Assembly (NCBI GenBank): GCA_024398105.1
Contig: JAKSJP010000008.1
Span: 1 to 64,000 of the forward strand
Direction: 5' to 3'
DNA: 64,000 bases
DNA from: Bacteroidales bacterium
GTDB lineage: Bacteria > Bacteroidota > Bacteroidia > Bacteroidales > UBA932
Shown: piece after piece, positions 1-64,000 of the stretch
Numbering within the stretch: position 1 is the first letter of the stretch
How the letters are laid out: every line of letters begins with the position of its first letter
The notes under the pieces: model-generated
Told to the model about the DNA's origin: nothing
Seen by the model: the letters and a program-made list of their open reading frames with translations, nothing else
Database searches by the model: none
Program-made: the position numbers and the translations under genes

Positions 1-102
1 AACGCTCTCGATCTATTTTGTTATATCTCGGTACTTGCTTCTTGTACTTTCCTTCCAGTATTTTCAATGAACTTATTTGTCCCGTTTTGTTTCAAACGGG
101 CT

Positions 103-134
103 GCAAAGATAAGCACAATTTCTTTCGCTCCAAA
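103..134 (-). promoter_or_regulatory. consensus Bacteroidetes promoter firing leftward off the window
   Basis: Read on the minus strand, TTTG (134-131) and TATCTTTGC (111-103) are separated by exactly 19 nt, the canonical spacing of the Bacteroidetes primary sigma factor. Transcription would start near 97, at a 7-bp hairpin (81-87 with 94-100), and run off the left edge through at least 95 nt that contain no ATG on that strand. The leader includes GTTCATTGAAAATACTGG (minus strand), which from memory resembles the GTTCTTTGA-type element of Bacteroidetes rRNA leaders and spacers. The rRNA assignment is inference. Confidence 0.7.
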
Positions 135-215
135 CTTTTTTCAAACTTTTTTTCAATTTTTTGGCATTCAATCGCAAAAACGCTCCTTTACCCCAAGCAT
201 TTCCGTCAGTTTGGT

Positions 216-224
216 TAACTTTGC
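216..224 (+). promoter_or_regulatory. -7 promoter element of the cyclophilin gene
   Basis: TAACTTTGC fits TAnnTTTG and lies 33 nt before the ATG at 258. No clear TTTG is seen at the -33 position. The expected transcription start is near 230. Confidence 0.55.
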
Positions 225-257
225 AAAAGACAGAAACAATAAAAACAACAATACACG

Positions 258-971
258 ATGAAAAGAACCATTTTCAAGACCCTCTGCCTCGCAGGTGCTG
301 CATTCATGATGTTCAGCTGCGGAAACAAGAAGGCGGAGCAGGCAGCCATCGAGGCTGCAAAGGAGCAGGCTAGGCTTGACTCACTCGCACAGGTTGAATA
401 CGCAAAGAAAGTTGCGGAGGCAGAGTCTCTCCTCCCTAAGCTTCCGGCAGAGCCTGTATTCGTGATCGAGACGAATCTCGGCACCATGAAGGTAAAGCTC
501 TACAGCGACACTCCTAAGCATCGCGAGAACTTCGCGAAGCTCGCGCTCAGCGGCTACTACGACGGAATGCTCTTCCACAGAGTGATCAACGGCTTCATGA
601 TCCAGGGCGGCGACCCTAACTCAAAGGATCCGGACGCAGAGTCTACCTACGGACAGGGCGGTCCTGGCTACACAGTCCCTGCCGAGATCCTTCCAAACCA
701 TAACCACAAGAAGGGTGCACTTGCAGCTGCAAGAAGAGGCGACGCCGCAAACCCTCAGAGAGAGTCTTCAGGCTCGCAGTTCTATCTCGTCCAGGACGAG
801 GCAGGATGTGCTTCACTTGACGGCCAGTACACTGTCTATGGTGAGACGATCGAGGGCCTTGAGGTGATCGACAAGATCGCAGCAGTCGAGACCAAGGCGA
901 AGGACATCCCTGTAAACCCAGTACAGATCAAGAGCATCAAGCTTGACGAGTCGTCAAAGCCAGCCCTTTAA
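258..971 (+). CDS. cyclophilin-type peptidyl-prolyl cis-trans isomerase, lipoprotein
   Basis: The 237-aa product should catalyse cis-trans isomerisation of prolyl bonds in exported proteins, in the periplasm or at the outer membrane. Residues 1-20 form a lipoprotein signal ending MMFS with Cys21 as the lipidation site. Residues 22-60 are charged and Ala/Lys/Glu-rich and probably form a coiled coil. The cyclophilin domain occupies about 65-235 and carries the landmarks FHRVINGFMIQGGD (with the catalytic Arg), GQGGPGY and GSQFYLV. The stop overlaps by three bases the stop of the convergent minus-strand gene, so the two share a four-base TTAA. Family assignment is firm; clients are unknown. Confidence 0.93.
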   Translation: MKRTIFKTLCLAGAAFMMFSCGNKKAEQAAIEAAKEQARLDSLAQVEYAKKVAEAESLLPKLPAEPVFVIETNLGTMKVKLYSDTPKHRENFAKLALSGYYDGMLFHRVINGFMIQGGDPNSKDPDAESTYGQGGPGYTVPAEILPNHNHKKGALAAARRGDAANPQRESSGSQFYLVQDEAGCASLDGQYTVYGETIEGLEVIDKIAAVETKAKDIPVNPVQIKSIKLDESSKPAL

Positions 972-1558
972 TCGACAGCTCTGAAATAGATACGGACCTT
1001 GTGGTCCTCAGGAGAAACAGTGAGAGTGATCTCTCCGAGGAACGGTTTTCCACCGTCCTTCCTGAATGCAGCGGCGCTTCCGACAGGAGCGCCGTTGTCT
1101 GTAGTACCACCTTCATATATACTATAGGTGGTGATGAAGCGGCATTTGCCTTCGTCCATGGCACGGAAACCGTCCGCCTCGGTATATGGGTAGTCATACT
1201 CCTCGCGGGCCATGGTAGGCTGGCCATAGTCCATGGTAAGAGCCATCTTGACACTCTCGTACTGATTGAGTGTCGCCTTCCATGACTTGGCCACAGGGTA
1301 GCTGAGGACCAGCACATGGACCTTGTCGCTTCCTTCCGCATCCAGTCCAAGCACAAGTTCGACCGGCTGCTTGTGGAATTTGCCATAGAACAGGCCTGTG
1401 CGGTATCTGTCGGCCTTGAAACCGACCGGTTTGAGATCCTGGGTCAGCGAACCGACCGTTCCTGAGACCGGAACGCCAAGGAATTCGAGTCTGTCCTGAG
1501 CCTGACTGACCATGCAGGCGATGAGCAGCGATGTTATTGCGACGAGTATCTTCTTCAT
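968..1558 (-). CDS. small secreted protein of unknown function
   Basis: I do not recognise a named family. The 196-aa product starts with a Sec signal (Lys-Lys, then a hydrophobic stretch to about residue 20, ending SQAQ) and is probably periplasmic. The body alternates short beta-prone segments ([37 protein letters not shown]). It looks like the many small secreted Bacteroidales proteins that test an input against a threshold-like G-x-P-V-x-G start, but this gives no function. The ORF is open upstream to 1873, inside antisense lepA. The start at 1558 was chosen because it gives the signal peptide and follows a promoter (1597-1589) by about 30 nt. Confidence 0.7.
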
Positions 1559-1588
1559 GACATATACGGGCGACTTGACGCCCTCGAT

Positions 1589-1628
1589 GCAAATATATCT
1601 ATTATTCGTAAACTTCTCGTATATTTGC
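1589..1628. promoter_or_regulatory. divergent promoter pair between the small secreted protein and lepA
   Basis: On the minus strand TATATTTGC (1597-1589) serves the gene starting at 1558. On the plus strand TATATTTGC (1620-1628) serves lepA. The plus element ends only 5 nt before the lepA ATG at 1634, so the lepA message should be leaderless or nearly so. Neither promoter has a strong -33 TTTG. Confidence 0.6.
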
Positions 1629-1633
1629 AGATT

Positions 1634-3421
1634 ATGAAACATATCAGGAACTTCTGCATAATCGCACATATCGACCACGGTAAAAGTACTCTGGCGGACC
1701 GTCTCCTCGAGCTGACAAAGACACTCAACGAAAGAGACATGGAGAACCAGGTGCTCGATGACATGGACCTTGAGAAGGAGAAAGGAATCACCATCAAGAG
1801 CCACGCCATCCAGATGGAGCATACATATAAGGGAGAGAAGTATCTCCTCAACCTCATCGACACTCCGGGTCATGTCGATTTCTCGTACGAGGTATCCCGT
1901 TCGATCGCCTCATGCGAGGGTGCAATCCTCGTAGTGGACGCATCGCAGGGCATCCAGGCGCAGACTATCTCCAATCTCTACCAGGCGATCGACCATGGTC
2001 TTGAGATCATTCCGGTCCTCAACAAGATCGACATGGAATCAGCCCGACCGGAGGTGGTTGCGGACGAGGTTTGCGACCTTCTCGGATGTGATCCGGAGGA
2101 CATCTTCAAGGTATCCGCAAGGACAGGAGAAGGATGTGCGCCTATACTCGACGCCATCGTGGAGAGGATCCCTGCACCGGTCGGTGAGCCGGAGGAACCG
2201 CTCCAGGCCCTCATCTTCGACTCAGTGTTCAACTCCTTCAGAGGAGTCATCGCATATTTCAAGGTAAAGAACGGATCCATCCACAAGGGTGACAAGGTCA
2301 AGTTCTTCAGCACAGGCCAGGAGTACGTAGCCGACGAGGTCGGAGTACTCAAACTCAAGCTCGTGCCGACGGACCAGGTCTCATGCGGAGACGTAGGATA
2401 TATCATCTCAGGCATCAAGAGTGCCGCCGAGGTCAAGGTCGGTGACACCATCACCCAGGTAGACCGTCCATGCAGCGAGGCGATCGCCGGATTCGAGGAG
2501 GTCAAGCCTATGGTCTTCGCCGGCATGTACCCTGTCGACGCCTCCAAGTTCGAGGAACTCCGCAGCGTACTCGAGAAATTCCAGCTCAACGACGCTTCCT
2601 TCGTCTATGAGCCGGAGTCTTCGCTCGCCCTCGGTTCAGGTTTCCGATGCGGTTTCCTCGGCCTTCTCCACCTCGAGATCGTGCAGGAGCGTCTCTTCAG
2701 GGAATTCAACATGGACGTCATCACGACCGTCCCTAACGTATCATACCACGTCTTCACCACACAGGGTGAGGAGTTCGACGTACACAACCCTTCAGGCATG
2801 CCTGCGCCTACCCTCATCGACCATATCGAGGAGCCTTTCATCAGGGCGCAGATAATCTCGAAGGCAGACTTCTTCGGACCTATCATGAAACTCTGCCTCG
2901 ACCGCCGCGGAACCCTCGTAAGCCAGCACTACATCACCGCCGACCGTGTCGAGCTCAACTACGACATGCCGCTCTCGGAGATCGTGTTCGGTTTCTACGA
3001 CACCCTCAAGACAATCTCGAAGGGATACGCGTCCTTCGACTACCATATCACCGGCTACCGTCCAGCAAGGCTTGTCAGACTTGACATCCTGCTCAATGGA
3101 GAGCCTGCCGACGCGCTTTCATCCCTCATCCATGAGGACAATGCCTACACCTTCGGAAGAAGGATGTGCGAGAAGCTCAAGGACCTCATCCCAAGACAGC
3201 AGTTCGACATTCCGATCCAGGCAGCCATCGGAGCGAAGATCATCGCACGCGAGACTGTGAAGCAGGTGCGCAAGGACGTCACCGCGAAGTGTTACGGCGG
3301 AGACATCACCCGTAAGAGGAAACTCCTCGAGAAGCAGAAGGAAGGAAAGAAGAGAATGCGCCAGATCGGTACCGTCCAGGTGCCTCAGAGCGCCTTCATG
3401 GCAGTTCTCAAGCTCGACTAG
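1634..3421 (+). CDS. lepA: elongation factor 4 (LepA), ribosome back-translocase
   Basis: The 595-aa translational GTPase acts on ribosomes; LepA affects back-translocation and initiation or assembly under stress. The G1 motif AHIDHGKST lies near residue 13, followed by the switch region with GITIKS and the G3 motif DTPGH. NKIDM is the G4 motif. The C-terminus carries the LepA-specific domain ([16 protein letters not shown]). Length matches the family (about 600). A TTG three codons upstream is in frame, but ATG at 1634 is preferred because the promoter at 1620-1628 overlaps the upstream codon. The next gene follows after 2 nt. Confidence 0.96.
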
Positions 3422-3423
3422 CC

Positions 3424-4293
3424 ATGGACGTCGCGATCCTGATGACATGCTACAACCGACGGGAGAAGACCCTCTCCTGCCTGTTCGACTGCTACCGTCA
3501 GATCGACGCCATGAGCGGCAGCGGCACATATTCGTTTTCATGCTACCTCGTCGACGACGGCAGTACTGACGGCACCGCCGAGGCCGTCGCGCAGCAGTTC
3601 CCCCAGGTCAGGATAATCCGAAGCGACGGAAACCTGTACTGGAACCAGGGAATGAGGCTCGCATGGGATACCGCCGCCAACGAAAAGGACTTCGACTTCT
3701 ATCTCTGGATCAACGACGACATACGCCTGCATGAAGGCGCGATAGCATCTCTCCTGGAAAACTCGGAATTCTTCAGGCACAAGGCGATAGTCGCAGGCAC
3801 AGCCGTCGACCAGGACGGCAACATCAGCTACGGCGGCCGTACCAGGTCCATGAAGCTGATTGATCCGGACCCTACGATCCCGGTACCATGCTACCTTTTC
3901 AACGGAAACCTGGTACTCGTACCGAAGGCCGCCTATTCGGTGCTCGGCAACCTCGACCCGTCATATACCCATAGCTTCGGAGACTTCGACTATGCCGTCA
4001 GGGCCGCATGGAAAGACATACCGAAGGTAGTATGTCCCGGAATCCTCTGCGACTGTGACAGGAACCCTGGCATACCTGCGTGGGCAGATCCGGCGGACAC
4101 TCTCAGGAAAAGATACCACAGCCTCCTCTCCCCTAAGGGCAGGCCTCTCGGCGAGCAGTTCCGCTTCGACGTCAGGTACATGGGGCTCATCCGTGCGGTC
4201 CTCCACTTCATCTCACTGAACGCTAAAGTACTCTTCCCTATCAAGAATTATCTAAGAAAGACATCTGATGAGCAAGATCATCTCCATAGTTAA
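3424..4293 (+). CDS. family 2 glycosyltransferase
   Basis: The 289-aa cytoplasmic GT-A fold enzyme would transfer a sugar from a nucleotide sugar to an unknown acceptor, probably a surface glycan or lipid. The N-terminus has MTCYNRREK and YLVDDGSTDGT, the nucleotide-binding start of GT2 enzymes. A DxD-like NDDIR near residue 98 should bind the metal, and GDFDYAVRA near 180 is the usual acceptor-side acidic motif. No membrane segment is evident. It follows lepA after 2 nt and overlaps menA by 26 nt, so it is transcribed with both. The acceptor cannot be told from the sequence. Confidence 0.85.
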   Translation: MDVAILMTCYNRREKTLSCLFDCYRQIDAMSGSGTYSFSCYLVDDGSTDGTAEAVAQQFPQVRIIRSDGNLYWNQGMRLAWDTAANEKDFDFYLWINDDIRLHEGAIASLLENSEFFRHKAIVAGTAVDQDGNISYGGRTRSMKLIDPDPTIPVPCYLFNGNLVLVPKAAYSVLGNLDPSYTHSFGDFDYAVRAAWKDIPKVVCPGILCDCDRNPGIPAWADPADTLRKRYHSLLSPKGRPLGEQFRFDVRYMGLIRAVLHFISLNAKVLFPIKNYLRKTSDEQDHLHS

Positions 4294-5176
4294 GTCCATG
4301 CGTCTGAGGACATTGCCTCTCTCGCTGGCCGGTGTGTGCCTCGGAATTCTCCTGGCCGCAGCCGACTACAAGGTATCAGTCTGCACAGCAATACTCATAA
4401 TGCTGACGACAATCTGCCTGCAGATATTGTCCAACATGTCCAACGAGCTGGGAGACGTCCTCAGCGGCACCGACACCCAGGACAGGAAAGGGCCTCAGTA
4501 CGGTCTCAATTCCGGAGGAATGAGCATCCAGGAGATGAAGGTCGCGATCGGGACCTTCGTAGTGCTCTGCATAGTCTTCGGGTTGCTGATGATCAAGTCA
4601 TCCTTCGGAAAGATCTTCAGCCTCGACGGAATCTGCATGATGATGCTCGGAGCCTCTGCCATCATGGGCGCAATGAAGTACACCCTCGGCCGCAATCCAT
4701 ACGGATACAGAGGCCTGGGCGACATCTACGTCTTCATCTTCTTCGGAATCGTATCAGTGATGGGAGCATATTTCGTAGCATCCCATGCGATGCCATGGTG
4801 GATAGTCCTGCCTGCCGCATCGATCGGCTGCTTCAGCGTCGCAGTGCTCAATGTGAACAACATCCGCGACATGGCGACCGACGCCCTGACACGAACTACC
4901 GTCGCAATCCGACTTGGAGGACGCAACGCCCGCATCTACCAGACGGTCCTTATCGTCCTCGGATGGGTGTTCATGGCAGCTTTCTGCGCCGTACGCTTCT
5001 TCGACCCATGGCATTGCCTGTTCGTGCTGACACTTCCTCTATATATCATGCACGTGCGTGGAGTATGGAAACTTGATGGAAAACAGCTGGACAAAATGTT
5101 GCCTCTTCTGGTCATGGCAACATTCGCCTTTGCATTGCTCGCCGGTTTCGGTTTCGTCAAGTTCTTGATTTTTTAA
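4268..5176 (+). CDS. menA: 1,4-dihydroxy-2-naphthoate polyprenyltransferase
   Basis: The 302-aa UbiA-superfamily membrane protein attaches a polyprenyl chain to 1,4-dihydroxy-2-naphthoate in menaquinone synthesis. It has about eight to nine hydrophobic segments. The two Asp-rich prenyl-diphosphate/Mg sites are NELGDVLSGTDTQD near residues 59-72 and NNIRDMATDALTR near 197-209. An Arg-Thr-Leu-Pro motif sits in the first loop, as in MenA. The start overlaps the glycosyltransferase by 26 nt. Other UbiA enzymes share the fold, but the length and NNIRD motif favour MenA. Confidence 0.88.
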   Translation: MSKIISIVKSMRLRTLPLSLAGVCLGILLAAADYKVSVCTAILIMLTTICLQILSNMSNELGDVLSGTDTQDRKGPQYGLNSGGMSIQEMKVAIGTFVVLCIVFGLLMIKSSFGKIFSLDGICMMMLGASAIMGAMKYTLGRNPYGYRGLGDIYVFIFFGIVSVMGAYFVASHAMPWWIVLPAASIGCFSVAVLNVNNIRDMATDALTRTTVAIRLGGRNARIYQTVLIVLGWVFMAAFCAVRFFDPWHCLFVLTLPLYIMHVRGVWKLDGKQLDKMLPLLVMATFAFALLAGFGFVKFLIF

Positions 5177-5220
5177 AACTTAAAATGTTACAACTTTTTG
5201 AACAAATCAGACAAATAGGA

Positions 5221-5253
5221 CATTATTTCTACCAAAAAGACATTAAAATAATG
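5221..5253. repeat. 8-bp inverted repeat upstream of the candidate small RNA
   Basis: CATTATTT (5221-5228) and AAATAATG (5246-5253) are perfect inverted copies around a 17-nt centre. The site ends 22 nt before the TACATTTGC promoter. There is no T-run for a terminator. It could be an operator, or chance in AT-rich DNA. Confidence 0.35.
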
Positions 5254-5275
5254 TACTGCGTATTAAAATAAACGC

Positions 5276-5284
5276 TACATTTGC
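5276..5284 (+). promoter_or_regulatory. -7 element of a candidate short transcript
   Basis: TACATTTGC matches TAnnTTTG. Expected start is near 5291. No convincing TTTG at -33. The only structure downstream before the next promoter is a strong terminator. Confidence 0.5.
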
Positions 5285-5290
5285 ATCGAA

Positions 5291-5362
5291 TAGTTTTTTC
5301 ATAGGTTAAGTTTTAGGTTAGAATTGCGACCGCCTGCGTTGGGAAACGCGGGCGGTTAATTT
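5291..5362 (+). ncRNA. candidate small RNA or promoter-terminator unit of about 70 nt
   Basis: The unit runs from the promoter at 5276-5284 to a terminator at 5329-5362 and encodes no ORF. It contains two near-repeats, AGGTTAAGTTTTAGGTTAG (5312-5330 region). It lies between menA and the DUF4491 gene, which has its own promoter further on. It may be an independent small RNA, or a leader terminated before the DUF4491 gene. I know no family that matches. Confidence 0.35.
5329..5362 (+). terminator. intrinsic terminator, 12-bp stem
   Basis: ACCGCCTGCGTT (5329-5340) pairs with AACGCGGGCGGT (5345-5356) over a 4-nt loop, with one G-T pair, followed by TAATTTTTAT. It would stop both menA read-through and any short RNA from 5291. 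Confidence 0.8.
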
Positions 5363-5381
5363 TTATCAAAAGTATTTATGC

Positions 5382-5390
5382 TATCTTTGC
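5382..5390 (+). promoter_or_regulatory. -7 promoter element of the DUF4491 gene
   Basis: TATCTTTGC is a perfect TAnnTTTGC. It is 21 nt before the ATG at 5412, giving a leader of about 15 nt. Confidence 0.65.
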
Positions 5391-5411
5391 AACACAACAG
5401 CGAATCAATAA

Positions 5412-5699
5412 ATGAACATAGAAGGAATTATTTTAGGGATGGGAGCTTTCCTCTGCATTGGATTCTTCCACCCGATCGTGATAAAAAGTGAGTACTATTT
5501 CGGGGTCAAGTGCTGGCCAGTATTCCTTGTCGTAGGAATAGCCGGCTGCATCGGATCCCTCTTCGTGGAGAACGTCTACGCATCAGTACTGCTGGGCGTA
5601 TTCAGCTTTTCATGCTTCTGGAGCATCCTCGAGCTCTTTGAGCAGCGCGAGCGCGTACGCAAGGGATGGTTCCCTAAGAACAAGAACAGGAAAGACTAA
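5412..5699 (+). CDS. DUF4491 family small membrane protein
   Basis: The 95-aa product has three hydrophobic segments (about residues 1-20, 33-50 and 56-76) and a basic, hydrophilic tail (RERVRKGWFPKNKNRKD) expected to face the cytoplasm. The conserved GFFHPIVIKSEYYFG region after the first helix matches what I know of DUF4491, a family of unknown function found mainly in Bacteroidetes. It has its own promoter, and the GH97 gene starts 20 nt after its stop. No role can be given. Confidence 0.75.
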   Translation: MNIEGIILGMGAFLCIGFFHPIVIKSEYYFGVKCWPVFLVVGIAGCIGSLFVENVYASVLLGVFSFSCFWSILELFEQRERVRKGWFPKNKNRKD

Positions 5700-5719
5700 A
5701 CAAAAACTTATCAATACAC

Positions 5720-7714
5720 ATGAAAAGAACACTTGTACTTTTAACACTCCTTGGCTTCTGCGCCATCGCATCCGCACAGCCAGGTCCTGGCAGGTTCCAG
5801 GTGCAGCAGAACGAGGTAACCAGTCCTGACGGAAGACTGTCGGTCAACGTCATCCTCGGCAGAGGAGGCGCCCCTGCCTACACAGTCAGCTATGACTCGA
5901 ACGTAATCCTCGAGAACTCCCCTCTCGGCCTTGTGACTACCGGCGGAGACCTCACAAGAGGCCTTGAATTCGTCTCAGCAGAGACTGAATCCGTAAGCAA
6001 GAACTACACTCAGGCAAAGATCAAGAAGTCACAGATCAGCTACAACGCCAACAGGCTCACTTTCGTAGTCAAGGACTCAAAGGGACAGGAGCTGAGCATC
6101 ATCTTCGAGGTCAGCAACAATGACATCGCATTCAGGTACAGGCTCGGCGAGTACAGGAACAGGTATTCTACCGTCATCCTCAAGGAAGCGACCGGCTTCG
6201 ACTTCCCTCTCGGAACCACCACATTCCTCTCTGCACAGGCAGACCCTATGACCGGCTTCGCACAGACCAAACCTTCATACGAGGAGGGCTACGGATATGA
6301 CGAGCCGATGGACAAGAAGTCTGACTACGGTAACGGATACACCTTCCCATGCCTCTTCCACATCGGTGACAACTGGGCTCTCATCTCTGAGACAGGCGTG
6401 ACCGGCAAGTATGTAGGCTCGCACCTCAGCGAGGAAAAGGCCGGCGGTCTCTACACCATCGACTTCCCTGACGAGAGAGAGATCAGCGGCTGGGCATCTT
6501 CAAGCGTTGCCATGGCTCTTCCAGGATACACTCCTTACAGGACCATCACAGTCGGAGACAACCTTGCACCTATCGTGGAGACCACCATCCCTTATGACGT
6601 CGTAGAGCCGCTCTACCAGCCTTCACAGGACTATGTCTATGGCAAGTCTACCTGGAGCTGGATCATGTGGGGCGACGGTGCAACCGTCTATGACGACCAG
6701 GTCAAGTACATCGACCTCGCAGCAGCAATGGGCTACAAGTACTGCCTCGTCGACGCACTCTGGGACACCCAGATCGGACGCGACAGGATCGAAGAGCTCT
6801 CTAAGTACGCCCAGTCGAAGGGTGTCAGCCTCTTCCTCTGGTACAACTCCAACGGAGCATGGAACGACGCTCCTCAGGGTCCTAGAGGATGCATGTCGAC
6901 CAGCATCGAGAGAGCAGCCGAGATGAAGTGGCTCAAGAAGATCGGTGTGAAGGGTCTCAAGATCGACTTCTTCGGCAGCGACAAGCAGCCTATGATCCAG
7001 ACCTACGAGGACATCCTCAGCGACGCCAACGAGTATGGTCTGATGATCATCTTCCATGGCTGTACCCTTCCTCGCGGATGGGAAAGAATGTATCCTAACT
7101 TCGTAGGAGCAGAGGCAGTCCTCGCATCCGAGAACCTCATGTTCTCGCAGGGATTCAACGACATCGAGGCAGTCAATGCTTCAACCCATCCATTCATGAG
7201 AAACGCAGTCGCTGCGATGGAGTACGGTGGATCGCCTCTCAACAAGCACTGGGGCAGGGACAACCAGCGTGGAAACACCCGCAGGACCACCGATGCATTC
7301 GAGCTTGCCACAGCAGTCCTCTTCCAGAACCCTATCCAGAACTTCGCCATCGCTCCTAACAACCTCCAGGACGCTCCTGCAGAGGAACTCGACTACATGA
7401 GAGCTGTTCCTACCGAGTGGGACGACATCAAGTTCATCGACGGATATCCTGGAAAGTTCGCCATCGTTGCCAGAAGAAGCGGTGACAAGTGGTACATCGC
7501 CGGCGTCAACGGACAGAAGACTCCGCTCAAGTACACTCTCGACCTCAAGGCATTCGGTCTCAGCTTCGACAAGAAGGGTACCGCATCGTCGGAATTCACT
7601 TTCTGGTCTGACAACGCTGCACGCGAGACCCTCAAGGCTGAGTCTCCAAAGGTAAAGAACGGCCTCCTCAACATCGAGGTACAGCCTGACGGCGGTTTTG
7701 TCGTAGTACTCTAG
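5720..7714 (+). CDS. glycoside hydrolase family 97 (alpha-glucosidase or alpha-galactosidase type)
   Basis: The 664-aa secreted enzyme has a signal peptide (residues 1-19, ending ASA). A beta-sandwich domain (about 25-280) carries SPDGRLSVNV, typical of the GH97 N-terminus. The (beta/alpha)8 domain (about 285-555) includes KGLKIDFFG near residue 413 and GAEAVLASEN near 463, and a C-terminal beta domain follows. GH97 has inverting glucosidases of the SusB type and retaining alpha-galactosidases. The Asp in KIDFF sits where the retaining enzymes have their nucleophile, so alpha-galactosidase activity is the better guess. No SusC/D pair is adjacent; a hairpin follows the gene. Confidence 0.88.
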   Translation: MKRTLVLLTLLGFCAIASAQPGPGRFQVQQNEVTSPDGRLSVNVILGRGGAPAYTVSYDSNVILENSPLGLVTTGGDLTRGLEFVSAETESVSKNYTQAKIKKSQISYNANRLTFVVKDSKGQELSIIFEVSNNDIAFRYRLGEYRNRYSTVILKEATGFDFPLGTTTFLSAQADPMTGFAQTKPSYEEGYGYDEPMDKKSDYGNGYTFPCLFHIGDNWALISETGVTGKYVGSHLSEEKAGGLYTIDFPDEREISGWASSSVAMALPGYTPYRTITVGDNLAPIVETTIPYDVVEPLYQPSQDYVYGKSTWSWIMWGDGATVYDDQVKYIDLAAAMGYKYCLVDALWDTQIGRDRIEELSKYAQSKGVSLFLWYNSNGAWNDAPQGPRGCMSTSIERAAEMKWLKKIGVKGLKIDFFGSDKQPMIQTYEDILSDANEYGLMIIFHGCTLPRGWERMYPNFVGAEAVLASENLMFSQGFNDIEAVNASTHPFMRNAVAAMEYGGSPLNKHWGRDNQRGNTRRTTDAFELATAVLFQNPIQNFAIAPNNLQDAPAEELDYMRAVPTEWDDIKFIDGYPGKFAIVARRSGDKWYIAGVNGQKTPLKYTLDLKAFGLSFDKKGTASSEFTFWSDNAARETLKAESPKVKNGLLNIEVQPDGGFVVVL

Positions 7715-7757
7715 AGGCGGGAAACTGCTTTCAGGACACAGAATAAGCAATCTGACC

Positions 7758-7794
7758 AGGAGGGCGAAAAGTCAATTTGGCTTTTCGCCCTCCT
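7758..7794 (+). terminator. hairpin after the GH97 gene, 14-bp stem
   Basis: AGGAGGGCGAAAAG (7758-7771) pairs perfectly with CTTTTCGCCCTCCT (7781-7794) over a 9-nt loop. The following sequence is only moderately T-rich. It is the likely 3' end of the GH97 transcript. Confidence 0.7.
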
Positions 7795-7845
7795 TCATAT
7801 CAACCTATAAGCTTGAGGATCTTCGTGTCGAAACAATCGGAATAC

Positions 7846-7883
7846 AAAAAAGAGCTAACTATTGAAAATCAAATAGTTAGCTC
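7846..7883 (-). terminator. terminator of tRNA-Leu
   Basis: GAGCTAACTATT (7852-7863) and AATAGTTAGCTC (7872-7883) form a 12-bp stem. On the minus strand it is followed by six T (7851-7846), the classical intrinsic terminator just downstream of the tRNA. Confidence 0.85.
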
Positions 7884-7892
7884 GCTTTTTCG

Positions 7893-7976
7893 TGCCCGAG
7901 GCCGGACTCGAACCGGCACGCCTTTAAGGGGCAAAGGATTTTGAGTCCTTCGTGTCTACCATTTCACCACTCGGGC
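7893..7976 (-). tRNA. tRNA-Leu (anticodon CAA)
   Basis: The 84-nt minus-strand sequence folds as a class II tRNA. The acceptor arm is GCCCGAG with CTCGGGC plus discriminator A. The anticodon loop CTCAAAA gives anticodon CAA, which reads UUG. A variable arm of about 13 nt (TGCCCCTTAAAGG region) and the T-loop GGTTCGAGTCC follow. CCA is not encoded. It has its own promoter and terminator. Confidence 0.95.
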
Positions 7977-7993
7977 CCATAGGATATGAGACC

Positions 7994-8042
7994 GCAAAGG
8001 TAACTCAATTCCGCAAATAATCAAACTTATTGACTATATTTG
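7994..8042. promoter_or_regulatory. divergent promoters of tRNA-Leu and aroB
   Basis: The tRNA promoter on the minus strand has TTTG (8025-8022), exactly 19 nt, then TACCTTTGC (8002-7994), a full consensus about 10 nt before the mature 5' end. The aroB promoter on the plus strand has TATATTTG at 8035-8042, 20 nt before the aroB ATG. The -33 regions overlap. Confidence 0.75.
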
Positions 8043-8062
8043 TAAGTTCAGAGCAAAGTGTT

Positions 8063-9121
8063 ATGACAGATATTCTTATAGAACAGGACGGAACGGTCCT
8101 CAGCAAGGTCCACTCAGGCGAGAAGGTTGCGGACGTCGCACCATACCTTGCGGACTACAAGGCAGTCTACATCGTCTACGACGAGCAGGTTGCCCGCTAT
8201 ATCCCGTCCATCTCAGGTCTTCCGAACGTACACGGAACGAAAGCCATCCGCGCGACGGAAAGCGACAAGAACATGGATACCGTACTCGACATCTGCAGCT
8301 GGCTTCTCGAAGACAGCGCCGACAGATACGCGATGGTGCTTGCAGTAGGTGGAGGAATCACTTCCGACATGGTCGGATTCGCAGCTTCGATCTACAAGCG
8401 TGGAATACGCTTTGCCTACATCCCGACCACACTCCTCTCCCAGGTCGACGCCGCCATCGGAGGCAAGACAGGAGTCAACATGGAAAGCTACAAGAACATG
8501 ATCGGCGTGATCAACCAGCCGGATTTCACATACGAATGTCCAGAGGTCCTCGAGACCCTCCCTTACAGGGAATTCGTCGGAGGCAGCGCCGAGATGCTCA
8601 AGACCTTCATCATCGAGAACAACGACGGCAACTACGCCAAGGCAGTCAAGGTCCTCAGCGCGATCTACGGCAGCGAGGACAGGCCTGCGACCATCAAGGC
8701 ACACAGGCAGGAGCTCCTTGACCTCGTCCACGCGGCAGCAGCCGTGAAAGCCGGAGTCGTCAGCCGCGACCAGTTCGAGAAAGGCGAGCGACGCAAGCTC
8801 AACCTCGGACATACCTTCGCCCATGCCATCGAGAAGGAGGCGAAGTACGCGATCTCGCACGGCGAGGCCGTCGCCATAGGCATGGTCATGGCAGCAGAGC
8901 TGTCCGACCGCCTCCGTCTCACCGACGGTACCTGCGCCGAGGCCCTCCGCAAGGATTTCAGCGCATGCGGACTCCCTGTCGAGTCGCCATACGCAAAGGA
9001 GACGCTCGCAAGCGCCATGGAGAAGGACAAGAAGGCCGAGAACGGAACCATGCACTTTGTACTGATGAGCGGCGTAGGCGACGTCATCATCAAGGACATG
9101 AAAGTCAGTGAAGCACTTTAG
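8063..9121 (+). CDS. aroB: 3-dehydroquinate synthase
   Basis: The 352-aa cytoplasmic enzyme converts DAHP to 3-dehydroquinate, step two of the shikimate pathway, using NAD and a divalent metal. Landmarks are GGGITSDMVGFAASIYKRG near residues 94-112, IPTTLLSQVDAAIGGKTG near 117-134, and the metal-binding LNLGHTFAHAIE near 240-252 with HGEAVAIGM after it. An in-frame ATG at 8030 would lie upstream of the promoter -7 element, so 8063 is chosen. It heads aroB, aroDA and aroC. Confidence 0.94.
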   Translation: MTDILIEQDGTVLSKVHSGEKVADVAPYLADYKAVYIVYDEQVARYIPSISGLPNVHGTKAIRATESDKNMDTVLDICSWLLEDSADRYAMVLAVGGGITSDMVGFAASIYKRGIRFAYIPTTLLSQVDAAIGGKTGVNMESYKNMIGVINQPDFTYECPEVLETLPYREFVGGSAEMLKTFIIENNDGNYAKAVKVLSAIYGSEDRPATIKAHRQELLDLVHAAAAVKAGVVSRDQFEKGERRKLNLGHTFAHAIEKEAKYAISHGEAVAIGMVMAAELSDRLRLTDGTCAEALRKDFSACGLPVESPYAKETLASAMEKDKKAENGTMHFVLMSGVGDVIIKDMKVSEAL

Positions 9122-9136
9122 AAAGAAAGAGGCATT

Positions 9137-11116
9137 ATGATTTGCACAACCATACAGAACAGGAACCTGGAAGAGATCTTCGAGCTGCTTGAGAACCCGC
9201 AGATCGAGATGGCTGAGATCCGTCTCGACAAGTGCGAGCTTTCGCAGGACGAGATCGAGGAGCTTTTCTCAGGATCAGACACACCGCTGGTAGCGACCTG
9301 CAGGATATCGGACGACCTCCCTGCGAACGTAGCGGAAGCAAGGCTCATCCGCGCCATCCAGGCCGGCGCAGCCTATGTCGACGTCGAGCTCGAGGCCCCT
9401 GCGATGATGTCAAAGAGGATCAGGAGAGAGGCCAATGAATATGGTACCATGTTCATACGTTCCTTCCACGATTTCGAGGGCACCGATTCGGTCCAGGCTC
9501 TCAAGGCACTGGTCGAGAAATGCCAGCACCTCGGTGCCGGTGTCGCAAAGATCGTCACGACTGCCCACAGCCAGGCGGACGTAAGCAAGGTAATGGCTCT
9601 CTACGACGAGTTCGAGAGCGGCCAGGTGATTGCGTTCTGCATGGGCGCTGAAGGCAGGGATTCAAGGCTTGAATGCCTCCGCAGAGGGGCACCATATACC
9701 TACGCGGCGATGAATGCCGAGGAGGCTGCAGCTCCGGGCCAGTGGCCTGTCGACGAGATGTACAAGGCTGTCTACGGAGAGAAGGCCCACATCGGAGCAG
9801 GACTCCTCCAGATGCCTGCGTCGAAGAGCTTTGCCCAGAGGGCGATAGTGGCAGCGGCGCTTGCAGACGGCACCTCGGTGCTCCGCGGATACTCTCCATG
9901 CGGGGACAACGAGTCGGCACTGGCGGCGATCAAGGCACTTGGCGCGCAGGTTGCCATGGACGGAGACGCCCTCACGATCAAGGGCATAGGCGCATCCAGC
10001 GCTTCTTTCAAGGGCGAGTCGCTCCATACCGGCGAGTCGGGATTCCTTACCAGGATGATGATTCCGCTGCTCGCTCAGATTGCCGACGGTCCTGTCCATG
10101 TGACGGGTGAGAAGACTCTCGTGTCAAGGCCGCTCAAGGGCGCTGCCGACATCATGGGAGCGTTCGGTGCTTCCATAATTCCTGATTCAGGAGAGGGCGA
10201 GGTCAAGGTTCCGCTGACTGTCAGCGGCCCGCTTCGCAACGGAGTCATCGAAATCTCGGGAAAGCACGGTTCGCAGCTTGTATCAGGTCTGCTCGCAGCC
10301 CTTCCGCTCTGCGACCAGGACACCGAAATCCATCTTACAGAGCCTAAGAGCATCCCTTATATCTTCATAACCGTCGACGTCCTCAAGAAGTTCGGCATCC
10401 AGATCGACTGCGAGATGGAAGGCGGCGAGGAGTTCATCGACAGCCAGGACTGGAACCTCTGCGACGCCATCGTGCTGCGCATAAAGGGAGGCCAGAAGTA
10501 CACTGCCGCACAGATGAACATCGAGGCGGACTGGAGCTCAGCAGCAGCCTTCATCGTGGCTGGCGCAATCTTCGGCGAGGCGAACCTCTCCGGACTTGAC
10601 TCGTCGTCACTCCAGGCAGACCTCTCGATCATGGACATACTTACCCAGGCAGGCGCCAGTATGTCCCAGGAAGAGGAAAGCGGCATCTTCCATATCCACA
10701 AAGCCCCTCTCACAGCCTTCGACATCGACGCTTCGAACTGTCCTGACCTCTTCCCTGTGATGTCAGTGCTCGCAGCATTCTGCAGCGGAGTCAGCCACAT
10801 CGACGGAGTCGGCAGGCTTGCGTCCAAGGAAAGCGACAGAGGCAAGGCTATCATCGACATGCTCACACAGATGGGCGTACCTGCAAGGATCAAGGGCGAC
10901 ACTATGGTCATCCATGGAACGGGACTCAGCCAGAGGATACTCTCAGGCCATCTCCTCAAGGGAGGAGAGTACACATCCAGCCATGACCACAGGATGGTGA
11001 TGGCCCTGATGGTGGCAGGACTGGGCACAGACTCCCCTGTCGTCATCGACGACACCGAGTGCGTAGCGAAGTCGTTCCCTCACTTTATTGAAATGTTCAG
11101 ACAATTCACGATATGA
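9137..11116 (+). CDS. aroDA: fused type I 3-dehydroquinate dehydratase and EPSP synthase
   Basis: The 659-aa protein joins two shikimate enzymes in one frame. Residues 1-215 are a type I dehydroquinase: EIRLD (27-31), His111 in RSFHDFEGT, Schiff-base Lys138 in AKIVTTA, and GRDSR (173-177). Residues about 218-659 are EPSP synthase (shikimate-3-phosphate plus PEP): MPASKSFAQRA with Lys230, GESGFLTRM, GKHGSQLVSGLL, ASKESDRGKA and DHRMVMAL. All expected catalytic residues I can locate are present in both halves. The linker is very short. There is a 4-nt overlap with aroC. Separate genes are the commoner arrangement; no frameshift need be invoked. Confidence 0.92.
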   Translation: MICTTIQNRNLEEIFELLENPQIEMAEIRLDKCELSQDEIEELFSGSDTPLVATCRISDDLPANVAEARLIRAIQAGAAYVDVELEAPAMMSKRIRREANEYGTMFIRSFHDFEGTDSVQALKALVEKCQHLGAGVAKIVTTAHSQADVSKVMALYDEFESGQVIAFCMGAEGRDSRLECLRRGAPYTYAAMNAEEAAAPGQWPVDEMYKAVYGEKAHIGAGLLQMPASKSFAQRAIVAAALADGTSVLRGYSPCGDNESALAAIKALGAQVAMDGDALTIKGIGASSASFKGESLHTGESGFLTRMMIPLLAQIADGPVHVTGEKTLVSRPLKGAADIMGAFGASIIPDSGEGEVKVPLTVSGPLRNGVIEISGKHGSQLVSGLLAALPLCDQDTEIHLTEPKSIPYIFITVDVLKKFGIQIDCEMEGGEEFIDSQDWNLCDAIVLRIKGGQKYTAAQMNIEADWSSAAAFIVAGAIFGEANLSGLDSSSLQADLSIMDILTQAGASMSQEEESGIFHIHKAPLTAFDIDASNCPDLFPVMSVLAAFCSGVSHIDGVGRLASKESDRGKAIIDMLTQMGVPARIKGDTMVIHGTGLSQRILSGHLLKGGEYTSSHDHRMVMALMVAGLGTDSPVVIDDTECVAKSFPHFIEMFRQFTI

Positions 11117-12189
11117 ATACCTTCGGAAGAAAATTCAGGATCTCCATCTTCGGAGAGTCGCACGGAACTGCCATAGGCATCGTCATCGATGGTGTGCAGC
11201 CTGGCATCGCTCTTTCCATCGAGGATTTCCAGACCGATATCCTTCGCCGCAAGAGCGGCAAGAAAGGAACCACACCCCGAATCGAGTCAGACCAGCCTGA
11301 GATTCTCAGCGGCGTCTACAACGGATTCACCACAGGTGCTCCGCTCGCCATCATTTTCCATAACCAGAACACCCGTTCAGGAGACTACAAGCTGTTCAAC
11401 GACGTTCCGCGTCCAGGACATGCAGACTATACCGCGAGCATCAAGTGGCTCGACTTCAACGACCCTCGCGGAGGCGGCCATTTCTCAGGCAGGATCACTC
11501 TCCCTGTAGTCGCTGCCGGAGTAGTCGCGAAGAAGATGCTCGGCTTCAATATCGGAGCCCAGCTCATCGAGGTAGGTGGAGTAAGCCGCGCGAAGGCTCT
11601 TGCATCCCGTCCTGAGGCAGCACTTCCGGACGGCGGAGTCGAGGAGAAGGAGGAACTTTCTGACTCACAGATCTGGAGCGACGTCCTTGACGAGGCAATC
11701 AGGGAGCAGGATTCAGTCGGAGGCATCGTGGAGTGTACTGTCAACGGCGTACCGGCAGGACTCGGAGAGCCTTTCTTCGACTCTGTCGAGGCGCTTGTCT
11801 CCCACGCTATATTCTCGATTCCTGGAGTGAGAGGCATCGAGTTCGGTGACGGATTCGAGTCTGCAAGGATGAAGGGATCAGTCCATAACGATCCTTTCGA
11901 CGAGATAGGAAGCGGAAACCTCAACCTCCATGTCAACGTCCGTCCTTCGAAGAACGGAGCCGGCGGCATCAACGGAGGTATCACCAACGGAAACCCTATC
12001 GTCTTCAGAGTCGCCTTCAAGCCGACCTCAAGCATCGGCAAGGCCCAGAAGACTTTCAATTTCGCAACCGGAGAGATGACAGAGCTTGAGATCCCTGGCA
12101 GACACGACGCCTGCATCGCTCTCAGGACACCGGTAATCGTCGAGGCCATGACAGCCATCGTGCTGGCAGACCTGACCCGAATGCTTTAA
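11113..12189 (+). CDS. aroC: chorismate synthase
   Basis: The 358-aa enzyme converts EPSP to chorismate with reduced FMN, the last shared step to aromatic amino acids, folate and menaquinone. Landmarks are GESHGTAIG near residues 13-21, [13 protein letters not shown] near 97, [13 protein letters not shown] near 117 and [18 protein letters not shown] near 325. Its ATG overlaps the aroDA stop (ATGA), implying coupled translation. Length is typical. Confidence 0.95.
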
Positions 12190-12190
12190 T

Positions 12191-13639
12191 ATGGATTCAA
12201 CACAGGAAAACAATATCATCAACGACTTCACTTCCAAGGAGTACGAGGAAGGATTCGTGACCGACATTGAGCAGGAATACGTTCCGAAAGGTCTCAATGA
12301 GGACATAATCCGCACCATCTCGGCGCTAAAGGAAGAACCGGAGTGGATGCTGCAGTTCCGTCTCGACGCCTTCAGGAGATGGCAGAAGATGGAGGAGCCT
12401 CAGTGGGCCCACCTGGACATGCCGAAGATCGACTACCAGGACATCATCTACTACGCCGCTCCGAAGAAGAACGCCGACAGGCCGAAGGAGATCGACCCTG
12501 AGCTCCAGAAGACCTTCGACAAGCTAGGAATCCCGATCAAGGAAAGAGACGTGCTCGCAGGAGTAGTCGCTGTCGACGCCGTGTTCGACTCGGTATCCGT
12601 CGCGACGACTTTCCGCAAGACCCTCGCCGAGAAGGGCATCATCTTCTGCTCTTTCTCCGAGGCCGTCAAGGAACATGGCGATCTGGTCCGCAAGTATCTC
12701 GCATCGGTCGTTCCCGTAGGAGACAACTATTTCTCCGCCCTCAACTCAGCAGTCTTCAGCGACGGTTCATTCTGCTACATCCCCAAGGGAGTGAAATGTC
12801 CTATGGAGCTGTCCAGCTATTTCCGCATCAACGCATCGGGAACCGGACAGTTCGAGAGGACCCTCATCGTCGCGGATGAAGGCTCGACCGTCAGCTACAT
12901 GGAAGGCTGCACCGCCCCTCGAAGGGATGAGAACCAGCTCCATGCCGCAGTCGTGGAGATCGTAGTGGAGAAGGATGCGGACGTGAAGTACTCGACAGTG
13001 CAGAACTGGTACCCTGGCGACGCCGAAGGCAAGGGAGGAATCCTCAACCTTGTGACCAAGCGCGGCATCTGCAAGGGAAGCGGATCGCATCTTTCATGGA
13101 CCCAGGTCGAGACCGGCTCTGCCATTACATGGAAATACCCTTCGACCATCCTCAAGGGAGACTACTCTTCATCTGAGTTCTATTCCGTCGCGGTCACCAA
13201 CAACTACCAGCAGGCCGACACCGGAACCAAGATGATCCACATAGGCCGTGGCACCAGAAGCCGCATCGTCAGCAAGGGTATCTCGGCAGGACACAGCCAG
13301 AACAGCTACCGAGGCCTCGTCCAGATGCTCCCAGGCGCTGAGAACGCAAAGAATTTCTCGCAGTGCGACAGCCTCCTCATAGGTTCGCAGTGCGGTGCAC
13401 ATACTTTCCCCGACATACGCAACGCAAACCCTACAGCAACCGTCGAGCACGAAGCGACTACTTCCAAGATCAGCGAAGACCAGCTGTTCTACTGCAACCA
13501 GAGAGGCATCGGCCCTGAGGATGCAGTCGGACTCATCGTCAACGGCTACGCCAAGGAAGTGCTCAGCAAGCTCCCTATGGAATTCGCAGTGGAGGCCCAG
13601 AAGCTTCTTCAGGTCTCACTCGAGGGATCGGTAGGTTAA
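12191..13639 (+). CDS. sufB: Fe-S cluster assembly scaffold protein SufB
   Basis: The 482-aa protein is the scaffold of the SufBCD complex, which builds Fe-S clusters in the cytoplasm. The C-terminal beta-helix has [32 protein letters not shown] and the C-terminal FCxS-type region [20 protein letters not shown] with the conserved Cys pair. [17 protein letters not shown] matches the family end. It starts 1 nt after aroC. Its usual partners sufC and sufD are almost 7 kb downstream, with four unrelated genes between. Confidence 0.94.
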
Positions 13640-13658
13640 CAGGAAAAGAACTTGACAG

Positions 13659-14288
13659 ATGGACTGGATCAATACTACAGTATTCTACCTTGGTTCGGCA
13701 CCGGTGCTGCTGATCGACCTGATCACATCGGTGTTCGGACTCACCTGCGTGTTCCTGGCAGGAAGGAACAGCAAGTACAATTTCTGGGTGGGCTATCTCT
13801 ACACAGCCGCCCTGTTCCTGATGTTCTGGAACAAGAATCTGTACGCAAGCCTTCTTCTTCAGCCTATCTCCCTGGCTATCAACCTTATGGGACATTGGAG
13901 ATGGACTCACCCACGCGAGGATGAGAAGAGTTCGCAGGACAGCTCCGCACTGAAAGTCACCATGCTCACATGGCCTGGACGTGCATTCTGCATAATCTCG
14001 GTCCTGATGATCGCCGCGGCATGGGGATGGCTTCTTGACAGCCTCTTCCCTGCTGACCCTCATCCATACCTAGACTCATGCGTGACGGTATTCATCCTGA
14101 TGGCCCAGCTGCTATCCGCACTCAAGAAGTGGGACTGCTGGTTCGCATGGCTGATCGTCAACATCACCCAGATAATCCTCCATATATCCGTCGGCCACGT
14201 CTTCATGCCTATCGTATGCGGACTCTACCTGATCAACGGCGTATGGTCACTTGCAACCTGGTTCAGACTCTATTCAAAAAAAGCCTAG
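13659..14288 (+). CDS. pnuC: PnuC-family nicotinamide riboside or vitamin transporter
   Basis: The 209-aa inner-membrane protein has about seven hydrophobic segments. Signature stretches are NLMGHWRWTH near residues 70-79, KKWDCWFAWLIVNITQI near 147 and FMPIVCGLYLINGVWSLATW near the C-terminus, as in PnuC-type facilitators. Family members carry nicotinamide riboside, thiamine or riboflavin, and substrate cannot be decided here. It lies 19 nt after sufB and 5 nt before the TonB receptor, which might bring the same or a related substrate across the outer membrane; that link is inference. Confidence 0.82.
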   Translation: MDWINTTVFYLGSAPVLLIDLITSVFGLTCVFLAGRNSKYNFWVGYLYTAALFLMFWNKNLYASLLLQPISLAINLMGHWRWTHPREDEKSSQDSSALKVTMLTWPGRAFCIISVLMIAAAWGWLLDSLFPADPHPYLDSCVTVFILMAQLLSALKKWDCWFAWLIVNITQIILHISVGHVFMPIVCGLYLINGVWSLATWFRLYSKKA

Positions 14289-14293
14289 ATATC

Positions 14294-17200
14294 GTGAAAC
14301 GACTCAACAAAATCCTCATGCTGTTTACGATGCTTCTGTCACTTGCGGGAGCATCCTCATCGGCGCAGGACTATGACGCCTTCTTCAGGGGTCAGATAGC
14401 ACCTCGCTACATGATGAGGTTCAACGGCACCTATTTCTGGGAGTCACCTCCATTCTCCCAAGGTCAGAAGCTCTGCTACGACGGCAGGGTCTATGACAAT
14501 CTCACCCTCAACGTCAACGCCCATCTCCAGGAGCTCCTCCTCATCAGAGAGGGAGACGCGATGGCGATGATAGTGGAAAGGGACAACGTCGAATGGTTCA
14601 CCTTGAGGGACACTACCTATGTCAACCTCAATGCAGTCGGTGTCAAGGAAGCGCCGAAGGGATACTACAAGCTGCTCTACAGCGGCAGCGCGATGCTCTT
14701 CGAGCACATCGACAAGGTGATACTCAGCAGGACAGACAACTGTAACGGTGCTGTCATAGGCTATTACGACGAGCACTACAATCCGAACATCACGACCTGT
14801 TTCGAGAAGCAGCGCAGCTACTGGTACTACAAGGACGGAGAGATCACCAAGCTCAAGAACAAGAAGGACATCAAGCTGATCTATCCCGACAAGAAGAAAC
14901 AGATCAGGAAGATCGTCAATGCCCACCAGGGCTATGGAGTCAGGCTCAAGAACGCATCTTACTTCAACACGGTCGTATCAGGCATAGAGGACAGTTCAGT
15001 CCAGACCTCCGTCATTCCTCATTATCCATTCCATAAGGAAAGAGACATCACCCGCAACTCCGGGTATCTCGAGACCCCAAAGGGCAACGTGCCTGAAGAG
15101 CTGATCACTTCTCTTCCTGAAGGATGGCTGACACTTTCCGACGACGGAGACCTCGTCAACTATGTAGCCGGCTCTGTCACCAAGGCCATCCACGCCAACA
15201 AGACCTACGAGCTCGGAGACAAGACGAAGACCGGAATCTCCAGGGCGACGGTCAGCGGAACAGTCTACAACATGTCCGACGATGAGCCTATGCCAGGCGT
15301 CACGATCTACGACAATGTCACCGGACAGTACATCACATCGGACGGGAACGGACATTTCAGCCTCAACCTGCCGGTCGGAGAGAATGTCATCAACTTCAGT
15401 GAATACTCAGTCGAGGACTTCCATGTCAAGGTCATTGTCTATGACAATGCTCTGATGGACGTCGAGATGAAGCCTAAGAGCGAACTCCTCGAGAGCGCGA
15501 TGATCTCTGCCGAGAGCCGCGCGAACCATCGCACAGCCAAGATGGGTATCGAGAAGATCAACATCTCCTCGATCAAGAAATTCCCTACGGCTTTCGGCGA
15601 GGGCGACGTGCTCAAGGCAGTGCAGACCTTCCCTGGTGTACAATCTGTCGGCGAGGCGTCCGGCGGTATCAACGTACGAGGCGGATCGACAGACCAGAAC
15701 CTCATCCTCTTCAATGAGAGCACGATCTACAATCCGAGCCATATGTTCGGAATCTTCTCCTCTTTCAATCCTGACGTAGTCGACAACGTCGAACTCTACA
15801 AGAGTTCCATCCCTGCCGAGTACGGAGGACGAATCTCGTCTGTGATGGACGTAAGGAGCAAGGAAGGAAACATGCAGAAGTTCAAGGGATCGGTCGGCAT
15901 CGGACTCCTTACCAGCCATGCCTTCATCGAGGGGCCTCTGAAGAAAGAGAGGACCAGCTTCACGCTCGGAGGACGTACGACCTACTCGAACTGGATGCTC
16001 GACCTTCTCCCTGAAGGCAACGGATACTCAGGCGGAAAGGCCCAGTTCAACGACGCCAATGCAGGCTTCACCCACAAGTTCGCGGAGGACAACACCCTTA
16101 ACGTGAACGCCTACTGGTCACACGACAATTTCTCGTTTGCCAAGGATACGAGCTTCCATTACAACAACGTCAACGTGACCGCACGCTGGAAGAAGAAGAT
16201 CTCGGACGAGACCAGCTTCGCGCTCTCCGGCGGCTACGACTGGTATGAGACCCAGGTCAATGACCTTGCGAACGTATATGACGCATATTCCATCCAGGGA
16301 GTGATACGTCAGGCCTACACCAAGCTTGGCTTCACCCATAAGCTGAATGACGACCATACCCTCTCGTACGGCGGTCAGCTCATAGGATATGCCCTGGACC
16401 GAGGTAACATGGACCCGCTCAACACGGATGAGTTCGAAGAGTTCGGCATCAAGTCATATGTCATTCCTGTCAGTCTCGGAACTGAATTCGCACTCGAGCC
16501 TTCGCTCTGGATGTCGGACACATGGCAGATAGACGACAAGCTGTCATTTGACTATGGTACCAGACTCTCGAGCTTCCTCGCCACCAAGCCGATGAAGTTC
16601 TATGCGCTCCCTGAGCTCAGGCTTTCAGGAAAGTATAGCTTCAACCCTAACCTTTCGGTAAAGGGCGGATTCAACACCATGAACCAGTACATCCATATGG
16701 TGTCCAACACCACTACCGTGTCCCCTATGGATACTTGGAAGCTCTCCGACAAGGACATCCGTCCTCAGAGAGGATTCCAGGGTGCGGCAGGAGCGTACTG
16801 GAGCATAGACGGAGGAAAGATCGACCTCTCGCTCGAGACCTATTACAAGAGGATGTACAACTACCTCGACTACAAGTCCGGCGCGACACTCGTCATGAAC
16901 GAGAACATCGCCGACGCCCTCGTCGAGACGACAGGCCGTGCCTACGGTGCCGAGTTCATGTTCAAGAAGCCTCTCGGAAAGCTCAACGGATGGGTTTCAT
17001 ACACCTATTCGAGAACCATGCTCAAGGAGATGCATGACAGAGGAGTATCGACCATCAACAGCGGAAAGTGGTACCCTGCAGCGTTCGACAAGCCTCACGA
17101 CGTGAAGGTAGTGGGCAACTATAAGTTCACCCATCGCTACAGCCTCTCGTTCAACCTTGACTACTCGACAGGACGCCCTGTGACAATCCCTGTGGGAAGG

Positions 17201-17479
17201 TACTTCTACGGAGGCGGATACCGTCTCGCCTACTCAGACAGGAACGGATACAGGATCCCGGACTACTTCAGGCTTGACCTTGCGCTCAATTTCGAGCCAA
17301 GCCACTACCTCAGGAAACTGACATATTTCTCAGTCACTCTCGGTGTATATAATGTGACAGGCAGGAATAACGCCTACTCTGTCTACTACACCACGAAGGG
17401 CGGCACGAGACTTTCCGGCTACATGGTCTCAGTATTCGCCTGCCAGATCCCATATCTTAACATAAACATGAGATTCTAA
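14294..17479 (+). CDS. TonB-dependent receptor with an extra N-terminal periplasmic domain
   Basis: The 1061-aa outer-membrane receptor imports an unknown ligand using TonB energy. A GTG start at 14294 is chosen because it yields a normal signal (VKRLNKILML to SSAQ); the next ATG at 14318 lacks a basic N-region and upstream ATGs lie inside pnuC. Residues about 25-310 form a domain not usual in such receptors (FWESPPFSQGQKLCYDGRVY; KDGEITKLKNKKDIK). A carboxypeptidase-regulatory-like domain lies at about 317-395, a plug at about 400-520 (GGINVRGGSTDQNLILF) and the barrel follows to a terminal Phe. The DUF4249 gene overlaps its stop by 1 nt, a common receptor partner. Confidence 0.88.
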   Translation: MKRLNKILMLFTMLLSLAGASSSAQDYDAFFRGQIAPRYMMRFNGTYFWESPPFSQGQKLCYDGRVYDNLTLNVNAHLQELLLIREGDAMAMIVERDNVEWFTLRDTTYVNLNAVGVKEAPKGYYKLLYSGSAMLFEHIDKVILSRTDNCNGAVIGYYDEHYNPNITTCFEKQRSYWYYKDGEITKLKNKKDIKLIYPDKKKQIRKIVNAHQGYGVRLKNASYFNTVVSGIEDSSVQTSVIPHYPFHKERDITRNSGYLETPKGNVPEELITSLPEGWLTLSDDGDLVNYVAGSVTKAIHANKTYELGDKTKTGISRATVSGTVYNMSDDEPMPGVTIYDNVTGQYITSDGNGHFSLNLPVGENVINFSEYSVEDFHVKVIVYDNALMDVEMKPKSELLESAMISAESRANHRTAKMGIEKINISSIKKFPTAFGEGDVLKAVQTFPGVQSVGEASGGINVRGGSTDQNLILFNESTIYNPSHMFGIFSSFNPDVVDNVELYKSSIPAEYGGRISSVMDVRSKEGNMQKFKGSVGIGLLTSHAFIEGPLKKERTSFTLGGRTTYSNWMLDLLPEGNGYSGGKAQFNDANAGFTHKFAEDNTLNVNAYWSHDNFSFAKDTSFHYNNVNVTARWKKKISDETSFALSGGYDWYETQVNDLANVYDAYSIQGVIRQAYTKLGFTHKLNDDHTLSYGGQLIGYALDRGNMDPLNTDEFEEFGIKSYVIPVSLGTEFALEPSLWMSDTWQIDDKLSFDYGTRLSSFLATKPMKFYALPELRLSGKYSFNPNLSVKGGFNTMNQYIHMVSNTTTVSPMDTWKLSDKDIRPQRGFQGAAGAYWSIDGGKIDLSLETYYKRMYNYLDYKSGATLVMNENIADALVETTGRAYGAEFMFKKPLGKLNGWVSYTYSRTMLKEMHDRGVSTINSGKWYPAAFDKPHDVKVVGNYKFTHRYSLSFNLDYSTGRPVTIPVGRYFYGGGYRLAYSDRNGYRIPDYFRLDLALNFEPSHYLRKLTYFSVTLGVYNVTGRNNAYSVYYTTKGGTRLSGYMVSVFACQIPYLNINMRF

Positions 17480-18651
17480 TGAAAAGAGCAATATATATCA
17501 TCCTGACAGCGATCCTGGCTGCCTCGTGCGTCTATTCGTTCGAGCCGGAAGGAATCGTATCGCAGAGAAGGATAGTCATCGAAGGTGACATCCTCATCGG
17601 CGGAATGACCGAAGTCGACGTGAGATCTACCATGCCTATCATCTACGATGAGGAATTCGACATGAGCACACCCGTCGGAAGGGCATGGATAGAAGACAGC
17701 AACGGACTCACCTATGAGGACCAGTCCGCTCCATTGCTAAAGTCCTCATTCACCTTCGACACAAGGGAGGCTTCTGCAGACTGCAGTTACCGCCTCCATT
17801 TCCAGGACTATGGTACCGGCAACGAGTACATCAGCCGCTGGCAGAGTGTCATCAAGGCACCGACTGTCACAGACATGAGCTTCGACTATGATCTTGAGAA
17901 CGTGAATATCAGGATGGACGTCGTGGGCAACGATACCAACTATTACAGATGGGACTATGTCGAGGACTGGGAATACCACGCTGAATACGCCCCTACCTAC
18001 ATCTTCGATCTGATCACATTCAGGGCGAGATACTATAACGACGGTCTCCCTGACTATTCTAACTACTGGTGCTGGAACAGGGCCATATCAAAGGAATTCG
18101 GTCTGGCATCCACTGAGAGGCAGAGCCAGAACAGGTTGGACAAGCAGATTCTCGTCACTGACAGCAGAAGGAGCATCAAGTACCAGTCACACTACAGGAT
18201 GGACGTGACTGTACGAGGCCTCGACAAGGATGCCTACGACTACCTTCGCAACATGAAAGAGATTTCCAACATCACAGGAAGCCTCTTCGCCCCAAGCCCG
18301 GACGACATGAGAGGCAATATCATCTGCCAGCAGGACTCTACGGAGTTCGTGATCGGCTATATCAGTGCGGTACAGATCGAGAAGCACAGGATGTACATCG
18401 GTATGGGAGAGAACACTTTCTACATAGCTCCGCTGCCTACCCTGCTCTATGAGCCGACAGTTGACGAGAAGACGACACTTCTTGACCATTATAACAATGG
18501 CCTGAGACCTGTCATGGACGTCTATGTCACTGATCCTGACACCGGCATGTCGAGCACAATAGTGGGATGGGGTCCTTCGAACTGCATTTATTGTCAGTCT
18601 TTCGGAGGCACGAAGAAACGTCCTGATGACTGGCCTACATATCACGAATAG
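17479..18651 (+). CDS. DUF4249 family lipoprotein
   Basis: The 390-aa product has a lipoprotein signal with lipobox AASC (Cys17) and is probably periplasmic or surface-exposed. The early RRIVIEGDILIGG and later DVYVTDPDTGMSSTIVGWGPSNCIYC regions fit DUF4249, a Bacteroidetes family commonly encoded just after TonB-dependent receptors. It starts in a TAATG overlap with the receptor. By analogy with SusD it may help capture the ligand, but I know of no demonstrated activity. Confidence 0.8.
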   Translation: MKRAIYIILTAILAASCVYSFEPEGIVSQRRIVIEGDILIGGMTEVDVRSTMPIIYDEEFDMSTPVGRAWIEDSNGLTYEDQSAPLLKSSFTFDTREASADCSYRLHFQDYGTGNEYISRWQSVIKAPTVTDMSFDYDLENVNIRMDVVGNDTNYYRWDYVEDWEYHAEYAPTYIFDLITFRARYYNDGLPDYSNYWCWNRAISKEFGLASTERQSQNRLDKQILVTDSRRSIKYQSHYRMDVTVRGLDKDAYDYLRNMKEISNITGSLFAPSPDDMRGNIICQQDSTEFVIGYISAVQIEKHRMYIGMGENTFYIAPLPTLLYEPTVDEKTTLLDHYNNGLRPVMDVYVTDPDTGMSSTIVGWGPSNCIYCQSFGGTKKRPDDWPTYHE

Positions 18652-18655
18652 AGCC

Positions 18656-20371
18656 ATGAGAAGAATTGCGACTATCATAGCAGCGGCCGTCCTTTCAATC
18701 ACGGCCATGCACGCACAGGAAGCACCTGTGCTTGAACGTACCTATATAGCGACAGACAAGGATGCCTATGTGGCAGGAGACAGGATATGGTGCTCCGCAT
18801 TCTGCTTCAGGGCCGACAGCATCGGCCTTTCAAGGCAGAGTTCCGTAGCGTATGTCGAGCTTGTCTCTCCTACCGGAGACATATTCCAGACCGCGAAGAT
18901 ATATCTTGACGGCGGCAGAGGCTCAGGATATCTGGACCTCCCCGAGACCATGCCTACCGGCAACTACAGGATGTTCGCCTTCACCGCAGCCAACAAGAAC
19001 GAGGTGGAATATGACTTCCTTCAGAATTCAAAGGTGGTATCCGTACTCAACGCCAAGTTCCCGGCCAAGATAAAGGACAAGGTAGAGATCGTATCAGACG
19101 AGATCTACGCCCAGAGGAAAGAAAAGGTAGCTGCCGACCCTGAGGATGGCGATATCACCATCGATGTGCCAAGATTCAACAAGGGAGGCCAGCCTTTCTC
19201 AATAGGCATAAAGAACAATGGAGCGAAGATCGCGTCCCTCAGCGTATCTGTATTCCACGAGGATGCCATTGCATCTCCTGAGGACAAGGCGATCACATCA
19301 TTCGTCATTCCGTCTGTCAGCGGAATCAGGTATGAGCCAAGATACAGGATCGAGACAGAAGGCGAGTACATCTATGGAACGCTCAGCGGCAAGGACAGGG
19401 ATGAGATCATACAGAAGGAGTCAATGCCTACAGCCTATATCTCGACCCCAGGAAGCAATGGTGACACCTACACAGCAGCCATCCATGAAGACGGAAGTAT
19501 CATATTCGCCACGAACAACATCTACGGCAACAAGGAGCTTGTGACAGAGGTCGCAGACCTTGAGAATGCCGCTCTTACAGGTCTTATCGACCTGCAGAGC
19601 CCGTTCGTGAGCGTCGACGCAGACGTCCCTATGCTCGCTCTCTCTGAAGGTATCCAGAAGTCTGTGGTCGAGAGAGGACGCCAAGCGCAGATGTTCCGCA
19701 TGGAATACAGCGATTCCCTCGCCCAGTTCAAGCCAAGGCGTGAGGCGTTCCCATACTCCGATGACGAGGCCATCGTCTACAATCTCGACGACTATACCAG
19801 GTTCCCTACGGTCAGGGAGGTCCTCGTGGAGATCACCAACCTCGTACGTGTGCGAGGCAGGAACGAGAAGCAGAGGATCCAGGTCCTCACCAAGGAGCTT
19901 GACGGAGACGGAAATCTCAGCATGTCATGGGAGACTTCCCTCGTACTCCTCGACGGAGTCCCTGTATTCAAGCACTTCGAGATGATGGACTATGACGCCA
20001 TGCTCCTGAAGGAGATCCACGTATGGAGAGAGAGGTACATCTTCGGCAACAGGACTTTCTACGGAGTCGTCAACTTCATCTCGAAGAAGGGAAACATGGC
20101 CTTCATGGATTTCGGAAGCAACGTAAGGATCGTGGATTTCCAGGGTGTATGCTACCCTATGGAGTTCACTAAGAAATATGCCAAGGACGGCAAGGAAGAC
20201 ATACGGCAGACGATTTTCTGGAAACCTGAGCTCGAGGTCGCTCCTCAGCAGAGCGTCAGCATGGAATGCCAGGCACCGGATTACTTCGGAAGATTCAACG
20301 TGGTTGTCGAAGGAGTCACCGAAGATGGCAGTTTAATACATAAAAAGGCTACCTTTGTAGTCGAAGACTGA
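18656..20371 (+). CDS. secreted macroglobulin-like (MG2) domain protein
   Basis: The 571-aa product has a Sec signal (MRRIATII to MHAQ). The N-terminal TYIATDKDAYVAGDRIWCSA stretch matches the MG2-type beta-sandwich seen in alpha-2-macroglobulins and in many large Bacteroidetes envelope proteins; a second beta-rich region covers about 170-330. No thioester motif (CxEQ) is visible, so it is not a full protease trap. An ATG ten codons upstream overlaps the DUF4249 gene; 18656 is chosen because it gives the signal peptide. It forms a unit with the receptor and DUF4249 gene, and sufC follows after 7 nt. Confidence 0.72.
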   Translation: MRRIATIIAAAVLSITAMHAQEAPVLERTYIATDKDAYVAGDRIWCSAFCFRADSIGLSRQSSVAYVELVSPTGDIFQTAKIYLDGGRGSGYLDLPETMPTGNYRMFAFTAANKNEVEYDFLQNSKVVSVLNAKFPAKIKDKVEIVSDEIYAQRKEKVAADPEDGDITIDVPRFNKGGQPFSIGIKNNGAKIASLSVSVFHEDAIASPEDKAITSFVIPSVSGIRYEPRYRIETEGEYIYGTLSGKDRDEIIQKESMPTAYISTPGSNGDTYTAAIHEDGSIIFATNNIYGNKELVTEVADLENAALTGLIDLQSPFVSVDADVPMLALSEGIQKSVVERGRQAQMFRMEYSDSLAQFKPRREAFPYSDDEAIVYNLDDYTRFPTVREVLVEITNLVRVRGRNEKQRIQVLTKELDGDGNLSMSWETSLVLLDGVPVFKHFEMMDYDAMLLKEIHVWRERYIFGNRTFYGVVNFISKKGNMAFMDFGSNVRIVDFQGVCYPMEFTKKYAKDGKEDIRQTIFWKPELEVAPQQSVSMECQAPDYFGRFNVVVEGVTEDGSLIHKKATFVVED

Positions 20372-20378
20372 TTATGAT

Positions 20379-21125
<747 letters not shown>

Positions 21126-21129
21126 GACC

Positions 21130-21834
21130 ATGGTAGATTACGGACACTACATCGACGCTCCGATTCCGTCGGGAGAAGGCGTGATGACCGTCGAAGAGGG
21201 CTCAGTCCTCGAGAAGGTCTTCATCGTACGTCCCGGTTCGGAGACCCTTCCTTTCAGCAAGATAGTCGCGCTGAAGGATTCCCGTGCCGACATCTGCATC
21301 ATCGTCATGCCAGGCGTCGACATCGAGGTCCCTGTCTATGTCGACTTCGCGGGAGAAGGCGCCCATGTCAGCCTCAGCGGAATCTATCTCTGCGGCGGCA
21401 GCGAGAAGGTCACTTTCCGCACAGAAGTACGCCACAGGGTCGGCAACTGCATCTCTGACCAGCTCTTCAACGGTATCGCAGGCGGAGATTCGCGCGCTGC
21501 GTTCTACGGCAGGATCGCCGTCGCACCTGATGCGCAGAAGACAGAAGCATACCAGTCGAACCACAACATACTCGTATCCCAGAGCGCCAAGGTAGACACC
21601 AAGCCTCAGCTTGAGATCTACGCCGACGACGTGAAGTGCTCCCATGGAGCGACCATCGGCAGCCTCAATCCGGACGAGCAGTTCTACATGCGCTCGAGAG
21701 GAATCAGCGAGAAGGAGGCCAAGATCCTCCAGATGATTTCCTTCGTCGCCCCTGTCCTCGCCCACATCGCCGACGAATCCCTCAGGGAAGAGGTCGCCGC
21801 CGAAGTCGAAAGCAACATCCGCAGCCTCGCGTAG
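21130..21834 (+). CDS. sufD: short SufD-like Fe-S scaffold protein
   Basis: The 234-aa product is the partner of SufB and SufC. It keeps the SufD core and C-terminal end: YQSNHNILVSQSAKVDTKP, LEIYADDVKCSHGATIG with the conserved Cys-Ser-His, and LNPDEQFYMRSRGISEKEA. Typical SufD proteins are over 400 aa and have an N-terminal helical domain that is missing here. The reading frame upstream is occupied by sufC, so this is not a miscalled start. The ATG at 21130 is preferred over an upstream TTG at 21112. No sufS follows. Confidence 0.85.
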   Translation: MVDYGHYIDAPIPSGEGVMTVEEGSVLEKVFIVRPGSETLPFSKIVALKDSRADICIIVMPGVDIEVPVYVDFAGEGAHVSLSGIYLCGGSEKVTFRTEVRHRVGNCISDQLFNGIAGGDSRAAFYGRIAVAPDAQKTEAYQSNHNILVSQSAKVDTKPQLEIYADDVKCSHGATIGSLNPDEQFYMRSRGISEKEAKILQMISFVAPVLAHIADESLREEVAAEVESNIRSLA

Positions 21835-21847
21835 CGGCCGGGACAGC

Positions 21848-21889
21848 GGCAGAACTCAGCATTCAGGATTGGCAGAATTCAGCATTCAG
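21848..21889 (+). repeat. two 19-nt direct repeats before ispE
   Basis: GGCAGAACTCAGCATTCAG (21848-21866) and GGCAGAATTCAGCATTCAG (21871-21889) differ at one base and have a 23-nt period. They fill most of the 60-nt gap between sufD and ispE and end 5 nt before the ispE ATG. Function unknown. Confidence 0.75.
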
Positions 21890-21894
21890 CAGCA

Positions 21895-22767
21895 ATGACA
21901 ACAGAACCGAACGTCAAAGTCAACCTCGGACTCAACGTCCTGAGAAAGCGTGAGGACGGGTACCATGATCTTGATACCCTCTTCGTACCATATTTCGGAA
22001 TCCACGACGTCCTCGAGATCATCAAGGGCGACGATTTCAGCGAGACCAGCGCTTCCCTCGCGAAGCGTTATGAGCATGGTACCCAGATTGCGCAGGCCAT
22101 TTCTGAGGACGGCAAGCTGATGATCACCATCGCCCGCAAGGAAGGCGTCGACTGGGACCCTCTCAAGGACCTTACAGCGAAGGCCTATTACCTGCTGGAC
22201 AAGGAGTTCGGGCTTGGACCCGTCAAGATATTCCTTGAGAAGACCTCTCCTGTCGGAGCAGGACTCGGCGGAGGTTCAGCAGACGCGGCATTTGCGCTGA
22301 AGATGCTCAACGAGCTGTTCGGGCTCGGTCTTTCCGAAGAGGCTCTTGCCGCCTACGCAGCCCAGCTCGGAAGCGACTGCGCATTCTTCATCTACAACAG
22401 ACCGATGCTCGGCGAAGGCCGAGGCGAGATCCTTAACGCCTATCCACTTGAGGATATCGACTACGGTCAAGATGGAGCGGAAAGCTGCTCTTACGTACTC
22501 AAGGTTGTAGTACCCGAGGGTATAGCAGTCTCAACAGCTGAAGCCTACAAGGGAATCGTACCTGCAATACCGGCAACGGACCTTCGCACATTGCTCAAAG
22601 GCGATGTAGAATCATGGAAAGAGTCTCTCTCCAACGACTTTGAAGTCACCGTATTCAAAGCCCATCCAGAGCTCACAGCAATCAAGCGCTCGCTATATGA
22701 CTGCGGTGCAGCCTACGCATCAATGTCCGGAAGCGGCTCTGCACTTTTCGGTATATATAAGAAATAG
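21895..22767 (+). CDS. ispE: 4-diphosphocytidyl-2-C-methyl-D-erythritol kinase
   Basis: The 290-aa GHMP kinase phosphorylates CDP-methylerythritol in the MEP isoprenoid pathway. Motif 1 is NVKVNLGLNVLRKREDGYHD at the N-terminus, motif 2 is TSPVGAGLGGGSADAAFAL near 120-138 (ATP-binding glycine-rich loop), and motif 3 is ASMSGSGSALFG near the end. Length fits the family. tsaE begins 1 nt after the stop. Confidence 0.93.
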   Translation: MTTEPNVKVNLGLNVLRKREDGYHDLDTLFVPYFGIHDVLEIIKGDDFSETSASLAKRYEHGTQIAQAISEDGKLMITIARKEGVDWDPLKDLTAKAYYLLDKEFGLGPVKIFLEKTSPVGAGLGGGSADAAFALKMLNELFGLGLSEEALAAYAAQLGSDCAFFIYNRPMLGEGRGEILNAYPLEDIDYGQDGAESCSYVLKVVVPEGIAVSTAEAYKGIVPAIPATDLRTLLKGDVESWKESLSNDFEVTVFKAHPELTAIKRSLYDCGAAYASMSGSGSALFGIYKK

Positions 22768-22768
22768 T

Positions 22769-23194
22769 ATGAAACACATCATCACGATAAAGGACCTGAA
22801 CGACCTTGACAGAGCTGCCAAGCAGTTCCTCGAGGAGATCGGCGACAACAAGCTGATTGCATTCTTCGCACCTATGGGTTCTGGCAAGACAACTTTCACA
22901 ACAGCGATCTGCCGCCAGCTTGGCGTCGAGGAGGATGCAGTCAGCTCCCCTACCTTCGCAATCGTGAACGAGTACCGCACAGCCAGTGGCGAGATGATGT
23001 ACCACTTCGACTTCTACCGACTCAACCGCCCGGAGGAGGCGCTGGACATCGGCTTCTACGACTATATCGACAGCGGCAACCTCTGCATCATGGAATGGCC
23101 TGAGAACATCGAGGAGATACTCCCCGAGGAAACCCTCCGTGTCAGCATCACAGCCAACCCTGACCTCTCCCGCACCGTCTGCTGGGAGGACTGA
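22769..23194 (+). CDS. tsaE: tRNA threonylcarbamoyladenosine biosynthesis ATPase TsaE
   Basis: The 141-aa P-loop protein works with TsaB and TsaD to make t6A37 in ANN-decoding tRNAs. Walker A is APMGSGKTTFTTAI near residues 34-47; SSPTFAIVNEY near 59-69 and HFDFYRL near 78-84 are family hallmarks, and ICIMEWPENI-like LCIMEWPENI near 103 is the Walker B region. An upstream in-frame start lies inside ispE; 22769 gives the normal length. Confidence 0.93.
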   Translation: MKHIITIKDLNDLDRAAKQFLEEIGDNKLIAFFAPMGSGKTTFTTAICRQLGVEEDAVSSPTFAIVNEYRTASGEMMYHFDFYRLNRPEEALDIGFYDYIDSGNLCIMEWPENIEEILPEETLRVSITANPDLSRTVCWED

Positions 23195-23302
23195 CGTCCA
23201 TAGGACCGATGCCCAGCGGTGCAATCAAGGTGCTTTTTGCACCTGGAAGGCATCTCAAGTGGATCATGTGGTGCAGAGCCGTGATTCATCCATACTGGAA
23301 TG

Positions 23303-23455
23303 AAACCCGAAAATCACCTTCCACCTGAAACCTCATTGTGTTGCGTATATTGCCATTCTTGGTGGATGGTGAGGCAATTTTGTCTCACCTTCCACACCAA
23401 CCATGATTCCAAGCGGATACAGTGCATTCCAGCGTGGAAGGTGATTTTCAGGTTT
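23303..23455. repeat. palindromic repeat copy A, right-hand neighbour of the RAYT gene's 3' end
   Basis: A 153-nt imperfect palindrome. The 22-nt arms (23303-23324 and 23434-23455) match at 21 of 22 positions when inverted, with core GAAAATCACCTTCCAC. Inside is a nested hairpin at 23359-23400: TTGGTG/CACCAA outside, GGTGAG/CTCACC inside, loop GCAATTTTGT. Positions 23298-23404 match copy B (24762-24868) at 104 of 107 bases; the last part of the interior differs while the arms are kept. Such repeats are typical substrates of REP-associated transposases. Confidence 0.85.
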
Positions 23456-23579
23456 CGGTTAAGCAGGGGTACCTGTCAAGCAAGCAACTTCTGTCATGCA
23501 GGAGGTGACGGTCATACAGTGAGGTGTCGGTCATTCCGTAGGTTCCGGTCAGCCAGGGAAAGCGGTTAAGCAGCAGAGG
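23456..23579 (+). repeat. degenerate tandem array, seven units of 17-19 nt
   Basis: Units start at 23456, 23473, 23491, 23509, 23528, 23546 and 23563 and share the opening CGGTCA or CTGTCA, then a CAG-like core and AGG-like end. First and last units both open CGGTTAAGCAG. The array abuts the right arm of palindrome copy A and precedes the 3' end of the RAYT gene. It has no ORF of interest and lacks the repeat-spacer alternation of CRISPR. Function unknown. Confidence 0.5.
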
Positions 23580-23641
23580 GCAGATGGATTTCTGGCTCGC
23601 TGAACTCAGGGCGCAACCCTATCCTGTGCATGTCACTGCAT

Positions 23642-24604
23642 TCACAAGAGAGTCTTGACTTCATCATAGACCAATCCGCAAAGGCGGGCAATCTGCTTTA
23701 CCGAGCTGTTATACTTAGCCTTGAGTGCTTTGGCAAGTCTAAGTCGCTGAGCTGAAGACAGTTTTCTGACCGTCTGCACACCAAACATCCTCTGGCACAT
23801 CTCGTTCTTGTTCTGTCTCATCTCCTGCATAGGGACAGACAGCATCGATATAGTTCCACCACGCTGCTCGATATCATCCTCACGCGTCCTCCCCATGAAA
23901 TATAAAAAGCTCCTGCAGGTCCTGAATACGGCCTCGACCAGTTCGTAGGCAACATAATTTGACGGTACCACCATGCCCTCGAATAATTCCAGATTCTCAT
24001 AACCAGTTCTACGAGTCCGCAGGAGGTCACGTTGGAATCTTATTCCAGGATTCAACAGACCATCTGAATATTTTGTCCAAACCGGGCTGGTCCACAAACC
24101 CTGTTTCCTGAAATACAAAGCCGCACTTGACCATGGATAGTCATAAGGATTGTAGGACAGCCCACCTACCGTAGGATTTCTCAGGACATAGCATATGGCT
24201 GTCTTAAGATATACATCATCCGTGATAGGTTGGTAATTGACCGGGACATCGGATAGTTTTTTCATGTCACCATGATCATGGGCTATCGCCATCGATGTCA
24301 GCTTTATATATTCATGCATGAATCGGTTGCATTCGTCAAACTCACCATACAGGATGAAATGTATATGCGTATCCATCAAGCAGAAAGCCAATATCACTAT
24401 CTGGAATCTGGCGGCCAGCACATAGATACGGTTCATGCCGGCGGCAAAGTCCTTGTCGTTCATGAAAATTGCATCAACCGCATTGCCATCAGTCGTAAAA
24501 TGCCAGCATTTCCTGACCTTCACTTTCGACCCACTCACATATGGGACATTGATGCCCAGATCAGTTTCAATCAGGGACAAAGAATCATCATTGAGCTCAA
24601 TCAT
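23642..24604 (-). CDS. REP-associated tyrosine transposase (HUH, Y1 family)
   Basis: The 320-aa protein is a single-strand DNA nuclease of the HUH class. The metal-binding His-x-His is in LMDTHIHFILYG near residues 77-88, and the likely nucleophile Tyr is in HEYIKLTS near 99-106. YVLRNPTVGGLSYNPYDYPWSS near 140-161 is characteristic of the group, as is a C-terminal helix-turn-helix region (SSAQRLRLAKALKAKYNSS onward). It is a solitary chromosomal gene between two 153-nt palindromic repeats, in the convergent gap between tsaE and comM, so a REP-dedicated (RAYT) role fits better than an IS200-type insertion sequence. The gene looks intact. Confidence 0.88.
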   Translation of the reverse strand: MIELNDDSLSLIETDLGINVPYVSGSKVKVRKCWHFTTDGNAVDAIFMNDKDFAAGMNRIYVLAARFQIVILAFCLMDTHIHFILYGEFDECNRFMHEYIKLTSMAIAHDHGDMKKLSDVPVNYQPITDDVYLKTAICYVLRNPTVGGLSYNPYDYPWSSAALYFRKQGLWTSPVWTKYSDGLLNPGIRFQRDLLRTRRTGYENLELFEGMVVPSNYVAYELVEAVFRTCRSFLYFMGRTREDDIEQRGGTISMLSVPMQEMRQNKNEMCQRMFGVQTVRKLSSAQRLRLAKALKAKYNSSVKQIARLCGLVYDEVKTLL

Positions 24605-24766
24605 AACTACTTGTTTTCATATATCTTATAATTATAGCCAGCCAGGGACCCCGAGTCTACGGCAATAGTAGACCCAAGACTTTCATCGGGACCTGTTGCA
24701 AAGACAGACTCTCAAATACTACTGCAAGGAGCCAGCGTATGGATGCCATGAATGACATCTCGAATG

Positions 24767-24919
24767 AAACCCGAAAATCACCTTCCACCTGAAACCTCAT
24801 TGTGTTACGTATATTGCCATTCTTGGTGGCAGGTGAGGCAATTTTGTCTCACCTTCCACACCAACCATAGACCAAAGCAGTTATACGGCATATCCGCGTG
24901 GAAGGTGATTTTCATGTTT
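24767..24919. repeat. palindromic repeat copy B, upstream of the RAYT gene
   Basis: A 153-nt palindrome in the same orientation as copy A. Arms are 24767-24788 and 24898-24919, and the inner hairpin is 24823-24864. Three of the bases that differ from copy A in the first 107 nt include the two in the hairpin bulge (CA for AT), so paired positions are kept. It ends 24 nt before the comM stop codon. Confidence 0.85.
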
Positions 24920-24942
24920 GCATCCGCCGGCATAAAAGGTCC

Positions 24943-26565
24943 CTACATCACCTTGTCAAGGAAGCGGTAGCTGATTGCTTCAGAGACATGGGAGACCTCG
25001 ATCTGGGTTTTGCCCTCGAGATCGGCGATGGTCCGCGCGATCTTTAAGATTCGCGCATACGCACGTGCGGACAGGCCCATTCTCTTCATGGCTTTCTCAA
25101 GAAGGTCCATGCAGTCCTTGTCCAGGGGGCAGAACTCCTTGAGCTGTTCGGAATTCATCTCGGAGTTGGTCGTGATGGGAAGTGCGGAGAAGCGCTGCAG
25201 CTGGATGTCCCTTGCCTTCTTCACTCGGAGCGAGACCTCAGCGCTGGATTCTTCCCGCCGGGTGCGGCGGACAAGCCGGGACGGGTCGACGCTGTGGAGC
25301 CAGAGCTGCAGGTCGATCCTGTCCAGGACAGGGCCCGACAGACGGCTCATGTAGTTCATTCTGGCGCCCACGGAGCAGGTGCATCTTTCCCCTTCTCCGT
25401 AATAGCCGCAAGGGCAAGGGTTCGCTGCGGCGACAAGCATGAAGGAGGCTGGGTACTGCACTTTGGAGCGAAGGCGTGAGATCGTCACGACCCTGTCTTC
25501 AAGAGGTCCCCTGAGCGCCTCTGCCACCGATTTCGGCATCTGCATGTACTCATCGATGAACAGTACGCCCGACTGGGCCAGGGACACTTCCCCTGGCATG
25601 ATGTTGTCGCCGCTGCCTCCTCCAAGGATCGCCGGCAGCGAGGAACTGTAGTGCGGCGCCCTGAAAGGCCTCCGTTTCATCAGCCCATACTCGTCCACAG
25701 CCTTTCCTGCGACCGAATAGATCTTGCTGACGACTATCGATTCCTTCTTGGTCATGGGAGGAAGTATCCCAGGCAGGGCCTTGGCGAGGGAGCTCTTGCC
25801 ACTCCCAGGGGCACCGACCATGATCACATTGTGCCCCCCGGCGGCCGCGATCTCAAGCCCGCGCTTCGCGCCGTCCTGGCCGACGATGTCAGCGAAATCC
25901 AGGGCGTCGTTCCTGAGGGAGCGGGAAGACGGTCCTGCAGCACTCTCGGGGCATGGTGCCGGTCCTGCCCCCGTACGGCCATCGGCCCTGCCGGAACCTG
26001 TACCGCCAGCCAATATCTCGCGGGCCCGGTTGAAGATCAGGAGGTCGCTGGGGTCGTCCTCTTCCTGAAGGACGAGCAATGCCTCGTGGATATCCCGGAC
26101 TGCGAAGATGTCAAGGCCTTCGACCTCGGCGACCTGAAGGGCGGAGCCGAGGGGAAGGATGCAGCCGGAAAGGCCCTTGCGGGCGGCCAGTTCAGCGATC
26201 GGCAGAGCACCCGGGACGTCCCTTACGGAGCCGTCAAGGCCGAGTTCCCCCATGATCATATACTTCCCGAGGCCGGGAAGGGAGACCTGGTCGGACGCGG
26301 CGATGATTCCCAGGGCTATGGGAAGGTCGTACCCGCCTCCTTTCTTATGGACGTCCGCGGGAGCGAGATTGATGACTATCTTGCGGCCCGGGACGCGGAA
26401 GCCTGAAGCGTTGAGAGCGGTGATGGTCCTGAGAAGGCTTTCCTTCACGGCGGCATCCGCCAGTCCGACAAGGTGGATACCAATTCCGTTGCTGATGTCA
26501 ATCTCCACAGTAACGGATTCTGCATCTATTCCGATGCATCTAGCAGCATTGATGTTGATAAGCAT
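24943..26565 (-). CDS. comM: YifB/ComM-family AAA+ Mg-chelatase-like ATPase
   Basis: The 540-aa cytoplasmic ATPase belongs to a family where ComM is a helicase promoting branch migration in natural transformation. Residues 1-165 form the N-terminal domain (DADAAVKES-like GLADAAVKESLLRT; NLAPADVHKKGGGYDLPIALG). A low-complexity Gly/Pro/Ser linker covers about 190-220. The AAA+ core has Walker A GAPGSGKSSLAK near 246-257, Walker B VLFIDEY near 310 and a Cys cluster CPCGYYGEGERCTC near 380-394. The start at 26565 matches the usual MLxxxxxA beginning; the longer ORF to 26616 is not needed. Confidence 0.9.
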   Translation of the reverse strand: MLININAARCIGIDAESVTVEIDISNGIGIHLVGLADAAVKESLLRTITALNASGFRVPGRKIVINLAPADVHKKGGGYDLPIALGIIAASDQVSLPGLGKYMIMGELGLDGSVRDVPGALPIAELAARKGLSGCILPLGSALQVAEVEGLDIFAVRDIHEALLVLQEEDDPSDLLIFNRAREILAGGTGSGRADGRTGAGPAPCPESAAGPSSRSLRNDALDFADIVGQDGAKRGLEIAAAGGHNVIMVGAPGSGKSSLAKALPGILPPMTKKESIVVSKIYSVAGKAVDEYGLMKRRPFRAPHYSSSLPAILGGGSGDNIMPGEVSLAQSGVLFIDEYMQMPKSVAEALRGPLEDRVVTISRLRSKVQYPASFMLVAAANPCPCGYYGEGERCTCSVGARMNYMSRLSGPVLDRIDLQLWLHSVDPSRLVRRTRREESSAEVSLRVKKARDIQLQRFSALPITTNSEMNSEQLKEFCPLDKDCMDLLEKAMKRMGLSARAYARILKIARTIADLEGKTQIEVSHVSEAISYRFLDKVM

Positions 26566-26715
26566 AAGTGTCTGAATTGCTGATTGCACGAGCCGTGCAA
26601 CCTGTTTCAGGACCAAAGAAAAATATTATCAATATTTAAGCAAAACAATACACCACACTTACAATCTGTTCGCCACATTATTAAAATTCCTTAACTATTT
26701 AATGATTTTTAACCT

Positions 26716-26735
26716 GGTAAAGATTATTATTTACC
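26716..26735. repeat. inverted repeat in the comM-ilv intergenic region
   Basis: GGTAAA (26716-26721) and TTTACC (26730-26735) are inverted around 8 nt. The left arm is part of CCTGGTAAAGA, a word that also occurs twice at 63783-63815. It may be an operator; nothing ties it to a regulator. Confidence 0.3.
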
Positions 26736-26776
26736 AAGTAAGAAATAAATTGTAACTTGCCATCTAGGGCGCTATG

Positions 26777-26817
26777 AACCAGTTATCTTCCGCTAAATCG
26801 TTTTTGACTGGTTTTTT
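26777..26817 (+). terminator. weak terminator-like hairpin upstream of the ilv promoter
   Basis: AACCAGT (26777-26783) pairs with ACTGGTT (26807-26813) over a 23-nt loop, followed by six T. It ends 2 nt before the -33 box of the ilv promoter. A promoter for it is not convincing (TAACTTGC at 26753 is one base short of the consensus). It may end an RNA started in the AT-rich region 26640-26760, where I see no gene. Confidence 0.4.
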
Positions 26818-26818
26818 C

Positions 26819-26850
26819 TTTGAATTTATCTTATCATTTAATAGATTTGC
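26819..26850 (+). promoter_or_regulatory. promoter of the ilv-leu operon
   Basis: TTTG (26819-26822), 19 nt, then TAGATTTGC (26842-26850) gives a full Bacteroidetes consensus. Expected start is near 26857, leaving about 21 nt before the leader-peptide ATG. Confidence 0.8.
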
Positions 26851-26877
26851 ACCCGAAACTTTAACAACAGGAATAAA

Positions 26878-26952
26878 ATGTCCAATCTTATCGTCGTCAT
26901 TCTCGTCGTCGTCCTTACCCTAAAGGTAGAAGGACTGGGAAAGCGCGCCTAA
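26878..26952 (+). CDS. branched-chain amino-acid leader peptide (attenuator)
   Basis: A 24-codon ORF whose product has 13 branched-chain residues: five Leu, six Val and two Ile. They are packed in codons 4-13 (LIVVILVVVL), with Leu15, Val17 and Leu20 after. It ends GKRA then TAA at 26950. It lies 21 nt after the expected transcription start and 25 nt before a terminator hairpin, directly ahead of ilvD. It is functionally like enterobacterial ilv leader peptides: translation speed through the Leu/Val/Ile codons senses charged tRNA. The assignment rests on composition, position and the RNA folds. Confidence 0.82.
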   Translation: MSNLIVVILVVVLTLKVEGLGKRA

Positions 26953-27010
26953 GATTTGAACAATGATAATTTAAAGAGCCTTTCTCAGTCAAACTGAAAA
27001 AGGCTTTTTT
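26911..27010 (+). promoter_or_regulatory. transcription attenuator of the ilv-leu operon
   Basis: Three exclusive hairpins can be drawn. Protector 1:2 is GTCCTTACC (26911-26919) with GGT (26925-26927) and AAGGAC (26930-26935). Antiterminator 2:3 is GACTGGGAAAG (26933-26943) with CTTTCTCAGTC (26980-26990), 11 pairs with one G-U. Terminator 3:4 is AGCCTTTCTCAGT (26977-26989) with ACTGAAAAAGGCT (26993-27005), one mismatch, then TTTTT to 27010. A ribosome stalled in codons 4-13 masks segment 1 and frees 2 to pair with 3, giving read-through; one reaching the stop covers 2 and lets 3:4 terminate. ilvD starts 20 nt after the T-run. Confidence 0.82.
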
Positions 27011-27029
27011 AATTCTTACAGAAGACAAT

Positions 27030-28871
27030 ATGGAAATGAAACATCAGTTGCGCAGCGCAGCTACCACCGAGGGCAGAAGAATGGCAGGAGCCAGGGCTCT
27101 CTGGGTTGCGACCGGAATGAAGAAGGAACAGATGGGCAAGCCTATCATCGCAGTGGTGAACTCCTTCACCCAGTTCGTACCGGGCCACACCCACCTCCAC
27201 GAGATCGGCCAGATCGTAAAGGCTGAGATCGAGAAGCTCGGCTGCTACGCTGCAGAGTTCAACACTATCGCAGTCGACGACGGCATCGCAATGGGCCACG
27301 ACGGAATGCTCTATTCCCTCCCTTCACGCGACATCATCGCAGACAGCGTGGAATACATGGTCAACGCGCACAAGGCCGACGCAATGGTATGCATCAGCAA
27401 CTGTGACAAGGTCACCCCTGGAATGCTCCTCGCAGCGATGAGACTCAACATCCCTGCAGTATTCGTGTCAGGCGGCCCTATGGAGGCAGGCAAGGTGAAC
27501 GGCGAGAACGCCGACCTCATCACTGCCATGATCAAGGGTGGTGACAACACCGTCAGCGACGAGGAACTCGACGTAGTTGAGCGTACAGCCTGCCCAGGCT
27601 GCGGAGCATGCTCAGGAATGTTCACCGCAAACTCGATGAACTCGCTCACCGAGGCCATCGGTCTTTCACTTCCGGGCAACGGATCCATCCTCGCCACACA
27701 CGTGAACCGTATCCAGCTCTTCAAGGATGCAGCAAAGCTCATCGTGAAGAACGCCTACGCATACTATCAGGACGGCGACGAGAGCGTACTCCCTAAGAGC
27801 ATCGCCACACGTCAGGCCTTCCTCAACGCCATGACCCTCGACATCGCGATGGGTGCGTCGACAAACACCGTCCTCCACCTTCTCGCAGTCGCAAACGAGG
27901 CAGGCGTGGACTTCAAGATGACCGACATCGACCAGCTCAGCCGCAAGGTTCCGTTCATCTGCAAGCTTTCCCCTAACTGGCAGAAATACAGCATCCAGGA
28001 GGAGAACCGTGCCGGCGGTATACTCGGTATCATGGGAGAACTCGCGAAGGGAGACCTCCTCGACCTCAGCTGCAAGAGAGTCAACGGTGCCACCCTCGGA
28101 GAGGACATCGTGAAGTACAGCATCACAGGCGAGCAGATCGACCCTGAGGCCGACCGTATCTACCGCAGCGCACCTGCAGGTAAGTTCAGCATCAGGATGG
28201 GCAGCCAGGACGCTCGTTGGGAGACCCTCGACACAGACCGTGAGAACGGATGTATCCGCGACCTCGAGCACGCATATACAAAGGACGGCGGAATGGCAGT
28301 CCTCTTCGGCAACATCGCACAGGACGGCTGCGTAGTCAAGACCGCAGGCGTCGCACAGGAGCTCTGGCACTTCGAAGGACCTGCAGTGGTATTCGACAGC
28401 CAGGAGGCAGCCTGCGACGGCATCCTCGGAGGAAAGGTAAAGAAGGGCGACTGCGTCGTCATCACATACGAAGGACCTAAGGGCGGACCTGGAATGCAGG
28501 AGATGCTCTACCCTACCTCATACATCAAGTCAATGCACATGGGCAAGGAATGTGCGCTCATCACCGACGGTCGCTTCAGCGGCGGTACCTCAGGTCTGAG
28601 CATCGGCCACATCTCCCCTGAGGCGGCAGCCGGCGGAAACATCGGTCTCGTAAGGGACGGAGACATCATCGTCATCGACATCCCTTCAAGAAGCATCGAC
28701 GTCAAGGTATCTGACGAGGAGCTCCAGGCAAGACGCGACGAGGAACTCGCAAGAGGAAAGAAGGCCTTCACACCTCCTATCAGGAACAGAGTCGTATCCA
28801 AGAGCCTCAAGGCATACGCGGCCATGGTAAGCTCTGCTGACAAGGGTGCGGTCAGAATCATCGAAGACTAG
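27030..28871 (+). CDS. ilvD: dihydroxy-acid dehydratase
   Basis: The 613-aa Fe-S enzyme removes water from dihydroxy-isovalerate and dihydroxy-methylvalerate, the third common step to Val and Ile. Cluster ligands lie in [12 protein letters not shown] near residue 125 and [17 protein letters not shown] near 190-206; [14 protein letters not shown] near 512 is the C-terminal signature. It is the first structural gene after the attenuator. Length matches the long IlvD type. Confidence 0.96.
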
Positions 28872-28898
28872 CACCACACCAACAGAACACAAGTATTT

Positions 28899-30620
28899 AT
28901 GGAAAATAAGATAATGTCTGGAGCGGACATTCTGCTCCAATCCCTCATCGACCAGGGAATAGATACCATCTTCGGTTACCCTGGCGGATCAATCATGCCG
29001 GTCTACGACAGGCTCTATGACTATGGAGACCGTCTCAGGCACATTCTCGTGAGACATGAGCAGGGTGCCATCCACGCAGCTCAGGGCTATGCCAGGGCAA
29101 AGCACTTCCCTGGTGCCGTGATCGTAACTTCAGGCCCAGGTGCGACAAATGTCATCACCGGCATCGCAGACGCGATGATCGATTCGACACCGCTTGTAGT
29201 CATCACAGGACAGGTAGGCGCCAACCTCCTTGGAACAGACGCGTTCCAGGAGACTGACGTGATCGGCCTCACCGGCCCTATCACAAAATGGAACTATCAG
29301 ATACGCAGGCCGGAAGATGTAGCATGGGCCGTTGCAAGGGCATTCTACATCGCAAAGAGCGGCCGTCCGGGCCCTGTCGTCCTTGACTTCGCCAAGAACG
29401 CACAGACAGGCATGGCTGAATATAAGAAAGAGCAGTGCAGCTTCATCAGAAGCTACGATCCGTATCCGGAGGTGAAGCTCGCTGACATCGCCAAGGCAGC
29501 GGACATGATCAACGCATCGAAGAGGCCTCTCATCGTATATGGCCAGGGCATCATCCTGGGCAATGCGGAGAAAGAACTTCTTTCCGTCATCGAGAAGGCA
29601 GACATCCCTGCAGGATCCACACTCCTCGGACTCAGCGGCATTCCTTCCGACTGCCCTAACTATCTAGGAATGGTGGGAATGCACGGAAACATCGCACCTA
29701 ACGTGATGACCCAGAAATGCGACCTGCTCATTGCAGTCGGAATGAGATTTGACGACCGTGTCACAGGTAAGACAGACGAATATGCAAAGCAGGCGAAGAT
29801 CATACACATCGACATCGACGCAGCAGAGATCAACAAGAACGTCAAGGTCGACCTCGGAATCATAGGCGATGCCAAGACCGTCCTTCCACGCATAGAGGCT
29901 CTTCTCGAGAAGAAGGACCACAGCGAGTGGAAGAAAGTCGCAGCCAAGTGCCGCGAGATCGAGGAAGAAAAGGTCATTGGTCCTGAATGCCGTCCTGGCA
30001 AGGGTTACATCAACATGGGTGAGGTCGTAGAGACCGTGGCAGAAGTCACCAAAGACTCAGCCATCATCATCACCGACGTCGGTGAGAACCAGATGATCGG
30101 CGCAAGATACTCACGCTACAACCAGACACGAAGCATGATCACTTCCGGTGGTCTCGGCACCATGGGATTCGGCCTTCCTGCAGCGATCGGCGCAAAGATC
30201 GGTGCACCGGAGAGACCAGTCTGCCTCTTCGTCGGAGACGGTGGCCTCCAGATGACGATCCAGGAGCTCGGCACCATCATGCAGGAGCATACAGGTGTGA
30301 AGATCGTACTTCTCAACAACAACTGGCTCGGTAACGTACGTCTCTGGCAGGAGCTCTTCTTCAACGAAAGATATTCTTTCACAAGGATGCTCAATCCTGA
30401 ATACAAGCTCATCGCCGACGCCTACGGAATCAGCTACAAGGTAGTGAACAGGAGAGAAGACCTCAGAGCTGCAGTCGAAGAGATGTTCGCTGACGACAAG
30501 CCATACCTCCTCAACGTGGAGGTGGAGGAGAAGGGAATGGTATTCCCTATGGTACCTCCGGGAAAGAGCGTGAGCGAAATCATGTTGAACAAGAAAGATT
30601 GGCTTGAATATGGCGAATAA
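28899..30620 (+). CDS. ilvB: acetolactate synthase large subunit
   Basis: The 573-aa thiamine-diphosphate enzyme condenses pyruvate with pyruvate or 2-oxobutyrate. The N-terminal FGYPGGSIMPVYD and catalytic Glu in RHEQGAIHAAQGYARA near residues 52-67 are present. The ThDP/Mg motif is GDGGLQMTIQELGT near 447 through NNNWLG. It begins 27 nt after ilvD and overlaps ilvN by 11 nt. Confidence 0.96.
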   Translation: MENKIMSGADILLQSLIDQGIDTIFGYPGGSIMPVYDRLYDYGDRLRHILVRHEQGAIHAAQGYARAKHFPGAVIVTSGPGATNVITGIADAMIDSTPLVVITGQVGANLLGTDAFQETDVIGLTGPITKWNYQIRRPEDVAWAVARAFYIAKSGRPGPVVLDFAKNAQTGMAEYKKEQCSFIRSYDPYPEVKLADIAKAADMINASKRPLIVYGQGIILGNAEKELLSVIEKADIPAGSTLLGLSGIPSDCPNYLGMVGMHGNIAPNVMTQKCDLLIAVGMRFDDRVTGKTDEYAKQAKIIHIDIDAAEINKNVKVDLGIIGDAKTVLPRIEALLEKKDHSEWKKVAAKCREIEEEKVIGPECRPGKGYINMGEVVETVAEVTKDSAIIITDVGENQMIGARYSRYNQTRSMITSGGLGTMGFGLPAAIGAKIGAPERPVCLFVGDGGLQMTIQELGTIMQEHTGVKIVLLNNNWLGNVRLWQELFFNERYSFTRMLNPEYKLIADAYGISYKVVNRREDLRAAVEEMFADDKPYLLNVEVEEKGMVFPMVPPGKSVSEIMLNKKDWLEYGE

Positions 30621-30924
30621 TTTATACGAAATAACCGTTTACTCGGAAAACCAGGTCGGTTTGCTCAGCTTCATTGCAAACACTTTCACAAGAAGAAGCA
30701 TCAACATCGAATCACTCAGGGTATTCCCTTCGGAGATTCCAGGAGTGCACAAGTTCACCATCAAGAGCCGTACGACTGAAGAGCAGATCCTCCAGGTCGT
30801 AAAGCAGATTGAAAAGAAGGTCGACGTACACAAGGCTTTCTACTACGTCGATGATGAAAGGCATGTCCGTGAGATCGAAGCCGTACAGGCTCTCATCGAC
30901 AGCAGAATGGAAGAAAACAGATAA
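30610..30924 (+). CDS. ilvN: acetolactate synthase small (regulatory) subunit
   Basis: The 104-aa protein is an ACT-domain subunit that stabilises IlvB and mediates valine feedback. ENQVGLLSFIANTFTRRSINIESL is split as ENQVGLLSFIANTFTRR near 13-29 and SINIESL after it, the usual ACT ligand region. It lacks the C-terminal domain of longer IlvH-type subunits. ATG at 30610 is used; an upstream TTG at 30604 is also in frame. It overlaps ilvB. Confidence 0.92.
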   Translation: MANNLYEITVYSENQVGLLSFIANTFTRRSINIESLRVFPSEIPGVHKFTIKSRTTEEQILQVVKQIEKKVDVHKAFYYVDDERHVREIEAVQALIDSRMEENR

Positions 30925-30930
30925 AAGTTA

Positions 30931-30971
30931 AAAATATAAAAAAGTAAACAAAAAATATAAAAAAGTAAACA
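30931..30971 (+). repeat. tandem duplicate of a 20-nt A-rich element before ilvC
   Basis: AAAATATAAAAAAGTAAACA occurs at 30931-30950 and again at 30952-30971 without change. The second copy ends 3 nt before the ilvC ATG at 30975. A-rich stretches just upstream of starts favour translation in Bacteroidetes, so the duplicate may raise ilvC output; this is inference. Confidence 0.8.
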
Positions 30972-30974
30972 ATT

Positions 30975-32024
30975 ATGGCAGTTTTGAACTTTGGCGGTGT
31001 CAACGAGACAGTCGTTACCCGCGACGAATTTACACTCGATCACGCAAGAGAGGTACTTAAGGACGAGAAGATCGCAGTCATCGGCTACGGTGTACAGGGT
31101 CCTGGTCAGGCTTGCAACCTCCGCGACAACGGTTTCAACGTAATCGTAGGTCAGCGTCAGGGAAAGACTTTCGAGAAGGCAATCGCTGACGGTTGGGTTC
31201 CAGGTGAGACACTCTTCTCAATCGAGGAGGCTGCAGAGCAGGCTTCAATCATCATGTGCCTCCTTTCTGACGCAGCTGTAATGTCAGTATGGCCGACACT
31301 CAAGCAGTACCTCACCCCAGGTAAGGCTCTCTACTTCTCACACGGTTTCGCTATCACATGGAACGACCGTACAGGCGTTGTCCCTGGATCAGACTATGAT
31401 GTGATCATGGTTGCTCCTAAGGGCTCAGGTACCTCACTCCGTACCATGTTCCTCGAGGGCCGTGGCCTCAACTCTTCATACGCTGTATATCAGGACGCTA
31501 CAGGCCGTGCAATGGAGCGCACACTCGCACTCGGTATCGGTATCGGTTCAGGTTACATGTTCGAGACTACATTCCAGCGTGAGGCTACTTCAGACCTTAC
31601 AGGTGAGCGTGGCTCACTCATGGGCGCTATCCAGGGTCTCCTCCTCGCACAGTACGAGGTTCTCCGTGAGAACGGTCACTCACCAAGTGAGGCATTCAAC
31701 GAGACAGTCGAGGAGCTTACCCAGTCACTCATGCCTCTCTTCGCTCAGAAGGGTATGGACTGGATGTACGCAAACTGCTCTACAACAGCACAGCGCGGTG
31801 CTCTTGACTGGATGGGTCCATTCCACGACGCTTGCAAGCCAGTTGTCGAGAAGCTCTACGCTTCTGTAAAGTGCGGTAACGAGGCTCAGATCTCTATCGA
31901 CGCAAACTCAAAGCCAGACTACCGTGTAGGTCTCGAGGCTGAGCTCAAGGCTCTCCGTGAGAGCGAGATGTGGCAGACCGCTGTCACAGTACGTTCACTC
32001 CGTCCTGAGAACGACAACAAGTAA
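30975..32024 (+). CDS. ilvC: ketol-acid reductoisomerase
   Basis: The 349-aa NADPH enzyme isomerises and reduces acetolactate and acetohydroxybutyrate. The Rossmann motif GYGVQGPGQACNLRDNG lies at about 38-54, APKGSG-like VAPKGSGTSLR near 142, and DLTGERGSLMGAIQG near 211 carries acidic metal ligands, with CSTTAQRGALDW near 270. Its codon choice (GGT, GCT, TCA) differs from the CTC/GAG/TCG-rich neighbours, as in the SusC/D genes, which suggests very high expression rather than transfer. Confidence 0.95.
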   Translation: MAVLNFGGVNETVVTRDEFTLDHAREVLKDEKIAVIGYGVQGPGQACNLRDNGFNVIVGQRQGKTFEKAIADGWVPGETLFSIEEAAEQASIIMCLLSDAAVMSVWPTLKQYLTPGKALYFSHGFAITWNDRTGVVPGSDYDVIMVAPKGSGTSLRTMFLEGRGLNSSYAVYQDATGRAMERTLALGIGIGSGYMFETTFQREATSDLTGERGSLMGAIQGLLLAQYEVLRENGHSPSEAFNETVEELTQSLMPLFAQKGMDWMYANCSTTAQRGALDWMGPFHDACKPVVEKLYASVKCGNEAQISIDANSKPDYRVGLEAELKALRESEMWQTAVTVRSLRPENDNK

Positions 32025-32045
32025 TAATAGAGAAACCATCCTTTA

Positions 32046-33545
32046 ATGGACAAGAACAAGGTTTACATATTCGACACCACGCTCCGCGACGGCGAGCAGG
32101 TTCCTGGATGTCAGCTCAATACCATTGAGAAGATCCAGGTAGCCAAGGCCCTCGAGGAGCTGGGCGTCGATGTGATCGAGGCAGGATTCCCTATCTCAAG
32201 CCCTGGCGACTTCAATTCAGTCGTCGAGATCTCCAAGGCAGTCACATGGCCTACCATCTGTGCTCTCACAAGAGCCGTTGAGAAGGACATCGACGTCGCT
32301 GCAGAGGCACTCCAGTACGCTAAGCACAAGAGAATCCATACCGGTATCGGTACATCTGACTCACACATCAGATACAAGTTCAACTCAACACGCGAGGAGA
32401 TCATCGAGCGTGCCGTCAAGGCTGTCAAGTACGCCAAGAAGTACGTCGAGGATGTCGAGTTCTACGCAGAGGATGCGGGAAGGACCGACAACGAGTATCT
32501 TGCAAGGGTCGTAGAGGCTGTCATCAAGGCCGGCGCCACAGTGGTCAACATCCCTGACACGACCGGTTACTGCCTCCCTGCCGAGTACGGCGAGAAGATC
32601 AAGTACCTCATGGAGCATGTCGACGGCATCGACAACGCGATCCTTTCCACACATTGCCACAACGACCTCGGAATGGCTACGGCCAACACCATGGCAGGTC
32701 TCCTCAACGGAGCCCGTCAGTGCGAGGTGACCATCAACGGTATCGGTGAGAGAGCCGGCAACACATCCCTCGAGGAAGTTGCCATGATCATGAAGTGCCA
32801 TAACGACATCAACCTCCACACAGACATCAACACGAGGAAGATCTACCCGCTCAGCCGTACCGTATCGAGCCTCATGAACATGCCGGTCCAGGCAAACAAG
32901 GCGATCGTCGGAAGAAATGCATTCGCACACTCTTCAGGCATCCACCAGGACGGCGTGCTCAAGAATGTCACGACTTACGAGATCATCGATCCTAAGGACA
33001 TCGGTCTCGACGACAACAACATCGCTCTTACAGCAAGAAGCGGACATGCCGCCCTCAAGTTCCGTCTCGAGGTGCTCGGCATCAAGCCTTCGAAGGAGAA
33101 GCTCGACATCCTCTATCAGGAGTTCCTGAAGCTTGCGGACAAGAAGAAGGAAGTCAACGACGACGACCTTCTCGTACTCGCAGGTGTGGAGAGGTCCGAG
33201 AACCAGCACATCAAGCTTGACTATCTCCAGGTGACCAGCGGTATGGGCGTACGTCCTGTAGCAAGCATCGGCCTTGACATCGCAGGTGAGAAGTTCGAGG
33301 CGGCTGCAAGCGGAAACGGTCCTGTGGACGCCGCGATCAAGGCTCTCAAGAACATCATCAAGCGTAACATGACCATCAAGGAGTTCACGATCCAGAATAT
33401 CACCAAGGGTTCCGACGACGTCGGCAAGGTGCATATGCAGGTCGAGAGCGACGGCCGTGTCTACTACGGTTTCGGTGTGAACACCGACATCATCACAGCT
33501 GCAGTCGAGGCTTACATCGACTGTATTAACAAGTTCAGCAAATAA
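32046..33545 (+). CDS. leuA: 2-isopropylmalate synthase
   Basis: The 499-aa enzyme condenses acetyl-CoA with 2-oxoisovalerate, the first leucine-specific step. Landmarks are [10 protein letters not shown] near residue 12, [11 protein letters not shown] near 46, [14 protein letters not shown] near 201 and [14 protein letters not shown] near 234. A LeuA regulatory domain for leucine feedback fills about 380-499. A second homologue lies three genes downstream; the [11 protein letters not shown] motif marks this one as the true LeuA. Confidence 0.92.
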
Positions 33546-33547
33546 CA

Positions 33548-34936
33548 ATGAATACTCTTTTTGACAAGATCTGGGATGCTCACGTAGTCAATATGATCGA
33601 AGACGGTCCTACCCAGCTCTATATCGACAGGCTCTACTGTCATGAGGTGACAAGCCCTCAGGCATTCGACACTCTCCGCGACAAGGGCATCAAGCCTTTC
33701 CGCGCAGACCATATCATCGCCATGCCTGACCACAACACACCTTCAGACCAGCAGGAGGAAATCACCGACCCTATCGGCCGCAAGCAGGTCGAGACACTCG
33801 CAGCTAACTGCGAGCAGTTCGGCATCAAGCATTTTGCCATGGGCACAAAGGACAATGGCATCATCCATGTCGTAGGTCCAGAGAAGGCTCTTTCACTCCC
33901 TGGCATGACAATCGTCTGCGGTGACTCGCACACATCTACCCACGGTGCAGTAGGTGCGATCGCAATGGGTATCGGCACATCGGAGGTAGCACAGGTGCTC
34001 GCATCGCAGTGCATCCTCCAGTCAAAGCCTAAGACTATGCGCATCAACATCGAGGGTGAGCTTCAGAACGGCGTGACCGCAAAGGACGTAGCTCTCTACA
34101 TCATGTCAAAGATGACTACCGCAGGAGCCACAGGCTTCGCAGTGGAGTACGCCGGTTCGACCATACGCAACATGTCCATGGAAGGCCGCCTCACCCTTTC
34201 CAACCTCTCGATCGAGATGGGTAGCCGCGCAGGCCTCATCGCTCCTGACGAGATCACCTTCGAGTATCTCAAGGGCCGCGAGTACGCTCCTAAGGGAGAG
34301 GCTTGGGACAAGGCTGTGGAAGAGTGGAAGAAGCTCCGCAGCGACGACGACGCAGTCTTCGACAAGGAAGTGACATACCAGGCAGAGGACATCAAGCCTC
34401 GCATCACATACGGCACCAACCCAGGCGCAGGTATCGCCATCGACGAGTGCATCCCTACGCTTGAGAGCATTCCTGAGGCAGAGCAGGGCCAGTTCCTCTC
34501 ACAGCTTCAGTACATGCAGTTCGAGCCGGGCGAGAAGCTCGAGGGCCATCCGGTCGACTACTGCTTCCTCGGAGCATGTACCAACGGCCGTATCGAGGAC
34601 TTCCGTGCGTTCGCAAGCGTAGTCAAGGGTAAGAAGAAGGCTGAGAACGTTGTCGCATGGCTCGTTCCGGGCTCATGGCTAGTGCGCAAGCAGATCATCG
34701 AGGAAGGCATCGACAAGATACTGGAGGAAGCCGGTTTCGAGCTCCGCCTCCCATCTTGCTCCGCATGTCTCGCGATGAATCCTGACAAGGTGCCTGCAGG
34801 CAAGCTCGCCATCTCTACAAGCAACAGAAATTTCGTAGGCCGTCAGGGCCCAGGCGCACGTACAGTCCTTGCTTCTCCGCTCGTGGTAGCGGCAAGTGCA
34901 GTCACAGGCGTAATTACAGACCCACGTAAAATCTAG
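33548..34936 (+). CDS. leuC: 3-isopropylmalate dehydratase large subunit
   Basis: The 462-aa aconitase-family subunit converts 2- to 3-isopropylmalate together with LeuD. The [4Fe-4S] Cys residues are in [13 protein letters not shown] near 338 and [13 protein letters not shown] near 398. [14 protein letters not shown] near 122 is also conserved. It starts 2 nt after leuA and ends 4 nt before leuD. Confidence 0.96.
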
Positions 34937-34940
34937 GACC

Positions 34941-35558
34941 ATGGCTAAGCAGAAATTCAATATCATCAAGTCGACATGCATTCCTATTGCAATCGACAAC
35001 TGCAATACAGACCTCATCATTCCTGCACGATATCTTGCATCGACCACACGTGATCCGAAGTTCTTCGGCGACGCGTTCATGCATGATCTCCGCTATGACG
35101 CACAGGGTGCACCGGTCTCTGACTTCGTGATGAACCTTCCTGAGTACTCAGAGGCTCCTCACGAGGGCGTGCACGAGATTGTCGTAGGCGGTCAGAACTG
35201 GGGCTCAGGATCAAGCCGCGAGCACGCAGCATGGGCTATCTCAGGCTACGGCGTACGCGTAGTGATCTCTTCAAGCTTCGCTGACATCCACCGCAACAAC
35301 CTTCTCAACTGCTTCGTCCTCCCTGTCATCGTAAGCAAGGAGTTCCAGCAGGAACTGTTCGAGTCAATCGCTGCGGATCCTCAGACAGTCGTGACAGTCG
35401 ACGTACCTAACCAGACAGTCACCAACGAGGCGACAGGAAAGAGCGAGTCATTCAGCATCAACGCATACAAGAAGCACTGCCTCATGAATGCGCTCGATGA
35501 CATCGACTACCTCCTCACCCAGAAGGACAAGATCGAAGAATACGAACAGAAAGCATAA
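34941..35558 (+). CDS. leuD: 3-isopropylmalate dehydratase small subunit
   Basis: The 205-aa swivel-domain partner of LeuC. NTDLIIPARYL near 22-32, GQNWGSGSSREHAAWAISGYG near 78-98 in parts, and SSSFADIHRNNLLNC near 106-120 are typical. Its stop overlaps the next start by 1 nt (TAATG). Confidence 0.95.
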   Translation: MAKQKFNIIKSTCIPIAIDNCNTDLIIPARYLASTTRDPKFFGDAFMHDLRYDAQGAPVSDFVMNLPEYSEAPHEGVHEIVVGGQNWGSGSSREHAAWAISGYGVRVVISSSFADIHRNNLLNCFVLPVIVSKEFQQELFESIAADPQTVVTVDVPNQTVTNEATGKSESFSINAYKKHCLMNALDDIDYLLTQKDKIEEYEQKA

Positions 35559-37087
35559 TGATAGAGATTCTTGACACAACCCTCCGTGACGGCGAGCAGA
35601 CAGCCGGCGTCTCGTTCAGTGCGGACGAGAAGCTTGCTATCGCGCGTCTTCTCCTCGACGAGCTGAAAGTCAACAGGATCGAGGTAGGCTCCGCCCGCGT
35701 CTCACGAGGTGAGCAGGAAGCCTTCGCAAAGATCTGCGGTTGGGCGGCCAAGGCCGGCCACATCGGAAAGATCGAGGCCCTCGGCTTCATTGACGGCGGC
35801 ATCTCTGTCGACTGGATCGCCACTGCGGGCGGAAAAGTCATCAACCTCCTCTCCAAGGGCTCGCTCAAGCATGTCACCGGACAGCTCAAGAAGACTCCTC
35901 AGCAGCATCTTGAAGATGTCCTCTCCAACATCGCCCTGGCCCACGCCAAAGGACTAGAGGTCAACCTCTATCTTGAGGACTGGTCCAACGGAATGCTCCA
36001 TTCCAAGGACTATGTCATGTTCATGATGGAGGGCCTCAAGGACGCAGGAATCAAGAGATTCATGCTTCCAGACACCCTTGGAATCCTCGATCCGGACGAG
36101 ACACGCGAGCTGGTGGCAGAGATGGTAAGGACATACCCTGATCTCCATTTCGACTACCATGCCCACAATGACTATGACCTCGCCGCCGGAAACGTCTTCG
36201 CAGCCCTCAAGGCCGGTGCACATGGACTCCATGTCACGGTAAACGGTCTTGGAGAGAGAGCCGGAAACGTTCCTGTCGCCAGCGTAGTCGGAATCCTCAA
36301 CGACCATCTCCACATCGAGAACACTCTCAACGAGGCCAAGCTGACACATGTCTGCAAGGTAGTAGAGTCGATCTCAGGCATACGCATCGCAGGCAACAAG
36401 CCTATCGTCGGCGAACTCGTGTTCACCCAGACCAGCGGCGTCCATGCCGACGGAGACAGGAAGGACGGCCTCTACCAGAACGACCTTCTTCCTGAAAGGT
36501 TCAACCGAGTACGCGAATACGCCCTCGGCAAGACCAGCGGCAAGGCCAACATCGTCAAGAACCTCGAAGCCCTCGGCATCAGCCTTGATCCGGAGCAGAT
36601 GAAGCTCGTGACGAAGAGAGTCGTCGAGCTCGGAGACAAGAAAGAGACCATGACCGCGGAAGACCTGCCGTTCATCATAGCGGATGTCCTCAAAGGCGGG
36701 CACCATGAACTCGAAGAAACCATACAGATCGTCAACTACAGCCTCAACCTTACCAGGAACCTCCGTCCTCTGGCGAACCTCAGGATCAGCATCGACGGTA
36801 CCGAGTACGAGGAAAGCGCTGTCGGCGACGGTCAGTACAATGCCTTCATGAACGCACTCTGGAAGATCTACAGCAAGCTTGGCAAGGACCACCCTATGCT
36901 CGCGGACTACCAGGTCAGCATCCCTCCGGGAGGAAAGACCGACGCGCTCGTGCAGACGACCATCACCTGGAGATGGAACGGCCGCAACTTCAGGACCCGC
37001 GGCATCGATTCCGACCAGACAGAAGCAGCCATCAAGGCTACCTCGAAGATGTTGAACATTATAGAAAACTCAGACATTAAACTTTAA
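35558..37087 (+). CDS. cimA: LeuA/CimA-family acyltransferase, probably citramalate synthase
   Basis: The 509-aa product belongs to the isopropylmalate/homocitrate/citramalate synthase family. [13 protein letters not shown] near residue 7, [14 protein letters not shown] near 199 and [13 protein letters not shown] near 229 form the active-site barrel, and a C-terminal regulatory domain covers about 370-509. It differs from leuA at the substrate loop ([15 protein letters not shown]). Citramalate from pyruvate and acetyl-CoA would feed LeuCDB to 2-oxobutyrate and so to isoleucine; no ilvA is in the operon. A second isopropylmalate synthase is the alternative. Related genomes carry a homologue at this place. 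Confidence 0.65.
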
Positions 37088-37091
37088 TAAG

Positions 37092-38162
37092 ATGAAATTC
37101 AAGATTGCCAAGCTTCCAGGAGACGGTATCGGTCCGGAAGTCGTTGAACAGGCCGTGAAGGCCGTTGACGCCATCTGTGCGAAATTCGGCCACGAGGTCG
37201 AGTATTCATTCGGATACGTCGGAGCATGTGCCATCGACAAGTATGGTGACGCATATCCACAGGAGACACACGAGACCTGCCTCAACGCAGACGCAGTGCT
37301 CTTCGGTGCAGTAGGTGACCCTAAATACGACAACAACCCTACAGCAAAGGTACGCCCTGAGCAGGGCCTCCTCGCAATGAGGAAGCAGCTCGGTCTCTTC
37401 GCGAACCTCCGTCCTGTCGAGACTTTCAAGAGCCTCGTGCACAAAAGTCCTCTCAAGGAAGAGCTCGTAGACGGCGCAGACTTCCTCTGCATGCGTGAGC
37501 TCACCGGCGGCATGTACTTCGGCGCAAAGGGCCGCGAGGACAACGGCGACACCGCATATGACACCAACCTCTACCACAGATATGAGGTAGAGCGCATCCT
37601 CAAGCTCTCATACGAGTACGCACGCAACCGCCGCAAACACCTCACCGTAGTGGACAAGGCCAACGTCCTCGAGTCTTCACGTCTGTGGAGACAGGTAGCA
37701 CAGGAGATGGCTCCTCAGTATCCTGACGTAGAGACAGACTACATGTACGTCGACAACGCTGCGATGAAGCTCATCACAGGTCCTAAGTTCTTCGACGTCC
37801 TCGTGACCGAGAACACCTTCGGTGACATCCTTACCGATGAGGCAAGCTGCGTATCGGGTTCAATGGGTCTCCTCGCATCGGCTTCAGTGGGCGAGCACAC
37901 CTCAGTGTTCGAGCCTATCCACGGTTCATATCCTCAGGCAGCAGGCAAGAACATCGCCAACCCTCTCGCAACCATCCTTTCAGCAGCCATGATGTTCGAA
38001 TACGCATTCGGTCTCATGGAGGAAGGCAAGGCTATCCGCGCGGCAGTCGCAGCATCGATCGACGCGAACATCGTCACCGAAGACCTTGCAGCCCCAGGCG
38101 AGAAGAAGTACTCTACCTCAGAGGTAGGTGACTGGGTTGCAGACTACATCTCAAAGAACTAG
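37092..38162 (+). CDS. leuB: 3-isopropylmalate dehydrogenase
   Basis: The 356-aa NAD enzyme oxidises and decarboxylates 3-isopropylmalate (and 3-methylmalate if citramalate is made). GDGIGPEVV near residues 10-18, [11 protein letters not shown] near 136, [10 protein letters not shown] near 217, and GDILTDEAS plus [12 protein letters not shown] near 244-265 are the usual substrate, metal and cofactor regions. It lies 4 nt after cimA. Confidence 0.95.
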
Positions 38163-38179
38163 AATAAACTACAATAACT

Positions 38180-39220
38180 ATGGCAGAAATGGATTGGTCT
38201 AATCTTTCTTTCCAGTACAGAAAGACTAATGCTATCATCGTCAGCTACTACAAGGACGGCGAATGGTCGCCTTTGACAGCTACAAAGGATTTTGATTTCC
38301 ACTTCAGCGCATTCGCTGGTGTGTTCCACTATGCAAACGCATGCTTCGAGGGTCTCAAGGCCTTCAGAGGCGTGGACGGCAAGGTACGTCTTTTCCGCCC
38401 TGATGAGAATGCAAAGAGAATCCAGAGAAGTGCCGGACACCTTGACATGGCATATCCTAGCGAGGAGATGTTCATCGAGGCCTGCATGATGGCTGTAAGA
38501 GAGAACATCGAATTCCTTCCTCCTTACGGATATGGTGCTTCAATGTACCTGCGTCCAGTGATCATCGGCATCAACCCTCAGCTCGGAATCGCTTCTTCAA
38601 AGGAAGTGATCTTCGCTGTGATGTGCGCTCCTGTAGGCACATATTCAGGTGCAAAGATCCTTACCCCTGGCACAGCAGTGCTCGCAAGGAACTACGACCG
38701 CGCTGCTCCTAACGGAACAGGTTCATACAAGATCGCAGCGAACTACGCTACATCGCTCCACCCATACAACCTCGCTCACAAGCAGGGCTACAGGGAGCTC
38801 CTCTTCCTCGATCCTGCCACAAAGACCAAGGTCGATGAGTTCGGTTCATCGAACTTCCTCGCAATCAAGGGTAACACCTACGTGACACCTCTTTCTGACT
38901 CAGTCCTTCCTTCAATCACCAACAAGACCCTCCAGGCAGTTGCACAGGATTTCGGCATGACAGTAGAGAAGAGAGTCATTCCTGTAGAGGAAATCGCCGA
39001 GTTCGAGGAGATCAATGCCTGCGGTACAGCAGTAGTCATCACTCCTATCTGCTCTGTCGACGACAAGCCTACCCTCGAAAGCACAGAGATCACCAGGACC
39101 TACAACGTCCCTTCCGGCGACGAGTGCGGTAAGGTCAGCCGCAAGATGTACGACCGCATCCGCGGCATCCAGGACGGTCTCGAAGAGGATACCCACAACT
39201 GGAACTTCTTCCTTGACTAG
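38180..39220 (+). CDS. ilvE: branched-chain amino-acid aminotransferase
   Basis: The 346-aa class IV PLP enzyme transfers the amino group in the last step to Val, Leu and Ile. ACFEGLKAFRG near 54-64, the PLP Lys184 in GTGSYKIAANYATS, and EFGSSNFLAIKG near 225 are characteristic of the eukaryote-like BCAT type. Last gene of the operon; a strong terminator begins 26 nt after its stop. Confidence 0.95.
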   Translation: MAEMDWSNLSFQYRKTNAIIVSYYKDGEWSPLTATKDFDFHFSAFAGVFHYANACFEGLKAFRGVDGKVRLFRPDENAKRIQRSAGHLDMAYPSEEMFIEACMMAVRENIEFLPPYGYGASMYLRPVIIGINPQLGIASSKEVIFAVMCAPVGTYSGAKILTPGTAVLARNYDRAAPNGTGSYKIAANYATSLHPYNLAHKQGYRELLFLDPATKTKVDEFGSSNFLAIKGNTYVTPLSDSVLPSITNKTLQAVAQDFGMTVEKRVIPVEEIAEFEEINACGTAVVITPICSVDDKPTLESTEITRTYNVPSGDECGKVSRKMYDRIRGIQDGLEEDTHNWNFFLD

Positions 39221-39246
39221 GAATTTCCCTGTAAGGGAACCATGAT

Positions 39247-39280
39247 AAAAGCCGTAAGCCACTGACTTACGGCTTTTTTT
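39247..39280 (+). terminator. terminator of the ilv-leu operon
   Basis: AAAAGCCGTAAG (39247-39258) pairs perfectly with CTTACGGCTTTT (39266-39277) over a 7-nt loop, followed by more T to 39280. Confidence 0.92.
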
Positions 39281-39316
39281 GTGCAAAAAAGAAGAAAAAT
39301 ATGCTGATTTCATGTC

Positions 39317-39338
39317 TTTTCGTGCTCGTTCACGAAAA
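39317..39338. promoter_or_regulatory. LacI-type operator 1, susC control region
   Basis: CGTGCTCGTTCACG (39321-39334) is a 14-bp near-palindrome centred on CG, the LacI-family layout, and sits in the longer TTTTCGTG-n6-CACGAAAA symmetry. It lies 12 nt upstream of the TATATTCGC promoter element, over its -33 region. Confidence 0.65.
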
Positions 39339-39346
39339 ATTCTTCC

Positions 39347-39355
39347 TATATTCGC
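39347..39355 (+). promoter_or_regulatory. probable -7 element of the susC promoter
   Basis: TATATTCGC is one base from TAnnTTTGC. The same CTATATTCGCA followed by GGATT recurs on the minus strand upstream of the GH67 gene (56840-56830 region), suggesting a shared promoter type. A second, weaker candidate is TAGTTTGC at 39387-39394. Confidence 0.5.
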
Positions 39356-39399
39356 ACTGGATTGTCCAAAATAGCCTATGTAATAATAGTTTGCTGTTC

Positions 39400-39413
39400 C
39401 GTGACCGTTCACG
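39400..39413. promoter_or_regulatory. LacI-type operator 2, susC leader
   Basis: CGTGACCGTTCACG differs from the perfect palindrome CGTGAACGTTCACG at one position. It lies about 40 nt downstream of the expected start, so a bound repressor could block elongation or loop with operator 1, 79 nt upstream. Confidence 0.65.
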
Positions 39414-39465
39414 CACTAATTAGTAAAACAAAACCACTAAATATTTTTAATCAATCATCTATTCT

Positions 39466-42400
39466 ATGAACAGATCGTCATTTAGGTCTTTGGGCCTGAT
39501 GCTTTGTGCTCTTCTCATGCCTGTCATGGCATTTGCACAGAACATCAATGTACGAGGCTCCGTTGTCGGAACTGACAACGAGCCGATCCCTGGAGCTTAT
39601 GTCTCCGTGGTCAACACATCGAACGGCACTGTTACCGATCTCGATGGTAATTTCTCCCTCACAGTCGGCAGCAATGCCACTCTCGAGGTTTCATTCATGG
39701 GTTACATCACAGAGACTGTAGCTGTCAATGGCAGAACAGCTCTCTCAGTTGTACTCAAGGAAGATTCTGAGGCTCTTGAGGCAACCGTAGTCATCGGTTA
39801 CGGTACCGCAAAGAAGTCAGACATCACCGGTTCAATTTCATCAGTAGGTGGAAATGACCTCCGCGAAATCCCTGCAAACGACATCTCACGCGCCCTCGAA
39901 GGACGAGTTGCCGGTGTCCAGATGACCCAGACATCTTCAAAGCCTGGTTCTTCAATGCAGATCCGCATCCGTGGTCAGAGATCACTTTCTGCTTCTAACG
40001 ACCCTCTCATCGTCCTCGACGGTATTCCATTCATGGGTAACCTCTCAGATATCTCTCCTAACGATATCAAGAGCATGGATATCCTCAAGGATGCCGCATC
40101 AACCGCCATCTACGGTTCAAGAGGTGCGAACGGTGTCATCATGATCACTACCTACAAGGGTGTCGAAGGTTCAGACGCAAGAATCTCATTCAACTCTTAC
40201 ATGACCCTCAAGAAGGCTATCAAGTATCCTATGATGCATGGTGAGAAGTTCATCAAGATGCGTGAGATGGCTGCCTCTTACAACAACTCTATCTACGAGG
40301 ACAACAGCGTTGATACAGATTGGCAGGACCTCCTCTACCGTACCGGTTTCACACAGAACTATGAGCTTTCTGTTTCAGGTGGTACAAAGAGCGGTAGCTA
40401 CCGTTTCGGTACAACCTATTATAAGGATCAGGCTGTCATCCCTACACAGGCATACGACCGTATCGCTCTCAACGGAAGCGTTGACCAGAAGATCGGCAAG
40501 TGGTTCAAGATCGGTTTCTCGACCAACACCAACTACAACACCAACAACGGTAACCAGGTTGACCTTTATGCAGCTCTTTCAAAGTCTCCGCTCGTAAATC
40601 CTTACGACAAGGACGGAAACCTCTATACACGTATCGACATGCCTCTCGATCCTAACCAGTATGTCTTCACAAGAGACGTCATCGAGGATCTCACAGCAAA
40701 GGGTGTATACAACAACGAGTCACGTTCATTCGGTACCTACAACACCGGTTACCTCCAGTTCAACTTCCCTTGGATCGAAGGTCTCAACTACAAGGTAAGC
40801 GTAGGTCTCAACTACCGTAACACCAGAGGCGGCAGCTTCACAGGTTCAGGCGTAAACGCACAGGAAGGCTCACAGAACAGCGCAAGCTGGTCATTCAGCG
40901 AGAACCAGAACTGGACAGTCGAGAACCTCCTCACTTATGACCGCACATTCGGCAAGCATCATATCAATGCTGTTGCTCTCTACTCAGCTGAGCAGACAAC
41001 TTCACAGGGTCAGTCACTCTCTGGTAAGAACATCCCTAACGAGCTCTTCCAGTGGTACAACATCGGCGCATGTCTTGCAACTGACATCACTGTAGGTAGC
41101 GGTTCATACTCACAGTATGGCCTCCTCTCTTACATGGGCCGTCTTATGTACACATACGCTGACAAGTACATGCTTTCAGCTGCTGTACGTTCGGATGCAT
41201 CTTCACGTCTTGCTCCTGGTCACCAGTGGCATACATACCCTGCAGTTTCAGCAGGTTGGAACCTCCACAAGGAGAACTTCATGGCAGGCACAAAGGGCTG
41301 GCTCGATGAGCTCAAGGTCCGTGTCGGATTCGGTGAGACTTCAAACCAGTCAATCTCTCCATACGCTACACTTGGTGGTCTTGGTACCTCAGTATATAAC
41401 TTCGGTGACGAGAAGTACTCAACAGGTTACCGCGTAACCTCTCTTCCTAACGACGAACTCGGCTGGGAGTACTCACTCACATGGAACTACGGTCTCGACT
41501 ACTCATTCTTCCAGGGCAGACTCCGTGGATCAGTCGAGTACTACCGCGTTTCTACAAGAGACATCCTCCTTTCACTCGGTCTTCCTTCAACAGCCGGTGT
41601 AGGTTCAACAACTGCTAACATCGGTGCTACACAGAACAGAGGTCTCGAGTTCACAGTCAACGGAACCATCATCGACAACGATGACTGGAACTGGACCGCA
41701 GGTCTCAACATCTACGCTAACCGCAACAAGCTCGTCGCTCTCGCAGACGGTACACAGGAGAATACTGGTCAGGGTTGGTTCGTAGGCAAGCCTCTCAACT
41801 GTATCTATGACTATGTTTACGATGGTCTCTGGCAGGTTCCTGCAAACGACCACGAGGAGGCTATCATGGACAAGCTCCAGCCTTCAAAGATGAACACAGC
41901 TACCGGTTACAAGGATGCTGTCGGTTCAGTCAGAGTCAAGTACTTCGGTGAGTACGATGAGAACGGCATTCCTGTAAGAGGCATCTCTGCAGCTGACCGT
42001 CAGGCACGCTCAACAGAGCCTATCTTCGCAGGTGGTTTCAATACTACCCTCCGTTGGAAGAACCTCGATCTCTCAGTGATCGGTTCATTCCAGGCAGGTG
42101 GTGTCCTCCTCTCATCTCTCCACACAAGCAACTCTTACCTCAACATGCTTACCGGTCGTCGTGGTCAGCTCGATGTTGACTACTGGACTCCAGAGAACAC
42201 CGGCGCACGTTATCCAAGACCTGGTGCACTCCTTAGCGGTGATAACCCTAACTATGCATCACTCCTTGGTGAGTTCAACGGTACATATGCTAAGATCCGC
42301 ACAATCACCCTCGGTTACAACCTCGGCAGAGTAGCTGCTCTCAAGCAGGCTGGCATCAGCAACTGCCGCGTTTACGCTACAATCCAGAACCCTGGTATCG

Positions 42401-42564
42401 TGCTCTTCTCTGACTTCCACAAGGAGACAGGTCTCGATCCTGAAACCAACGCAAGCAGCGGCTCAACCGCTACAGGTCGTCCTGGTCCATCAGGTCTCTC
42501 ATACGTGGGCTTCAACACCCCTCAGACCCATAACTTCCTCTTTGGTGTCAACTTAACATTCTAA
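39466..42564 (+). CDS. SusC-like TonB-dependent outer-membrane glycan importer
   Basis: The 1032-aa receptor pairs with the next gene to import oligosaccharides, here probably (glucurono)xylo-oligosaccharides. Signal peptide about 1-25 (ending FAQ); carboxypeptidase-regulatory-like domain about 27-110 (GSVVGTDNEPIPGAYVSV); plug about 115-230 with VVIGYGTAKKSDITGS and SRGANGVIMITT, the SusC signatures; 22-strand barrel to a terminal Phe. Codons GGT, GCT and TCA are favoured, as in ilvC. Two LacI-type operators and a promoter lie in the 245-nt region before it. Confidence 0.93.
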   Translation: MNRSSFRSLGLMLCALLMPVMAFAQNINVRGSVVGTDNEPIPGAYVSVVNTSNGTVTDLDGNFSLTVGSNATLEVSFMGYITETVAVNGRTALSVVLKEDSEALEATVVIGYGTAKKSDITGSISSVGGNDLREIPANDISRALEGRVAGVQMTQTSSKPGSSMQIRIRGQRSLSASNDPLIVLDGIPFMGNLSDISPNDIKSMDILKDAASTAIYGSRGANGVIMITTYKGVEGSDARISFNSYMTLKKAIKYPMMHGEKFIKMREMAASYNNSIYEDNSVDTDWQDLLYRTGFTQNYELSVSGGTKSGSYRFGTTYYKDQAVIPTQAYDRIALNGSVDQKIGKWFKIGFSTNTNYNTNNGNQVDLYAALSKSPLVNPYDKDGNLYTRIDMPLDPNQYVFTRDVIEDLTAKGVYNNESRSFGTYNTGYLQFNFPWIEGLNYKVSVGLNYRNTRGGSFTGSGVNAQEGSQNSASWSFSENQNWTVENLLTYDRTFGKHHINAVALYSAEQTTSQGQSLSGKNIPNELFQWYNIGACLATDITVGSGSYSQYGLLSYMGRLMYTYADKYMLSAAVRSDASSRLAPGHQWHTYPAVSAGWNLHKENFMAGTKGWLDELKVRVGFGETSNQSISPYATLGGLGTSVYNFGDEKYSTGYRVTSLPNDELGWEYSLTWNYGLDYSFFQGRLRGSVEYYRVSTRDILLSLGLPSTAGVGSTTANIGATQNRGLEFTVNGTIIDNDDWNWTAGLNIYANRNKLVALADGTQENTGQGWFVGKPLNCIYDYVYDGLWQVPANDHEEAIMDKLQPSKMNTATGYKDAVGSVRVKYFGEYDENGIPVRGISAADRQARSTEPIFAGGFNTTLRWKNLDLSVIGSFQAGGVLLSSLHTSNSYLNMLTGRRGQLDVDYWTPENTGARYPRPGALLSGDNPNYASLLGEFNGTYAKIRTITLGYNLGRVAALKQAGISNCRVYATIQNPGIVLFSDFHKETGLDPETNASSGSTATGRPGPSGLSYVGFNTPQTHNFLFGVNLTF

Positions 42565-42577
42565 TGGATTCCGAATT

Positions 42578-44539
42578 ATGAAAAATATGAATAAAATAGT
42601 CCTTGGTGCTTGTGGAGCTCTCCTGCTCCTCAGCTCATGCACCTCAATCCTTGAGGAGCATCCAAAGAACAAGTATACTCCAGAGTTCTTCACTACCCCT
42701 GCTGGTATTGAGGGTGGACTTACTGCTCTTTACTCACACTACCGTATGTTCGGACAGCATGGTCCGTTCAACAGTGGTTCAGGCGGTACCGATGAGGCTA
42801 CCTACGCTGAGTCTGCAGACGGTGGATTCAAGCTCTGCGACTATTCAGGTGCAGCAGCTGCTCCATCTGGATCAAACTCAATCGGTGGTGAGTACTGGTC
42901 TTTCAGCTACATCAACACAGCTAACGGTATCATCGAGAACGCTGAGGCTGTGAACCTCGCACCTTCACTTATCGCTGAGGCTCGCTTCTTCCGTGCATTC
43001 GACTACTTCAACATGGTACGTTCATTCGGTGGCTGTCCGCTCGACCTCGGTTCAGGTGAGCTTGCATTCAACCGTTCAGCAGTACGTACTTCTACACGTA
43101 ACACCGTTCCTGAGGTTTACGGCAAGTGTATCTTCCCTGACCTCGAGTATGCTGTTGCAAACCTTCCTGAGAAGGGTCGTGTTTCAGGTGCTGTCACAAA
43201 GACTGCCGCACGTATCCTCCTTTCAAAGGCTTATCTTACCTTCGGTTGGTGGCTCGAGAACCCTAAGGGAATCGCTACCTATCCAGAGTGTGACCGCAAG
43301 GCTCTTGACGGAAAGTCTGCTCAGCAGTACTACCAGATGGCTTACGATATGGCAAAAGAGGGTATCGACAACCCAGGTCCATTCAAGCTCATGGATTACT
43401 TCTATCAGGTGAATGATGGTCGCTACGACCGCGTGAACACTGAGAATGTATTCTATGCTGACCATACTGAGAACTCACAGCAGTACAACGGTTCACCTAT
43501 CACCGGTTCGAATACCAGCGGTTCTTCAAACATGGTCAGCTGGGCTATGACATGGAACTACCCAGGTATGACTGCAAAGGCTACTCTCGCAGATGGTTCA
43601 ACCAAGAACATCAACCCTGTCCTCCGTACTGATGCACAGGTTGACGGTCGTCCTTGGACCCGTATGGCTCCTACACACGAGGCTCTCAAGATCATGACTG
43701 AGAACCATCAGTGGGATTCACGTGCCGACGGTACTTTCACTTGGACTCTCACAACCAACTGGACAAAGGACAACAACTTCAAGGATGTTGCATATGTTGA
43801 CGGCCCTAACGGTGCACAGATCAAGATGGGTGAGCGCTTCCTCGTGTTCCTCATGGATGAAGATCCTGATGTCGAGTACACCTTCGCTTCTGGTAAGGGT
43901 GTGATGGGTGTTTCACCTAACTATGACTACTACGTAATCAACCCTGCAGGTGTCAGCCGTCTCAACTACCCTTCACTCTGGAAGTTCGGTCCATACCGTA
44001 CCAACACAACCGGTATCGGTGAGCCTAACTGCGGTTCAACACGTCCTTTCCCAATCCTTCGCTTCTCTGAGCTCTATCTCACAGCTGCTGAGGCTGCATT
44101 CAAGCTCGGCAAGAACGGTGACTCACGCGACATGCTCAATGTCCTCCGTGCACGTGCCGGTAAGTGGAGCATGAAGGAGGAAGGCCGTTTCGAGTATGAG
44201 GCTGACTTCAGCAAGGAACTTACAGACGCTACTCCAGAGACTATCACCATCGACTTCATCCTCGATGAGGCAATGCGTGAGAACTATGGTTCATGCTTCC
44301 GTTGGTTCGAGCTCGTACGTACTCAGACTTTGATCGAGCGTGCAGGCAAGTACACCATCTGCGGTGCTGCTCAGAACGACAGAACTCCTCAGACCTTCAC
44401 ACGTATCTATGAGAACTACCACTATCTCCGCCCAATTCCAAAGAGCCAGATGGATGGTATGCTCGCTACAAACGCTGAGAAGAATGCTTATCAGAACCCT
44501 GGTTACACCAAGGATTTCGATGAGTCTGCTGACCAGTAG
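42578..44539 (+). CDS. SusD-like surface glycan-binding lipoprotein
   Basis: The 653-aa protein forms the lid of the SusC importer. Lipobox LSSC with Cys21; then EEHPKNKYTPEFF, as in the SusD start. TPR-like helices (AEARFFRAFDYFNMVRSFG near 130-148) and the RagB/SusD C-terminal region (RFSELYLTAAEAAFKLGK near 492, DFILDEAMRENYGSCFRWFEL near 552 in parts) follow. It lies 13 nt after SusC. Ligand specificity is inferred from the enzymes beside it. Confidence 0.92.
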   Translation: MKNMNKIVLGACGALLLLSSCTSILEEHPKNKYTPEFFTTPAGIEGGLTALYSHYRMFGQHGPFNSGSGGTDEATYAESADGGFKLCDYSGAAAAPSGSNSIGGEYWSFSYINTANGIIENAEAVNLAPSLIAEARFFRAFDYFNMVRSFGGCPLDLGSGELAFNRSAVRTSTRNTVPEVYGKCIFPDLEYAVANLPEKGRVSGAVTKTAARILLSKAYLTFGWWLENPKGIATYPECDRKALDGKSAQQYYQMAYDMAKEGIDNPGPFKLMDYFYQVNDGRYDRVNTENVFYADHTENSQQYNGSPITGSNTSGSSNMVSWAMTWNYPGMTAKATLADGSTKNINPVLRTDAQVDGRPWTRMAPTHEALKIMTENHQWDSRADGTFTWTLTTNWTKDNNFKDVAYVDGPNGAQIKMGERFLVFLMDEDPDVEYTFASGKGVMGVSPNYDYYVINPAGVSRLNYPSLWKFGPYRTNTTGIGEPNCGSTRPFPILRFSELYLTAAEAAFKLGKNGDSRDMLNVLRARAGKWSMKEEGRFEYEADFSKELTDATPETITIDFILDEAMRENYGSCFRWFELVRTQTLIERAGKYTICGAAQNDRTPQTFTRIYENYHYLRPIPKSQMDGMLATNAEKNAYQNPGYTKDFDESADQ

Positions 44540-44566
44540 TACTGATAGATTTTCATAGAAAATCGC

Positions 44567-44601
44567 TATATTTGAGGAAGGGCCGGCAAACGACCCTTCC
44601 T
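44567..44601 (+). promoter_or_regulatory. promoter-like element and hairpin between susD and the GH115 gene
   Basis: TATATTTG (44567-44574) fits the -7 consensus. Immediately after it AGGAAGGG (44575-44582) pairs with CCCTTCCT (44594-44601), then TATTTAATAA. A hairpin here may lower read-through from the abundant susCD message, or stabilise its 3' end; a promoter start would fall inside the stem. Confidence 0.5.
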
Positions 44602-44629
44602 TATTTAATAACATCAACTACACGCTATT

Positions 44630-47311
44630 ATGAAATTAACCAGAAGGCTCTATGCCGTAGCTCTTGCCGCAGTTCTCTGCTCTTTCCAGGCAATGGCTAT
44701 AGACAACAAAGGCATAGCTCACCAGGAGCATTCCTCAAGCCGTTTCTCAGTCATCAGGAGCAACAGACCGACTGCGATCCTTGCAGACGAGAATGACAAT
44801 TCTGCCATCCAGATCGCGCTCAAGTCCCTCCAGAAGGACTTCACCGCTGTCAGCGGCGCGACTCCAAGGATTTCCAACAGCCCTGATGCATCACAGATGA
44901 TCATCGTAGGCTCGATCGACAGCAAGTACATCTCGCAGATCATCGCCAGCGGCAAGATCGATGGCAATGCCCTCAAGGGAAAGAATGAGAAGTATATCAT
45001 GACCGTCGTCAAGAACCCTGTGGAAGGCGTAGACGAAGCCCTTGTCATCGCAGGTAGCGACAGACGAGGAACAGTCTATGGAATCTACGAGCTCAGTGAG
45101 CAGATCGGCGTATCTCCATGGTATTTCTTCGCCGACACCCCTATCGAGCACAAGTCAGACGTCGCCATTGACCATGGCACCTATACCGCAGGTGAGCCTG
45201 CAGTGAAGTACCGTGGTATCTTCCTCAACGACGAGGCTCCTTGCCTCACCAGCTGGGTGAAGAACTACTATGGCACACAGCGCGGAGGCAAGGCCTTCTA
45301 TGCTGACGTCTTCGAGCTCATCCTCCGTCTCAGAGGTAACTTCATGTGGCCTGCGATGTGGGACTGGGCTTTCTATGCCGACGATCCTGAGAACAGCAAG
45401 ACAGCTGATGAGATGGGTGTAGTCATGGGAACATCTCACCATGAGCCTATGGCCCGCAACCATCAGGAATGGGCCCGTAATCCTAAGGCCTACGGTGGAA
45501 TCTGGGACTATACCCAGAACAAGAAGGAACTTCAGCGCTTCTTCCGCGAGGGTATCGAGCGTTCGAAGAACAACGAGGACCTCATCACCATCGGTATGAG
45601 AGGCGACGGCGACGCAGCCCTCAAGGGATCTGACGCAGACAACATCCAGATGATGGAAGGCCTCTTCAGAGACCAGAGAAACATCATCAGGAAGGTGACA
45701 GGCAAGCCAGCTGAGCAGCGCCAGCAGGTATGGGCGCTCTACAAGGAAGTCCAGCTTTACTACGAGCAGGGTCTCCGCGTACCGGACGATGTCATCATCC
45801 TTATCTCAGACGACAACTGGGGTGATGTCCGCAAACTTCCAAATGAGGAGGAAAGAAAGCATCCAGGCGGATGGGGTATGTACTACCATGTCGACTACGT
45901 AGGTGCGCCACGTAACTCCAAGTGGCTCAACGTGACCCCTGTACAGCACCTCTGGGAGCAGATGCAGCTCACCTATGACTACGGTGTCGACAAGATCTGG
46001 GTCCTCAACGTAGGCGACCTCAAGCCTATGGAGTATCCTATCTCCCTCTTCCTCGACATGGCATGGACCCCTCACAAGTACTCTGCAGCAACTCTTCAGG
46101 ACCATGTACTTGAGTTCTGCGAGCAGCAGTTCGGTTCTCAGCAGGCAGCTGAGGCAGCACGTATCCTCAACCTCCTCTGCAAGTACAGCGGACGTATCAC
46201 AGCCGAGATGCTCGACAAGAACACCTACAACATCGAGAACGGCGAGTGGAAGATGGTCGCTGACGAGTGGGCAAGACTCGAGGCCGAGGCTCTCCGCCAG
46301 TACATGACTCTCGAGCCTAAGTACCGCGACGTATACCAGCAGATCATCCTCTTCCCTACCCAGGCACTTGCAAACGTATATGACATGTACTATGCACAGG
46401 CCATGAACAACAAGCTCTTCGTAGAAGGCAATCCTGCTGCAAACGAATGGGCAGACCGCTGCGAGAAGGACTTCAAGCGCGACTCGCTCCTCTGTCTCTC
46501 ATACAACAAGGACATCGCAGGTGGCAAGTGGGACGGCATGATGACCCAGAAGCATATCGGTTACACCCAGTGGAACGACAACTTCCGTGCTGACACCCAG
46601 CCACAGGTATGCCGCTTCGAAGGCGAGATCAAGAGCGGTCTCTTCGAGTTCAAGGAGAAGAACGGCGTCGTAGCAATGGAGGCTGAGCATTACTTCAGCG
46701 CAAAGAACGCAGCTGATGCACAGTGGACAGTCATCCCTTACATGGGACGTACACTCAGCGGAATCTCGCTTCAGCCTTACAACAAGGCCACAGAAGGTGC
46801 CGAGATCAGCTACAAGTTCGCTCTCACATCCGACGTCAGGACCGCAGAGGTACACTTCATCCTCCACTCGACTCTTCCGTTCGTACGTCTTGAGGGACAT
46901 AGGTTCATGGTTAGTGTCGACGGCGGTGCTGAGCAGGAGATCAACTTCAACAGCCGTCTCAACGAGCAGCCTGAGAACATCCACTCTATCTACTACCCTA
47001 CCGTAGCAAAGAGAGTCGTGGACTGCACAGCGAAGATCGACATCAAGGGTGCCGGTGAGCATATCCTCACCATCAGACCGATCGAGCCTGCGACCGTATT
47101 CGAGAAGATCGTCATCGACTGCGGCGGTTATGAGGAATCATATCTCTTCGGAACAGAGAGCCCTGTAGCCCGTCCATCCGAGGCAGGTGTGATCCCTTCT
47201 CTTCGTCCAGAGAGACCTCGCTTCACCCAAGAGCAACTCGAAGCCATGCGCAAGGCACGCGAAGAGGCCGAAGCAGCCGAAAAGGCCGCTGCAGGCAAGA
47301 AGAAGAAATAG
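44630..47311 (+). CDS. GH115 xylan alpha-1,2-glucuronidase
   Basis: The 893-aa secreted enzyme should remove (4-O-methyl)glucuronic acid from internal as well as terminal xylose of glucuronoxylan. Signal peptide about 1-23 (ending AMA). N-terminal domain about 25-180; the barrel carries KYRGIFLNDEAPCLTSW near 190, MWPAMWDWAFYAD near 237, GTSHHEPMARNHQEW near 262 and LISDDNWGDVRKLP near 390. A beta-sandwich C-terminal part follows (about 675-830). The last 45 residues are Ala/Glu/Lys-rich and end KKKK, an unusual tail. Function in this locus is supported by GH67, uxuA and uxuB. Confidence 0.9.
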   Translation: MKLTRRLYAVALAAVLCSFQAMAIDNKGIAHQEHSSSRFSVIRSNRPTAILADENDNSAIQIALKSLQKDFTAVSGATPRISNSPDASQMIIVGSIDSKYISQIIASGKIDGNALKGKNEKYIMTVVKNPVEGVDEALVIAGSDRRGTVYGIYELSEQIGVSPWYFFADTPIEHKSDVAIDHGTYTAGEPAVKYRGIFLNDEAPCLTSWVKNYYGTQRGGKAFYADVFELILRLRGNFMWPAMWDWAFYADDPENSKTADEMGVVMGTSHHEPMARNHQEWARNPKAYGGIWDYTQNKKELQRFFREGIERSKNNEDLITIGMRGDGDAALKGSDADNIQMMEGLFRDQRNIIRKVTGKPAEQRQQVWALYKEVQLYYEQGLRVPDDVIILISDDNWGDVRKLPNEEERKHPGGWGMYYHVDYVGAPRNSKWLNVTPVQHLWEQMQLTYDYGVDKIWVLNVGDLKPMEYPISLFLDMAWTPHKYSAATLQDHVLEFCEQQFGSQQAAEAARILNLLCKYSGRITAEMLDKNTYNIENGEWKMVADEWARLEAEALRQYMTLEPKYRDVYQQIILFPTQALANVYDMYYAQAMNNKLFVEGNPAANEWADRCEKDFKRDSLLCLSYNKDIAGGKWDGMMTQKHIGYTQWNDNFRADTQPQVCRFEGEIKSGLFEFKEKNGVVAMEAEHYFSAKNAADAQWTVIPYMGRTLSGISLQPYNKATEGAEISYKFALTSDVRTAEVHFILHSTLPFVRLEGHRFMVSVDGGAEQEINFNSRLNEQPENIHSIYYPTVAKRVVDCTAKIDIKGAGEHILTIRPIEPATVFEKIVIDCGGYEESYLFGTESPVARPSEAGVIPSLRPERPRFTQEQLEAMRKAREEAEAAEKAAAGKKKK

Positions 47312-47323
47312 TCCCTGATACAA

Positions 47324-47397
47324 TAAAGAAAGACCTCTGAAACCGGGCTCCAAAGAACTTTGGAAAATGTCGCCCTTGTTTCAGAGGTCTTTCTTTA
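47324..47397. terminator. long bidirectional hairpin after GH115
   Basis: A perfect 20-bp inverted repeat: 47324-47343 and 47378-47397, core AAAGACCTCTGAAAC. Its centre holds a second hairpin, CCAAAG-AA-CTTTGG, and GGGC/GCCC pairs. It closes the rightward susCD-GH115 transcript and can act on leftward transcripts as well. Confidence 0.8.
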
Positions 47398-47440
47398 AGG
47401 AATCAAATACTCGCAAGCAACTGAGAATCAGGCATATACA

Positions 47441-47474
47441 AAATGACTTTCGGCTAAAAAACCGAAAGTCATTT
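47441..47474 (-). terminator. hairpin, 13-bp stem, between convergent arms
   Basis: AAATGACTTTCGG (47441-47453) pairs perfectly with CCGAAAGTCATTT (47462-47474) over CTAAAAAA. On the minus strand it follows the uxuB stop region and is the probable end of the leftward operon. Confidence 0.65.
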
Positions 47475-47487
47475 CATAAATAGCTAT

Positions 47488-47522
47488 AATCCAGCGACTT
47501 ACATAAAGCCGCTGGATTTTTT
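47488..47522. terminator. third hairpin beside the uxuB stop
   Basis: AATCCAGCG (47488-47496) pairs with CGCTGGATT (47510-47518) over 13 nt. On the plus strand a T-run reaches 47522, giving a rightward terminator whose T-run touches the uxuB stop codon. Confidence 0.65.
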
Positions 47523-49110
47523 ATCTTGCTGAAACGTACTTGTGGAGGGTTGTGCGGACGGCGCCAGGGCCGGCGTAGAGCTCCTTGACCATTCCTTCGA
47601 TCTGCTCACCGAGGCCTGCCTCATAGAGGTCAAGGCCGAAGACATCCTTGCGGCTGTAGAGCTGCTTGAGGCAGCTGAAATCCTGCTCCGGCTTACCGAG
47701 CTCGAGAGGAGCGACGATTGCCTGAAGCTCTTCAAGCAATGGATCGGTAGATGGAGTGAAAGGATTGCCGTTGTCATCGAGAGCCTTGAGGAAGCGGGCG
47801 TAACCGGCGAGGGTGAGAGGGATGAGGACGAGGTTGCTCATGTCGAGACCGCGAGCCACATACTTCTTGATGGTCTCACCGAAGCGGATAGGAAGCTTCT
47901 GGCTGGTATCGGTAGAGATACGCTGCGGAGCGTCCGGCATGAACGGGTTAGGCAGACGCTTGTTGATGACTGTACCGATGAACTCGTATGGATTGAGCAC
48001 ACCTGGGTCGGTCACAACCGGCATTGCCTCGATATAGCCGATCTTCTGGATGAATCCACGGAGATCCTCATCGGCCATCTCTGCTGAGATGAGGTCATAA
48101 CCCAACATCACGCCATAGATGGACATGGCTGTATGGAGAGGGTTGAGACAGGTCGTAACCTTCATGGTCTCTACCTCATCGACAGTCTTGCGGGTCGTGT
48201 AGAGCGCACCGCCGAGCTCGAGTGGAGGACGGCCGTTGGTATAGTTGTCCTCGACAACGAGATACTGAACTTCCTCCGCATTCACGAACGGAGCGGTGAA
48301 GGTCTTCTTGTCGGTGATGATGGTCTCATTGTCCTCGAATCCGTCGGCAGCGAGCATCTCCTGCACCTTCTCATGAGGGCGAGGAGTGATCTTGTCGATC
48401 ATTGACCATGGATATGTCACCTTCTTCTCATCCTGGAGATATGCAAGGAACTCTGCAGGGACGAGACCGGTCTCCACCCATTTCTGGGCATATGCCATGA
48501 TACCGGCCTTGACCTTGTCACCGTTGTGCGAGCAGTTGTCCGTGCTCTGGACGGTGAGAGGATACTGACCAGCCTTGAATCGCTCATAGAGGAGCGCTGC
48601 CACCTTACCCATCGCGAGGACAGGTGTGAGGCCTCTCTCGAGGTCTGCAGGTGCGACGCTGTAACCCTTCTCGGTGATGGTGAAGGTGATCATCTGGAGG
48701 CTAGGTGTCTGGAATATCTCAACAAGGCGATTCCAGTCCTGAGCGAACTGGAAATCGGCCTTGAGGCTTTCTGTGACAGAAGCGATGACCTTCTTCTCGA
48801 TGGTACCGCTTGACTGAAGGCTCACGAGGAGGGCAAGGTTGCTGTAAGGGCGGTATGCCTTGTCGATGATCTCGTAGTCGAAGCTCTCGGCTACGATCAC
48901 ACCACGGTCATACTTGCCGCTGTTGAGCGCATCGTTGAGTATGGCTGCAGGGAATGCACGGAAGATGTTTCCGGCACCGAAGTGAAGCCATGTAGGATTG
49001 TCATGGGTCTTCTTTGCAACCTCAGCGATATCGAACTTTGGAAGCTCGTATCCCTTTGCCTCCCACTCGGAAGCATTGAAATTTTCAGAAAGGATATCTG
49101 TAAGTTTCAT
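47521..49110 (-). CDS. uxuB: fructuronate reductase (D-mannonate oxidoreductase)
   Basis: The 529-aa cytoplasmic enzyme of the long-chain mannitol dehydrogenase family reduces D-fructuronate to D-mannonate with NADH. HFGAGNIFRAF near 43-53 is the dinucleotide-binding start; VQSTDNCSHNGDKVK near 190 and CLNPLHTAMSIYG near 322 with the catalytic Lys/His region follow. Related tagaturonate reductases (UxaB) are the alternative, but the uxuA gene in the same operon favours UxuB. Last gene of the leftward operon, 49 nt after the GH3 gene. Confidence 0.85.
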   Translation of the reverse strand: MKLTDILSENFNASEWEAKGYELPKFDIAEVAKKTHDNPTWLHFGAGNIFRAFPAAILNDALNSGKYDRGVIVAESFDYEIIDKAYRPYSNLALLVSLQSSGTIEKKVIASVTESLKADFQFAQDWNRLVEIFQTPSLQMITFTITEKGYSVAPADLERGLTPVLAMGKVAALLYERFKAGQYPLTVQSTDNCSHNGDKVKAGIMAYAQKWVETGLVPAEFLAYLQDEKKVTYPWSMIDKITPRPHEKVQEMLAADGFEDNETIITDKKTFTAPFVNAEEVQYLVVEDNYTNGRPPLELGGALYTTRKTVDEVETMKVTTCLNPLHTAMSIYGVMLGYDLISAEMADEDLRGFIQKIGYIEAMPVVTDPGVLNPYEFIGTVINKRLPNPFMPDAPQRISTDTSQKLPIRFGETIKKYVARGLDMSNLVLIPLTLAGYARFLKALDDNGNPFTPSTDPLLEELQAIVAPLELGKPEQDFSCLKQLYSRKDVFGLDLYEAGLGEQIEGMVKELYAGPGAVRTTLHKYVSAR

Positions 49111-49159
49111 TTCTTACTGACTGTTTAGACTATTTTTAATTCAAGCCCAAGATTGATTC

Positions 49160-51532
49160 TTAGATAAGTCTGAGCTTGAGAGCCTTGAGATCCTTGTCTG
49201 CAGATGACTTGCCACAGAGGACCTTGTACTTACCGGTCTTCACTGCGAGCTCGCCGTCAGCTTCGCTGTAGTACTCGAATGAAGAAGCAGGAAGCTCGAT
49301 CTCCACGACCTTGGTCTCGCCGGCCTTGAGAGAGATTCTCTTGAAGCCCTTGAGGTCCTTGTTAGGAGCTGTAGCGTCGCCGAGGCGCTTTACGTATACC
49401 TGTACGATCTCGTCAGAGTCGACCTTGCTCTTGTTGGTAACCTTTACCTTCACGGTCACTGACTCGCCAGCCTTGATCTTCTTTGAAGAGAGCTTAGCCT
49501 TGCCGTACTTGAAGTCCGCATAGCTGAGACCGAAACCGAACTGATAGAGAGGAGCCTCTGTCATGTAGCGGTATGTTCTGCCTGCCATGTCGTAGTTCTC
49601 GAAATCAGGAAGCTGGTCTGTAGACTTGTAGAATGTGATAGGAAGACGTCCTGAAGGAGAAACGACACCGCTCACCACGTCACCGACTGCAGTACCTGCA
49701 GCCTGACCGCCGTACCATGCACATACGAGTGCATCGTAGTCAGCCTCGTTTGCAGCAAGTGCGATAGCAGCACCTGTACAGAGGACGAATACGACTGGCT
49801 TGCCTGTAGCGTGGAGAGCCTTGAGCATCTTGCTCTGGATCTCGGGAAGCTCGATCTTTGTACGGTCACCACCGGCGAAGCCGTCGAGCTGTACGCGCAT
49901 CTCCTCACCCTCGATCTCAGGAGAGATACCGCCGACGAAGAAGATCACGTCTGACTCAGCTGCACGTGCAGCAAGAGCAGCGAGAGCCTCGTCTGTGTAG
50001 TTCTCAGCAGGGATAGGTCTAGGGATAGAGTTGATGTCGATGTTCTTGATCTGAGCCATCATTCTCTCTCTCTGAGCCTGCATCTGACGTCTCTGCTCGA
50101 TAGATACACCCTCGTAGTCAGCTGGAGCTGGATCGTTAGGGTCCTCACCGTTCTCAAGCATCTGGACGATCATTCTCTCGATGTTGGTAAGAGATACATA
50201 GCCCTCGACGAGGTCGCAGCCGCGCTCGAATGAGACCTCAGCGTTTGGATATGCGTTCTTGATACCCTGGAGAATGGTAACTGAAGATGAAGGAGTACCG
50301 TTGTAGTTACCGAGGAGCATCTTCGCGTTGTCAGCGTTAGGACCTACGACAGCGATCTTGTTGACAGAGTTCGCCATGATAGGAAGGACACCGTTGTTCT
50401 TGAGAAGAACGATAGACTCGCGGGCCATCTTGAGGGCCTGGTCCTTGTGAGCCTGGCTGTCGACGATGTCGATAGGAAGGTTTGACCATGGTACGAGAGC
50501 CTCAGGATCGAACATACCGAGCTCAAACATACCATTGAGGATTCGGCGGATGCAGACGTCGATGTCAGCCTCCTTGAGAAGGTTCTTGTCAAGAGCATCC
50601 TTGAGGGCGTTGTATGAACGGCCGCACTCGATGTCGGTACCTGTGAGGACAGCCTTTGCTGATGCGCTTGCTGCGTCTGGGTATACTGCGTGGGCGTTTG
50701 CTCTGTAGAAGTCATCGATAGCGCCGCAGTCTGAGACTACGAGTCCTGAATACTGCCATCTGCCACGGAGAATGTCCTCGAGAAGAAGCTCACTGCCGCA
50801 GCAAGGGTCACCTGCATAGCTGTTGTATGCACCCATGACCTCTCTTACGTCAGCGTCGACGACGAGCTTCTTGAAAGCAGGAAGATAAGTCTCCCACATA
50901 TCCACTGGAGAAACCTCGATGTCGAACTTGTGACGGAGTGGCTCCGGACCAGAGTGTACTGCATAGTGCTTTGCGCAAGCGTGGAGCTTGTAGTAGTTCT
51001 TGTCATTGCCCTGGAGACCGTTTACACAGGCAGCACCCATCATTGATGTAAGGAATGGGTCCTCACCGTAAGTCTCCTGGCCGCGTCCCCACCTAGGGTC
51101 ACGGAAGATGTTGATGTTAGGAGTCCAGAAGGTAAGACCATAGTACTGCTTGTGCTCACCTCTGCTGATGGCATCGTTGTACTTTGCTCTAGCCTCGTCT
51201 GAAACTACTGTGAAAGTCTCGAGCTCGCCCTCTACATCCCATGTAGCAGCAAGACCGATAGCCTGTGGGAATACTGTAGCAAGACCTGCACGACCTACGC
51301 CGTGGAGAGCCTCGTTCCACCAGTTGTAGTCAGGAATTCCAAGACGCTCGACGCCCTTTGCGCCGTTCATCATCATTCCGATCTTCTCTTCAACGGTAAG
51401 ACGAGAGAGGAGATCCTCGATACGCTCCTGCCTTGGAAGCTGGGCGTTCATGTAAGGAAGATTGCTCTGCGCCTTAGACGCTGCCGGCATCAAAAGAAGT
51501 GCTGATGCCAATGCGATAACTAATTTCTTCAT
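49160..51532 (-). CDS. GH3 beta-glycosidase, probably beta-xylosidase
   Basis: The 790-aa exported enzyme has a signal peptide about 1-22 (ending SKA). The GH3 N-terminal barrel has NWWNEALHGVGRAG near 70, GAYNSYAGDPCCGS near 222 and the nucleophile Asp in YSGLVVSDCGAIDDF near 250; the alpha/beta sandwich (about 370-630) has KIAVVGPNADNAKMLLGNY near 392; a fibronectin-like domain closes it (about 690-790). The NEALHGVG and SDCGAI motifs are those of the xylosidase-like GH3 group. It would split xylo-oligosaccharides after side groups are removed. Confidence 0.88.
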   Translation of the reverse strand: MKKLVIALASALLLMPAASKAQSNLPYMNAQLPRQERIEDLLSRLTVEEKIGMMMNGAKGVERLGIPDYNWWNEALHGVGRAGLATVFPQAIGLAATWDVEGELETFTVVSDEARAKYNDAISRGEHKQYYGLTFWTPNINIFRDPRWGRGQETYGEDPFLTSMMGAACVNGLQGNDKNYYKLHACAKHYAVHSGPEPLRHKFDIEVSPVDMWETYLPAFKKLVVDADVREVMGAYNSYAGDPCCGSELLLEDILRGRWQYSGLVVSDCGAIDDFYRANAHAVYPDAASASAKAVLTGTDIECGRSYNALKDALDKNLLKEADIDVCIRRILNGMFELGMFDPEALVPWSNLPIDIVDSQAHKDQALKMARESIVLLKNNGVLPIMANSVNKIAVVGPNADNAKMLLGNYNGTPSSSVTILQGIKNAYPNAEVSFERGCDLVEGYVSLTNIERMIVQMLENGEDPNDPAPADYEGVSIEQRRQMQAQRERMMAQIKNIDINSIPRPIPAENYTDEALAALAARAAESDVIFFVGGISPEIEGEEMRVQLDGFAGGDRTKIELPEIQSKMLKALHATGKPVVFVLCTGAAIALAANEADYDALVCAWYGGQAAGTAVGDVVSGVVSPSGRLPITFYKSTDQLPDFENYDMAGRTYRYMTEAPLYQFGFGLSYADFKYGKAKLSSKKIKAGESVTVKVKVTNKSKVDSDEIVQVYVKRLGDATAPNKDLKGFKRISLKAGETKVVEIELPASSFEYYSEADGELAVKTGKYKVLCGKSSADKDLKALKLRLI

Positions 51533-51552
51533 GTTACCTATCTGGATAATAA

Positions 51553-52746
51553 TTATTTAAGTTCATCTTCTACTGCAGCCATCATACCACCGACCAGTCC
51601 GAGGGCAAGCATACGGCCATAGAAACCATATCCAGGATTGTAGTCGTTGACAGCGTCGTCAAGGATATCCTTTCCATGGTCGACTCTCATAGGGAGTCCG
51701 ATGCCATTGTTGGCGTTGCGGCGTCTCTCTTCCTTGGTGAAGATCCTTGCAAGCTCTACAAGGTGGCCTCTGCCGCCTGTGTGAGGAGCCTCGATGAAGT
51801 TACCGCCACCGAGGACGTTGCATGAGCGCATGTGCACGAAGTGTGTCCTTGATGCGAACTCGTTGGCCATTGCCACGACGTCGTTCTGCTCGCCTGCGCT
51901 GAGTGAACCTGCGCAGAATGTAAGGCCGTTGTGAGGATTGTCGACTGCGTTGAGCATCCAGCGGATGTCCTCAGCTGTACGTACGATTCTAGGAAGACCG
52001 AGGACCTCCATAGGTGGATCGTCAGGATGTACGCACATGTTGATGTCCCACTTCTCGCAGACAGGCATGATAGCGTTGAGGAAGTACTTCATGTTCTCGC
52101 GGAGCTGAGCCTTGTCGATACCCTTGTAGAGGTCGAGGAGGCCCTTGAACTTCTTGATAGGCTCCTTGTCGCCCTCGTTGATGTTACCGTTGACGAAGCC
52201 CTGGGTCTTCACGATGATGGTATATACGAGGTCGTGCTTCTCCTCTGGGGTCATGGTCTTGTCGAGTTCCTCGACCTTAGCGACTATGTCAGCAGGGAAA
52301 TCCTTCTCAGCACCCTCTCTCTCGAGGATCTTGATGTCGAAGTACGCAAAGCGTGCATAGTCGAAGTAAAGTGAGGTACTGCCGTCGTCCCACTTGTGCT
52401 TGAGGTCCGTACGGGCCCAGTCAAGCACTGGCATGAAGTTGTAGCAGATAGTCTTGATGCCGCACTTGCCGAGGTTCTCAAGGCTGATGATATAGTTCTC
52501 GATGAGCTTGTCGCGCTCAGGGCCGGCGTACTTGATAGCCTCGCATACAGGAAGGCTCTCGACTACTGACCATCTGAGACCGAATGACTCGATGTAGTTC
52601 TTGAGGTCCATGATGGCCTCTTCTGTCCATATTTCTCCGTTAGGAACCTCGTGAAGCGCTGTTACGATTCCCTCGACTCCAATCTGACGGAGCATGGAAA
52701 GGGTGATCTTATCCTTCTTTCCAAACCATCTCCAGGTTTTTTCCAT
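51553..52746 (-). CDS. uxuA: mannonate dehydratase
   Basis: The 397-aa xylose-isomerase-like barrel enzyme dehydrates D-mannonate to 2-keto-3-deoxygluconate. TWRWFGKKDKITL at the N-terminus, NGEIWTEEAI near 37, CYNFMPVLDWARTDL near 100, CVHPDDPPMEVLGLPRI near 238 and RVDHGKDI near 353 are family hallmarks with metal-binding Cys/His. Lies 20 nt before the GH3 start and 21 nt after the esterase stop. Confidence 0.95.
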   Translation of the reverse strand: MEKTWRWFGKKDKITLSMLRQIGVEGIVTALHEVPNGEIWTEEAIMDLKNYIESFGLRWSVVESLPVCEAIKYAGPERDKLIENYIISLENLGKCGIKTICYNFMPVLDWARTDLKHKWDDGSTSLYFDYARFAYFDIKILEREGAEKDFPADIVAKVEELDKTMTPEEKHDLVYTIIVKTQGFVNGNINEGDKEPIKKFKGLLDLYKGIDKAQLRENMKYFLNAIMPVCEKWDINMCVHPDDPPMEVLGLPRIVRTAEDIRWMLNAVDNPHNGLTFCAGSLSAGEQNDVVAMANEFASRTHFVHMRSCNVLGGGNFIEAPHTGGRGHLVELARIFTKEERRRNANNGIGLPMRVDHGKDILDDAVNDYNPGYGFYGRMLALGLVGGMMAAVEDELK

Positions 52747-52767
52747 AATATCTTGATTTCTTTGTTT

Positions 52768-54705
52768 CTATGTAGTGAAATTCATTCTTTCCGAATTGGG
52801 CTCGAACTCCCAGTCATCAGTCCTGAAAGGAGACGCAAGGAGACCTTCCTTGTTGACGAGGTTCGCATCGTCTGGGTTGTCAGCCCATGCGTAGCGCACT
52901 GCGACAGGATTCTTCACCTGTGGGCTTGACACGATGACTGTGTTGCCCTTGATGACTGCGTCCGCCCATACGAACTTCCTGTCCGCGCCAGCGATCGCGA
53001 AGTGCTTGAGAGCACCTCCGCCATTGACCTTGAGAGCGCTCTCGCTCCTGAAGGTGATGATGATCTTGTCACCCTCGACCCTCATGCTTTCATAGGCCGG
53101 GCCGGATGCGACGACCTTCTCCTTGTAGTAGAGCTTGCGGGCATCGGTGAAGAGTATCTTTGCGAGGTCCTTCTTGTTGAGAGGATGGATGTCGTTGTAC
53201 TCTCCGAGGTTGTAGCATACTGCGAGAGCGGTGTTCGGAACCTTCTGGGAAACCTTGAACTGTGCCTCGCGGAGCCTTGCCCAGTCGCTGTCGGTAGGAT
53301 GGTCATACTTGTCCATGTAGTTAGGGAGCTGACAGATGAGGAAAGGCATGTCCGGCATCTTGAAGACATCTCTCCACGAAGCGATGAGCTTGGTGAGAAG
53401 CACTTCGTACTCTGATGCACGGGATGCGTTCGTCTCGCCCTGGTACCACTGGGCTCCGGCGATGGTGTAGTTCCTTACCGGATAGATCATACCGTTGTAG
53501 AGACCAGCACCTGTGAAGCTGCTTCTGGCAGCGCCGCCTCTCTGAGGGCCGGCGAAGCCTGCGTTCCTCTGAACAGGGGCACGTCCGACTTTATATTTCC
53601 AAGTTCCCGTAAGGTCGACCTCAGCCTCGTCACCGGCGATCTTGTAGGTCTTGTCCGGAACGAAACCTGCGTCGCCCGCATTTGCGGTAAGCCTTACAGC
53701 CACTACGTTCTTTCCAGCATGGAGCACTCCGGCAGGGATGTCGTACTTGCGCGGAGGTCCGAAGTAGGATGTCGAGCCGACGAGCACGCCGTTCACATAC
53801 ACCTCATCGCCGTCCACCATACGGCCCATATAGATCTTTGCATGGCGGCCGGACATGGACTCAGGCACGTCGACGGTCTTCCTGAACCAGATGACGCCCT
53901 TGCTGATGCCCTGACGCTCAAGATAGCCAGGCTGCTGTACTGTCGCCCAGTCCGAGTCGTCGAAGTTCTCCTTCTGCCATCCGCCTACCTGGCCATTGTC
54001 CTGCTGGGCTTCCTGCTGAGCGGCGAACTGAGCATCGGCATCGGCCTTCTGCCTGGCGATGGCAGGGATCTGGAGGAGATACTCCTCAGGGACCCAGCTC
54101 TCGATCGCAGAGCCACCAAGACTTGAAACGAGCATACCCTGAGGGATGCCCGTCTTCTCGTATGCCTCCATCGCATAGAAATATGCGAGAGCCTTCCAGT
54201 TCATCACATCTGACGCTACTGCAGAGTGCCACCTGTCTCCTGCGAGGATATCCTCGTCGAGGACTCCAGGAGTGTTCTGGGTAGGCACCTTGTACATGCG
54301 TACCATGTGGTTGTTTGAGACTGGGATCTCAGGGAACCTGTCGACGAGTCTCTCGATCGGAGTCTCCTGGTTCGACTGGCCTGAGAGGAGCCATACATCT
54401 CCCACGAGCACATCCCTCAGGATGATCTCATTGACCTCGAGGACATAGGGACCGCCGGCCTTGTGGGCAGCGAGCTTCACCATCCAGTCGCCGTTGGCGT
54501 CGGCCTGAGTGAAGTAGTGCTGTCCGTCGAACCTTACGGTGACCTTCTCGCCCGGGTCGGCCCATCCCCATACATTTGCCTCGGTGTCACGCTGGAGCAC
54601 CATGCAGTCGGAGATGACCTTAGGGAGCCTTACTTTAGCATCAATGGCCGATGGTGCCATAAGAAGCACCATCAAGGCCAATGACAATTTAAGATATGTC
54701 TTCAT
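52768..54705 (-). CDS. SGNH-type carbohydrate acetylesterase (sialate O-acetylesterase-like)
   Basis: The 645-aa exported protein has a signal about 1-23. An N-terminal beta domain (GWADPGEKVTVRFDG) precedes the split SGNH hydrolase: block I LLSGQSN with Ser111, QWYQGETNAS near 415, and DIHPLNKKDLA near 505 with the Asp-x-x-His/His pair. A jelly-roll domain (about 240-380; IWFRKTVDVPESM, GRMVDGDEVYVNG) is inserted. Annotated homologues are called sialate 9-O-acetylesterases, but in this locus acetylated xylan or uronic-acid-decorated oligosaccharides are the likelier substrates. SGQSNQ replaces the commoner SGQSNM. Confidence 0.85.
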   Translation of the reverse strand: MKTYLKLSLALMVLLMAPSAIDAKVRLPKVISDCMVLQRDTEANVWGWADPGEKVTVRFDGQHYFTQADANGDWMVKLAAHKAGGPYVLEVNEIILRDVLVGDVWLLSGQSNQETPIERLVDRFPEIPVSNNHMVRMYKVPTQNTPGVLDEDILAGDRWHSAVASDVMNWKALAYFYAMEAYEKTGIPQGMLVSSLGGSAIESWVPEEYLLQIPAIARQKADADAQFAAQQEAQQDNGQVGGWQKENFDDSDWATVQQPGYLERQGISKGVIWFRKTVDVPESMSGRHAKIYMGRMVDGDEVYVNGVLVGSTSYFGPPRKYDIPAGVLHAGKNVVAVRLTANAGDAGFVPDKTYKIAGDEAEVDLTGTWKYKVGRAPVQRNAGFAGPQRGGAARSSFTGAGLYNGMIYPVRNYTIAGAQWYQGETNASRASEYEVLLTKLIASWRDVFKMPDMPFLICQLPNYMDKYDHPTDSDWARLREAQFKVSQKVPNTALAVCYNLGEYNDIHPLNKKDLAKILFTDARKLYYKEKVVASGPAYESMRVEGDKIIITFRSESALKVNGGGALKHFAIAGADRKFVWADAVIKGNTVIVSSPQVKNPVAVRYAWADNPDDANLVNKEGLLASPFRTDDWEFEPNSERMNFTT

Positions 54706-54711
54706 TTCGAA

Positions 54712-56781
54712 TTACCTAGCTGCTGGAGCCTGAGGTCTTGGGCCTGCAGGCATCTGGCCAGGACGGAAACGAGGGCGGCGCTTCTCAAGCACTACTCTGT
54801 TGTCCTCGCCATAGACTGGCATACCGTTCCTGTCTGAGACAAGATTCTTTGCACGGATAGTGTCGGCAGGGATCATGAGAGGACGTACGCCTGCAGGAAG
54901 ATCTCTCTTGGAGAACTGCTGGAAGTAGCCTACACATGCGTCTCTCCACCACTCAGCATCGTTGTGCTGCTTCTGGAGCTTGTCGGTAACCTCGTTGAAG
55001 ATTGACTCGCTCACGTATGGCTTGAGAGTCTCCCATGTCTTCTGGAAGCCTTCAACCTGTGAGATACCTGTATCGTAGTGGAGACAGATCTCATCCCATA
55101 CGGTCCTGCCTGACTTCATCTTGTAGTCCCATGGAACATGGTGGAACCAGAGAAGGAGGTTCTCAGGACATGTCTCGATGTTCTCGTACATAGATGCGAG
55201 AGGCTCGTGGTACTGCTGGGTGTTAGCTGAGCCGGCCTTTGTACGGTCGAAACCGATACCGTTCTCGTCAGCCTTGTGGTAGTATACAGGAGACCAGTCA
55301 GGACGTGATGAGATATCCCATGGGCCTGGGCCGTAGTGTGTACCTGTGAAGAGGTGGTGGAAGCCGAGAGGCATCTCATAGTTGACGACTGCCTCACGTG
55401 AGTTCATCATGATGTCCTTCACAGGAGCCATGAACTTCTTCTCGAATGCCTTCTGTGACATTCCGTCAGGAGTCTTGAAAGTCTGGCGGATCCACTCGTC
55501 AGCGATGTCGCCTGCACTGAGTTCAGGGTTCCATGCGAGACGGCCGTACATGTACCAGTTGGCCTGAGCGAAGATATAGCCGCAGAAGTTCTTGTCCTGG
55601 CCGGTGTTTGCGACACCTGCGATACCGGTGATCATCTTAGCGACGGTAGAGCCCTCGCCTCTTGCGTATGTATCGCTGTCGAGGCACTCCTCGTACATTG
55701 TTCCGAGATATGCAAGGTGGTTAGAGAAACCGAGGTACTCCTGGGTAACCTGGAACTCCATCATGAGATTGGTCTTAGGCATGCGGCCGAAGAGAGGGTT
55801 GAAAGGCTCTCTTGGCTGGAAGTCGATAGGACCGTTCTTGATCTGGATGATGACGTTGTCAAGGAACTGGCCGTCGAGTGACTCGAACTCCTCTACTGCA
55901 GTGTTGGCACGGTCAGGGTTGGTTGCCTGGTATACGAATGCTCTCCACATCACGATACCACCGAACGGAGCGACAGCCTCTGCGAGCATGTTTGCACCGT
56001 CAGCATGGGTACGGCCATGGTCCTGAGGACCTTCCTGACCCTCTGAGTTAGCCTTTACGAGGAAACCACCGAAATCAGGGATGGCTGCGTAGATCTCAGC
56101 AGCCTTGTCCTTCCACCACTGGCGTACAGTCGGATCGAGAGGGTCACCTGTCTTGACACCGCTGAGAGCGATAGGGCTGGTCCACTTGATTGATACATAT
56201 GTCCTGATACCGTACTGGCGGAGGATGTCAGCGATCTTTGCGATCCTGGCGATGTGCTCAGCGTCGAGTACTACAGGGTTTGAGTTCACGTTGTTGAGGA
56301 CTGAACCGTTGATGCCGACCGATGCGCAGAGCTGGCCGTACTTGTGGATTCTCTCGACAGGAATGTCCTCTGCGGTCCACTCCCACATAGAAAGACCAGC
56401 ATAGCCTCTCTCGACAGAGTCGTTCATGTTGTCCCAGTGGTTGAGGAGACGGTAGTCGTAGGCCGGTTTCTCCTGGATGTCCATGCCGGCGCCTGCCTGG
56501 CCGAGGACCTCTGCCCTCTGGATGGCATATACACCATACATGACAGCGATGTCAGAACCACCCTCTACGATTCTCTTTCCTTCTGAATCATAGACATGGT
56601 ACTCTTCCTTTGCAAGATTGTCGGAAACCTTGGTCTCGACAGATGCGAGGATCTCCTCGTACGGACGCGAATTCGCGAACCAGAGATCGCTTCCGTCCTG
56701 AGCCTGAGGCACAGGTTTGCTGCAACCGGCAGCTGCAAGGAGCAGTGCGCAGGCAGCAAGATTGATAAGTGTTCTTTTCAT
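54712..56781 (-). CDS. GH67 alpha-glucuronidase, lipoprotein
   Basis: The 689-aa enzyme removes (4-O-methyl)glucuronic acid from the non-reducing end of xylo-oligosaccharides. The signal ends LAAAGC, a lipobox, so it is membrane-anchored. N-terminal GH67 domain about 25-110; the barrel has YRLLNHWDNMNDSVERGYAG near 111 in parts, FLVKANSEGQEGPQDHGRTH near 245 and FEFQVTQEYLG-like MEFQVTQEYLGF near 343, which carry the Glu/Asp catalysts. First gene of the leftward operon, with GH115 in the other arm; the two families act on different positions of the substrate. Confidence 0.92.
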   Translation of the reverse strand: MKRTLINLAACALLLAAAGCSKPVPQAQDGSDLWFANSRPYEEILASVETKVSDNLAKEEYHVYDSEGKRIVEGGSDIAVMYGVYAIQRAEVLGQAGAGMDIQEKPAYDYRLLNHWDNMNDSVERGYAGLSMWEWTAEDIPVERIHKYGQLCASVGINGSVLNNVNSNPVVLDAEHIARIAKIADILRQYGIRTYVSIKWTSPIALSGVKTGDPLDPTVRQWWKDKAAEIYAAIPDFGGFLVKANSEGQEGPQDHGRTHADGANMLAEAVAPFGGIVMWRAFVYQATNPDRANTAVEEFESLDGQFLDNVIIQIKNGPIDFQPREPFNPLFGRMPKTNLMMEFQVTQEYLGFSNHLAYLGTMYEECLDSDTYARGEGSTVAKMITGIAGVANTGQDKNFCGYIFAQANWYMYGRLAWNPELSAGDIADEWIRQTFKTPDGMSQKAFEKKFMAPVKDIMMNSREAVVNYEMPLGFHHLFTGTHYGPGPWDISSRPDWSPVYYHKADENGIGFDRTKAGSANTQQYHEPLASMYENIETCPENLLLWFHHVPWDYKMKSGRTVWDEICLHYDTGISQVEGFQKTWETLKPYVSESIFNEVTDKLQKQHNDAEWWRDACVGYFQQFSKRDLPAGVRPLMIPADTIRAKNLVSDRNGMPVYGEDNRVVLEKRRPRFRPGQMPAGPRPQAPAAR

Positions 56782-56830
56782 AAAGCTTTATATGTGATTT
56801 TCAGTATATACTAAACTTTCAGAATCCCCT

Positions 56831-56839
56831 GCGAATATA
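56831..56839 (-). promoter_or_regulatory. -7 element of the GH67 operon promoter
   Basis: TATATTCGC on the minus strand (56839-56831), the same variant as before susC, with shared flanks (CTATATTCGCA, then GGATT). It lies 50 nt before the GH67 ATG; operator 3 is 18 nt upstream. Confidence 0.55.
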
Positions 56840-56857
56840 GCAATTTTCCGTCAATTT

Positions 56858-56871
56858 CGTTACCGTTCACG
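56858..56871. promoter_or_regulatory. LacI-type operator 3, between GH67 and the regulator
   Basis: CGTTACCGTTCACG keeps the CG centre and the full TTCACG half-site of operators 1 and 2. It sits between the GH67 promoter and the regulator's own promoter (56914), so one site could control both. Confidence 0.65.
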
Positions 56872-56913
56872 GAATTAGGATAAAACATTTTACACACTTT
56901 CGCACATTTTTCC

Positions 56914-56922
56914 TATATTTGC
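56914..56922 (+). promoter_or_regulatory. -7 promoter element of the LacI-family gene
   Basis: TATATTTGC, perfect TAnnTTTGC, 20 nt before the ATG at 56943. This is why an upstream in-frame start at 56919 is rejected. Confidence 0.65.
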
Positions 56923-56942
56923 CCCCGTACAAACCTGGACTG

Positions 56943-57998
56943 ATGGATAAAGTAGCTACGATAAACGACGTCGCAAGACGTGCCGGAGTGTCAAAGGGCA
57001 CGGTCGACAGAGTCGTACATAACAGGGGCGAGGTATCTGAAAAGACAGCCGCGAAGGTCAGGAAAGCCATCGAGGAACTCAACTACCAGCCGAACCTCCA
57101 TGCCGCACTTCTCGCAACAAAGAACGAGAAGGTCATCGCGTGCATGATACCGGAAGGAGCTGAGGGAACGTACTGGGGAAACGTCCATGACGGGCTCATG
57201 TCCCAGCAGGAGAATGCCGGAGCCCTGGGCGTCCATCTCGAGATGTTCTTCTACGACATGGACGATCTCAGTTCATTCATGAGCACAGGCGAGAAAGTCC
57301 TCGGCAGCACCCCCGACGGAGTCATCCTGGCCCCTCTCTTCATGAGCGAGGCGAGTTCCCTCGCCGGCAAGCTCCACGACAAGAACATCCCTTATCTCTT
57401 CATAGACACCAAGCTCGAGGACGAGAACTGCCTTGCCTACATCGGTATGCCTAAGTACCAGAGCGGCTACCTCTGCGCATCAGTACTGACTCTGAAGTCC
57501 AGGAAGGAAGAGGTCATGAAGGCAGCCATCATCCGAGCAAAGCGAGACAAGGCCGGACTGTCCGACCCTACTGTCAGCCGAAGGGAAGGATTCCTTGACT
57601 TCATGACAGAGAACTACCCTGGATGCGAAGTCATCAATGTGATGATCGACCCTACGTCAAGCCAGGAAGAGATCGCCGGCACCATCAGTAAAGCGCTGGA
57701 AGGAAGCGGCGTACGCCACATCGTCGTCCTTAACTCCAGGATCCACCTCATCTCCGGATTCCTTGAGAACTTCGATGCGGACGGCCGCATGGTCGTCGGA
57801 TTCGATGCCCTCTCGAAGAACCTTGACATGCTGAGGAACGGACAGGTCGACGTCCTGATCACAGAGAAGACCGGCACTATGTCGATGAGTGCCGTCAGGA
57901 TGATGACCGAATACCTCGTGCTCTACAAGCATCCTGAGCACAAGGACAACCATATGCACATGGACATTCTGACCAGCCTCAACCTGGACAACTACTAG
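56943..57998 (+). CDS. LacI-family transcriptional regulator of the xylan locus
   Basis: The 351-aa DNA-binding protein has a LacI headpiece at residues 1-58: ATINDVARRAGVSKGTVDRVV is the helix-turn-helix (written here in parts: ATINDVARRAGVSK, GTVDRVV) and IEELNYQPN is the hinge start. A periplasmic-binding-like effector domain fills about 60-350. It is divergent from the GH67 operon, with CG-centred near-palindromes in both control regions. The inducer is probably a uronic acid or a downstream intermediate; that is inference. It may autoregulate through operator 3. Confidence 0.9.
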   Translation: MDKVATINDVARRAGVSKGTVDRVVHNRGEVSEKTAAKVRKAIEELNYQPNLHAALLATKNEKVIACMIPEGAEGTYWGNVHDGLMSQQENAGALGVHLEMFFYDMDDLSSFMSTGEKVLGSTPDGVILAPLFMSEASSLAGKLHDKNIPYLFIDTKLEDENCLAYIGMPKYQSGYLCASVLTLKSRKEEVMKAAIIRAKRDKAGLSDPTVSRREGFLDFMTENYPGCEVINVMIDPTSSQEEIAGTISKALEGSGVRHIVVLNSRIHLISGFLENFDADGRMVVGFDALSKNLDMLRNGQVDVLITEKTGTMSMSAVRMMTEYLVLYKHPEHKDNHMHMDILTSLNLDNY

Positions 57999-58007
57999 AA
58001 ACGGATG

Positions 58008-59042
58008 TTACTTTGCCTTGCATGGAATCTCCATGTATGGCCTGACGGGATCGTTCGTGAATATGCGGACGGTGCCGGAATCCCCCGCTACAGACACGCT
58101 CAGCTTCACCGATCTGCCTGCAGGCACTACAGTACCGCTTGCAAGGGAGCACTCCGACACGCCTTCGGTCTCGACCTTGTGGACCCTCAGCGGACCGGTG
58201 CCGGAATTGGATATCTCTATGCTTGCCGAAGCGGCCGACTGCCAGAAGAACTTCTTGAGAATCAGTTCCTTGGACGAAAGTTCCATCCTCGGCTTGACAG
58301 AGGCTGAACGTTCGGTCCTCTCTATGCATCTGGCCGAGATGCTGACAGGCTTCGTGAGCGGGGTACCATTGACATTGAGCCAGAACTTCTCCGAAAGGCT
58401 GCCATAGGCTGTCGATGAAGACGGCAGTTCAAAGACAAGGCTGAGGTCCGCCATCTCCCCTGCCGGGATGCTGCCTGTGCCGAAGACTGTCACAGAGGAA
58501 GGCATGCCCATCGCCGACACCTCGACCGCCTTGTCCGAAGTATTCCAGAGCGACAGCACACGGAGGAAACGTTCTCCAGGATAGATGACACCGAATCTTA
58601 TGTCCATGGTACGTGCGCGGAGGCCGTTGCCCAGATTGACCGCATATCCGTCATTCACCCTCTGGTTGACGATCTTTCCTCTTATCTCGAGCGTATATTT
58701 CGGGCCGTCTGTGAAGATGGTGACGGTCTTCTGCTGGTCGCCGGACAGGCCGTCAGGATTGAATGAGACGGACAGTTCTCCGCTTTCCCCCGGGCCGAAC
58801 GAAGTCTCGCCCATATAGACTTTCACGCAGCTGCAGCTGACGGAGACTCGGTCCAGACGGATGGTCGAGCTGCCATGGTTCCGGAACGAGAAGGTATGCA
58901 TGACCGAGCCCTCGCTCTCGCTGATCGTGCCGAAGTTCCAGAGTGTGGATTCAAAGCTCAGAGCGCCCTTCTGCGCCGAGGCCGGGAGGGCATGCAGGAG
59001 CGAGATAGCCGCCAGGATTGTAATCAGTCTGATACGCAGCAT
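58008..59042 (-). CDS. DUF1573-family secreted protein
   Basis: The 344-aa product has a Sec signal about 1-24 (ending ASA). Residues about 28-125 form an immunoglobulin-like DUF1573 domain with WNFGTISESEG, FRNHGSSTIRL and the conserved VSCSCVKV Cys pair; a second and third beta domain follow, the last (about 255-344) of similar layout (ISNSGTGPLRVHKVETEG). Function of the family is not established; secreted, envelope-associated. Start at 59042 chosen for the signal peptide. Third gene of a minus-strand operon, 10 nt after the EnvC-like gene, and convergent with lacI over a 9-nt gap. Confidence 0.8.
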   Translation of the reverse strand: MLRIRLITILAAISLLHALPASAQKGALSFESTLWNFGTISESEGSVMHTFSFRNHGSSTIRLDRVSVSCSCVKVYMGETSFGPGESGELSVSFNPDGLSGDQQKTVTIFTDGPKYTLEIRGKIVNQRVNDGYAVNLGNGLRARTMDIRFGVIYPGERFLRVLSLWNTSDKAVEVSAMGMPSSVTVFGTGSIPAGEMADLSLVFELPSSSTAYGSLSEKFWLNVNGTPLTKPVSISARCIERTERSASVKPRMELSSKELILKKFFWQSAASASIEISNSGTGPLRVHKVETEGVSECSLASGTVVPAGRSVKLSVSVAGDSGTVRIFTNDPVRPYMEIPCKAK

Positions 59043-59052
59043 ATTGCAATGG

Positions 59053-60243
59053 TTACCTGAGCCAGGTCTCAGGATTCTGAGGTGTAGTTCCCTTCCAGAT
59101 CTCGAAATGGAGCTGGGTCGCACCGTCCAGAGTATCGACGGTTCCTATAGTATCTCCGGTCTTGACCTTGTCGCCGACCTTGACATTGACTTTGCCGAGC
59201 TTGCAGTAGAACGAGAAATAGTTGCCATGCTGGACGAGCACGCACATGTTATATCCCGGCATGACCACTATCTTCGAGACTTCTCCGTCGAAGACCGCCT
59301 TCGCCGCAGTTCCCTTGTCGACCGAGATCGTCACACCGTTGTTGAAAGGAAGCTTGACGTTGGTATATACCGGATGGTAGTGCTGGCCGTACTTCTCGAC
59401 CACAGGACCGTCTGCTGGCCAAGGGAGCTTGCCCTTGTTCTTTGAGAACTCGGCGTCGAGCGTATAGTCAATAGGCTTGGCCTTTGAGGTCGAACCCTTC
59501 TTGGCACTTCCCTGGGTGGCCTCGCGGATGATCCTTTCTATCTCTTTCCTGAGGGCCTCGACCTGCTTCTTCTTCGAGGCGAGGTCATTCTCGTATCTCC
59601 TTCGGTCACGCTTCAGGCGGTCCACAAGGCCCTTTGACTGGGTCTCCTCCTTCTGGAGGGCGTCAACTTCTATCTGACGGCGGTTACGCACTGCCTGAGC
59701 CTCGGTCCTCATCGCCATCAGCTTCGCATTCTCCTCCTCGATCTCGTTCCTTGTAGCCTTTATCTTCTCTGCCTGGACGTTCATCTGGCGGGAGAGGTCG
59801 CGGAGATATCCGATGCGGCGGAATGCCTGGCCTACGTTGTCACTGGCGAGGATATACATGTACCAGACCTTGGAATCCCTGTTCTTGTAGGCATTCCTCA
59901 CCAGCTTGGAATAGTACATGGAAAGTGTATCGAGACGTCCTTCGAGGACTTCGATCTCGTGCTGCTTCTGTGCGATGCGGGCAGAGATCTCGGCGATCTC
60001 CTGGTCGCTCTCGGCGATCAGTTCGTTTCGGTTTGAGATCTTCTTCCGGATAAGGGTCAGCTCGTTGAGAGCGGTGTTGCTCCTGGATGTGTTCTCCTTG
60101 AGCTGCCTGTTGATCTGCTCGATCTCCTTCTCAAGCTTAGCTTTCTTGTTTTCCTGAGTACGTGTGTTCTGGGCAAGGGCCGGCAAGGATGCAATGGTGA
60201 ACACCACTGCCAGCACAAAAGCGACCAGTCCCTTCCTTCCCAT
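59053..60243 (-). CDS. EnvC-like murein hydrolase activator (coiled coil plus LytM/M23)
   Basis: The 396-aa protein is exported (signal about 1-24, ending LAQ). A long coiled coil fills about 30-245, and a LytM (peptidase M23) domain about 275-396 (VEKYGQHYHPVYTNVKL, GYNMCVLVQHGNYFSFYCKL, LHFEIWKG). The first Zn-ligand His of active LytM peptidases (HxGxD) appears replaced here (LPFNNGVTISV), so it probably activates an amidase instead of cutting peptidoglycan, as EnvC does. It overlaps the TPR gene stop by 1 nt. Confidence 0.88.
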   Translation of the reverse strand: MGRKGLVAFVLAVVFTIASLPALAQNTRTQENKKAKLEKEIEQINRQLKENTSRSNTALNELTLIRKKISNRNELIAESDQEIAEISARIAQKQHEIEVLEGRLDTLSMYYSKLVRNAYKNRDSKVWYMYILASDNVGQAFRRIGYLRDLSRQMNVQAEKIKATRNEIEEENAKLMAMRTEAQAVRNRRQIEVDALQKEETQSKGLVDRLKRDRRRYENDLASKKKQVEALRKEIERIIREATQGSAKKGSTSKAKPIDYTLDAEFSKNKGKLPWPADGPVVEKYGQHYHPVYTNVKLPFNNGVTISVDKGTAAKAVFDGEVSKIVVMPGYNMCVLVQHGNYFSFYCKLGKVNVKVGDKVKTGDTIGTVDTLDGATQLHFEIWKGTTPQNPETWLR

Positions 60244-61892
60244 TATTCAGAGCCCTCCGCAGCTTTGGCCTTCGCCTGTTTCCTGTAGACCTCCGCGAGG
60301 TCATTCTCGCCGAGAGCCTCAAGTACGATCGCATAGTGGGCAAGGATTGTAGCGCTGTCCTTTCCGCCATAGAGCATGGCGTGCTTGAACAGAGGCTTTG
60401 CCTCAACGTCCTTGCCCATCAGATGGAGAATCCATCCGAAGGTATCGAGGAATGTAGCGTTGTCCGGTTCCTGCTCGACAGTCCTGCGGCTCATCTTGTA
60501 CGCCTTCTTCAGACTCTTGCCCTCGAGGGAAAGATAGTAGGCATAGTTGTTAAGCACAGGAGCGTAGTCCGGATTGATCTTGAGTGCCTTCTCATAGGCT
60601 TTGTATGCCTTAGGCAGGTCTTTCTTGAGGTTATAGCAGTCACCGATGGACGCATAGGCCTCAAGGCAGGTGAGGCTGTCGGAAGGATTCCTGGCAATCA
60701 TCGATTCGCACTTGGCGATGACTGCGTCATAATGGTCCTGATTTATCTCGGCATAGATATATACCCTGTCGAAATCAGGGTTGCCCGGGAACCTCTTCGA
60801 GGCTTCTTCACACTCCTTCGCAAGCTCCTTGAAATCATTCATTGAAGAAAGGACCTGGACATAATACTGCTGAGCCTGGAGATTTCCTGGATTGTTTTCC
60901 TTGTTTGTCCTGAAGATCTGCTTCGCCTTTTCCTGGCGGCCTGTCGAGAAATAGTAGATGCCTGCTGTCCTGAGGACCGACGTGTCTGCCGGATGGTGCT
61001 CCAGCATGATATCGAAAGTCGAGTCGACCTGGACTCTGTGTGAACTGATGAACTTAGGATCCACATGCTGCATGAGCTGGGTAAGATAGTCAGCCTTGGC
61101 ATCGGCGACGATGTCGTCGTCCGCAAGAAGCTCCTGGATGATCGAGAAATACTCCGGATACCTGCGGGTCATCCTGAAGACCTCGGCCTTTCCAAGACGC
61201 GCCGGCGCATAAGAGCTGTCAAGTTCGAGGGCCTGGTCATAATATGCGACCGCAAGGGAGTCGTTGTACATTCCGGTCTCATGGTCACCCAGCATCGAGA
61301 GTACCTGGGGTGAAGCATATTCACGGCTGTAGTCCTTGAGAGTCTCAAGAGCCTCTTCCTGCTTCTGCTGGTGGAGAAGGATCTGGTACTTGGTCATCAC
61401 CGTACCGTCGTTCTTGCCCTGGAGGTTCTCTATCGAAGTTATGGCACTGACAGCCTTGTCGAGCTCGTTCCGCCCGATATACAGGTTGACCAGGGTATAG
61501 TACGATTCAAGCTTGCGAGGGAACATCCTCACAAGGTCCTCATATTCTTTCTCCGCGACCTCTATCTCTCCCAATACGGAATAGACCAAGGCCAGGCGGT
61601 CCCTGTACCAGTAGTTGGACGTATCGAGGGAGACGGCCTTGCGGAAGCTCGCGAGAGCGTCTTCGTTGCGGCGCAGACGCATGAGGCTCAGACCCTTGTA
61701 GTAATGGGCCGCATCATTGTCCGGCTGGGCTGCTATGGCCTTGTCAAGAAGGTCGGCCGCCTTCTGCCAGTTTCCTGAGGAATATTCCTGTACGCCATCG
61801 ATGTAGGAATTGTCGACCCTCACCTGTGCGGAGACGGAAAGATGGCCCATGACAAGGACCACTAACGACAATATAAAGACTCTCATTTTCAT
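60243..61892 (-). CDS. tetratricopeptide-repeat protein, exported
   Basis: The 549-aa product has a signal peptide about 1-22 (ending VSAQ) and then a run of TPR units over almost the whole length (for example NWQKAADLLDKAIAAQPDN, EDALASFRKAVSLDTS and LPKAYKAYEKALKINPDYAP). It should be a periplasmic or outer-membrane-associated scaffold. The EnvC-like gene next to it suggests a part in cell-wall splitting or envelope assembly, which is inference. The start at 61892 gives MKMRVF; 61886 is also possible. Confidence 0.82.
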   Translation of the reverse strand: MKMRVFILSLVVLVMGHLSVSAQVRVDNSYIDGVQEYSSGNWQKAADLLDKAIAAQPDNDAAHYYKGLSLMRLRRNEDALASFRKAVSLDTSNYWYRDRLALVYSVLGEIEVAEKEYEDLVRMFPRKLESYYTLVNLYIGRNELDKAVSAITSIENLQGKNDGTVMTKYQILLHQQKQEEALETLKDYSREYASPQVLSMLGDHETGMYNDSLAVAYYDQALELDSSYAPARLGKAEVFRMTRRYPEYFSIIQELLADDDIVADAKADYLTQLMQHVDPKFISSHRVQVDSTFDIMLEHHPADTSVLRTAGIYYFSTGRQEKAKQIFRTNKENNPGNLQAQQYYVQVLSSMNDFKELAKECEEASKRFPGNPDFDRVYIYAEINQDHYDAVIAKCESMIARNPSDSLTCLEAYASIGDCYNLKKDLPKAYKAYEKALKINPDYAPVLNNYAYYLSLEGKSLKKAYKMSRRTVEQEPDNATFLDTFGWILHLMGKDVEAKPLFKHAMLYGGKDSATILAHYAIVLEALGENDLAEVYRKQAKAKAAEGSE

Positions 61893-61910
61893 AACTGATG
61901 ACGATACTAT

Positions 61911-61941
61911 ACAAAAATAGTACAAAATTTCGCTAATTTTG
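61911..61941. promoter_or_regulatory. divergent promoters of the TPR operon and the sigma-factor gene
   Basis: Minus strand TATTTTTGT (61919-61911) precedes the TPR ATG by about 18 nt. Plus strand TAATTTTG (61934-61941) precedes the sigma-factor ATG by 49 nt. Both fit TAnnTTTG; the -33 boxes are weak. Confidence 0.5.
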
Positions 61942-61990
61942 AAAAGAGAGACTGATTTCAGTCCCCCTTTTTGAAAATAATGACAGGCTA

Positions 61991-62587
61991 ATGCAACGTT
62001 TCGGAAAGAAACTGCATCTAACCAATCGGGAAAAGGAAAGAAACTCAGCTACGTCCGTCGATGACAAGCTCGGAAAGATTCTGGAAGGATGCCGCAAAGG
62101 CAGAGAGTCCTCACAGAAAGAACTTTACGAGATGCTCGCACCCAAGATGTTCGCAGTGTGCCTGAGGTACATGGACAACAGGGACGACGCGGAGGACATA
62201 CTCCAGGACGGCTTTGTGACACTCTTTACCCGCTTGGACACCTACAGCGGAGAAGGCTCCTTCGAGGGCTGGGCACGCAAGATCTTTGTAAACACTGCAC
62301 TCATGTCCCTGAGGAAGAACGACGCTCTCAAGATGAGCGACGACCTGGAGACTGCGTGGGACGTCCGCAGCGACGCCACGACGCAGATCCAGAACATCGG
62401 GTACAAGGAGCTGACTCGGATGATCTCATCCCTGCCTTCGGGCTACAGGACGGTCTTCAACATGTATGTGATAGAAGGCTATTCCCACAAGGAGATTTCA
62501 GAAGAGCTGGGCATCAGTGAGGCCACATCGCGATCGCAGTTGATGAGAGCCCGTACGATGCTGCAGGAAAAGATAAAGGATAGTTAA
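61991..62587 (+). CDS. ECF-type RNA polymerase sigma factor
   Basis: The 198-aa protein has sigma region 2 at about 45-110 (YMDNRDDAEDILQDGFVTLF, FEGWARKIFVNTALM) and region 4 at about 135-190 (LPSGYRTVFNMYVIEGYSH, EISEELGISEATSRSQLMRAR), without region 3: a group 4 (ECF) sigma factor. It likely acts with the next gene, which starts 1 nt after its stop and has the features of an anti-sigma factor. The trigger is unknown. Confidence 0.92.
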   Translation: MQRFGKKLHLTNREKERNSATSVDDKLGKILEGCRKGRESSQKELYEMLAPKMFAVCLRYMDNRDDAEDILQDGFVTLFTRLDTYSGEGSFEGWARKIFVNTALMSLRKNDALKMSDDLETAWDVRSDATTQIQNIGYKELTRMISSLPSGYRTVFNMYVIEGYSHKEISEELGISEATSRSQLMRARTMLQEKIKDS

Positions 62588-62588
62588 G

Positions 62589-63761
62589 ATGCAGATGAAC
62601 GACAAGGAATTCGATCAGATAGTAAGATCGATGATGATTGACGCGGAGGAGCAGGTTCCTTCGCGCGTATGGTCGTCTGTATCTTCGCAGATCGGAAAGG
62701 CAGGCTCGCCAAAGGTCGTTGCGCTCAGCTGGAAGCGCATCGCAGCAGGCGTAGCTGCAGCTGCGGCTGTCGTCGCAGGTGTCTTTATCTTCGGCAAACC
62801 AACCATTAGCCAAACTAATACTGAGACTGACATGGTCGCTGACCTGTCAGTGGACAGGAAAGCCGTCGAGGCAGTTCCTGTCTTCGATGCCATCCCTTCG
62901 GGTGAAGGCAGCGAGAACCTGATCGCGCAGTCTGCTCCGTCAAATCGCGGAGCAGCTGCACAATCAGCGATTCTACCTGCATACGACGCACAGAGCGCCA
63001 TGACCGAAGAAGAGACAACCGTCCCTGCAAAGCAGGAAGAAGAGACTTCGCCTGAAGGTCCTGTATCAGCAACGGATCCGTTCTCGCAGATGGCCTTTGA
63101 GGACTCTCAGAGGCCTGAGCGTCGCGGAATCTCAATTAAGGTAGGAGGTGATGTCGCCACCAACTCGGACGCGAAAGGCGTAAGCCACTCGCGAATGAGC
63201 AGACCTGGAGACACAAGGCACAGCATCACCCAGATCAGCAAGGAATCGTCCTATTCGGTACCTGTATCTTTCGGACTCGGCGTAAAGGTCCCTGTGACAG
63301 GAAAGTGGTCCGTAGAGACCGGACTGAGCTATTCTTTCCTTGAGAGGACTTTCACAGGTGTCTACAGAGAGGCTGTCGACGGAGGCCCGGACACTGTAAT
63401 CAACACTGACATCCGCAGTTCCCTCCACTATGTGGGAATCCCTGTCAACTTCACATACGACATCGTCAGCAGCAGGAAGACCCAGTTCTACGCATTCGCC
63501 GGCGGAGCAGTCGAGAAGGCTCTGGTCAACAAGTTCCGCATCCCGACAGGCTCCGATCCTATCTTCTATAAGGAAAGCGTCACCGGCATCCAAGCTTCTG
63601 CGAATGCAGGTATAGGCGTGAACTTCCTCATCACCGACCATCTCGGATTCTACATCGATCCAAGCGTGAAATACTACTTCGACTGCAAGCAGCCTGTCAG
63701 CATCAGGACCCAGCAGAGGCTCATGATGAACCTTGAGCTTGGATTCAGGTTCAACCTCTAG
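62589..63761 (+). CDS. anti-sigma-like inner-membrane anchor fused to an outer-membrane barrel
   Basis: The 390-aa product has a cytoplasmic N-terminus (about 1-50; FDQIVRSMMIDAEEQVPSRVW, here split as FDQIVRSMMIDAEEQ and VPSRVW), like small Bacteroidales anti-sigma segments. One membrane helix (about 51-68) follows a Lys-Arg, then a low-complexity periplasmic stretch (about 70-175), and a beta-barrel (about 180-390) with alternating aromatic strands, ending LELGFRFNL. No cleavable signal is seen, so the chain could reach from the cytoplasm to the outer membrane. It is co-transcribed with the sigma factor. A sensor role is inference. Confidence 0.75.
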   Translation: MQMNDKEFDQIVRSMMIDAEEQVPSRVWSSVSSQIGKAGSPKVVALSWKRIAAGVAAAAAVVAGVFIFGKPTISQTNTETDMVADLSVDRKAVEAVPVFDAIPSGEGSENLIAQSAPSNRGAAAQSAILPAYDAQSAMTEEETTVPAKQEEETSPEGPVSATDPFSQMAFEDSQRPERRGISIKVGGDVATNSDAKGVSHSRMSRPGDTRHSITQISKESSYSVPVSFGLGVKVPVTGKWSVETGLSYSFLERTFTGVYREAVDGGPDTVINTDIRSSLHYVGIPVNFTYDIVSSRKTQFYAFAGGAVEKALVNKFRIPTGSDPIFYKESVTGIQASANAGIGVNFLITDHLGFYIDPSVKYYFDCKQPVSIRTQQRLMMNLELGFRFNL

Positions 63762-63782
63762 AGAAGTACAGTCCGCCTTTTA

Positions 63783-63815
63783 CCTGGTAAAGAAAATTTC
63801 TTCCCTGGTAAAGAA
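63783..63815 (+). repeat. direct repeat CCTGGTAAAGAA, two copies
   Basis: Copies at 63783-63794 and 63804-63815, 21-nt period, between the barrel-protein stop and its terminator. The first copy is part of a TTTACC-T-GGTAAA palindrome. The word CCTGGTAAAGA also occurs at 26713-26723. Confidence 0.4.
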
Positions 63816-63850
63816 TCCTGAAAAAAGACAGCATTCATGAAATTGTGGCG

Positions 63851-63890
63851 AAAGCCCCGAGCCTGACGTAAAGGATTTCGGGGCTTTTCC
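63851..63890 (+). terminator. terminator of the sigma/barrel operon
   Basis: AAAGCCCCGA (63851-63860) pairs with TCGGGGCTTT (63878-63887) over 17 nt, then TCCC. A good stem, with a short T-run. Confidence 0.75.
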
Positions 63891-63921
63891 CATATATGCT
63901 TCCTTTGTCTGAAAAAACGAC

Positions 63922-64000
63922 ATGAGAAGCACGACACTTTTGGCAGCGGTCCTCACCACCGCACTGCTCTGGATTTCCTGCGACAGGATTCCTGACAACC
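63922..64000 (+). CDS. 5' end of a lipoprotein gene, cut by the window
   Basis: The 26 codons visible start with ATG at 63922 and encode a lipoprotein signal: basic Arg2, hydrophobic core to Leu16, lipobox WISC with Cys20, then Asp-Arg-Ile-Pro-Asp-Asn. The Asp after Cys is usual for some surface-exposed or inner-membrane lipoproteins, rule not established here. The rest is outside the window. Confidence 0.65.
   Translation, partial: MRSTTLLAAVLTTALLWISCDRIPDN

Follow-up and report, generated by a model that had tools for sequence, protein, structure and literature searches.

The ilv-leu genes of this Bacteroidales genome are most likely controlled by a leader-peptide (ribosome-mediated) transcription attenuator, a reading to which we assign, from the sequence, a probability of roughly 0.9. 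The element lies just ahead of ilvD in the window, the stretch of 64,000 nucleotides analysed here (Table 1). A preliminary description had proposed ribosome-stalling attenuation at this site, and comparison with relatives supports that proposal: the leader ORF is kept in many of them, the antiterminator and terminator carry compensatory changes, and there is a promoter upstream. The first structural gene, ilvD, and the genes ilvB, ilvC, leuA, leuC, leuD and leuB all score above their NCBIfam cut-offs, and the ORF in the ilvN position matched no NCBIfam family at 1e-20. Judging from spacing, ilvD and the genes that follow it in the same direction probably form one operon. The nearest named locus among the matches listed (L031) comes from a Candidatus Cryptobacteroides MAG, and the window therefore probably belongs to that genus.

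Table 1. Positions of the leader elements and genes in the window.
Feature	Position	Strand	Basis or remark
Promoter, Bacteroidota type	26819-26849	+	Motif match: TTTG (26819-26822), 19-nt spacer, TAGATTTG (26842-26849)
Leader ORF, 24 codons and stop	26878-26952	+	ORF scan, codon count, conservation; ATG at 26878, stop at 26950-26952
Hairpin 1:2, as first drawn	26911-26935	+	Folds here; only basal GUCC/GGAC kept in genus
Antiterminator strand 2, GACTGGGAAAG	26933-26943	+	Shuffles, arm swaps, genus covariation
Strand 3, CTTTCTCAGTC	26980-26990	+	Pairs with strand 2 or with terminator 3' arm
Intrinsic terminator	26977-27010	+	Hairpin 26977-27005 and T-run 27005-27010
ilvD	27030-28871	+	Above NCBIfam TIGR00110 cut-off
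Genes 3' of ilvD	28899-38162	+	ilvB, ilvN-position ORF, ilvC, leuA, leuC, leuD, citramalate-synthase-like, leuB
ilvB	28899-30620	+	Above NCBIfam cut-off
ilvN-position ORF	30604-30924	+	106 aa
Citramalate-synthase-like gene	35558-37087	+	Below its NCBIfam cut-offs
Branched-chain aminotransferase-like ORF	38180-39220	+	Presumably ilvE

The leader ORF, MSNLIVVILVVVLTLKVEGLGKRA, has the 24 codons described before, and a recount gives the same 13 codons for Leu, Ile or Val (5 Leu, 6 Val and 2 Ile), with 12 such residues in its densest stretch of 14. Each ATG-initiated ORF of 10-40 codons was given a score, the highest number of Leu/Ile/Val residues in any 14-residue stretch, and high-scoring ORFs lie before ilvD far more often than expected by chance. 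Within 300 nt of ilvD, 81 of 242 upstream regions score at least 9, against 2.8 expected from shuffles, and 35 and 15 regions score at least 11 and at least 12, with an expectation of 0.0 each; the fraction of dinucleotide shuffles with a score of at least 12 was 0.0000 as printed (9680 shuffles, 40 for each of the 242 regions). None of these regions scores at least 9 for any of six other three-residue sets. When the window was cut into 1274 tiles and read on both strands, a score of 12 appeared only in two overlapping tiles containing the leader ORF, and no other ORF in the 64 kb scored at least 10; among 2258 control tiles from other loci, one scored at least 12 and 14 scored at least 9. PMC1183508 discusses codon bias in attenuation leaders, including CUA as a control codon in the leu leader, and cautions that rarity by itself is an insufficient explanation. 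The present leader favours codons that are scarce in the window's genes: in 12 of those genes the share of CTA among 425 Leu codons is 0.9% and that of ATT among 357 Ile codons is 7.6%, compared with one of five and one of two in the leader. In nine leaders of the genus the corresponding counts are 6 of 42 and 18 of 26, the baseline being the genes of the window rather than each relative's own genome.

The consensus promoter reported earlier lies 28 nt upstream of the leader ATG and is of the Bacteroidota type. Given this motif, transcription is expected to start at about 26855, and thus upstream of 26880. A survey of 74 leader loci (score at least 9 and a terminator, the group L135-L163 set aside) found an exact TAnnTTTG 13-63 nt before the leader ATG (median 22.5) in 58, compared with 6% of base-shuffled stretches, and 47 of the loci with this motif carry, in addition, a TTG at roughly the expected spacing. 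A sigma-70-type match in the window (TTGACT/TATCTT, 26804-26832) was dropped in favour of the Bacteroidota-type promoter.

Three overlapping stems had been drawn in the preliminary description. Two of them, the antiterminator (2:3) and the terminator (3:4), are present and have undergone compensatory changes within the genus, and the third, 26911-26935 (1:2), is without covariation. The inverted repeat of the terminator, which a consensus scanner gave on the minus strand only, folds as a hairpin followed by a run of T before ilvD, and a terminator was called at this place in 93 of 97 leaders scoring at least 8. The 2:3 duplex of the window has 11 pairs, one of them G-U, and is better than 200 of 200 shuffles of its region. 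Across the 93 leaders with a terminator, the best duplex that the terminator 5' arm can form with the upstream region outscores 95% of shuffles in 62, with 37 leaders ahead of at least 199 of 200 shuffles, and falls below the 95% mark in 31. One group, L135-L163, with Val-rich ORF ends and Chlorobia-like at our guess, passes in only 2 of 11 leaders with a called terminator and therefore carries no stem claim; once it is removed, 60 of 82 leaders pass. Within the genus, 7 of the 12 leaders tested reach the 95% mark, the exceptions being L003 (0.67), L004 (0.09), L017 (0.055), L026 (0.11) and L132 (0.98); these 12 leave out L031, the closest named relative, where no T-rich terminator was called.

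Strands 2 and 3 also appear fitted to one another within a locus. Over 74 loci, own strands pair with a mean of -14.5 kcal/mol versus -10.2 for species-swapped strands, a gap of about 4 (Wilcoxon p 3e-13, a value that is too small because the loci are related), and the own arm is among the best 5% against swapped arms in 34 of the 74. In an alignment of 11 genus sequences, which omits L003 and L132 (both fail the shuffle test), 6 of the 11 pairs of 2:3 have changes on both sides and 87.3% of cells are paired, a level that 0 of 500 shuffles equal; slid versions of the duplex give at most 59.2%. With all 13 leaders aligned, L003 and L132 included, both-sided changes again occur at 6 of 11 pairs and 81.8% of cells are paired; of 500 shuffles, none is as high on four of the five measures and 14 are on the fifth. 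The terminator has both-sided changes at 6 of its 12 pairs in the 11-sequence alignment. Strand 2 of the window is coding, and its conservation could therefore partly reflect the peptide.

If the attenuator works as we propose, a ribosome would load at the 24-codon ORF on a transcript begun near 26855, and Shine-Dalgarno pairing would probably play no part. A shortage of charged Leu-, Val- or Ile-tRNA would make this ribosome stall within codons 4-13 and leave strand 2 free as strand 3 emerges, such that the antiterminator could form and RNA polymerase could continue into ilvD. When amino acids are plentiful, the ribosome would reach the stop codon and cover strand 2, strand 3 would join the terminator 3' arm, and transcription would end at 27005-27010. 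Leader translation, stalling, termination and the response to three amino acids are all predictions from the DNA. In ViennaRNA folds, with the ribosome assumed to reach about 14 nt beyond its A site, the freed RNA is predicted to adopt 2:3 when the ribosome is at codon 9 or 13, even with the terminator complete, and the 3:4 terminator when it is at the stop codon. For a ribosome halted at codon 15 the outcome is borderline, the predicted fold being the terminator once 27008 is reached. With no ribosome, the predicted fold is 2:3 for RNA ending at 26994 and 3:4 for RNA ending at 27008.

The upstream hairpin 1:2 exists in the window, at -8.3 kcal/mol. In the 11-sequence genus alignment it shows no covariation, with 61.6% of its cells paired and 387 of 500 shuffles as high; its four basal pairs, GUCC/GGAC, are kept in 7 to 11 of the 11 sequences, and there the comparative support for this hairpin as an attenuator stem stops. 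Across the 74 loci, own 1:2 pairing is slightly better than swapped (mean -9.4 vs -8.5 kcal/mol, p 0.002) and falls in the best tenth in 16, and the window's own pairing is no better than swapped (rank 0.47). Comparative support therefore extends to 2:3 and 3:4 only. It is possible, although we would not bet on it, that the same mechanism operates here in a two-state form, in which there is no dedicated protector hairpin, strand 2 is blocked by a ribosome terminating at or close to the stop codon, and read-through is the default when the leader goes untranslated. The slight advantage of own over swapped 1:2 pairing and the lack of covariation in 1:2 as drawn would fit such a form, as would the position of strand 2 in the 82 leaders that have a terminator and lie outside L135-L163: it overlaps the stop codon in 35, of which 28 have TGA, and begins at or just past the stop in 20 more. 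In the window, however, strand 2 ends before the stop codon and the complete leader without a ribosome folds into 3:4 plus a 1:2-type stem, and the retention of the four basal pairs in the genus also speaks against it. We tentatively speculate that Bacteroidota may run a broad set of two-state attenuators, for branched-chain amino acids, His, Trp and Phe/Tyr, in which the leader stop, often UGA, lies in or beside the antiterminator strand and the terminating ribosome is the switch. If true, this would mean that transcription and translation are closely coupled in the phylum.

Two further readings were set against attenuation by a leader peptide. The encoded peptide is hydrophobic, and the ORF comes with a promoter motif and a terminator, as might be expected if it encoded a small peptide with a function of its own, the hairpin being merely its terminator and the ilv genes being read through or separately transcribed. 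But the peptide sequences vary freely among relatives while their Leu/Ile/Val content persists, strand 2 changes in step with strand 3, and leaders ahead of his, trp and phe genes are enriched instead in the residues of those pathways, and we consider this reading very improbable. Control of the terminator by a riboswitch, T-box or protein-binding leader, elements for which a terminator and a competing stem are typical too, is extremely improbable, as it would leave the Leu/Ile/Val ORF unexplained, no Rfam 15 covariance model reaches its gathering score at the leader, and the sole match up to E 1 is to a Streptococcus sRNA family (E 0.65; 20.2 bits vs a gathering score of 48).

A short Leu/Val/Ile-rich ORF before ilvD proves to be widespread, though not universal, in related Bacteroidales. 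At a score of at least 9, the leader is found in 23 of 27 relatives from the genus and order (30 loci from 26 of 61 genomes with a match, used without L028, whose start is missing, and without the distant paralogue pieces L029 and L030, which count among the 242 regions and in none of the distribution groups). A wider sample of the order has it at 36 of 52 loci (all new, from 69 of 148 genomes with a match, partial and paralogous places omitted). Upstream of ilvD at L009, L010 and L013, from the same genus, no leader was found. The phylum sample (81 loci, with matches in 147 of 198 genomes) has it in 6 of the 29 loci L135-L163 and in 11 of 52 others. Among the best 80 named loci of the matches listed, many labelled Prevotella or Prevotellaceae, 5 have a leader and 75 are without one at the score used. 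L032-L109, many of them Prevotella-labelled among the matches listed, are nearly all without a Leu/Ile/Val leader at this score, and leader control seems to have been lost or replaced there. A few loci under the cut, for instance L064 with a score of 8, nevertheless resemble leaders and have a fitting strand 2.

In trees of 36 selected loci, the IlvD proteins of the window and L031 fall inside a clade made up largely of MAGs from Prevotellaceae/Bacteroidaceae (support 100/98), whereas the N-terminal region of IlvB clusters with L003, within the window's own genus (100/98). It seems that a foreign ilvD copy replaced the native one in place and that the attenuator was retained. One relative, G012, has two ilvD copies (L004 and L027), each preceded by a Leu/Ile/Val leader and a terminator.

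The mechanism is long known from textbooks, and the present case is ordinary in kind and little described in this group. The ilvGMEDA, ilvBN and leu operons of E. coli and Salmonella, given as attenuated in PMC1183508, share with it the pathway, a short leader ORF rich in the relevant residues, and a choice between terminator and antiterminator. Unlike in those systems, the host phylum is reported to do without Shine-Dalgarno use (available parts of PMC6847099 and PMC9976891), the upstream hairpin of the window is unsupported, and no Rfam leader family matches the window. The ilvBNC uORF of Corynebacterium (ilvB-II motif) is likewise rich in branched-chain residues and tied to ilv attenuation, according to PMC10272879. 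It differs from the window in phylum and in its first gene, ilvB rather than ilvD. Flavobacterium psychrophilum is of the same phylum as the window and of a different class-level lineage. PMC9723704 speaks of "strong clues" for leader-peptide control in that species; "ilv" is absent from its main text, and the operons are in its supplement. In 2010, PMC2965389 gave Proteobacteria and Actinobacteria as the sole groups with known leader-peptide systems and added Firmicutes. Passages of PMC7366714 describe Bacteroides thetaiotaomicron sORFs that call leader peptides to mind, those of PMC8305728, on the his genes of the superphylum, mention attenuation for enterobacteria only, and those of PMC8632094 place an ilvD-associated motif in Veillonella only. 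Our search for literature on an ilv or ilvD leader peptide or attenuation in Bacteroidetes found no paper; the broad attenuation survey of Lopatovskaya et al. (2010, Mol Biol 44:128) may already include some cases from the phylum. The present work adds comparative evidence for the individual stems and the recurrence of such leaders across four pathways of a single genome. It suggests in simple terms how these bacteria may gauge the amino acids available to them, and it supplies defined sequences for testing whether ribosomes closely follow RNA polymerase in a phylum whose translation reportedly begins without Shine-Dalgarno pairing.

Analogous leaders precede other amino-acid genes. hisG, Anth_synt_I_N (trpE) and prephenate dehydratase were each sought in 51 genomes and matched in 26, 17 and 36. 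By script, a His-rich leader with a terminator was called before hisG at 23 of 26 loci, a Trp-rich one at 10 of 19 trpE loci (at L286-L288 the match covers just part of the trpE domain), and a Phe/Tyr-rich one before prephenate dehydratase at 17 of 30 loci (30 of 38 places); some of these calls, such as L253, are doubtful. A look by eye at the two best ORFs of each homoserine dehydrogenase locus (L289-L318) saw no Thr/Ile leader stand out. The window's own genome has a His leader, MTMIHSHKHHHQI (L262), before hisG, a Phe/Tyr leader, MTAASRFFGRFYFYYVPQSK (L331), before prephenate dehydratase, and a Trp leader, MANNSFFWWRWHSRHTQS (L279), which is separated from the trpE domain by some 1.4 kb and thus by another gene; each of the three has a terminator. 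In view of these, leader-peptide control looks like a general habit of this genome. A mirror form in the trp leaders, in which a GTCGTGA-like stretch near the stop would pair with the terminator 3' arm, was tried and rejected: own pairing averaged -11.1 versus -9.9 kcal/mol swapped over 12 loci, and the window's genome ranked last. In the trp leaders L270, L273, L277, L279 and L284, a stop-proximal stretch resembling GTCGTGA/GTCGTAA is similar to the terminator 5' arm and could, with weak support from the arm swaps, pair with the 3' arm.
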